Assembly: GCA_011056645.1 (NCBI GenBank)
Contig: DSEL01000152.1
Coordinates: forward strand, 1 to 36,485
Length of the DNA stretch: 36,485 nt
Source: Candidatus Atribacteria bacterium
Lineage (GTDB): Bacteria > Atribacterota > Phoenicimicrobiia > Phoenicimicrobiales > Phoenicimicrobiaceae
Direction: 5' to 3'
A program made the translations under genes and the position numbers. Shown here one piece after another: positions 1 to 36,485 of this stretch (its first letter is position 1; every line of letters starts with the position of its first letter). The notes below the pieces were generated by a model, which saw only the letters and a program-made list of their open reading frames with translations, was not told the DNA's origin and ran no database searches.

Positions 1-246
1 GGATATCCAGGGCAGCGTAATCACCCAAAAGTAAAAGAGGCAGAGTTAAAAACCATTAAAACAGCATTAGAGAAGGGAATCCGCCCCCGCGTAGAAATAG
101 GTTCCATCAATTATAAGATAGAAGATCTTCAAAAATATATTGAATTGGGAGTTCAAGATTTTAGTTTGCCAAGTGAAGGGAAGATAGTTTATGAATGGTT
201 AAAAAAGCATGGAGAGAATTTAAGAAAGTTAATTTTTAATCTTTAA
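1..246 (+). CDS. HpcH/HpaI aldolase family protein, C-terminal fragment
   Basis: The reading frame is open from the first base of the window and stops at TAA 244-246, giving the last 81 residues of a protein that begins outside. The fragment starts GYPGQRNHPKV and continues with a helix-rich stretch, then a VEIGS strand and ELGVQDFSLPSEG. This resembles the end of the TIM barrel of HpcH/HpaI (2-keto-3-deoxy-sugar-acid or 4-hydroxy-2-oxoheptanedioate) aldolases, where a strand ending in Gly-Val is followed by a short segment that marks substrate-pocket residues. These enzymes perform metal-dependent retro-aldol cleavage of 2-oxo-3-hydroxy acids. The metal-binding residues lie in the missing part, so the exact substrate cannot be given. 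A citrate-lyase-beta-like member is the main alternative. Confidence 0.65.
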   Translation, partial: GYPGQRNHPKVKEAELKTIKTALEKGIRPRVEIGSINYKIEDLQKYIELGVQDFSLPSEGKIVYEWLKKHGENLRKLIFNL

Positions 247-268
247 ATAGTAAATGCTAAAAATTTGA

Positions 269-297
269 TTGACTATTGAAAGCTTTTAATATATTAT
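269..297 (+). promoter_or_regulatory. Putative sigma-70 promoter of the pyr operon
   Basis: TTGACT at 269-274 and TATTAT at 292-297 are separated by exactly 17 bases. Transcription would start near 304, just upstream of the PyrR-type attenuator. The arg promoter has the same -10 hexamer at the same spacing. This is read from the sequence only. Confidence 0.65.
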
Positions 298-314
298 TAG
301 AAAAATAAAATTTG

Positions 315-402
315 CCCTTTTAAATTGGTTCAGAGAGACTAATAAGGGGATAAAAAAGGAAAATGATATCCTCTTATTAGTAATTAATAAGGGGATATTT
401 TA
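315..402 (+). promoter_or_regulatory. PyrR-type transcription attenuator (pyr leader)
   Basis: Positions 327-340 (GGTTCAGAGAGACT) match the PyrR RNA-binding loop: a CAGAGA hexaloop closed by GGTT/GACT, inside a longer stem in which CCCTT (315-319) can pair with AAGGG (344-348). AATAAGGGGATA occurs twice, at 341-352 and 386-397. Both copies can pair with TATCCTCTTATT (367-378). The upstream pairing would be the antiterminator; the downstream pairing (366-378 with 386-398, then a T-rich run) is the terminator. In the known mechanism, UMP- or UTP-bound PyrR stabilises the binding hairpin, frees the middle strand and so favours termination. pyrR itself is the first gene downstream, giving autogenous control. 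Confidence 0.85.
366..402 (+). terminator. Intrinsic terminator of the pyr attenuator
   Basis: A 13-bp stem with one G-T wobble (366-378 with 386-398) encloses a 7-base loop and is followed by TTTTA and further AT-rich sequence. It lies about 140 bases ahead of pyrR and is the OFF state of the attenuator. Confidence 0.8.
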
Positions 403-509
403 TTATATAGAAAATCTATGTCTTTCTTTAACAGCTGTCAGGTGGGTCTGGTAAGAAATGATTATGTTCCTATATCAGCAACAATGGATTGAAAGGGAAT
501 TTTGTTTAA

Positions 510-1091
<582 letters not shown>

Positions 1092-1217
1092 ATGACGTGA
1101 AACTAGTGTGGAGCGTACAGCATGTAGAATATAGTAATAAGTAATGAGTAATAAGTTGATTCAACATGACATACTGTGTTATTAAATCGTTTTTAGATTA
1201 ATTGGTGGATTGGCTAA

Positions 1218-2066
1218 TTGGCCAATTGGGAAATCAAAGTAAAGAAGGTGATTTTTATTTATAATATTTGCGTAAAGATTTTATCTAAAGAAGAAGTGGC
1301 TCCAAATATTTTCTTAATCAAATTATTAGCTCCTCTCATTGCTCAAGATGCTATTCCCGGACAATTTGTCCATATAAAATGTAGTAAAGAGAATTATCCT
1401 CTACTGCGCCGTCCTCTAAGTATTCACCGAATAGATAAAGAAAAAGGAGACATTTCTATTCTATTTCAGGTAATAGGAGAGGGTACAAAATTAATTGCTA
1501 ATAAAAGCATTGGAGACGATTTAGATATCATGGGTCCTATAGGTAATGGTTTTAATATTCTTCCGGAAAGTAAAAAAATTATGATAATAGGAGGAGGAAT
1601 AGGAGTAGCCCCTTTACTGACTTTATGCGAAGAGTCTATAAAGCAAGGCAAAGAAACCCGGGTCTTGATAGGTGCCTTAAAGAAAGAGCTAATCATAAGC
1701 GAGGAAAGTTTTAAATTTCTGGGGGCAAAAGTAGAAGTTGCTACTGATGATGGAAGTTATCAATTTAAGGGTTTAGTTACTGATTTATTGGAAAGAGCGG
1801 TTCAAGAAGGATGGTTAGCCGATCAGATATTCGCTTGCGGGCCCAAACCTATGTTAAAAAAAATTTGCGAAATTACCTCAAAGTCAAATATTAATTATCA
1901 GGTATCTATGGAAGAAAAAATGGCTTGTGGGATAGGTGCTTGCTTGGGGTGTGTTTGCAAGGTAAAAACAAAGGATAAAAGTGGAACTCAAGTTAAATAT
2001 GAATACAAACGAGTCTGTATTGATGGACCTGTTTTCGCAGGGAATGAGGTGATCTGGGATGATTGA
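1218..2066 (+). CDS. pyrK: Dihydroorotate dehydrogenase B, electron-transfer subunit PyrK
   Basis: FAD and 2Fe-2S protein that passes electrons from the PyrD FMN to NAD+. It shows the flavin motif RRPLSIHR, the nucleotide-binding loop [17 protein letters not shown] near the C-terminal third, and a final cysteine cluster [11 protein letters not shown]...VC that fits the 2Fe-2S site. The first ordinary start codon in frame is TTG 1218, used here as the outer limit, but it falls inside an AATTGG-type intergenic repeat and adds residues that fit the family poorly. The best ribosome-binding site is AAGGTGA at 1245-1251, which points to an unusual ATT start at 1257 ([16 protein letters not shown]...), about 269 residues. 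GTG 1248 is another option. The stop overlaps the pyrD start by 8 bases, suggesting coupled translation of the two subunits. Confidence 0.93.
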
Positions 2067-2988
2067 TAAGCCTAACTTAGAAGTAGAAGTAGCTGGAATA
2101 AAGTTAAAAAATCCGGTGATGACTGCTTCTGGCACTTTTGGCTATGGTGAAGAATTTTCTCCCTTTATTGATTTAGATAAGCTGGGAGCAATGATATTGA
2201 AGGGAATTACTTTAAAACCAAAGACGGGGAATTTACCTCCCCGGATAATAGAGACCCCTTCGGGGATGCTTAATTCTATCGGTTTGCAGAATGTGGGAGT
2301 CGAAAGGTTAATTAAAGAAAAGTTGCCTTATTTAAAAAAATTCAATACCCCGGTGATCATAAATATTTCCGGCGATACCATAGAAGAATACACCAAATTA
2401 GCCGGAAGGTTGGGAGAAGTTTCCAAGGATATGGGAGTAGCCGGTCTGGAAGTTAACATTTCTTGTCCTAATGTGAAAAAAGGAGGTATGGCCTGGGGAA
2501 CAGATGCTAAAGCAACTTATAAAATAATAAATAGTATTCGAAAAACTACCTCTCTTCCACTTATTGTGAAATTAACCCCTAATGTTTCCGATATCAAAAC
2601 TATTGCACAAGCTGCTGAAGAAGCAGGAGCAGATGCCCTATCCTTAATAAATACTTTAGTGGGAATGGCAATAGATATTGATTCTCGCAAGCCTAAATTG
2701 GCCAATATCAGCGGCGGTTTGTCCGGTCCAGCGATAAAACCGGTAGCCCTTTGGTTGGTCTGGCAGGTATTTCAGGCAGTAAACATACCGGTAATCGGGA
2801 TAGGGGGGATAATAAAAGTTGAGGATGCTCTGGAATTTATTATTGCCGGAGCTCGGGCAATAGAGATTGGAACGGCGAATTTTGTAAATCCCAAAGTAAC
2901 CATTGAAATAATAAGAGGAATAGAAAAATATCTCATAGAAAATAATATTAATGATATCAATGAATTAGTGGGAACTATGAAAATATAA
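2059..2988 (+). CDS. pyrD: Dihydroorotate dehydrogenase class 1B, catalytic subunit
   Basis: FMN enzyme that oxidises dihydroorotate to orotate; with PyrK it forms the NAD-linked class 1B complex. The 309 residues show the N-terminal [15 protein letters not shown], the catalytic [11 protein letters not shown] with the class 1 active-site Cys near residue 136 (class 2 enzymes have Ser here), [10 protein letters not shown], and the FMN phosphate loops GIGGI and [10 protein letters not shown] near the C-terminus. ATG 2059 overlaps the end of pyrK. The adjacent pyrK supports class 1B over the fumarate-linked class 1A. Confidence 0.96.
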
Positions 2989-3007
2989 AAAGATAGGGGG
3001 AGAGAAG

Positions 3008-3733
3008 ATGGATTTAACGGCGAGAGAAAGGTTGGTTCTGGCTCTGGATGTAGACGATTTTAAAACAGCAGAGGAATTGGTGAGTGGATTGAGTGATTAT
3101 GTGGGAGCCTTTAAAATCGGAAACCAACTATTTACTGCTGAGGGACCCAAGATTGTAGACATGGTAAATAAAAAAGGGGGAAAAGTTTTTTTAGATTTAA
3201 AATTTCATGATATACCCAATACCGTGGCTCGGGCAGCAGAAGTAGCTACTAAATTAGGAGTTTCTATTTTTAATGTCCACACCTCCGGGGGATACGAAAT
3301 GATGAGAGCGACGGCTGAAGCCACTGCAAAAATAAGCCAAGAACTGGCTATTAAAAAACCTATCATTTTAGGGGTAACCTTACTTACCAGTATTAATCAG
3401 GAAATTTTGGAAAAAGAGATAGGTATAAAAAAAAGATTGGAAGAACAAGTAATTCATCTGGCTAAATTAGCTAAAGCTTCCGGTCTTGACGGGGTGGTTG
3501 CCTCTTCCTGGGAGATTCAGGGGATAAGAAAAGCTTGCGGAGAGGATTTTGTAATTTTAACTCCCGGGATACGTCCCGGGGGTGATTCTCCCGATGATCA
3601 AAAAAGAATAATGACCCCCGGGGAAGCAATAAAATTAGGAGCTGATTTTTTGGTAGTAGGAAGACCGATAAGAAATGCCGCTAATCCGATAGAAGCAGCG
3701 AAACAAATATTAAAAGAAATGGAGGGAAACTAA
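3008..3733 (+). CDS. pyrF: Orotidine 5'-phosphate decarboxylase
   Basis: Converts OMP to UMP, the last step of de novo synthesis. The catalytic motif DLKFHDIPNT begins near residue 63, with the Asp-Lys-Asp array of this family. The C-terminal phosphate-binding segments LTPGIRPGGDSPDDQKR and FLVVGRPIRNA are present. At 241 residues it is a normal short bacterial PyrF. The start is supported by a purine-rich GGGGGAGAGAAG immediately upstream. It lies 19 bases after pyrD and 3 bases before pyrE, in the same operon. Confidence 0.96.
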   Translation: MDLTARERLVLALDVDDFKTAEELVSGLSDYVGAFKIGNQLFTAEGPKIVDMVNKKGGKVFLDLKFHDIPNTVARAAEVATKLGVSIFNVHTSGGYEMMRATAEATAKISQELAIKKPIILGVTLLTSINQEILEKEIGIKKRLEEQVIHLAKLAKASGLDGVVASSWEIQGIRKACGEDFVILTPGIRPGGDSPDDQKRIMTPGEAIKLGADFLVVGRPIRNAANPIEAAKQILKEMEGN

Positions 3734-3736
3734 AAA

Positions 3737-4321
3737 ATGATTATTAATACAGAAGAAGTCATGAAAAAATTTGAACAAGCAGGAGCTATTCAGAATGGAC
3801 ATTTTAAATTAACCTCAGGAGTTCATAGTGATACCTATATCCAATGTGCTCAGGTTATGCAGCATCCTGAATTTATGCATAATTTATGCAGTGAACTGGG
3901 GAAGAGGTTTAGGGGAGATGATATTGATGTGATCGTCGGACCGGCGATCGGGGGAATAATTATGGCTCATGTAATGGCAAGAGTGTTAGGTCCCTGGGTA
4001 AGGGCAATCTTTACAGAAAGAGAAAATGGAAAGATGACTTTGCGGCGGAGTTTTGAGATAATTGAGGGAGAAAAAGTTTTGGTAGTAGAAGATGTTACTA
4101 CCACCGGAAGTTCAGTAAGAGAGGTTATAGATATAGTAAACTCAAGGCAGGGAAAAGTGGTAGGGATAGGTGTATTAATTGATCGAAGCGGAGGGAAGGT
4201 AGATTTTGGAATAAAGACCGAAAAGCTCCTGACGGTAGACATTAAGACTTATCTTCCCGAGGAATGCCCTTTATGTAAAAAAGGAATTCCCGTAGTTAAA
4301 CCAGGAAGTCGCGGGCTTTAG
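3737..4321 (+). CDS. pyrE: Orotate phosphoribosyltransferase
   Basis: Joins orotate and PRPP to give OMP. The PRPP-binding motif VLVVEDVTTTGSS is near residues 115-127, GHFKLTSGVHSDTYIQ is the usual N-terminal substrate segment, and the C-terminus has CPLCKKGIP, seen in a PyrE subgroup. The length of 194 residues is normal for that subgroup. It is the last gene of the pyr operon; pyrB, pyrC and carAB are not in the window. No strong terminator was seen in the short gap before the arg promoter. Confidence 0.95.
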   Translation: MIINTEEVMKKFEQAGAIQNGHFKLTSGVHSDTYIQCAQVMQHPEFMHNLCSELGKRFRGDDIDVIVGPAIGGIIMAHVMARVLGPWVRAIFTERENGKMTLRRSFEIIEGEKVLVVEDVTTTGSSVREVIDIVNSRQGKVVGIGVLIDRSGGKVDFGIKTEKLLTVDIKTYLPEECPLCKKGIPVVKPGSRGL

Positions 4322-4341
4322 AATTAAACATTTTAAAAAAT

Positions 4342-4370
4342 TTGACAAGAGTGAAATTTTAATATATTAT
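4342..4370 (+). promoter_or_regulatory. Putative sigma-70 promoter of the arg operon
   Basis: TTGACA at 4342-4347 (perfect consensus) and TATTAT at 4365-4370 have a 17-base spacer. A second possible -10, TATAAT at 4368-4373, would need a 20-base spacer. The start would be near 4377, giving a leader of roughly 390 bases before argC. Confidence 0.7.
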
Positions 4371-4576
4371 AATTTTCAATAATAAAAAAAAGAATAATTT
4401 AATGAGGAAAGTAAGTCATTATTCAAATTAAAAAGAGAAAGATATATTAGGTGAAAGTATCTTGAAGAAGATGACTGAAAAGAGAGCCTCAATTAAGATA
4501 GGTTGGTTACCTTTAAAAACTTCTAATGAGTGGGGTAAATAATTTATCCAATCCCAGGTGGCACCACGAGATTTGG

Positions 4577-4625
4577 TCTCGTCCTTTTATGATAATGAAG
4601 ATTATCAAAGGGGCGGGATTTTTTA
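4577..4625 (+). terminator. First T-box terminator
   Basis: TCTCGTCCTTTT (4577-4588) pairs with AAAGGGGCGGGA (4607-4618), continued by GATAAT/ATTATC around a GAAG loop, then six Ts. The 5' arm follows the first T-box sequence and can switch to an antiterminator pairing. Confidence 0.85.
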
Positions 4626-4683
4626 TTTAATGGTGGAAAAATTATTTACTTAATCCAGGTGGCACCACGGGAAATTTTATTAA

Positions 4684-4737
4684 TCTCGTCCTTTGTGATA
4701 ATCGATAGAATAGTTATCAAAGGGACGGGATTTTTTT
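4684..4737 (+). terminator. Second T-box terminator
   Basis: TCTCGTCCTTT at 4684-4694 pairs with AAAGGGACGGGA at 4719-4730, extended by GATAA/TTATC, followed by seven Ts. It is clearly related to the first terminator but has a different loop, so this looks like an old duplication. Confidence 0.85.
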
Positions 4738-4765
4738 ATTTATATTCAGATAAGGTGAAAATAGA

Positions 4766-5845
4766 ATGAAAAAAATAAAGATAAGCGTCATTGGTTCAAC
4801 AGGTTATACAGGGAAAGAATTAATAAAAATATTAATGAATCATCGAAAGGTAGACTTGGTTCATCTGGTTTCTTCCAGCTATGCAGGAAAAAATATAACC
4901 GAGATATTTCCTGAATTCCTGAATAAATTAAATAAGAAACTGATCAATTTTAATCTAGATATTATATCTCAAGATTCTGATCTGGTATTTACTGCTCTTC
5001 CCCATACGGTCTCTATGGATATGGTTCCGGAATTATTAAAAAAAGGTGTTAAGGTAGTTGATTTAAGTGCGGATTACCGCATAAAGGATTCTGCAGTGTA
5101 TCATGAATGGTACAAGAAAGAACATAATCAGATGAGCAAGGATTTGTTACATGAGGCAGTTTACGGTCTTCCGGAGATTTATTTCAATATGATAAAAAAA
5201 GCTGCCTTGGTGGCAAATCCCGGCTGCTATCCGACCAGTGTAATTTTAGGGATCGCACCTTTATTAAAACATCACTTTGTAGAACCAATCGGAATTATTA
5301 TTGATTCTAAATCCGGTACAAGTGGAGCGGGAAAAAAACTCTCTTTAGATCTACATTTTGCGGAGTGTAACGAAAATTTTAAAGCTTACAAGGTGGCCAG
5401 GCATAATCATATTCCTGAGATCGAGCAGGAGTGTACTTCTATATATTTTAACAAAAATAGCTATAAACAGAAGCAGCAGCAAAAGCAACAAGAAACAGAG
5501 ATAAAAGTATCCTTTACTCCCCATCTTCTTCCGATTAATAGAGGAATTCTATCTACCTGTTATTTAAGTTTAAGGAGTTCTAAAAAAGAAGAGGAAGTAT
5601 TGGAGATCTATCAAAAATATTATTGTAAGGCACCTTTTGTGCGAATTTTTGAACCTCCCAATTTACCGGAAATAAAATATGTAACAGGAACAAATTATTG
5701 TGACATCGGGTTTTCCATAGATGAAAGAACGGGAAAGATAAAAATAATTTCAGTTATCGATAATTTACTTAAAGGAGCCGCCGGTCAGGCAGTGCAGAAT
5801 ATGAATATTATGTCTGGTTTCCCTGAGACCTGTGGGTTGTTATAA
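4766..5845 (+). CDS. argC: N-acetyl-gamma-glutamyl-phosphate reductase
   Basis: NADPH-dependent reduction of N-acetylglutamyl phosphate to the semialdehyde. It has the N-terminal Rossmann motif GSTGYTGKEL, the catalytic ANPGCYPTS with Cys near residue 154, SKSGTSGAGKK, the proton-relay region YKVARHNHIPEIEQE, and the C-terminal DNLLKGAAGQAVQNMN. ATG 4766 follows AAGGTGA at 4753-4759. At 359 residues it is slightly longer than usual because of a glutamine/lysine-rich, low-complexity insert at about residues 232-247 (KQKQQQKQQ) before the SFTPHLLP strand. It is the first gene of the argCJBDGH operon under the T-box. Confidence 0.96.
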   Translation: MKKIKISVIGSTGYTGKELIKILMNHRKVDLVHLVSSSYAGKNITEIFPEFLNKLNKKLINFNLDIISQDSDLVFTALPHTVSMDMVPELLKKGVKVVDLSADYRIKDSAVYHEWYKKEHNQMSKDLLHEAVYGLPEIYFNMIKKAALVANPGCYPTSVILGIAPLLKHHFVEPIGIIIDSKSGTSGAGKKLSLDLHFAECNENFKAYKVARHNHIPEIEQECTSIYFNKNSYKQKQQQKQQETEIKVSFTPHLLPINRGILSTCYLSLRSSKKEEEVLEIYQKYYCKAPFVRIFEPPNLPEIKYVTGTNYCDIGFSIDERTGKIKIISVIDNLLKGAAGQAVQNMNIMSGFPETCGLL

Positions 5846-5868
5846 AATCAAGGTGAAAGGAGTTAATA

Positions 5869-7107
5869 ATGATGAAAGATGTTTTAAATTTAGATAAAGA
5901 AGATTTTCAGGTGGTTAAAGGGGGAATAACTTTTCCTAAAGGCATAAAAGCATCCGGAGTAAAATGCGGGATAAGGTTCAACAAAAAAGATTTAGCCTTA
6001 ATTTATTCGGAAAAAGTCGCTGATGCCTGGGGGACATTCACTACCAATAAATTTAAGGCTGCTCCACTGGTTGTTACCGAGAAAAATTTATCTCTGTCGG
6101 GAGGTAAGTTACAAGCGGTGTTGATTAATAGCGGAATAGCCAATGCCTGTACCGGAAAGAAAGGGTTGAAAGATGCCTGGGAGACGGCCGACTATGTTTC
6201 TCGGGGTTTGAAGATTAAAAAAGAACATGTGGCGGTGACCTCAACCGGCAAGATTGGAGAATTTCTCCCTTTAGATAAGATAAAGGCCGGAGTAACAAAG
6301 GTCATTTCTTGTTTGGATTATGCCGGAGGAACCGAGGCAGCAGAAGCAATATTAACTACTGATACTCAAAAGAAAGAGATAGCCCTCTGTTTTAAATTAG
6401 GTGAGCAGGAAGTGAGAATCGGAGGGATGGCTAAAGGTTCAGGGATGATTCATCCTAATATGGCCACTATGTTGGGTTTTATTACCAGTGACATCTCCAT
6501 TAAAGGAGAATTGCTCCAGGAAGCGCTTAAACAGGTAATAGAAAAATCCTTCAATATGATTAGTGTAGACGGTGATATGAGCACGAATGATATGGTATTG
6601 CTGATGGCCAATGGCTTAGCCGGAAATAAATTGGTCGATAAAAAGGATGTTGATTATTATAAATTTTTAAGTGCTTTACAATATGTTACCCAATATTTAG
6701 CCAAATGCATTGCTAAAGACGGAGAAGGTTCCAGCAAGATGATTGAGGTAGAAGTTCAAAATGCCGTATCTTTTGGGGAGGCCAGGAAAGTTGCTCAGGC
6801 AGTTATTAATTCACCCCTGGTAAAGACAGCCATTTTTGGAAAAGATCCTAATTGGGGGAGAATTTTAGCAGCAGTGGGTTACTCGGGGGCAGAGTTTATA
6901 CCAGATAAGGTTGACCTTTATTTAAAAGAAAAGATAGTTGAGAATGGCCAACCCTTGACATTCTCACGACAAAAGATACACCAATATTTAGAATCTTCTG
7001 ATGAAGTTAAAATTATCATTGACCTTAAAATGGGAAAGGTAAACGCTACTGCCTGGGGATGTGACCTGACCTATGACTATGTGAAGTTAAATACTAAGTA
7101 CAATTAG
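5869..7107 (+). CDS. argJ: Glutamate N-acetyltransferase (ornithine acetyltransferase) ArgJ
   Basis: Transfers the acetyl group from N-acetylornithine to glutamate, making the pathway cyclic; bifunctional members also use acetyl-CoA. The self-cleavage and nucleophile motif KGSGMIHPNMATML is complete, with Thr near residue 200, where the precursor splits into two chains. The C-terminal GKDPNWGRILAAVGYSGA and ATAWGCDLTYDYVKLN are also characteristic. The length of 412 residues is normal. Two ATGs in tandem (5869 and 5872) follow an AAAGGAG site. No argA is seen, in keeping with acetyl recycling. Whether it can also use acetyl-CoA cannot be told from sequence alone. Confidence 0.96.
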   Translation: MMKDVLNLDKEDFQVVKGGITFPKGIKASGVKCGIRFNKKDLALIYSEKVADAWGTFTTNKFKAAPLVVTEKNLSLSGGKLQAVLINSGIANACTGKKGLKDAWETADYVSRGLKIKKEHVAVTSTGKIGEFLPLDKIKAGVTKVISCLDYAGGTEAAEAILTTDTQKKEIALCFKLGEQEVRIGGMAKGSGMIHPNMATMLGFITSDISIKGELLQEALKQVIEKSFNMISVDGDMSTNDMVLLMANGLAGNKLVDKKDVDYYKFLSALQYVTQYLAKCIAKDGEGSSKMIEVEVQNAVSFGEARKVAQAVINSPLVKTAIFGKDPNWGRILAAVGYSGAEFIPDKVDLYLKEKIVENGQPLTFSRQKIHQYLESSDEVKIIIDLKMGKVNATAWGCDLTYDYVKLNTKYN

Positions 7108-7184
7108 CACAAGTGATGAGTGGAGTACAGTTGGCAAATTGGCCAATCGGCCAATTGATCAATTAAAAAGGAGTGGGATGGACA

Positions 7185-8063
7185 ATGAAAAAAAATATAG
7201 ATAATCGTGGGGAAGTCCTTTTAGAGGCCCTTCCTTATATTAAAAAATTCTGGGATAAGATAGTGGTTATAAAATACGGTGGCAGTGCCATGAAGAATAA
7301 AACCTTAGAGAAACAAATTATAAAAGACATTATTCTTCTGAAATATGTGGGGATGAAACCGGTGATTGTTCACGGCGGAGGGCCAGAGATCTCTGAAGAA
7401 ATGGAAAAGAGGAACAAAATTCCTCAATTTCTTGATGGATTAAGAATAACCGATGAAGAAACGATGGAGATAACGGAAATGGTTTTAATCGGTAAGATTA
7501 ATACTCGTTTGGTAGCAGAGATTAATCTCTATGTTTCAGAAGGTCCGGGAAATGGAGTAAAAGGTATCGGCTTGAGCGGGGAAGATGCTCAGCTTTTAAC
7601 GGTTAAAAAACACCCGGTTCCGGAGTTGGGATTGGTAGGAGAAATAGAAAAAATTAATCCCGAAATATTAACAATTTTACTGGAAAAGAATTATATTCCG
7701 GTCATTGCTACGGTAGGAGTAGACAAGGAAGGGATAAGATACAACATCAATGCTGATATAGTAGCAGGCCGGATAGCCATTTCTCTGCAAGCAGGGAAGC
7801 TGATTTATTTGAGTGATGTGGATGGAATATTTAAAGATTTTAAAGACCCAACTTCTTTGATTAGCAGTTTACCCATTAATCAGGCCAAAGAATTAATTAA
7901 ATCCGGGCAGATTCAAAAAGGAATGATTCCCAAAGTAGATTCAGCAATTCAAGCCTTGGAGGGGGGAGTCAATAAAGTGCATTTCTTAAATGGTAAATGT
8001 GATCATTCTGTTCTGTTAGAAGTATTTACCGATAGCGGGATAGGAACAGAAATTATCCCTTAA
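7185..8063 (+). CDS. argB: Acetylglutamate kinase
   Basis: Phosphorylates N-acetylglutamate. The amino-acid-kinase motifs are KYGGSAM near residue 30 and HGGGPEI near residue 63; GLSGEDAQLL, NINADIVAGRIA and KGMIPKVDSAI follow in family order. ATG 7185 is chosen because AAGGAG at 7168-7173 lies 11 bases upstream; an in-frame GTG at 7173 overlaps that site and is unlikely. The C-terminal sequence NKVHFLNGKCDHSVLLEVFTDSGIGTEI fits the arginine-feedback-sensitive type, but sensitivity is inferred. The 77-base gap after argJ contains a cluster of AATTGGCCAAT-like repeats. Confidence 0.96.
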   Translation: MKKNIDNRGEVLLEALPYIKKFWDKIVVIKYGGSAMKNKTLEKQIIKDIILLKYVGMKPVIVHGGGPEISEEMEKRNKIPQFLDGLRITDEETMEITEMVLIGKINTRLVAEINLYVSEGPGNGVKGIGLSGEDAQLLTVKKHPVPELGLVGEIEKINPEILTILLEKNYIPVIATVGVDKEGIRYNINADIVAGRIAISLQAGKLIYLSDVDGIFKDFKDPTSLISSLPINQAKELIKSGQIQKGMIPKVDSAIQALEGGVNKVHFLNGKCDHSVLLEVFTDSGIGTEIIP

Positions 8064-8131
8064 TCAGGATAATCTAAATTTAATTTGTGTAATCACTTAA
8101 TATAAATATTAAGCTAGGGGGGCGAAAGGTT

Positions 8132-9319
8132 GTGAAAACCAAAGAATTGATAAAAAACGAAAAAAAATATTTAATGCAGACTTATAGCAGGCCAGATATG
8201 ATATTAGACAAAGGTGAAGGGATGAAAGTATGGGATCTGGAAGGAAAACAATACTACGATTTTATTGGTGGTATAGCAGTGAATGCCCTGGGATACAGTC
8301 ACCCAAAATTAGTTCAGGCTATGAAGAACCAGGCAGAAAAATTAATTCATTGTTCCAACCTTTATTATAGCGAACCACAGATAATTTTAGCTCAGATGTT
8401 GATAGAGCTTTCTTGTGGGGATAAAGTATTTTTTGCTAATAGTGGAGCAGAGGTAAATGAAGGTGCCATCAAATTAGCCGTAAAATATTTTAAAACCCAA
8501 AATAAAGATAAACATAAAATAATTTATATGAAAAATTCTTTTCACGGTAGAACTATTGCTACCTTGGCTGCTACCGGTCAACACAAATATCAGAAAGATT
8601 ATCTTCCTCTTTTGCCTAAATTTAAGGAGGCGATATTTAATGACCTTGAATCAGTAAAGGCAGCAGTTGATAAAGAAATAGCAGCAGTACTGGTTGAGCC
8701 TATTCAAGGAGAAGGTGGTGTAAAAATTGCCACTCAGGAATTTATAAAGGGGTTAAGAGAATTATGTAATAAAGAAGGAATATTGCTTATTTTTGATGAG
8801 ATTCAGTGCGGTTTGGGTCGAACCGGAAAGATGTTTACCTACGAATATTATAGCGTAGAGCCGGATATTTTAACTATTGCTAAATCTTTGGGAGGGGGGA
8901 TACCCATCGGAGCATTTATTGCCAAAGATAAAATAGCTTCTTCTTTTAAACCCGGTGATCACGGAACTACTTTTGGTGGTAACCCGGTGGCTTGTGCAAT
9001 GGCGATAGCTTTTATAAAAGTTTTAGAAGAGAAGGATTTAATTGGGAAGTGTCAGAAAAAGGGAGAATATTTTAAAGACAAATTAAAGGGTCTCAAAGAA
9101 AAATATCCCGAGAAGATAGAAGAAGTAAGGGGTTTAGGCCTGATGGTGGGGATGGAATTAAAAGAAGAAGGTCAGGAGATAGTAAAAAAATGCGCAGAAG
9201 AAGGAGTATTGATCAATTGTGCTGCTAAAAAAGTTTTACGTTTTTTACCGCCCTTAATTGTGAAAGAAAAAGAGATAGATTATTTAATAGAAATTTTAGA
9301 TAAAGTACTTCAAAGGTAA
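8132..9319 (+). CDS. argD: Acetylornithine aminotransferase
   Basis: PLP enzyme of class III that makes N-acetylornithine from the semialdehyde with glutamate. It shows NSGAEVNEGAIKLA, SFHGRT, the cofactor-contact FDEIQCGLGRTG, and the PLP lysine in TIAKSLGGGIPIGA near residue 251, then HGTTFGGNPVACA. The length of 395 residues is normal. The start is GTG 8132 behind a GGGGGGCGAAAGG stretch. The last codons and stop lie in the left arm of a long perfect palindrome that continues into the intergenic gap. Some relatives also act on succinyl-diaminopimelate, but the DapL route here makes that role unnecessary. Confidence 0.95.
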   Translation: MKTKELIKNEKKYLMQTYSRPDMILDKGEGMKVWDLEGKQYYDFIGGIAVNALGYSHPKLVQAMKNQAEKLIHCSNLYYSEPQIILAQMLIELSCGDKVFFANSGAEVNEGAIKLAVKYFKTQNKDKHKIIYMKNSFHGRTIATLAATGQHKYQKDYLPLLPKFKEAIFNDLESVKAAVDKEIAAVLVEPIQGEGGVKIATQEFIKGLRELCNKEGILLIFDEIQCGLGRTGKMFTYEYYSVEPDILTIAKSLGGGIPIGAFIAKDKIASSFKPGDHGTTFGGNPVACAMAIAFIKVLEEKDLIGKCQKKGEYFKDKLKGLKEKYPEKIEEVRGLGLMVGMELKEEGQEIVKKCAEEGVLINCAAKKVLRFLPPLIVKEKEIDYLIEILDKVLQR

Positions 9320-9353
9320 ACTTTCGTGCCAGGCACGAAAGTTTACCTTTTTT
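9312..9353 (+). terminator. Long palindrome at the argD 3' end, terminator-like
   Basis: A perfect 19-bp inverted repeat (9312-9330 with 9332-9350) is centred on A 9331, with the core CGTGCCAGGCACG. It ends in a run of Ts to 9352. The left arm contains the argD stop. It would form a very strong hairpin, but argG and argH follow on the same strand, so it may reduce readthrough, protect RNA 3' ends, or be a repeat element. Confidence 0.7.
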
Positions 9354-9389
9354 ATAAAAATATAATAAAATAAGAAGGAGTATGAGAAA

Positions 9390-10604
9390 ATGAAAAAAAT
9401 GAAAAAAGTAGTTTTAGCTTATTCAGGAGGATTGGATACTTCTGTAGCCATTAAATGGCTAAAAGAGAATTATTGCGAGGAAGTCATTGCGGTGGCAGTT
9501 GACGTAGGACAAAATAGTGATTTAGAATATGTAAAAGAAAAAGCACTTAAAGTCGGAGCGAGTAAATCTTATGTCATTGATGCTAAAGAAGAATTTGCTA
9601 AGGAATATGTTCTGTTAGGGTTACAAGCAGGTGCTATTTATGAGTCTAATTACCCTTTGGCTACAGCTTATTCTCGACCATTAATATCTAAAATTATGGT
9701 TGAGATTGCTGAAAAGGAACAAGCGGAAGCGATTGTCCATGGCTGTACCGGTAAAGGTAATGACCAGGTGAGATTTGAGGTTTCTATCGCGGCCTTAAAT
9801 CCAAATTTGAAGGTTATTGCTCCAGCAAGAGAATGGGGATTTACCCGGGAAGAAGAAATTGAATATGCCAAAAAATTTAATATTCCTGTTCCTGTTGATG
9901 TAGAAAATCCCTACAGTGTGGATCAGAATCTATGGGGAAGGTCTATAGAATGTGGTGTATTAGAAGATCCTTGGATAGAGCCACCGAAAAAAGGAGTTTA
10001 CGAATGGACGGTAAGTCCGGAGAAGGCTCCTGACCAACCAACTTATCTGGAGATTTATTTTGAAAAGGGAGTGCCGCAGAGTATAAATGGAGAGAAGATG
10101 TCTCTGACGAATTTAATTTTATATTTGAATAAAATCGGAGGAGAGAATGGAGTGGGGCGAGTGGATATGGTAGAAAATAGATTGGTAGGGATTAAATCTC
10201 GAGAAATATATGAATGTCCTGGTGCTGCTATTCTGTTAATGGCTTATCAATCTTTGGAAGGGCTGGTTTATCCTCGAGAATTGTCTCATTTCAAACAGAT
10301 TATTTCTCAAAAATATTCTGAATTAACTTATTATGGTCTATGGTTTTCTGCCTTAAAAGAGGCTTTGGATGGTTTTATCGGGGTCATTAAAGATAAAGTA
10401 ACCGGGATTATAAAAGTTAGATTATTTAAAGCTAATTGTGTAGTCGTTGGGCGAAAATCTAAAAATTCTCTCTATGATTTTAATTTGGCTACTTATGACC
10501 AGGGAGATACCTTTAATCAGGATTTTGCCAAAGGATTTATAGAACTTTGGGGTTTGCCCACGAAAGTATATTCTTCGGTGAGCAGGAAAGACAGTGATAA
10601 GTAA
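9390..10604 (+). CDS. argG: Argininosuccinate synthase
   Basis: ATP-dependent joining of citrulline and aspartate. The N-terminal PP-loop [11 protein letters not shown] is at residues 10-20; [31 protein letters not shown] and NGEKMSL follow, all standard. The length of 404 residues is normal. ATG 9390 follows an AAGAAGGAG site; ATG 9399 is an in-frame alternative. It sits in the arg operon after the palindrome that ends argD. The citrulline supplier argF is not in the window. Confidence 0.97.
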
Positions 10605-10711
10605 CAAGTAATGAGTAATGAGCTTGAGGTTGCAGGTTTCGAGTTATAGGTTTTTTGTTTGTCATTATTTCCTCCCCCCTTGGAGGGAGGATTAAGGTAG
10701 AGGTGAAGATA

Positions 10712-12091
10712 ATGGAAAAGTTATGGGGAGGAAGGTTTACTAAGAAAATAAATAAGGAGATGGAGGAATTTGTTTCCTCCCTCTCCTTTGATAAAAAATT
10801 AGCAAAATACGATCTCTTGGGAAGCATTGTCCATGCTCAAATGTTAGGGAAATGTAATATTATTACAAATGAGGAAAGCAATAAAATTGTTGAGGGGTTA
10901 AAACAAATCCTCAAAGAAGTACAGGAAAGTAAGATAAAAATTGACATAAGCGAAGCAGAAGATATTCATTCCTGGGTAGAGAATAAGTTAAAGGAAAAGA
11001 TAGGGATTCTTGCCGGGAAATTACATATTGCCCGAAGCAGAAATGATCAGATATCCCTTGATGAAAGGATGTATCTAAAAGAAGAAGTTGAAATCATTCA
11101 GGATTTGTTGAAAGATTTGCAGAAATCACTTTTATCTTCTGCTCAGAAAAATTTAGGAATAATGATGTCCGGATATACCCATCTTCAACATGCTCAACCC
11201 ATTCTTTTTTCTCATCATCTTCTTGCTTATTTTTATATGTTGGAAAGGGATAAGGGAAGGATGCAAAATTTATATAAGAGAATTGATATTTTACCCTTAG
11301 GTTCTGCTGCATTGGCGGGTACTTCTTTCCCTATCGATAGAGAATTTACAGCTTCACAACTTGGTTTTAGTGGAATATCAGAGAATAGTCTTGATGCAGT
11401 AAGCGATAGAGATTTTATTTTAGAATTTTTATCAGCTTCAACTATATCAATGATGCATTTGAGTCGTTTAAGTGAAGAGATCATCCTTTGGTCCTCGAAA
11501 GAATTTGATTTTATCGAATTAGATGATTCTTTCTGTACCGGAAGCAGTATTATGCCGCAAAAGAAAAATCCTGATGCGGCGGAATTAATTAGAGGGAAAA
11601 CCGGGAGAATTTACGGCAATTTGGTAAATATTTTAACTATGATGAAAGCCTTACCCTTGACCTACAATCATGATATGCAAGAAGACAAAGAACCTCTGTT
11701 TGATACCGTATTTACTTTAAAAACTTCTTTACTCTTAATGAGTAAGATGATAGAGACTATGCAGATTAATAAAGAAAAGATGGAAACAAGCACCAAGGGT
11801 GATTTTTCTACTGCCACCGAATTGGCGGATTACTTAGTAAAAAAGGGCTTATCTTTTAGAGAAGCTCATAAATTAGTCGGGAGTATAGTTATTTATTGTT
11901 TAGAAAATAAAAAGATATTGGAAGATTTAACTCTTCCCGAATTGCAATCATTCCATAAAAGTTTTGATAAAAATACTATAGAAATCTTAACACCGCAGTC
12001 AGCTATTGATGTTAAAGATTCTTACGGAGGGACTTCTTTAAAAAGAGTAAGAGAGTCTATTCAAAAGGCTAAAAGGACATTGGAAGAATAA
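10712..12091 (+). CDS. argH: Argininosuccinate lyase
   Basis: Splits argininosuccinate into arginine and fumarate. The superfamily signature GSSIMPQKKNPDAAEL is at about residues 277-292. HIARSRNDQ, GYTHLQHAQPI and SSLSFDKKLAKYD also fit. It is 459 residues from ATG 10712, which has GAGGTGA just upstream and gives the family N-terminus MEKLWGGRF. A longer frame back to 10655 has no such support. It is the last gene of the arg operon. Confidence 0.97.
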   Translation: MEKLWGGRFTKKINKEMEEFVSSLSFDKKLAKYDLLGSIVHAQMLGKCNIITNEESNKIVEGLKQILKEVQESKIKIDISEAEDIHSWVENKLKEKIGILAGKLHIARSRNDQISLDERMYLKEEVEIIQDLLKDLQKSLLSSAQKNLGIMMSGYTHLQHAQPILFSHHLLAYFYMLERDKGRMQNLYKRIDILPLGSAALAGTSFPIDREFTASQLGFSGISENSLDAVSDRDFILEFLSASTISMMHLSRLSEEIILWSSKEFDFIELDDSFCTGSSIMPQKKNPDAAELIRGKTGRIYGNLVNILTMMKALPLTYNHDMQEDKEPLFDTVFTLKTSLLLMSKMIETMQINKEKMETSTKGDFSTATELADYLVKKGLSFREAHKLVGSIVIYCLENKKILEDLTLPELQSFHKSFDKNTIEILTPQSAIDVKDSYGGTSLKRVRESIQKAKRTLEE

Positions 12092-12402
12092 TAATCAATG
12101 ATTACTTGATAAAACATTGTTATTCCATTTTTATTATTTTGAAGGAATAGTATTTTTTATTCCCTAGCTTTGTTATCCCCTTGAAAAAGTAATTTCAGCA
12201 AATTTTCCATTTTTCTCTTATCAGTAAGAGCAAGAAAAACAAGGCTTACAGAAGATTTCAAAAATAATTTAAAAAATTTTCCAAAAAAAGAAGGATTTTT
12301 AAAATATATGTAGAATAGTATAAAGTATAATGTATACAATTTCCAAAAATAAATCTAAATTCCTAAGATATTAGATAGGTTAAATTTTAGGAAAGGAAAA
12401 CA
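12092..12402 (+). other. Intergenic region between argH and the GntR gene
   Basis: AT-rich 311-base spacer. TATTCC at 12121-12126 can pair with GGAATA at 12144-12149 over a 17-base loop, followed by Ts at 12153-12158; this is a weak possible terminator for the arg operon. The right half contains the candidate promoter and operator of the next gene. A 60-residue minus-strand frame at 12157-12339 is low-complexity and not considered a gene. Confidence 0.5.
12326..12340 (+). promoter_or_regulatory. Candidate -10 box overlapped by a GntR-type operator
   Basis: A perfect TATAAT at 12326-12331 runs into the palindrome TGTATACA (12331-12338; AATGTATACAAT at 12329-12340). Operators of FCD-type GntR proteins often contain a TGTATACA-like core. 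No good -35 was seen at the usual distance. Autoregulation by the downstream GntR protein is inferred. Confidence 0.45.
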
Positions 12403-13089
12403 TTGAAAATGGAAAATATTTTGAAAATAGAAGGATATGAACTATTGAGTCAAAAAGTTTATCAGGTATTAAAGACAGAGATTATTAAAGGATCATTAAA
12501 GCCGGGAACTAAATTGTTAGAAAATAAAATGGCAGAACAATTAGGTGTGAGTCGGACTCCATTAAGGGAAGCCTTAAAGGAATTGGCTGCGGAAGGATTT
12601 GTTAAGATGACTCCCAATCAGGGAATGATGGTAAGTAGGTTTTCCATTAAAGATATTCAAGAAGTCCTGCAAATTCGTAGCATTTTGGAAGGTTTAGCAG
12701 CTCGTTTGGCAGCTGAACTAATTAAAAAAGAAGAAATTAAAGAATTAGAAAAATATCTTAAAAAGATGGAATTCTATACCAACAAAGACGATGTTTTATC
12801 GTTTAGTGAAATGGATGCGGAGTTTCATGAATTAATCTTAGATATCTGTAGGAATAATCGATTAATTCGACTTCGAAAAAATATTAGTGACCATACCCAT
12901 AGGTATCGAATCAGGTCTCTAGGCATCCCAGAAAGACTGAAATATTCTCTAAAAGAACATCAAGAAATTATAGAAGCCTTAAAGAGAAAAAATCCCAAGC
13001 AAGCAGACAGATTAAGTCAGAAACATATTAAAAATGTGTTAGAAAATCTTTTAGCCCATCATGAGGATAAAGAAGGGAAAAAATTATAG
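12403..13089 (+). CDS. GntR family transcriptional regulator, FCD (FadR-type) subfamily
   Basis: DNA-binding regulator of 228 residues. The winged helix covers roughly residues 12-80 (KTEIIKGSLKPGTKLLENKMAEQLGVSRTPLREALKELAAEGFV), the standard GntR signature. Residues 85-220 form an all-helical FCD ligand domain with MDAEFHELI and a later ...EHQEIIEALK, supplying the Asp/His residues that bind a metal and a carboxylate ligand in this family. Start TTG 12403 is 5 bases after AAAGGA; ATG 12409 is also possible. It lies 2 bases before the fumarase alpha gene, so it most likely controls that cassette in response to an organic acid. The ligand is unknown. Confidence 0.93.
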   Translation: MKMENILKIEGYELLSQKVYQVLKTEIIKGSLKPGTKLLENKMAEQLGVSRTPLREALKELAAEGFVKMTPNQGMMVSRFSIKDIQEVLQIRSILEGLAARLAAELIKKEEIKELEKYLKKMEFYTNKDDVLSFSEMDAEFHELILDICRNNRLIRLRKNISDHTHRYRIRSLGIPERLKYSLKEHQEIIEALKRKNPKQADRLSQKHIKNVLENLLAHHEDKEGKKL

Positions 13090-13091
13090 AG

Positions 13092-13937
13092 ATGCGCAAA
13101 ATTAAAGCCAATCAGATCAAAGATAAAGTAAAAGAACTATTCCTCAAAGCTAATTTTTATATAAATACTGACCTTACTCAACGTTTGAAGAAAGCCTTAG
13201 AAGATGAAACTTCCCCTATAGGGAAATATGTCCTAAAGATGATTATTGAAAATAATAAGATCGCCTCAACAGAAGAGGTGCCTATTTGTCAAGATACTGG
13301 ACTGGCGGTAGTATTTGTAGAAGTAGGTCAGGAAGTTTATCTAAGTGATGGTAATTTTGTCGAAGCTATCAATCAGGGAGTTAGAGAAGCCTATCAGGAA
13401 GGATACCTCAGAAAATCAGTGGTGAATGACCCGGTATATGAAAGAAAGAATACCACATCTAATACCCCGGCGATTATCTATACCGATATTGTACCAGGAG
13501 ATAAAATAAAATTTTTAGTAATGCCTAAAGGATTCGGCAGTGAGAATATGAGTGCTCTATCCATGTTAAAACCAGCTGATAGACCAGAAGGAATCATTGA
13601 TTTTGTAGTAGAAACAGTAAAGAAGGCCGGTCCCAACCCTTGTCCTCCAACTATAATCGGAGTAGGGATAGGTGGAACTGCCGATCAAGCCATGGTCATC
13701 GCCAAAAAAGCCATTGCCCGTAAGATAGGTGAGCACAACAAAAACGAAAAATATGCAGTTATGGAAAAAGAGGTTTTGGAGAAGATAAATAACTTGGGAG
13801 TTGGCCCGGCAGGACTGGGAGGAAAAACTACGAGCTTAGCAATAAACATTGACTACCTTCCCACCCATATAGCCGGTATGCCGGTAGCAATAAATATCTG
13901 TTGTCATGCCGCCCGACATGCCAAAGGAATATTATAA
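13092..13937 (+). CDS. Fumarase/tartrate dehydratase class I, alpha subunit
   Basis: Iron-sulfur hydro-lyase subunit of 281 residues. Three cysteine positions fit the 4Fe-4S ligands: CQDTG (Cys 66), GPNPCPPT (Cys 184) and ICCHAARH (Cys 270/271). GSENMSALSMLKPADRPEGI and GVGIGGTADQAM are family signatures. The two-subunit arrangement with the next gene is the anaerobe and thermophile form of class I fumarase; L-tartrate dehydratase (TtdA) and mesaconate hydratase belong to the same family and cannot be excluded. A fumarate/L-malate role is supported by the malic enzyme two genes downstream. Confidence 0.92.
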   Translation: MRKIKANQIKDKVKELFLKANFYINTDLTQRLKKALEDETSPIGKYVLKMIIENNKIASTEEVPICQDTGLAVVFVEVGQEVYLSDGNFVEAINQGVREAYQEGYLRKSVVNDPVYERKNTTSNTPAIIYTDIVPGDKIKFLVMPKGFGSENMSALSMLKPADRPEGIIDFVVETVKKAGPNPCPPTIIGVGIGGTADQAMVIAKKAIARKIGEHNKNEKYAVMEKEVLEKINNLGVGPAGLGGKTTSLAINIDYLPTHIAGMPVAINICCHAARHAKGIL

Positions 13938-13957
13938 AAAAATGGAAAGAATTTTTC

Positions 13958-14515
13958 ATGAAAAATATTATTAAAATAACTACACCTTTGAATATAGCAG
14001 AAATTGTTAATTTAAAAGCCGGGGATTTTGTAACTATTACTGGAAATATTTATGCTGCCAGAGATGCTGTCCACAAAAGGTTTTTTGGGTTAATTGAAAA
14101 AGGGGAAAACCTTCCCATAGATCTAAAAGGACAAATTATTTTTTATGCCGGTCCAACTCCTGCTAAACCAGGGAATTCTTGCGGCTCTGTCGGTCCTACT
14201 ACCAGCTATAGAATGGATCCCTACACTCCGGAATTATTGGATAGAGGCCTGAAAGGGATGATCGGTAAAGGACTCCGTTCCCAGGAGGTCATTGAAAGCA
14301 TGAAGAAGAACCAAGCAGTCTATTTTGCAGCTGTAGGGGGAGCAGCTGCTCTCATTGCTAAAAGTATAAAAAAATCTGAAATCATAGCTTATGAAGATTT
14401 AGGAGCAGAAGCGGTCTTTAGATTTTATGTTAAAGATTTTCCTGCGATAGTAGTGATAGATTCTGTAGGTAATAATCTCTATGAAACCGAACCACCAAAA
14501 TATGTAAAACAATAA
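13958..14515 (+). CDS. Fumarase/tartrate dehydratase class I, beta subunit
   Basis: The 185-residue partner of the alpha subunit. It has ITTPLNIAEIVNLKAGDFVTITGNIYAARDAVHKR at the N-terminus, GPTPAKPGNSCGSVGPTTSYRMD in the middle, KGMIGKG and FAAVGGAAALIAKSI further on, and the closing EPPKYVK. These are the standard beta-chain motifs. ATG 13958 is chosen because the upstream in-frame residues overlap the alpha gene and do not match the family. The gap to alpha is 20 bases. Substrate uncertainty is the same as for alpha. Confidence 0.92.
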   Translation: MKNIIKITTPLNIAEIVNLKAGDFVTITGNIYAARDAVHKRFFGLIEKGENLPIDLKGQIIFYAGPTPAKPGNSCGSVGPTTSYRMDPYTPELLDRGLKGMIGKGLRSQEVIESMKKNQAVYFAAVGGAAALIAKSIKKSEIIAYEDLGAEAVFRFYVKDFPAIVVIDSVGNNLYETEPPKYVKQ

Positions 14516-14539
14516 ATGAAAAGGAGTTTAATAATAAGA

Positions 14540-15715
14540 ATGAACATTTATGAAGAGGCCTTAAAACTACATGAAGAGAACAGAGGAAAGATTGAAGTCA
14601 TTAGTAAAATTAAAGTAAAAAATATGCACGACCTGGCAGTAGTTTATACTCCCGGTGTGGCTGAGCCCTGTAGAAAAATTCACGAAAAAACTTCGGAGGT
14701 TTATCGCTATACCTCAAAGGGCAATATGGTCGCTGTGATCAGTGACGGAACTGCTGTCTTAGGTTTAGGCGATATTGGCCCGGAGGCTGCCCTACCGGTC
14801 ATGGAAGGCAAAGCTGTCCTCTTCAAACACTTTGCTGGTGTTGATGCCTTTCCTATCTGTCTTGATACCAAAGATCCGGATAAGATAGTAGAGGCCGTTA
14901 CTCTAATTGCCCCTTCCTTTGGTGGAATCAATTTAGAGGATATCTCTGCCCCTCGTTGTTTTGAAATAGAAGAGAGATTAAAAAAAATACTAAATATTCC
15001 GGTCTTTCATGATGATCAGCACGGCACGGCCATCGTGGTGTTATCCGGTTTAATAAATGCATTAAAGGTAGTAGGAAAGGATTTAGACCAGATAAAAGTA
15101 GTCGTCAACGGAGCCGGAGCATCAGCCATAGCCGTCTTAAAATTCCTGATGTCTGCCGGAGTCAAACATGCCATTCTTTGTGATTCTAAAGGTACTATCT
15201 ATAAAGGTAGAAAAGAGAATATGAATCCGGTCAAAGAAGCCATGTCGAAAGTCACCAACCATGAAAAGATCAAAGGAACTCTATCCGATGCGATAAAAGG
15301 AGCTGATGTCTTCTTAGGTCTTTCTACAGCCGGTGTCTTAAAACCGGAGATGGTCAAATCTATGGCCTCTGATGCTATCGTCTTTGCCATGGCCAATCCG
15401 ACTCCCGAGATCATGCCCGATCTCGCTAAGGCTGCCGGAGCACGTATTGTCTGTACCGGACGTTCTGATTTTCCTAATCAGGTAAACAATTGCCTTGGTT
15501 TCCCGGCTATCTTCAAAGGAGCACTAAAGGTCAGAGCCAGCCAGATCAACGAGAAGATGAAACTAGCCGCTGCCTATGCCCTGGCCTCCCTCATCTCAGA
15601 GGATGAATTAAGTGAGGATAATGTCATTGCTGATGCCTTCGATCCCCGGGTAGTAGAGAGGGAATCAGAAGCAGTAGCACAGGCTGCCATAGAGAGTGGA
15701 GTGGCAAGAATCTAA
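14540..15715 (+). CDS. NAD(P)-dependent malic enzyme (oxaloacetate-decarboxylating)
   Basis: Oxidative decarboxylation of L-malate to pyruvate. The short bacterial form of about 391 residues shows VVYTPGVAEPC, GDIGPEAALPVMEGKA, the metal/substrate site FHDDQHGTAIV, the Rossmann loop NGAGASAIA, and ANPTPEIMPD. AAGGAG at 14521-14526 is 13 bases before ATG 14540; an upstream ATG at 14516 overlaps that site. Near-cognate ATA codons at 14531 and 14534 sit at a better distance. It follows the fumarase pair directly, so fumarate, malate and pyruvate would be connected in one transcript. The cofactor (NAD or NADP) was not assigned. Confidence 0.94.
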   Translation: MNIYEEALKLHEENRGKIEVISKIKVKNMHDLAVVYTPGVAEPCRKIHEKTSEVYRYTSKGNMVAVISDGTAVLGLGDIGPEAALPVMEGKAVLFKHFAGVDAFPICLDTKDPDKIVEAVTLIAPSFGGINLEDISAPRCFEIEERLKKILNIPVFHDDQHGTAIVVLSGLINALKVVGKDLDQIKVVVNGAGASAIAVLKFLMSAGVKHAILCDSKGTIYKGRKENMNPVKEAMSKVTNHEKIKGTLSDAIKGADVFLGLSTAGVLKPEMVKSMASDAIVFAMANPTPEIMPDLAKAAGARIVCTGRSDFPNQVNNCLGFPAIFKGALKVRASQINEKMKLAAAYALASLISEDELSEDNVIADAFDPRVVERESEAVAQAAIESGVARI

Positions 15716-15808
15716 AAAGAAAATACTTTTTGTAGTTGGAGTAATGCAAAAATACGATTATAGAAAATATGATATAGAATTAGCCATCATTTCAATGGAG
15801 GCAAAGAG

Positions 15809-17062
15809 ATGAAGCTACAATATGGCAAAGAGGAAATTCAATTACCAATACAAGATAAGCATGTTATCCAAATACTCAATCCAAAGAAACAAAAGGTTTT
15901 ATTATATCCGGAAAATAGATTAAAAGAACTTTTCAAAAATCCGATAAACAGTTCTTCTTTAAAAGATCTGGTGAACCAGAAAAAAGCCAGGAAGGTTTTG
16001 ATCATAGTAAACGATATTACCAGACCTACACCTTATGAAGTCATTTTACCTCCTTTATTGGATGAATTGCATCAAATAGGAATAAAAAAAGAAAATATAG
16101 TTTTTATGATAGCTACCGGAATACATCGCAGTAACTCTCCGGAAGAAATAAAAAAAATATTCGGGGAAAATATTTTTTCTACTTATAATTTCATTAATCA
16201 TGACTGTGATGATCCACACTTAAAAGAGTTGGGTAATTTGAAAAGCGGCAATAAATTATGGGTTAACCAGATTATCTTGGATAGTGATTTAATTATTACC
16301 ACCGGGGTAATAGTACCTCATTATTTTGCCGGTTTTTCCGGAGGAAGAAAATCCATTCTTCCCGGTATTTGTGGAAGAAAGACTATTGAAGGCAATCATG
16401 CCAACATGGTCCACCCCCATGCCCTGGCTGGAAACCTGAAAGGTAATCCGGTACATGAAGAGATGCAGGAAGCAGCAGAGAAAGTAGGTGTAGATTTTAA
16501 CATTAATGTGGTAACTAATGAGAAACACAAAATAGTAGAAATTGTTGCAGGAGAATTATTGACTTCATGGCAGCAGGGAGTAGAGAAATGCAGACAAACC
16601 TATATCTGTCCTATTGAAAAAAAAGCAGACGTCGTCATTGCTAGTGCGGGGGGTTACCCTAAAGATATTAATGTTTATCAAGCTCAGAAAGCCTTAGATA
16701 ATGCTTATCAGGCAGTAAAACTCGGAGGTACCATTATATTACTTGCTGAGTGTTCCGAGGGATACGGAGAAGATACTTTTAAAAGGTGGATAGAAGAAGC
16801 CAATTCTATAGATGATATTTTTCATCGGTTAAATAAAAAATTTGTCTTAGGCGGCCATAAAGCTTTTGGAATTGCCAGAGTGGTAAAAGAAGTAGAAGTA
16901 ATTTTAATTTCTTCCCTGCCTCCGGAAAAAGTCCGTAAATTATTTTTTATTCCCATGGAGAATATTACCCAAGCTTTAAATTATGTCAAAGAGAAGTACG
17001 GTGAAGATTTTCAGGCTTACATTCTCCCCTCGGGAAATACCGTTGTACCTCAAATAACTTAA
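15809..17062 (+). CDS. LarA-family nickel-pincer 2-hydroxyacid racemase
   Basis: Member of the lactate racemase (LarA, formerly DUF2088) family, which inverts 2-hydroxy acids using the nickel-pincer nucleotide. Residues matching the LarA active site are all present: NDITRP (Asp 69, Arg 72), ATGIHRS (His 106), PHYFAGFSGGRKSILPG (His 171, Lys 181, the cofactor-attachment position), GNHANMVHP (His 197) and GGYPKD (Lys 285). At 417 residues the length is normal. ATG 15809 follows an ATGGAGGCAAAG sequence. No cofactor genes (larB, larC, larE) are in the window. The family also includes malate and other racemases; the neighbours here argue for malate or a methylated malate over lactate, but this is inference. 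Confidence 0.9.
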   Translation: MKLQYGKEEIQLPIQDKHVIQILNPKKQKVLLYPENRLKELFKNPINSSSLKDLVNQKKARKVLIIVNDITRPTPYEVILPPLLDELHQIGIKKENIVFMIATGIHRSNSPEEIKKIFGENIFSTYNFINHDCDDPHLKELGNLKSGNKLWVNQIILDSDLIITTGVIVPHYFAGFSGGRKSILPGICGRKTIEGNHANMVHPHALAGNLKGNPVHEEMQEAAEKVGVDFNINVVTNEKHKIVEIVAGELLTSWQQGVEKCRQTYICPIEKKADVVIASAGGYPKDINVYQAQKALDNAYQAVKLGGTIILLAECSEGYGEDTFKRWIEEANSIDDIFHRLNKKFVLGGHKAFGIARVVKEVEVILISSLPPEKVRKLFFIPMENITQALNYVKEKYGEDFQAYILPSGNTVVPQIT

Positions 17063-17146
17063 AAATTACTAGCAATTAGATAGGGTAAATTCATCTTGAA
17101 TTATTTTAAATATACTTTGAAAGAAAGTTGAGATTTATATTTTAAA

Positions 17147-18415
17147 ATGCATCCTTTATATCGAATTTTAGCACGTGCTGCAAATCGAGAATGGGTTAAT
17201 CCTGGTGAATTTATTGTGGCTAAAGTAGATTTAACAGAGATAAACGACCTTTACCTGCAAGTTATATTATCATTTAAAGAAATGGGAGGCAGTAAAGTTT
17301 GGGACCCCCAAAAAATCACCTTTGTAATGGACCATTATGCCCCTGCCCCTAATATTGAAGCTGCAGAGAATCAAAAGAGAATGCGTGAATTTGCCAAAGA
17401 ACAGGGGATAAAATATTTTTTTGATATTAACTGCGGAGTTTGTCATCAGGTCTTACCGGAGGCAGGTTTAGTCTGGCCGGATATGGTCCTGGTTGCCACG
17501 GATTCCCACACGACTATTCACGGGGCTTTTGGTGCTTTTTCAACCGGTATCGGCGCAACAGATATGGCAGCAGTTTTACTCACCGGAAAAATATGGTTTA
17601 GGGTTCCGGAAATCATCAACATCAAGATACAGGGGAAAATAAGAAAAGGTGTTATGGCGAAAGATATTATCCTTTATATTATTTCTCAACTCGGAACAGA
17701 GGGTGCTTTATATAAAGCGATAGAATTTGACGGAGAAACAGTAAAAGAGATGTCTTTGGATGAGCGATTAGTTCTCTGTAATATGTCAGTGGAAATGGGA
17801 GCGAAAGCAACCTATATCCGACCGGATGAAAAAGTCATGGAATATCTGTCCGAAGTTAGTCCGGAAAAGTATAAAGAATACCAAACGATGAAGTTTAAAG
17901 ATGATGAAAACAGTGCAGATTATGAATCGGTTTATAATTTTGATATTTCTGATCTTGAACCTCAGGTTGCTCTTCCACATAGAGTGGATAATGTGGTCCC
18001 TGTTTCTCAAGCAAAGGGAAAACAGATTCAGCAGGCTTTAATTGGGACCTGTACCGGAGGAAGAATAAATGATATAAAAGTGGTCGCACAAATTTTAAAA
18101 GGTAAAAAAATATCCTCTTCTGTCAGATTGCTTATTATTCCCGCTTCTCATAAAACATTACAAAAGTGCATTGAATTAGGATATATTCAAACTTTACTAA
18201 ATGCAGGTGCAACCCTGGTAACACCTTCCTGTGGTCCATGCCTGGGCGCCCATGAAGGTATTTTATCCTCAGATGACTCCTGTGTATCTACTTCCAGCAG
18301 GAATTTCCCCGGAAGGATGGGTAGTACAGAAGCAAAAATATTTTTATCTTCTCCGGCTACCGCAGCTGCATCAGTCCTAAAAGGGGTTATAACAGATCCT
18401 CGAGAATTTTTATAA
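17147..18415 (+). CDS. Aconitase-family hydro-lyase, large subunit (LeuC/DmdA/maleate-hydratase type)
   Basis: Iron-sulfur dehydratase large subunit of 422 residues. Cluster ligands are in GTCTGGRIND (Cys 302) and PSCGPCLGAHEG (Cys 362, Cys 365). Earlier segments VDLTEIND, VWDPQKITFVMDHYAPAPNIEAAENQKRMREF, DINCGVCHQVLPE and DSHTTIHGAFGAFSTGIGATDMAAVLLTGK match the LeuC-like class. The family covers isopropylmalate isomerase, homoaconitase, 2,3-dimethylmalate dehydratase, maleate hydratase and citraconate hydratase. No leuA or leuB is nearby, while fumarase, malic enzyme and a racemase are, so a catabolic hydratase role is more likely than leucine synthesis. The ribosome-binding site before ATG 17147 is weak. 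Confidence 0.85.
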   Translation: MHPLYRILARAANREWVNPGEFIVAKVDLTEINDLYLQVILSFKEMGGSKVWDPQKITFVMDHYAPAPNIEAAENQKRMREFAKEQGIKYFFDINCGVCHQVLPEAGLVWPDMVLVATDSHTTIHGAFGAFSTGIGATDMAAVLLTGKIWFRVPEIINIKIQGKIRKGVMAKDIILYIISQLGTEGALYKAIEFDGETVKEMSLDERLVLCNMSVEMGAKATYIRPDEKVMEYLSEVSPEKYKEYQTMKFKDDENSADYESVYNFDISDLEPQVALPHRVDNVVPVSQAKGKQIQQALIGTCTGGRINDIKVVAQILKGKKISSSVRLLIIPASHKTLQKCIELGYIQTLLNAGATLVTPSCGPCLGAHEGILSSDDSCVSTSSRNFPGRMGSTEAKIFLSSPATAAASVLKGVITDPREFL

Positions 18416-18440
18416 TCCATCAAGAAAGGGATTAATTCAT

Positions 18441-18968
18441 ATGTTTGAATCCATAATAAAGGGAAAAGTTTTTAAAGTAGGAAATGATATTGATACAGAC
18501 CAGATATTTCCGGGCAGATATCTTTATCTTACTTCTCCAGAAGAGGTGGCTGTGCATGCTATGGAGGATGCTATTCCGGATTTTTATAAAAAGATAGAAG
18601 GAGAGGATTGGGTAATAGCCGCCGGGAAAAATTTTGGATGTGGTTCCAGTAGAGAGCAGGCTCCTCGGGCTATTCTGTACGCCGGAATCAAGGCAGTGGT
18701 AGCTGAATCTTTTGGCCGAATTTTTTATCGTAATGCCGTCAATGTTGGCTTATCAGTTATAAAATATCCGGATATATTTAAAGAAGTTAATCAAAGTGAT
18801 TCTATAAAGATCAATCTTCAAGATGGCTTTATTGTTCTATATAATCCGGAGAGAAAAATACCCATTGAAAAATACCCTGCCCAACTTCTAACTATTTTAA
18901 AAAGCGGAGGATTAATTCCTTATTTAAAGAAATACGGAAAATATGCTCACTTTATCGATAAACTGTAA
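18441..18968 (+). CDS. Aconitase-family hydro-lyase, small subunit (LeuD type)
   Basis: The 175-residue swivel subunit that completes the active site of the preceding large chain. GNDIDTDQIFPGRYL at the N-terminus and NFGCGSSREQAPRAI are the diagnostic motifs; the Ser-Arg-Glu segment binds substrate carboxylate. Its length fits the short LeuD form used by archaeal and anaerobe enzymes. It begins 25 bases after the large subunit, behind AAGAAAGGGA. It is the last intact gene of the cassette. Confidence 0.87.
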   Translation: MFESIIKGKVFKVGNDIDTDQIFPGRYLYLTSPEEVAVHAMEDAIPDFYKKIEGEDWVIAAGKNFGCGSSREQAPRAILYAGIKAVVAESFGRIFYRNAVNVGLSVIKYPDIFKEVNQSDSIKINLQDGFIVLYNPERKIPIEKYPAQLLTILKSGGLIPYLKKYGKYAHFIDKL

Positions 18969-19017
18969 TAATTTCGAATAGGGTTTTACCCATTATTTTA
19001 ATGAGGAGTGATGGTAA

Positions 19018-19170
19018 ATGGAATATCGGATTCTAGGTAGAAAAAGTGGGGAATCCAGTAGGAGATGATGTTAATGATAGAGGTTTATCTTGTCGCCATG
19101 TTAAGTTATCTGTCGAAAAGAGTTTAAAACGACAGGGTAAGCCATTAAGGGCTAATATATATTAGCCCTT
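19018..19170 (+). pseudogene. Aldo/keto reductase remnant
   Basis: ATG 19018, with AGGAG ahead of it, reads MEYRILGRKSG and stops at TGA 19066. This is the typical N-terminus of aldo/keto reductases (MEYRxLGRTG). In the +1 frame from 19067 the sequence reads DRGLSCRHVKLSVEKSLKRQG, which resembles the AKR segment GLSRxHIxxAVExSLKRLxTDYID. The two pieces are out of frame, the segment between them is deleted, and the rest of the barrel is missing. It follows the LeuD-type gene, so an oxidoreductase may once have belonged to this cassette. Confidence 0.6.
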
Positions 19171-19173
19171 AAT
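19144..19173. repeat. 30-base perfect palindrome
   Basis: A fully symmetrical inverted repeat with GGGCTAATAT/ATATTAGCCC at its centre lies between the converging cassette and lysine operon. It could be a bidirectional hairpin terminator, but neither side has a clear T run right after the stem. Confidence 0.6.
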
Positions 19174-19199
19174 GAGTGTTTTGAATTTCATTTGCTTTC

Positions 19200-20369
19200 T
19201 TACTTTTTGGTAAAATCTACTTTTTTCATTCTTCCTATCGCTTCTTCTAATCTTTTTTCCTCAACAGTTAAAGCAATTCTTACATATCCTTCTCCATATT
19301 CTCCGTAACCGATTCCCGGGGTTACGATTATCCCTGTTTTTTCTAATAAAAGATTAGCAAAGTCCACGGATTTCATTTTATTTAAAGTAGGAATCCACAG
19401 GTAAAAAGTAGCTTTGGTTGGCTTTAAATGCCATCCTAATTCATTTAGTCCATTAACGACTATATTCCGTCTTCCGGTATAGATTTCATTCATTTTTTGA
19501 ATATTGTCCTGAGGTCCAGACAGGGCTTCTACTCCAGCTCTTTGAATAGCTTTGAAAACGCCGGAATCAATGTTCGTTTTTATTATTGACAGGGCGGAAA
19601 CGGCTTCTTTGTTTCCTACTGCAAAACCCAATCTCCAGCCGGTCATATTATAAGTTTTGGATAAGGAATGAAATTCTATGCCCACCTCTTTAGCCCCTTC
19701 TACTTCTAAAAAACTGTTAGCCCGATAATGATCAAAGGTCATTTCGGAATAAGCAAAATCATGACAAACCAGGATATCATATTTTTTAGCAAATTTGACG
19801 ACCTTTTCAAAAAAATCTTTATTAGCTACTGCAGCAGTAGGGTTATTAGGGTAGTTGATAAACATTAATTTAGCTCTTTGTGCAATCTCTTCATCTATTT
19901 CTTCTAAGTCAGGTAAAAAATCATTTTCTTCTAATAGCGGCATGATATAAGGGAAACCATTAGCAAATAGAGTCCCTGTTTTATAGACCGGGTAACCGGG
20001 ATCAGGTATAAGACTGAAATCTCCCGGGTCTATAAAGGCAAGAAAGATATGAGCTATACCTTCTTTAGAGCCGATAAGAGCCATCACCTCTTTATCCGGG
20101 TCTAAGTCAACCCTAAATCTTTTTTTATACCATGAGGCAACTGCCTGTCTGAATTCAGTTATTCCCGCATAGGGCGGGTAATCATGGGTTTTAGGGTCTT
20201 TAACACTTTCTCTTAATTTTTCAATGATATGATTAGGAGTAGGTTGGTCAGGGTCGCCTATACCCAAGTTGATAATATCCACTCCTCTTTTTATAGCTTC
20301 TTCTTTTTTCTTATCAATTTCTGCAAATAAATAAGGTGGAATAGTTTGTATTCTTTGGGCAATTTTCAT
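19200..20369 (-). CDS. dapL: LL-diaminopimelate aminotransferase
   Basis: Converts tetrahydrodipicolinate directly to LL-diaminopimelate, replacing the acylated DapD/DapC/DapE route. This class I PLP enzyme shows [41 protein letters not shown] and the PLP lysine motif [20 protein letters not shown] near residue 235. It has 389 residues from ATG 20369; AAAGGAA lies 8-9 bases upstream, while a longer frame to 20402 adds a non-family N-terminus. It is the last gene of the lysine operon, set apart from dapF by about 285 bases that may hold an extra promoter. The neighbouring dapF and dapA support DapL over a general aspartate aminotransferase. Confidence 0.94.
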
Positions 20370-20654
20370 TAAAAAATTCCTTTCTATTAAAATATTTCTC
20401 ATATCATGGATTTACCAGGAAAGCTCGATGAATCGAACAATCGAACCTTTGTCTCTTATCGGCCATTTCATGATATAGGAGATTGCCACGCTACTGATAG
20501 CTGCTCACCATAAGGTAAAAGAATATACGACTAAACACTATTATATAATATACCAATTTGCTAACCCTATAAGCAAGCAGCCAGGTAACTGACTAACCAG
20601 CCAATTAAAGTTAATTGGTCAATCAGCAAATTGATGAATCTGTGAATTGATCAA
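20370..20654 (-). other. Spacer between dapF and dapL with short tandem repeats
   Basis: Contains imperfect direct repeats of about 8-10 bases: TCGATGAATCGAACAATCGA near 20424-20445, and a CAATTAAAGTTAATTGGTCAATC-like series at about 20580-20656. On the minus strand, TTGCTT and TATATT 18 bases apart could be a dapL promoter, but this is weak. No RNA structure or ORF was recognised. Confidence 0.45.
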
Positions 20655-21506
20655 TTAAATTTCCATTTCTCCCTTAAATGCTAATTCTGCTGGTCCGGTC
20701 ATATACACATGGCCATTATCAGTCCACTGAATATCTAAATCACCGCCTGGCAAGTGAATGACAGCTTTCCGGTCGGTTTTTTTATTCAAAACTGCCGCTA
20801 CCAAGGCCGCACATGCTCCGGTTCCGCAAGCCAGAGTCTCTCCAGCTCCTCTTTCCCATACTCTAAAGTTTATCTCTTGTTTATTTAAAACTTGGATAAA
20901 CTCTACATTGGTTTTTTCAGGGAAGAGGGGGTGATTCTCTATTTTTGAGCCAATTTCCTCTACTGGTATAGATTGTACATCATTGACGAAGGTTATACAA
21001 TGAGGATTTCCCATGGAAACACAAGTAATTTGGAAAATATATTTAGAATCAATTTTTAAGGTTTCATCTACTACTGTGAGGGCATTTTCTCCTTCCATAG
21101 GAATTTCTTTTCTCTCTAATTTTGGAATACCCATATCTACTTTAATTCCCGATATTTCTTTTCCTTTCAAGATTAATTCGGGAGTTATAATACCTGCTAA
21201 GGTCTCTACCGTAAATTGAATTTTAAATATTAATTTATTTTCGTAGGCATATTTAGCGAAACACCTAATGCCATTTCCGCACATTTGAGCTTCCGTTCCG
21301 TCGGCATTAAAAATTCTCATTTTTAAATCTGCCTTAGATGAAGGCGAGATCAATATCAATCCATCTGCCCCTATTCCAAAGTGTCGATTACAAAGCCTTT
21401 TAGCCAGGTAAGATAGGAATGATGAATCGCCCAACGGTTTGCTTAAACAGTTTATTAGAATAAAATCATTCCCCAATCCATGCATTTTAACAAAATCTAT
21501 TTTCAT
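20655..21506 (-). CDS. dapF: Diaminopimelate epimerase
   Basis: Interconverts LL- and meso-diaminopimelate. It starts MKIDFVKMHGLGNDFILI, and the two catalytic cysteines are in MCGNGIRCFAKY (about residue 75) and ERGAGETLACGTGACAA (about residue 220). The 283-residue length is normal. It follows dapB by 68 bases and precedes dapL, completing the meso-diaminopimelate branch for both lysine and peptidoglycan. Confidence 0.97.
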   Translation of the reverse strand: MKIDFVKMHGLGNDFILINCLSKPLGDSSFLSYLAKRLCNRHFGIGADGLILISPSSKADLKMRIFNADGTEAQMCGNGIRCFAKYAYENKLIFKIQFTVETLAGIITPELILKGKEISGIKVDMGIPKLERKEIPMEGENALTVVDETLKIDSKYIFQITCVSMGNPHCITFVNDVQSIPVEEIGSKIENHPLFPEKTNVEFIQVLNKQEINFRVWERGAGETLACGTGACAALVAAVLNKKTDRKAVIHLPGGDLDIQWTDNGHVYMTGPAELAFKGEMEI

Positions 21507-21574
21507 AATGATCTTTCCCTCTATTTTCTTTAACTAGATACGATTCACGAGATACGAGATGCGATTTTATTTTT

Positions 21575-22378
21575 CTACTTTATCTTCAGTACATCTTTCA
21601 TTTGGTAAAATCCAGCAGGCTTATCTTTCATAAATTTTATTGCTTGAATGGTGCCATAGGCAAAAGTGTCACGACTATGTGCCTTATGGGTTAATTCTAA
21701 TCTCTCACCTAAGGTGCTAAAGATCACCGTATGTTCACCGGAAATATCTCCTCCTCGAATCGAGTGGATACAGATTTCTCCCTTCTTCCTTTCTCCGACT
21801 ATTCCTTCTCTGCCATATATTACTGCTTCATCCAGATTTATTCCTTTGATTTTGGCAATTTGTTGGGCTAATTTTTTTGCCGTTCCACTGGGGGCATCTT
21901 TTTTAAAACGATGATGGGTTTCTACGATTTCTATATCGTAATTATCGCCGAGAGCAGCAGCAGTTTCAGCAGCAAGTTTAAAGAGTATATTTACTCCTAA
22001 AGACATGTTTGGTGAAAGAAGAAAAGGAATGCCCTGGGCTAATTGATTAATTATTTCGATTTCTTTAGAAGAAAAGCCGGTAGTCCCCATAATCATAGGT
22101 TTTTTATATTTGGAGATAATTTTCAAATGCTCCAAAGAGACTTGGGGATTGGTAAATTCAACTATTTGATCGGCATTCCGAATGATATCTTCCAGATTAT
22201 CATTAATAAATATCCCAGTTTCTCCCATACCGAGAGTCACTCCCCAATCTTTTCCCATATCAGGATGAGAAGAGGATTCAATTATTCCTGTCAATTCCGT
22301 TTCTTTGTCTTGGCAAATTAACTGTGCGACCTTTGAACCCATCTTCCCGCAGCCACCACAGACAATGACTTTAATCAT
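21575..22378 (-). CDS. dapB: 4-hydroxy-tetrahydrodipicolinate reductase
   Basis: NAD(P)H-dependent reductase. It shows the N-terminal nucleotide loop VCGGCGKMGSK, the substrate segment ETHHRFKKDAPSGTAK, and SIRGGDISGEHTVIF. The length of 267 residues is normal. Its ATG at 22378 lies 3 bases after the dapA stop (dapA is upstream on the minus strand), with GGAGGG as ribosome-binding site inside the end of dapA, so the two are likely coupled. Confidence 0.97.
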   Translation of the reverse strand: MIKVIVCGGCGKMGSKVAQLICQDKETELTGIIESSSHPDMGKDWGVTLGMGETGIFINDNLEDIIRNADQIVEFTNPQVSLEHLKIISKYKKPMIMGTTGFSSKEIEIINQLAQGIPFLLSPNMSLGVNILFKLAAETAAALGDNYDIEIVETHHRFKKDAPSGTAKKLAQQIAKIKGINLDEAVIYGREGIVGERKKGEICIHSIRGGDISGEHTVIFSTLGERLELTHKAHSRDTFAYGTIQAIKFMKDKPAGFYQMKDVLKIK

Positions 22379-22381
22379 TGA

Positions 22382-23266
22382 TTATCCCTCCAATAAGCCG
22401 AATTTTATTAAGTCTGCTTTTAATTTGGTTAAATTACTTTCACTCATGGGAGACAAGGGTAATCGTAATTCACCGGAGGGCATTCCCATTAAGCGGACAC
22501 TGGTTTTAACCGGGATAGGATTAGTTTCGTAAAACATAGCATTGCTCAAAGGATAGACTTTAGATAAGAAAATTTCTTTAGCTTTCTGGTAATTTCTTTC
22601 TTCGAATTCTCTAACCATATCAGAAACATCCCGGGGGATAATATTGGCGACCACCGAGATTACCCCTTTTCCTCCTATGGATAGCACAGGGAGTAATAAT
22701 TTGTCATCTCCGGAGAGAAGGGTGATTTTATCTCCACACAATTCAACGATCTGGGTCATCTGATCTAAATTTCCACTGGCTTCTTTTACTGCTACAATAT
22801 TTTTTAACTCTGCTAATTCTGCTAAAGTTTCAGGCAACATATTCACTCCGGTTCGAGAGGGGACGTTATAGACGATGATGGGTATATCAATTTCTTCGGC
22901 TAATTTTTTATAATGCAGATACAATCCTCTTTGAGTAGGTTTATTGTAATAAGGGACAACTACAAGGGCTCCATCAGCACCGTTTTCTTTTGCATGGGAA
23001 GTTAAGTCAAGAGCTTCCCAGGTACTGTTGGAACCGGTTCCGGCAATGACCGGAATTCTTCCCGCTGCTGCTTTTATGGTTAATTCCACTACTTTTTTAT
23101 GTTCTTCATGTGAGAGAGTAGGCGATTCCCCGGTGGTGCCACAGGGGACAATACCATCAGTTCCATTTTTAATATGAAACTCCACTAATTCTTTTATTCC
23201 GTTTTCATCAATTTTCCCGTTTTCTTTAAATGGGGTGATCATAGCTACAAGAGATCCTTTAAACAT
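22382..23266 (-). CDS. dapA: 4-hydroxy-tetrahydrodipicolinate synthase
   Basis: Condenses aspartate semialdehyde and pyruvate. The TIM-barrel motifs PCGTTGESPTLS, AGTGSNST, the Tyr in VYNVPSRTGVN and the Schiff-base lysine in VAVKEASGN (about residue 161) are all present. The 294-residue length is normal. AAAGGAGG precedes the ATG. It lies between lysC and dapB in the lysine operon. Confidence 0.97.
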   Translation of the reverse strand: MFKGSLVAMITPFKENGKIDENGIKELVEFHIKNGTDGIVPCGTTGESPTLSHEEHKKVVELTIKAAAGRIPVIAGTGSNSTWEALDLTSHAKENGADGALVVVPYYNKPTQRGLYLHYKKLAEEIDIPIIVYNVPSRTGVNMLPETLAELAELKNIVAVKEASGNLDQMTQIVELCGDKITLLSGDDKLLLPVLSIGGKGVISVVANIIPRDVSDMVREFEERNYQKAKEIFLSKVYPLSNAMFYETNPIPVKTSVRLMGMPSGELRLPLSPMSESNLTKLKADLIKFGLLEG

Positions 23267-23293
23267 TTTTATTTCCTCCTTTTTATTTAGTCG

Positions 23294-24529
23294 TTAGTTA
23301 GTTACCACAATTCCTGCTTCTTCCAATGATTTGTTGATTATTTGGCAAGCAAATTCCCTGTCTTTCCATTCTAAAAAGATTAAAATATCTGTTTTGATAG
23401 TAGTCATTTCAATTATATTAATATTATTTTCAGCTAAGGGGCGTGTAATTTTTTCAATAATACCCGGCGTTTCGATAAAATCTCTACTTCTGGCAATAAT
23501 TAAGGCGATATCATTTTTTAAAGTGACTGATTTCAATTTCTCATCTTCAATGACAACAGGATGAATGAGATCATAAGATTGCTGGGAATAATACTCCATA
23601 ACATAAATTCCAATATGTTTTGTACCGATAGAGACACCATACAAACTAATTTGATTCTCGGAAATAGGGGAAATTATTTTTTTTAATAACCCTGGTGTAT
23701 TAAAAATTTCCGTTCCCAGGATAGTTAACATAGTTAATTTTTCTTTAAAAAGCGTTAATTTACTTTTAAAAGCCCCCGTTATCTCGGTGCCTTTTGCTGC
23801 CAAGTTGCCATTCTGAAAATGAATTATCTTTGCTTTCATCTTATCGGTTTTATATTTTAAAGCCTGTGGATGTAAAACTTTTGCTCCACCTTCAGCAAGG
23901 ACTCCCATCTCTTCCACGCTTATTTTCTTGATAGTCACAGGTTCTTTTATTATCCGGGGATCAGCGCTTAATACTCCTACCGCATCAGTAACAATAATTA
24001 CCTCATCAGCTTCTAAAAAATTTCCCAGAGCAAAAGCAGTGATATCACTACCTCCCCTGCCAAGAGTGGTTATGCTTCCATCTTCACAACTTCTACCTAA
24101 AAAACCACATATTATAGGAATAAGTTTTTTTTCTAACAATGGTTTAATGATGCTTTGACATTTTTCTTGGCTTTCCCGCGAAAGTATTTTGGCCTGGTTA
24201 AAGTTTGAATCTGTTATAATAGGAAAATTTTGATCAGCAGGATCAAAATATTTCGAGGAAAATCCCATAGATTTAATAGTAGCTGCAAGAACTCGGGCAC
24301 TTATTCGCTCGCCCATAGAAACAAAGTCGGCATAATCTTTATCTTCAATACGGTCTTTAACCGAATCTTTAAGTAAGGAAGTTAAAGTATCGGTGGTATT
24401 CCCCATGGCTGAAACAACCGCTACTATTTCATATCCCTTTTTCGCTTGTTGAATTATTGATTGAGCAGCTTTTTTAATTCTTTCAGGGTCCTGAACACTG
24501 GTTCCGCCAAATTTTACTATTATTCTCAT
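23294..24529 (-). CDS. lysC: Aspartate kinase (lysC-type, two ACT domains)
   Basis: Phosphorylates aspartate, the entry step to lysine. The N-terminal VKFGGTSVQDPERI, the middle FLGRSCEDGSITTLGRGGSDITA and the C-terminal pair of ACT-like segments (about residues 265-330 and 340-405, including TPGLLKKIISPISENQISLYGVSIG and TPGIIEKITRPLAENNINII) are the standard layout. It has 411 residues from ATG 24529; AAAGGTGA is just upstream and an in-frame GTG at 24538 overlaps that site. Lysine feedback through the ACT domains is likely, in addition to the riboswitch. Confidence 0.95.
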   Translation of the reverse strand: MRIIVKFGGTSVQDPERIKKAAQSIIQQAKKGYEIVAVVSAMGNTTDTLTSLLKDSVKDRIEDKDYADFVSMGERISARVLAATIKSMGFSSKYFDPADQNFPIITDSNFNQAKILSRESQEKCQSIIKPLLEKKLIPIICGFLGRSCEDGSITTLGRGGSDITAFALGNFLEADEVIIVTDAVGVLSADPRIIKEPVTIKKISVEEMGVLAEGGAKVLHPQALKYKTDKMKAKIIHFQNGNLAAKGTEITGAFKSKLTLFKEKLTMLTILGTEIFNTPGLLKKIISPISENQISLYGVSIGTKHIGIYVMEYYSQQSYDLIHPVVIEDEKLKSVTLKNDIALIIARSRDFIETPGIIEKITRPLAENNINIIEMTTIKTDILIFLEWKDREFACQIINKSLEEAGIVVTN

Positions 24530-24552
24530 AAATTTCACCTTTATATTATTTT

Positions 24553-25890
24553 TTAATTAAACCATTCTGGATTAACATCATTTTTTACAAGATCAGCATA
24601 AGTTTCTCTTTTTACGATTAAATCATCTTTTCCTTGATTCACCAGGACAACTGCTGGTCGAGGCAGTCGGTTATAATTGCTCGACATAGAATAATGGTAT
24701 GCTCCGGTGGTAAGCACAGCTAAAAGATCTCCGGGGGAAGCTAAGGGAAGTTTTAAATCTTTAATTAAGATATCTCCTGATTCACAACATTTTCCCGCTA
24801 TAGTAACCATTTCTGTGGGAAGGCTGCTCTCTATTTTATTTACTAAAATACCTTCATATTTTGCTTCATAAAGGATAGGTCGAGGATTATCAGCCATTCC
24901 GCCATCCACAATAAGGTATTTTCTAATCCCGGGGATCTCTTTTATATTACCGATAGAATAGAGTGTAATGCCCGCTTCAGCTACAATAGACCTGCCCGGT
25001 TCTATTAAAATTTTGGGCATCACCAGATTGTTTTCTCTTATCCCATTCTCTACATTATCAATGATTAAGTTAACAAAATTTTCTACAGAAGGAGGTTGAT
25101 CAGACTCTAAGTACTTTACTCCTAATCCCCCGCCTAAATTTAAATTCAGAGTATCCACTCCCTCCCAATCTTTTATTTTTTTTATCAACTTTACCATTTC
25201 ATTAATAGCAAGAGCATATGGAGATAGATCAAATATTTGTGAGCCTAGATGAAAATGTAAGCCATGATAATTAATGTGTTCTTTAGATAAAACTTTTTTC
25301 ATAAAGTTCGGCACCTGATCAATATTGATTCCAAATTTTGAATCTACCTGTCCGGTTTGAATATATTTATGAGTATGGGTATCTATTCCCGGAGTTACCC
25401 GGACGATTATTTTCGCTTTTGTATTTAAACTTTTTGCAATCCGGTCAATCAGGTTTAGCTCATATTCGCTCTCTACCATCATAGTGCCAATTTTTTCTTC
25501 AAGAGCAAATTCTATTTCTGATTTGGATTTATTATTCCCGTGAAAAAATATTTTATCCGAAGGGAATCCTGCTGATAGGGCGGTATATAGTTCCCCACCA
25601 GAAGAAACATCCAAGTTTAAACCTTCTTCCTTTAAAATGTTACACATTGCTTTTACCAGGAAGGCTTTACCGGCATAAATTATTTCAAAATCGATATTTC
25701 TTTTAGAAAAAGCCGAAGTATATTGATGGCATTTTTTTCTAATTATATTTTCCGAAAAGATATAACAAGGGGTTCCATATTTTTGGGATAGTTTTATAAG
25801 TTCACACCGGTCAAATTCTAACTTGCCGGATTTATTTAGAGAAAAACCCTCTCTTTTTATTGGAGATATTTTTTTGATTTGATTATTCAT
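24553..25890 (-). CDS. lysA: Diaminopimelate decarboxylase
   Basis: PLP enzyme of the alanine-racemase fold that makes lysine. It shows the PLP lysine in IIYAGKAFLVKAM (about residue 72), HFHLGSQIFDLSPY, NLGGGLGVKY, EPGRSIVAEAG, GKCCESGDIL and GAYHYSMSSNYN. At 445 residues it is slightly longer than usual, with an N-terminal extension of about 20 residues. AGGGAGGAACAA precedes ATG 25890. It is the first gene of the operon, behind the lysine riboswitch. Confidence 0.97.
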   Translation of the reverse strand: MNNQIKKISPIKREGFSLNKSGKLEFDRCELIKLSQKYGTPCYIFSENIIRKKCHQYTSAFSKRNIDFEIIYAGKAFLVKAMCNILKEEGLNLDVSSGGELYTALSAGFPSDKIFFHGNNKSKSEIEFALEEKIGTMMVESEYELNLIDRIAKSLNTKAKIIVRVTPGIDTHTHKYIQTGQVDSKFGINIDQVPNFMKKVLSKEHINYHGLHFHLGSQIFDLSPYALAINEMVKLIKKIKDWEGVDTLNLNLGGGLGVKYLESDQPPSVENFVNLIIDNVENGIRENNLVMPKILIEPGRSIVAEAGITLYSIGNIKEIPGIRKYLIVDGGMADNPRPILYEAKYEGILVNKIESSLPTEMVTIAGKCCESGDILIKDLKLPLASPGDLLAVLTTGAYHYSMSSNYNRLPRPAVVLVNQGKDDLIVKRETYADLVKNDVNPEWFN

Positions 25891-26026
25891 TTGTTCCTCC
25901 CTAAAAAGTTGTTGGTCGTTATTATTTAGGCTTAGATTACAACGTTAAGTTACGAATTAATTCGATTTACCGCTTATATTTATTTTACAATATGTCATTT
26001 CTATAGCAGGGTAATCCGAATTCACA

Positions 26027-26069
26027 AATAAAAAAGGCAATTGATGAACGCTATACTCATCAATTGCCT
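26027..26069 (-). terminator. Terminator of the lysine riboswitch
   Basis: On the minus strand a perfect 13-bp stem (26057-26069 with 26035-26047) with a 9-base loop is followed by six Ts. The 5' arm contains GATGAG, which can pair with CTCATC in the 3' strand of riboswitch helix P1, giving an antiterminator alternative. It is the expression platform upstream of lysA. Confidence 0.88.
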
Positions 26070-26112
26070 GAAATTAATCCAACAATTAAATCATTCCCCT
26101 TTTTCTCATCAG

Positions 26113-26297
26113 ATGAGATAGCGCTCCATCAGAAACCAGGGCATAGATTCTGATGACAGTCTTATGGCTTTTAACCATAAACCCAACATAAAGATTAGAG
26201 CTATTATCTTTATGTTTCGGCGAGAATACCTTTCCTGGCGAGTCCAAGATGCTCATCTCATCACCAGTACTGATTAATACCCGCACCTCTACCTCAC
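26113..26297 (-). ncRNA. Lysine riboswitch (L box) aptamer
   Basis: Read on the minus strand, the sequence opens with GTGAGGTAGAGGTGCGG, carries AGGAAAGGTATTCTCGCCGAA and later AAGACTGTCATCAGAA and CTATCTCAT. These match the conserved blocks of the L box (AGAGGTGCG, AAGG..., CGCCGAA, GCTGTCA, CTATCTC). The P1 helix is GTGAGGTAG (26289-26297) with CTATCTCAT (26113-26121), 9 pairs including wobbles. A promoter lies just upstream and a terminator just downstream, and lysA is the next gene. Lysine binding would favour termination. A 66-codon frame running through it (26086-26286) is a consequence of the RNA and not a gene. Confidence 0.92.
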
Positions 26298-26336
26298 TTA
26301 GTAAAGAAGTGAGGTAATAAATATTAAATTTCTAAT

Positions 26337-26365
26337 AAAATAACATACATATCTGAAAAAGTCAA
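26337..26365 (-). promoter_or_regulatory. Putative sigma-70 promoter of the lysine operon
   Basis: On the minus strand, TTGACT (26360-26365) and TATTTT (26337-26342) are 17 bases apart. The start would be near 26330, about 30 bases before the riboswitch aptamer. Confidence 0.65.
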
Positions 26366-26566
26366 AAAAAATATTAAATTTTTAAATATTTTTATTTAAA
26401 AATCGGAATAAACTACACAGTAATTTAATAATATTTGGATTTTTGTAAAAGCGGCTTTTCGGCAATTTCTTCTTTACTTTAAACGGATAATCAATTATTA
26501 TGTTTCTATATTTTGTAAGACATTGAATAATAAAAACAAAGGTGGTTTATAATTATTAAAAGTAAA

Positions 26567-27433
26567 TTGTTTGGTTTGGAAAAAAGTGGAGAAGATAAAC
26601 CTAATGTAGGAATTTTAATGATGATTATTGCCGCAATTTGTTTTACTTTAATGTCGGTAATAGTAAAATATATAGGTCATCTTCCTGTAATGGAGATAAC
26701 TTTTTTCCGCAATATACCCATTATATTATTCGTTCCTTTCATATTAAAGAATAAAAAAATCCCTTGTTGGGGAAACAATAAACCTCTTTTGTTATTACGC
26801 AGTTCGTTTTCTAGTTTTTCTGCAATAGCTTATTTTTATACGGTTACCGTGATGGTTTTAACAGATGCAATCACCATCAAGCAATTAAGTCCTATTTTAA
26901 TAATATTGCTATCTGCTATATTTTTAAGGGAAAAAGTAGACTTAAAAAAAATTATGATTTTTGTTATAACTTTTTTTGGAGCTTTATTTGTGGTTAAACC
27001 TGGATTTCACTTGAATATCTATCCAGCAGTTATCGCTTTATTGGGAGCAATCTCCACCGCTGGGTCACATATAGCTACACGTAGTCTACGATTGACCGAC
27101 CATCCCTTGGTTATCGTTAACTATTTTGGATATAGTGGTGGGTTAGTGTCTTTAGTCATATTACTTTGGCAAGGTAATTTTGTTATGCCTGATGCGGTAA
27201 GTATATTGGCTCTATTTTTACTGGGAATAGTGGGTTTGGGTGGACAATTTACTATGACCGAAGCATATCATCATGCACCAGCAAATTTAGTATCTTTGTA
27301 TCTCTATTTACAAATTGCCTTTGGTGCTTTAATCGGGTTATTATTTTTCAAGGAAATCCCTGATATATTCAGCATCTTTGGTTCATTTTTAATTATTATT
27401 AGTGGATATTTAAACTATAGACTAAATATTTGA
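26567..27433 (+). CDS. DMT-superfamily permease (EamA domains)
   Basis: Inner-membrane protein of about 288 residues with around ten hydrophobic helices and two EamA-like halves. The first half begins GILMMIIAAICFTLMSVIVKYI, and each half ends in the typical LREK(V/I) or FKE(I/P) helix boundary (SAIFLREKVDLKKI; GLLFFKEIPDIFSIFGS). Such proteins export or import small metabolites; the substrate cannot be predicted. TTG 26567 is the first ordinary start, but AAAGGTGG at 26538-26545 is too far upstream; an ATT at 26552 or 26555 would be at normal distance. It stands alone, divergent from the lysine operon, which hints at but does not prove an amino-acid role. Confidence 0.85.
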   Translation: MFGLEKSGEDKPNVGILMMIIAAICFTLMSVIVKYIGHLPVMEITFFRNIPIILFVPFILKNKKIPCWGNNKPLLLLRSSFSSFSAIAYFYTVTVMVLTDAITIKQLSPILIILLSAIFLREKVDLKKIMIFVITFFGALFVVKPGFHLNIYPAVIALLGAISTAGSHIATRSLRLTDHPLVIVNYFGYSGGLVSLVILLWQGNFVMPDAVSILALFLLGIVGLGGQFTMTEAYHHAPANLVSLYLYLQIAFGALIGLLFFKEIPDIFSIFGSFLIIISGYLNYRLNI

Positions 27434-27715
27434 ATAATATTTTTGAGATTAAGGGGAATTAAATGGAAGTTGCTGTTCCCAAACTAAATATCATTTTTTA
27501 CCTTTAGGTTTATATACTGCCTCTACCACCACAAGATTAGCGAGAATTAAAGACTAATTTACATGGTATATATTATTATAATAGCTTATAACTGGGAAAA
27601 TTTTAAAATAAATTAAAATTTATGCAGGGATTTTATATTTTTTGTAGTATGTAATATAATATAAAAAGAAATCTTATAATGAAAAAAAAGTCAAAAGCAA
27701 AAAAGAGGAACGAAA
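27434..27715 (+). other. Spacer between the DMT permease and the bifunctional nuclease gene
   Basis: AT-rich, 282 bases. On the minus strand a short open tail at about 27491-27550 reads LILANLVVVEAVYKPKGKK then stop. It vaguely recalls the end of Gfo/Idh oxidoreductases, but it is too short to call. No RNA gene was recognised. Confidence 0.35.
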
Positions 27716-28243
27716 ATGATTAGGGTAAAAATTTCCGGGGTAGCAATTGACCCGGTAACCAAAGGTTTTGTAGTAATTTTGAAAGACGAAACCGAAAAAA
27801 AGTGGCTTCCTATATGGGTTGGGCATTATGAAGCGAAGATGATTTCCTTGGCTTTGGAGAAAGTAAAACCAGTACGGCCTTTACCCCATGATTTAATAAA
27901 AAATATTATAGATTCCCTTGGTGTAACGGTAACAAGAGTGGTTATCTGTAATATTAAGGATAATACTTATTTCGCATCAGTTAGATTAAAAATACATCAA
28001 ACGGAAAAAGAAATTGATGCGAGGCCAAGTGACGCTATTGCTTTAGCTCTGAGAGTAGATGCTCCTATATATGTAACTAAAGAGGTATTGGATAAGGCTT
28101 CTACAGAGAAGATTAATTTGGAGAACGAAAAAGAAATAAAACTTGCTAAGTTACAACAAAGAATGGAGAAAGCAATAGAGATAGAAAATTATGAGGAAGC
28201 TGCTAAATTACGGGATCAAATCAGGAGTTTAGAAAAAAAATAA
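27716..28243 (+). CDS. Bifunctional nuclease family protein (DUF151) with C-terminal UVR motif
   Basis: A 175-residue protein. Residues 1-130 form the BFN/DUF151 domain: VAIDPVTKGFVVILKDETEKKWLPIWVGHYEA, then DNTYFASVRL and the conserved DARPSDAIALALRVDAPIYV. The end (about 140-175) is a charged helix pair, LQQRMEKAIEIENYEEAAKLRDQIRSLEK, matching the UVR motif seen in UvrB/UvrC and McsA. DUF151 proteins are widespread in thermophiles and anaerobes; nuclease activity is reported only for plant homologues, so the bacterial role is uncertain. The start follows AAAAGAGGAACGAAA. Confidence 0.9.
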   Translation: MIRVKISGVAIDPVTKGFVVILKDETEKKWLPIWVGHYEAKMISLALEKVKPVRPLPHDLIKNIIDSLGVTVTRVVICNIKDNTYFASVRLKIHQTEKEIDARPSDAIALALRVDAPIYVTKEVLDKASTEKINLENEKEIKLAKLQQRMEKAIEIENYEEAAKLRDQIRSLEKK

Positions 28244-28392
28244 TCTTTTTTCCCATTTTTCCCTCAAAAACTATTAATCCTCAAATAATGAAAACAAAAA
28301 GTATTAAATCAATTAAGAGTGGAAAAATATTCAATTACCATAAATTAAGAAAAAAATATATCAATTTCAAGGGAAAGGCGAAAAAATAGACG
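28244..28392 (+). other. AT-rich spacer before the B3/B4 remnant
   Basis: The 149 bases after the bifunctional nuclease gene are very AT-rich, without a convincing ORF, RNA fold or terminator apart from a short T-rich run at 28243-28265. Together with the decayed gene that follows, they make a 556-base stretch with no intact gene. Confidence 0.4.
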
Positions 28393-28744
28393 ATGAGGAA
28401 GATTAAGATAGATTCGGAGATTTTTACTCAATTTCCTGATTTTAAAAGAGGAATTATAGTTGTTAACGATATTGAAAATGCGCTAGGTAATAAAAGAATA
28501 AAAAACCTTTAAATAAAGAGATTGAAACGAGGATGAAAGAAGAATTAATGAAGCATCCCTTTGTAAAGGCTTGAGATAAAAGGTAATTTATTTTGATGAT
28601 AAAACATTGGCAGTAATGTGCAGAAGATGGAATTGGGAGGAAGCAAGAGATGAATTAGCAAAGCTACTCATTGAGCAATGCAAGGCAGAGTTAAATACAA
28701 ATTTAATGAATAGAAATAATAGTGAGATTGAAATAGATTTATAA
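28393..28744 (+). pseudogene. B3/B4 tRNA-binding-domain protein, degraded
   Basis: Three fragments in different frames add up to one short protein. ATG 28393 reads MRKIKIDSEIFTQFPDF, then KRGIIVVNDIENALGNK, and stops at 28510. A second piece, KEIETRMKEELMKHPFVKA, starts at 28515 and stops at 28572. A third, FDDKTLAVMCRRWNWEEARDELAKLL..., runs 28592-28744. The order and motifs (IDPEIFxxFPDxKxG..., DDxxLAVMxRRWNW) resemble stand-alone B3/B4-domain proteins related to part of the PheT chain. At least two frameshifts and a deletion before the last part indicate a dead gene, unless the assembly has errors. Confidence 0.65.
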
Positions 28745-28799
28745 ATTGTGTCAGGAGATAGATTACTGAGAAATAGAAAGAAGGGAGCAAAAACAAAAT

Positions 28800-29900
28800 A
28801 TGAAAAAAAATAAAAAGTATTTTCGTGATAGCTTAAGAGAGTTAAAACCTTATGATGCTCATGAAGTGCCTTATAAAATAAAATTAAACGCTAATGAAAA
28901 TCCCTATGGTTTATCGGAAGAAGATATTGAGGAAATATTAAACAAAGCCAAAAATATAGAATACTCTCGTTACCCTAACGCAAATTCGGTGAAGTTAAGT
29001 GAAATTGTTTCTTCTTTTTGGGGTTTAACTAAAAATAATATAGTTATAGGAAATGGCTCCGATGAACTGATTGATTATTTAGTCAAGGCTTTTTCTGAAA
29101 AGGGGAGGAGAATAATTACTACCGCTCCCTCTTTTGCCATGTATAAAATTTATTCCATGATTAACGGATCTAATTTCGTACAAATTCCTTTAAATCAGAG
29201 CAATTTTAGTTTAAATGAAGATAAAATTTTAATAGAGGCGAAAAAAGAAGATTCGTCCATGATTTTTATAGCTTACCCCAATGCCCCTACCGGAAATTAT
29301 TTTGCCGAGGATAAGATGATTAGAATAATTGAAGAATCAGGGTGCCTGGTGATAGTGGATGAGGCCTATTATGAGTTTGGAGAAAAGACTTTCATACCGC
29401 TTATTTCTCGATATGATAATTTAGCTATTCTCAGGACTTTTTCCAAGGCATACAGCATAGCCAGTTTGCGAGTAGGGTATTTACTTTCTAATCCTGAAAT
29501 TATTAATGAAGTGAGAAAGGTCAAAAGCCCTTTTAATGTTAATACTTTCTCCCAGATTGCTGCCCAGGTAGTTTTTCAAAATAAAGAAATATTAAAAGAT
29601 AACCTAAATAAGATTATTAAAGAACGCGAAAGATTAACAAACAGGATAAATAAAATCCCGCCTTTTAAGGCTTATCCTTCATGGACGAATTTTGTTTTGG
29701 TTGAAGTAGGCTCTAAAGAAAATTCAGACTTAGTTTATAATCATTTGCTAACACAAGGAATTTTAGTGCAGACAGTTTCTGACCCGATTTTTTCAGCCTC
29801 CAGATATTTTTTGCGTATTACTGTGGGTAAGAGAGAGGAGAATGATATTTTAATTAAAGGTTTAGAAAATGTGTCAAGGGTTCGTCCCTTAACACACTAA
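28800..29900 (+). CDS. hisC: Histidinol-phosphate aminotransferase
   Basis: PLP aminotransferase of histidine synthesis. The 366 residues show [46 protein letters not shown] and the PLP lysine motif [17 protein letters not shown] near residues 219-235. ATG 28800 follows AAGGGAGC. No other his genes are in the window. The final codons (VSRVRPLTH) are encoded by a hairpin-forming sequence (29871-29895), so the C-terminus may have been changed by a repeat element. Related aromatic aminotransferases are the main alternative. Confidence 0.88.
29871..29895 (+). repeat. Inverted repeat at the 3' end of hisC
   Basis: GTGTCAAGGG (29871-29880) and CCCTTAACAC (29886-29895) pair with one mismatch around TTCGT. 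There is no T run after it. It encodes the last residues of HisC, and clpB begins 18 bases further on. Confidence 0.55.
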
Positions 29901-29913
29901 AGGAGAGATAAAG

Positions 29914-32511
29914 ATGATTAAATTTGACAAGTTTACCATCAAAGCTCAGGAAGCAATTGGTGAAGCACAACAAATTGCTGCTAATTATAACCATCAAGAG
30001 ATAAAAAGTGAACATCTTTTACTTGCTTTAATTAATCAGAAAGAGGGAGTTATTCCTTCGATATTGCATAAGTTAGAAGTTAGCTCCGCAGAACTTAAAG
30101 CAAAATTAGAGCGGAGATTGGAAACAATTCCTAAAGTTTATGGAGGTGGAGGAGGGCAACAATATATTGGAAATGAACTTAATGAAATATTAAGTGCGTC
30201 TCAACGGGAAGCTCAAAAAGTAAAAGATGAATACGTAAGCACAGAACATCTATTCATGGCTTTAGTCGAAGCGGAAGGAACCAGGGTCAGTGATTTATTA
30301 AAAGAAGAGGGGATTGACCAAGATAAAATTTATCAGGCTATGTTAAATATTCGAGGAAGCCAAAGGGTGACCGATCAAAATCCGGAAGAGAAATATCAAG
30401 CTTTACAACGTTATTCTCGAGATTTAACGGAGTTAGCCAGTAGAGGAAAACTTGATCCAGTTATTGGGAGAGATGAAGAAATAAGAAAAGTGATGCAAAT
30501 TCTCTCCCGTCGTACGAAGAATAATCCTATGTTAATAGGCGAGCCTGGCGTAGGAAAAACTGCTATTGCTGAAGGACTATCTCAAAGAATTGTAAAAGGA
30601 GATATCCCAGAAGGTTTAAAGAATAAGAGAATAATAGTTCTGGATATAAGTTCCATGGTAGCAGGTGCAAAATATAGAGGAGAATTTGAAGACCGTCTAA
30701 AAGCAGTTTTAAAAGAAGTTCAGGAATCTGAAGGGGGAATCATTGTTTTTATCGATGAAATTCATACCCTGGTTGGAGCAGGAGCAGCAGAAGGGGCTAT
30801 AGATGCATCCAACATGTTAAAGCCGGCTTTAGCAAGGGGAGAATTACACTGCATTGGTGCAACTACCTTAAAAGAATATAAAAAATATATTGAAAAAGAT
30901 GCAGCTTTAGAGCGCCGTTTTCAACCTGTACTGATTAAAGAACCCTCTGTCGAAGATACTATCGCTATTTTAAGAGGTTTAAAAGAAAGATACGAAGTAC
31001 ATCATGGGGTAAAAATTAAAGATTCAGCTTTAATTGCAGCAGCTATCTTATCTGATCGATATATTGCAGATAGATTTTTACCCGATAAAGCGATCGATTT
31101 AGTTGATGAATCAGCTGCCAGTCTAAGAATAGAGATTGATAGCATGCCCATCGAAATAGATGAAGTGGAGAGAAAGATTATTCAATTAGAGGTTGAAAAA
31201 CAAGCTCTAAAGAAAGAAAAAGATACCAGTTCCCAAGAACGATTAAAAAAGATAGAAAAAGAATTAAGCTCCCTTAAAGAAAAAAGGGATAGCCTGAAAT
31301 TGCATTGGAATAACGAAAAAGAATATATTCAAAAAATTCATGAGATAAAAAGTAATATTGAAAAATCTAAATTAGAAGCCGAAAAAACAGAGAGAGAAGG
31401 GAATCTAAATCGCGTTGCCGAGCTAAGGTATGGTGTATTACCGCAGCTTGAAAAAAAATTGGAGGAAGAAAATAAAAAGTTAGTTTCTTTGCAAAAAGAA
31501 AGCAAGATGCTTAAAGAAGAAGTGGATGAAGAAGACATTGCAGAGGTTGTCTCCAAATGGACCGGTATCCCGGTTGGCCGACTGATGGAAGGTGAAGCGA
31601 ATAAATTAGTCAGGATGGAAGAAGAGCTTACCAAAAGAGTGGTTGGACAAGAAGAAGCGATTAGATTAATTTCCAATGCTATCAGAAGATCTCGAGTGGG
31701 GATAGCCGACCCCAATAGACCGGTAGGGTCATTTATTTTTATGGGACCTACAGGGGTAGGGAAAACCGAACTTGCTCGGAGTTTGGCCGATTTTTTATTT
31801 AATGATGAAAACACCTTGGTACGTATCGATATGTCTGAATATATGGAGAGGCACAGTGTAGCCCGGTTAATCGGAGCCCCACCCGGCTATGTAGGATATG
31901 AAGAAGGTGGCCAACTTACTGAAATTGTCAGACGAAAACCTTATTCAGTTATTCTCTTTGATGAAATTGAGAAAGCCCATCCCGACGTTTTTAATGTTTT
32001 ATTACAGATTTTAGATGACGGCCGCCTAACTGACGGACAGGGAAGGGTAGTTAATTTTAAAAATTCTATTTTGATAATGACTTCGAATATTGGAAGTCAG
32101 TGGATTTACGACATGAATAAGGAGAATAGAGAGTCTGTCCTGCAGAAAGTAAACGATTCTCTTCGTGAGCACTTTAAACCAGAATTTTTAAATAGAATAG
32201 ACGAGATAATCATCTTTAACAATTTAGATAAAGAAGAGATTATTAAAATTGTGGATATTCAGTTGAATATTCTAAGGGAGAGATTGCAGAGTAAGAAGAT
32301 TGGTTTGAATGTAACTAATCAAGTAAAGGAATTTTTAGCCACCAAAGGGTATGACCCTCACTATGGTGCTCGACCCTTAAAGAGAACCATTCAAAGATAC
32401 CTTCAGGATCCTTTGGCTTCGCAGATGTTGGAGGGAGTTTTTAAAGATGGGGATCAATTAGAGGCTGATTTGGATAAAACAAATGAGAAAGTAGTTTTTA
32501 AGAAAATGTAA
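29914..32511 (+). CDS. clpB: ATP-dependent disaggregase ClpB
   Basis: Hexameric AAA+ chaperone that works with DnaK to resolubilise aggregates. The 865 residues contain, in order: two Clp-N repeats (about 1-145), first ATPase with Walker [10 protein letters not shown] near 209 and Walker [10 protein letters not shown], the long coiled-coil middle domain (about 405-530) that separates ClpB from ClpA/ClpC, then the second ATPase with GPTGVGKTE near 611 and [15 protein letters not shown], and the C-terminal domain [26 protein letters not shown] precedes the ATG. It is 13 bases after hisC and no CIRCE operator was seen, so its heat regulation is not obvious here. Confidence 0.97.
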
Positions 32512-32545
32512 ATTTGAGGAGTTAGCGGTTGTAATAATATATTTC

Positions 32546-33340
32546 TTAAACGAAAATATTTTTGTTTTTATTAAGTAAAAAAAGATAAGAAATTGATATA
32601 CAATAAGTTGCCACGAAACCTAAATTTAACCCAAGCTTTGGGAGTAGATACCAACAAGAAATATAAAAAACCAGCAAAGCGCTTACACTAAGAGAAAATC
32701 CATAAATTACCGAAGGATATAAATTTTTTTGCTCTTCAAAATGCAAAACAACTATTAAAGCAAATAATGTAGATGGAAAAGAGCTCAAAATCCCCGCCCA
32801 CCTGCTTCCAGTAATGGAAGCAATTTCCGTAAGTATCGAAATGATAATTCCTGCTATTAATCCCCTAATTAAAAGCTTCACAATAGAATTTTTATTATTT
32901 TTCTTCATTATTTTCTCTATTTTTATTTTTTTTAAAATAAAAATATTCATAAAAAATATGATGAAGAATATCATAGCAGCCGAAAGAAGATTGAAATTTA
33001 ATTTATAAATCAAATAACCGGAGCTCAAAAAAGAAATAAATCCCATAAATGAGGAAGCAGTAATAGAAATTAAATTATTTTTTGGATGGAGGTATTTTCC
33101 GGTCATCAGATAAAAAAAACAGAATAATATGGAAGAGGATAGAGCTGAAATACCCCAGGGGATTCCGCTAACCAAAAAGGATATTCCCTCTTGATAAGAA
33201 ATAAAATAAACCGATAAACCCGCTCCCAAGGGAAGTCCTGAAAATATTCCTCCTAAGACCGGGTTAACTCGGGTTGAAATTTCAGCTAATAGCACAACGA
33301 TGATCGTTGAAATTAATATTTTTATTAAGATTAGATTCAT
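32546..33340 (-). CDS. Unknown polytopic membrane protein with an internal duplication
   Basis: Family not recognised. The 264 residues contain about eight to ten hydrophobic helices. Two halves resemble each other: near the N-terminus IIVVLLAEISTRVNPVLGG followed by IFSGLPLGAGLSVYFISYQEG, and from about residue 158 GIIISILTEIASITGSRWAG followed by ILSSFPSTLFALIVVLHFEE. Each has an acidic Glu in a helix, then G(I/G)xS(G/F)xP and a helix ending in an acidic turn. A short lysine-rich loop at about 137-152 links the halves. The fold suggests an inverted or direct-repeat transporter, but no substrate can be named. It lies between convergent clpB and the TRAP genes, 63 bases beyond dctM and possibly in its transcript. 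Confidence 0.75.
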   Translation of the reverse strand: MNLILIKILISTIIVVLLAEISTRVNPVLGGIFSGLPLGAGLSVYFISYQEGISFLVSGIPWGISALSSSILFCFFYLMTGKYLHPKNNLISITASSFMGFISFLSSGYLIYKLNFNLLSAAMIFFIIFFMNIFILKKIKIEKIMKKNNKNSIVKLLIRGLIAGIIISILTEIASITGSRWAGILSSFPSTLFALIVVLHFEEQKNLYPSVIYGFSLSVSALLVFYISCWYLLPKLGLNLGFVATYCISISYLFLLNKNKNIFV

Positions 33341-33403
33341 TTAAATCTTGCCCTTCTAGTAATGATTTATAAACTAATATAGTTTGATAAATTAGTTCGT
33401 TTT

Positions 33404-34693
33404 TTAGGGAATGTAAAGTCCTGAAGCCACAGGAACATATAGACTGATTTGGGGTAAGAAAGTAAGGAAAATTAAGCCTAATATAGCTGCTACTACATAT
33501 ATCCATACTTCTTTAGCGACTTTGTCTAAAGTACTGTTTATTAAATTTGCTCCTACGTATAGGTTAACTGCGACTGGTGGAGTAATCTGTCCAATAGCTA
33601 GGGCAACCACAAAGATGATTCCGAAGAATAACAAATCGATATGGTAGTAATTCAGTATAGGAATAAAGATCGGCATAAAGACATAAATAATAGAAATTGC
33701 ATCAAGAAACATTCCGGCAATAATGATAGCTAAATTTGCCAGAAGCAGCACGGCTATAGGAGTTTTGGCTATAGCAATAATACTCTTGGCCATGATATCT
33801 ATTACTCCTAAAACAGCAGAGGCGATGGAGAATTGAGTAGCAAAAGTAACCACAAACATAACGACTGAAGAAGTAATAACCGTACCCACCAATGCTTCGT
33901 AAAGCCCTTTAAGTGTGAGGGTTTTGTAAACAAAAAATCCAACAAAAATGCTATAAAATACCGCAAAAACAGCGGCTTCCGTGGGAGTGGCGATGCCGGC
34001 ATATATTCCTCCCAGGATTATAACTGGTGCAAGTAAGGCCCAAAAAGCGTCTTTGGTGGTTATTAAAATCTCTTTTATTGTTCCCCTTTCTTTTATTCCC
34101 CGAAAATTTCTTTTTTTAGAAATAAAATAAGCAGCTACCATTAAAAATAAGCCGATAATTATACCAGGGATAATTCCTCCTAAAAAAAGTGCTCCCACGG
34201 ATACGCCAGTTACATTTCCATATATAATAAAAGCTATACTGGGTGGAATAATGATAGCCAGCCCACTAGCCGCAGCAATGGTGGCAGCTGAAAAATTTTT
34301 ATCATACTTTTGGTAAATCATCACCGGAATAATGGTTAAGCCTACCGCAGCTGTAGTTGCCGGACCAGAGCCGGAAACAGCTCCCCAAAAAAGGCAGGTC
34401 AGAATCCCAGCAATAGCTAAACCTCCGGTTGCCCTTCCTACAAGAATTGTGGCCAGGTTAGAAATTTTTTCTGCAAGTTTTGCTTTTTGCATTAAAATGC
34501 CGGCGAGAACAAAGAAGGGGATAGCAATTAAGGGGAATTTAGCAATACCCGATGCAAAATTTCTGGAAATCATAGTAACCCCCAGGCCATATTTCCATAT
34601 AGAAAATACTGCTGCAAATCCCACCGATGTTCCGATAGGAACACCTATCAAAAGAAGAAGAGCGAAAATTCCAAAAAGAGTAAATATTTGCAT
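33404..34693 (-). CDS. dctM: TRAP transporter, large permease subunit (DctM)
   Basis: The 429-residue channel subunit of a tripartite ATP-independent periplasmic transporter, driven by an ion gradient. It has about 12 hydrophobic segments and family signatures PLIAIPFFVLAGILMQKA, GAVSGSGPATTAAVG, IIPPSIAFIIYG, GIATPTEAAVFAVFY and the late ITPPVAVNLYVGA. Its ATG overlaps the dctQ stop (TAATG-like), which fits coupled translation of the two membrane parts. The C-terminus is normal. No substrate can be read from this chain. Confidence 0.95.
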   Translation of the reverse strand: MQIFTLFGIFALLLLIGVPIGTSVGFAAVFSIWKYGLGVTMISRNFASGIAKFPLIAIPFFVLAGILMQKAKLAEKISNLATILVGRATGGLAIAGILTCLFWGAVSGSGPATTAAVGLTIIPVMIYQKYDKNFSAATIAAASGLAIIIPPSIAFIIYGNVTGVSVGALFLGGIIPGIIIGLFLMVAAYFISKKRNFRGIKERGTIKEILITTKDAFWALLAPVIILGGIYAGIATPTEAAVFAVFYSIFVGFFVYKTLTLKGLYEALVGTVITSSVVMFVVTFATQFSIASAVLGVIDIMAKSIIAIAKTPIAVLLLANLAIIIAGMFLDAISIIYVFMPIFIPILNYYHIDLLFFGIIFVVALAIGQITPPVAVNLYVGANLINSTLDKVAKEVWIYVVAAILGLIFLTFLPQISLYVPVASGLYIP

Positions 34694-35175
34694 TATTCCG
34701 CCTCCTCTCCTTCAATTTTTTTTAATTCAATTTTTAATCCCCTATAAATATTTTTAAAAATAAAGACGGAAAATATAGGAATGCCGATAATATACATCCA
34801 TTCGGGAATTCTTAAGGCTTCGCTTTCCATATGAAAAATGGTTAGGTCCATATAGATTTCTCTAAAGGCATAATAATTAACAATTAAAAAAAGAAGAGTA
34901 CTTAAAGATGCTGAAATAAAAGCCGCAATTTTTTTAAGAGTCTTTGGTAATTTGTCATAGACAGTCACCACTCCCAGGTGAGCACCTTTTTCAAAGGCGA
35001 TAGCAATACCTAAAACAGTAACCCATACAAAAAAATGAACCGTAACTTCTTCGGTGAAGGCAAAAGAAAGATGAAGAATTTTTCTGCTTAAGACGTTTAT
35101 AAAGGCAATCGATGCCATGATAAAAAGTAAAATTGCTGAAATTAATTCCTCAATTTTTAATTTTTTTCCTCCCAT
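34693..35175 (-). CDS. dctQ: TRAP transporter, small permease subunit (DctQ)
   Basis: The 160-residue, four-helix partner of DctM. Helices lie at about residues 9-30, 45-65, 85-107 and 127-147. The segment FAFTEEVTVHFFVWVTVLGIAIAFEKGAHLGV is typical: the E(E/L)...W...LG.A.A...G.H pattern of DctQ. It lies between the dctP and dctM genes, on the same strand. A hairpin separates it from dctP, so it is probably made at a lower level than the binding protein. Confidence 0.92.
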   Translation of the reverse strand: MGGKKLKIEELISAILLFIMASIAFINVLSRKILHLSFAFTEEVTVHFFVWVTVLGIAIAFEKGAHLGVVTVYDKLPKTLKKIAAFISASLSTLLFLIVNYYAFREIYMDLTIFHMESEALRIPEWMYIIGIPIFSVFIFKNIYRGLKIELKKIEGEEAE

Positions 35176-35192
35176 TCATTCCTCCATTTTTT

Positions 35193-35223
35193 AAAAAGAG
35201 GGGGTATAAAACCCCCTCTTTTT
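35193..35223 (-). terminator. Hairpin between dctP and dctQ
   Basis: A perfect 13-bp inverted repeat, AAAAAGAGGGGGT with ACCCCCTCTTTTT, encloses 5 bases. On the minus strand it ends in TTTTT, as an intrinsic terminator would. Within a TRAP operon it is probably a partial terminator or RNA stabiliser that keeps the periplasmic protein more abundant than the permeases. Confidence 0.75.
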
Positions 35224-35236
35224 AGTCTCTGGTGTA

Positions 35237-36304
35237 TTATTTAGCCATATCTAACTTGGCAGCAGCAACAAAATCGGTTCCTACTTCAGTAATCCATTTA
35301 TCCAGTACTGGTTTGGTTGCTTCTTTGAAGGCATTTAATTCTGCCTCGGTCAGTTCAACTACTTCCATTCCCATAGTTTTAACATAAGCAATTTGATCTA
35401 AAATTTCAGGAGTTTCTCCAAATTTATCTTTTAGAATGTTGATAGAAATATCTCTATCAAGTCCTCTTCTTACAAAAGCTTTTTCCCACATTCCTGCTTC
35501 TTCAGCGGCTTCTTTTATAATAGTTTGGATATCTTCCGGGAAAGAATCCCATACTCTTTTATTAACTACAAAGAGAAGGGGATCAGCCAGGTAATTCCAA
35601 TTAGTAGCATATTTATGATACTCCCAGATTTTAACCGGGAGAAGAACTCCGTAAGGATTTTCCTGTCCATCCACTGCTCCCTGTTGGAATCCGGTAACTG
35701 CATCTGCCCAGTTCATATGAATGGGGTCCGCGCCTAATTGTTTGAATATATCATCATATATAGGAGTAGGACAAACTCTTAATCTTAATCCTTTCATATC
35801 TTCCGGTGTTCTTACGGCTCTTGTATTATTGGTTAATTGTCTAAATCCGTTTTCACCCCAGGCTAAAGCTTTTACTTGCATTTTCTCCATCTCGGAAAAC
35901 AGCTTATTCCCGGTTTCGCCATATTCAATTTTGTCTAAATTTTCGAAAGTATTAATGAAAAAGGGTAGAGAGAAAAGGTTATGGGATTTTACTACCGAAG
36001 AAGAATTTATGGTAGATTCTACTGCGAAATCTATACTCCCTTCAGCAACTGCCTGAACCCAGTTCATCTGTTTACCGGCAAGAAGTTGACTTCCCCAATA
36101 TGGTTTTACAATGATCTTTCCACCAGTTCTTTCATTGATCAAATCACACCACTTTTGCGCACCCATTCCCCAACCAAAGGCAGCATTTACATTTACGGTC
36201 ATAGTGTATTCTGCTTTGGGTGTGAAATCTTTTGCACTACTGACAGAAAAAATAATCCCTATGAAAAGTAAGACGACTAAACTTAAAATTACAATTTTTT
36301 TCAT
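35237..36304 (-). CDS. dctP: TRAP transporter solute-binding protein (DctP)
   Basis: The 355-residue periplasmic (or lipid-free secreted) binding subunit. The N-terminus MKKIVILSLVVLLFIGIIFSVSSAKD is a signal peptide with cleavage likely after SSA. GWGMGAQKWCDLINERTGGKI, the ligand arginine region MKGLRLRVCPTPIYDDIFKQLGADP, and FQQGAVDGQENP are DctP hallmarks; the Arg in the LRLRV motif normally binds the substrate carboxylate. ATG 36304 follows TAAGGAGAAA. An organic-acid substrate is likely. The upstream E2 gene suggests a 2-oxo acid, but this is inference. Confidence 0.94.
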   Translation of the reverse strand: MKKIVILSLVVLLFIGIIFSVSSAKDFTPKAEYTMTVNVNAAFGWGMGAQKWCDLINERTGGKIIVKPYWGSQLLAGKQMNWVQAVAEGSIDFAVESTINSSSVVKSHNLFSLPFFINTFENLDKIEYGETGNKLFSEMEKMQVKALAWGENGFRQLTNNTRAVRTPEDMKGLRLRVCPTPIYDDIFKQLGADPIHMNWADAVTGFQQGAVDGQENPYGVLLPVKIWEYHKYATNWNYLADPLLFVVNKRVWDSFPEDIQTIIKEAAEEAGMWEKAFVRRGLDRDISINILKDKFGETPEILDQIAYVKTMGMEVVELTEAELNAFKEATKPVLDKWITEVGTDFVAAAKLDMAK

Positions 36305-36391
36305 TTTTTTCTCCTTAAATTTTTGATATGAATTTTCTAATTTTTTTATCTGGAATCTATAAGTCTATAAACTTTTTTCTTTCACCTCCTT

Positions 36392-36485
36392 CTATTTTAG
36401 CGCTGGATTTTCAATTAATCTGGCTAATTTATCTAAGAATTTTGCTGCATCTGCTCCATCTATTATTCGGTGGTCATAAGAAAGA
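36392..36485 (-). CDS. Dihydrolipoamide acyltransferase (E2), C-terminal fragment
   Basis: Minus-strand frame open from the window edge to TAG at 36392-36394. It reads LSYDHRIIDGADAAKFLDKL then ARLIENPALK. DHRIIDG is the catalytic DHRxxDG motif of the E2 core of 2-oxo acid (pyruvate, acetoin, branched-chain) dehydrogenase complexes, and the following helix and short tail are normal for the family end. About 30 residues are visible; the lipoyl and subunit-binding domains lie outside. It ends 87 bases upstream of dctP on the same strand, so the two may share a transcript. Confidence 0.88.
   Translation of the reverse strand, partial: LSYDHRIIDGADAAKFLDKLARLIENPALK

Follow-up and report, generated by a model that had tools for sequence, protein, structure and literature searches.

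We found that the leader of the argCJBDGH operon in an Atribacterota genome is a partially tandem T-box, with one stem I and more than one antiterminator/terminator. It occupies positions 4404-4737 of the window, by which we mean the whole stretch of DNA analysed (36,485 nucleotides). The leader is not a fully tandem T-box, since it has no second stem I. The sequence immediately before the second T-box core is the reverse complement of the first module's stem III, and a long-range stem III pairing between the two modules is well supported by the comparison of related leaders. We consider it probable that the leader combines one tRNA-Arg(UCU)-sensing arm with two successive discriminators that share parts.

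The window corresponds to contig C152 of an assembly of 231 contigs totalling 2.25 Mb, and its ArgC is 82% identical to that of Atribacterota CSMAG_808. The genes pyrD, pyrF and pyrE (2059-4321) immediately precede the arg leader in the same orientation, which makes this a pyrimidine-arginine neighbourhood. A lysine riboswitch aptamer (121 bits) is found elsewhere in the window, at 26111-26299 on the minus strand. The features of the arg locus, in window coordinates, are as follows.

4342-4370, plus strand: sigma-70-like promoter TTGACA-17-TATTAT, 11/12 consensus matches; sites of such quality are no commoner than in shuffles
4404-4490, plus strand: stem I, the sole one, with S-turn (AGUA/GAA), from the Rfam T-box alignment, model positions 1 onward
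4481-4483, plus strand: specifier codon AGA (Arg), after GAAA, read by eye
4501-4525, plus strand: approximate stem IIA/B pseudoknot region, from the Rfam T-box alignment, pseudoknot limits by eye
4528-4532, plus strand: GAGUG, the RRRxG purine string 5' of stem III, from the sequence, invariant in alignment A1
4533-4549, plus strand: stem III of module 1, GGGUAAA-UAA-UUUAUCC, local hairpin 100% paired in 15 distinct sequences
4550-4551, plus strand: AA 3' of module 1 stem III, invariant in the alignment
4556-4585, plus strand: antiterminator 1, with helix A1 AGG/CCU, T-box bulge UGGCACC and helix A2, -7.4 kcal/mol
4577-4624, plus strand: terminator 1 with T run, -21.9 kcal/mol
4635-4651, plus strand: module 2 strand complementary to stem III (4533-4549), 16 pairs and one A.A mismatch, the putative 3' strand of a composite stem III
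4652-4653, plus strand: AA 3' of the composite stem III, invariant in the alignment
4657-4692, plus strand: antiterminator 2, with A1 AGG/CCU, bulge UGGCACC and A2, -4.7 kcal/mol
4684-4737, plus strand: terminator 2 with T run, -21.5 kcal/mol
4766-5845, plus strand: argC, first gene of the operon (NCBIfam TIGR01850, 426 bits)
4766-12091, plus strand: argC-J-B-D-G-H operon, the genes after argC matching argJ, argB, argD, argG and argH

TTGACA and TAT-A-T boxes can also be seen at the corresponding place in the leaders of relatives. The 13-nucleotide T-box core AGGTGGCACCACG occurs as exact copies at 4556-4568 and 4657-4669, which are the only matches without a mismatch in the window, and each is followed by its own terminator, as an earlier note on this DNA had described. 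That note had also proposed that both modules share one stem I. The Rfam T-box model (RF00230) bears this out: it gives a single full-length match at 4393-4589, with a score of 79.3 bits (E 1.3e-17 for the stretch) that falls below the gathering score of 93, and a partial match at 4619-4693. The partial match is confined to model positions 150-216, so the second copy lacks a stem I, and none is present between the modules in the window. The arg leaders of relatives score 68.6-91.0 bits against the same model (gathering score 93), and at least one T-box above the gathering score can be found in 18 of 24 genomes of the order. The whole leader folds far better than its shuffles (z -4.8), and it has the features of RF00230: stem I, S-turn, an Arg specifier before an arg operon, a UGGN bulge and the RRRxG-stem III-AA motif. 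In both modules the antiterminator and terminator are mutually exclusive. The tRNA-Arg(UCU) of the window's genome ends in G-CCA, and its GCCA pairs with the UGGC of both modules.

Our comparison set comprised 24 genomes of the order, in most of which a stem III pattern detects the arg leader. Two-module leaders could be read in 17 cases from both families of the order, in agreement with the earlier note's view of a partly duplicated T-box that would make two successive termination decisions, and this arrangement is kept in close as well as more distant relatives. The gene that follows is argC, or carA in G018 and (by eye) in G012, G020 and G021. The specifier, read by eye, is AGA in nearly all two-module leaders of both families. 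Insertions of unrelated sequence after terminator 1 and ahead of module 2 (L019, L021, L023, L124) make the core-to-core distance vary, from 100 to 474 nt, yet the module 2 strand always lies directly before core 2 (17/17). No second stem I is present in any of the relatives' spacers that we looked at. Neither of the two findings that the earlier note would have taken as refuting its view, a second stem I between the modules or loss of the module 2 antiterminator pairing in close relatives, was made. Weak full-length fits of the T-box model in the spacers of L124, L021 and L026 were rejected, as they showed no usable specifier stem; in L124, the sole spacer alignment inspected, an inserted inverted-repeat stretch fills the fit and there is no usable specifier loop. 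Patterns for two close cores, searched phylum-wide, returned only arg leaders and one trpB-like leader, all within the order, and the two-core case was found in 0 of 79 argC leader loci of other phyla.

The second stage is dispensable in some lineages: G008 (L017, a contig shared with L044) retains a single module, its module 2 having been lost, and the G012 leader (L125) is decaying, with specifier AUA (the only such case), a broken helix A1 in module 2 and a retained terminator 2. Several further observations were made among the relatives. The bulge of module 1 reads UGGU in L015, L016, L131, L021, L125 and L017, and module 2 of these loci, where present, has UGGC. In G001, module 1 would use a G-U pair, because its bulge is UGGU and its tRNA-Arg(UCU), identical to that of the window's genome, has discriminator base G. 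G009 has two arg leaders (L124 and L021), one of each family type, owing either to transfer or to a contaminated genome bin (listed contamination 5). A second copy of arg T-box module 1, without module 2, runs into other coding-like sequence in L145 (G020:C61:46407-46632) and looks like an insertion or a fragment copy.

What the earlier note had missed is the stem III strand of module 2, which is predicted to pair with stem III of module 1. All 17 two-module leaders carry, immediately ahead of core 2, a reverse complement of module 1 stem III. In the window, the duplex between 4635-4651 and 4533-4549 has an energy of -14.4 kcal/mol (RNAduplex), which was matched in none of 500 shuffles; across the 17 leaders the composite duplex ranges from -10.2 to -18.8 kcal/mol, compared with 0 to -5.0 kcal/mol for hairpins within module 2, and shuffled module 2 segments reach the native energy in 0-6 of 500 trials per leader. 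When the strands are paired across the two families instead, about 6 to 9 kcal/mol are lost, the swapped duplexes averaging -8.3 to -8.7 kcal/mol against native values of -14.4 and -17.7. We scored the helix as 12 pairs in an alignment of 15 distinct sequences, where it is 96.7% paired; sliding the partner by 1-3 columns lowers whole-structure pairing to 24-58%. Three pairs have changed on both sides (G-C/A-U, A-U/G-C and A-U/U-A, in 6-7 sequences each), with G-U intermediates of these double changes in G009a and G021. Read by eye, all three family-wide stem III substitutions between families f1 and f2 are compensated in module 2, and these compensating changes are the sole family-wide differences among its 12 pairing positions. 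RNAalifold picks the composite helix unprompted. Partition functions computed from stem III onward, for a transcript ending just before core 2, assign it a probability of 0.97 in the window and of 0.85-0.99 in 16 of the 17 leaders overall, the exception being the decaying leader of G012 at 0.53. In a single case, the one-module leader of G008, stem III is changed at loop column 16, which is invariant in two-module leaders; such a change is as expected if distant pairing holds the stem III loop wherever module 2 is present.

The complementarity could instead follow merely from the palindromic character of stem III, with module 2 being an ordinary duplicated discriminator with a degenerate stem III hairpin of its own. 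A palindromic stem copied in direct orientation could likewise pair at a distance, some module 2 segments fold locally (up to -5.0 kcal/mol), and G021 fits a local hairpin about equally well. We nevertheless regard this explanation as unlikely. Local stem III hairpins in module 2, tried in two registers that differ between the families, were rejected because they are 59-67% paired, equal to shuffles. The former loop positions (columns 15/39) are complementary and covarying, by alignment score module 2 is closer to the reverse complement of stem III than to a copy in direct orientation (17/17), and in f2 its 5' side carries no purine string.

Other observations weigh against the composite helix itself. 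As all three double changes fall on the f1/f2 split, they represent few independent events, and the count of pairs changed on both sides is not unusual (178/500 in control (a)). The window's helix contains two G-U pairs at its closing base besides the A.A mismatch, that of G021 has a G.G mismatch, and those of G005 and G006 have an internal loop. In the window, unconstrained folds of the whole leader do not favour the composite helix (probability 0.00-0.03), and in several species the partition functions favour other pairings as soon as antiterminator 2 has been transcribed.

The proposed function of the long-range pairing rests on a known part of the T-box. Structural work summarised in a review shows that the discriminator, which senses tRNA charge, cannot do without the element 5'-RRRxG-stem III-AA-3' (PMC7583486). 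Module 1 reads GAGUG-[GGGUAAAUAAUUUAUCC]-AA, so that the motif is local there. Module 2 has the AA and the core, lacks a purine string of its own in f2, and has the complete motif via the composite helix only. Because the distant helix would run from the base after GAGUG to the base before the AA of module 2, the motif would be rebuilt in the same register, and the composite arrangement puts antiterminator 2 in the place of antiterminator 1.

In the mechanism that we propose, the anticodon of uncharged tRNA-Arg would dock on stem I and its GCCA end would pair with the UGGC of antiterminator 1, local stem III and GAGUG would lock the complex, and RNA polymerase would pass terminator 1. Once transcribed, the module 2 strand would pair with the entire stem III (12-16 bp), displacing the local hairpin and looping out antiterminator/terminator 1. 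The composite stem III would then be flanked 5' by GAGUG and 3' by AA, with antiterminator 2 directly after it, and to this antiterminator the tRNA-Arg(UCU) still held by stem I would be presented again for a second test with one tRNA. Terminator 2 would stop transcription if this tRNA were charged, or if polymerase had passed by leakage. Transcription would set the order of these events, since only the local hairpin can form before the module 2 strand exists. Leakage is predicted to be multiplied down across two terminators at the cost of one tRNA capture. The anatomy, its conservation, the complementarity, the covariation and the common flanking motif are seen in the compared sequences; the strand exchange during transcription, the hand-over of the tRNA and a tighter OFF state with its effect on expression we infer. 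We lean slightly towards a single-ligand double check, akin to proofreading, in which two discriminators alternate on one purine string and one stem III strand through programmed strand exchange. The modules would thus be coupled and successive rather than making two independent contacts, since the module 2 strand pairs with stem III of module 1. Two simultaneous contacts with the tRNA acceptor end, which the earlier note had entertained, are unlikely because each discriminator would have to use the one purine string and the one 5' strand of stem III.

It is also conceivable, though improbable, that the long helix is real and that it dismantles discriminator 1 and releases the tRNA after the first decision, and that terminator 2 is mainly a second, tRNA-independent stop. 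In favour of this, the composite helix and the local stem III are mutually exclusive, and G012 retains terminator 2 with helix A1 of its module 2 broken. However, every two-module leader conserves the UGGCACC bulge and antiterminator 2, the A1 helix of decaying G012 being the sole exception, and the UGGC of module 2 fits the discriminator base of the tRNA also where module 1 reads UGGU, as in G001 with its identical tRNA. A selectively neutral leftover of a recent tandem duplication is a very unlikely account of module 2: the module is absent in G008 and decayed in G012, yet in both families it has an intact antiterminator, a terminator and a compensated helix, although the spacer has diverged strongly and changed in size.

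The arg leader resembles a canonical transcriptional T-box (RF00230; PMC7583486) in having stem I with specifier and S-turn, the stem II region, RRRxG-stem III-AA, the bulge and an antiterminator/terminator switch, and differs from it in having two discriminators and terminators, with stem III in local and composite forms. Fully tandem, or double, T-boxes have two successive terminators, for which a sharper response is expected (PMC9413887, PMC12452182). The arg leader shares the two terminators; fully tandem T-boxes, however, have two complete sensors and two tRNAs, whereas the arg leader has one sensor and would test one tRNA twice. Full tandems are thus known, as the earlier note had said, and the partial tandems that it called less common have already been named in the literature as "partially tandem" T-boxes, whose mode of action is stated as unknown (PMC7583486). 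Like these, the arg leader has one stem I serving more than one antiterminator/terminator; unlike them as described, its covarying helix joins module 2 to stem III of module 1.

Two other T-boxes of the order bear on this comparison. The window's genome carries a trpB-like partial tandem T-box before a TrpB-like gene (L004/L217, G000:C226:5169-5597), which is also found in G002, G009, G012, G017 and G022 and is kept in 6 of 13 trpB-like loci. It shares with the arg leader the combination of one stem I with two cores, and does so in several genomes of the order. We examined it for another composite helix and rejected that reading: its module 2 is self-contained, with its own purine string and a strong stem III (-9.7 to -17.4 kcal/mol). 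Composite helices are therefore not a requirement of partial tandems. In the leuS T-box leader of this clade, a complete tRNA-Ala(GGC) gene lies between the stem III strands GUAGA and UCUAC.

3302-3622 of L251 (G000:C85), minus strand: leuS T-box leader, tRNA at 3363-3438; also L242-L250

Ten genomes, drawn from both families of the order, share this arrangement, and the own-genome loci scanned contain no tRNA-Ala(GGC) other than the one in the leader. This clade therefore tolerates a wide separation of the stem III strands. Transcripts of the leuS leader may also serve as tRNA precursors; alternatively, the tRNA may belong to the switch itself. In the literature searched we found no report of a tRNA gene within a T-box stem III and no T-box paper on Atribacterota, and no composite-helix element is shown in the portion of a tandem-riboswitch survey available to us (PMC9481103). 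We describe the composite helix as new here; the literature compared did not include the primary 2008 (Vitreschak et al.) and 2009 T-box surveys, so an earlier report is possible.

Here we described, in Atribacterota, a covariation-supported structure that suggests how a second T-box module without a stem I could still test a tRNA. It is a possible answer to how partially tandem T-boxes act, which the review leaves as an open question (PMC7583486). If true, it would mean that regulatory stringency can be multiplied by RNA alone, with no second ligand-binding event, a principle that could also be of use in RNA engineering.
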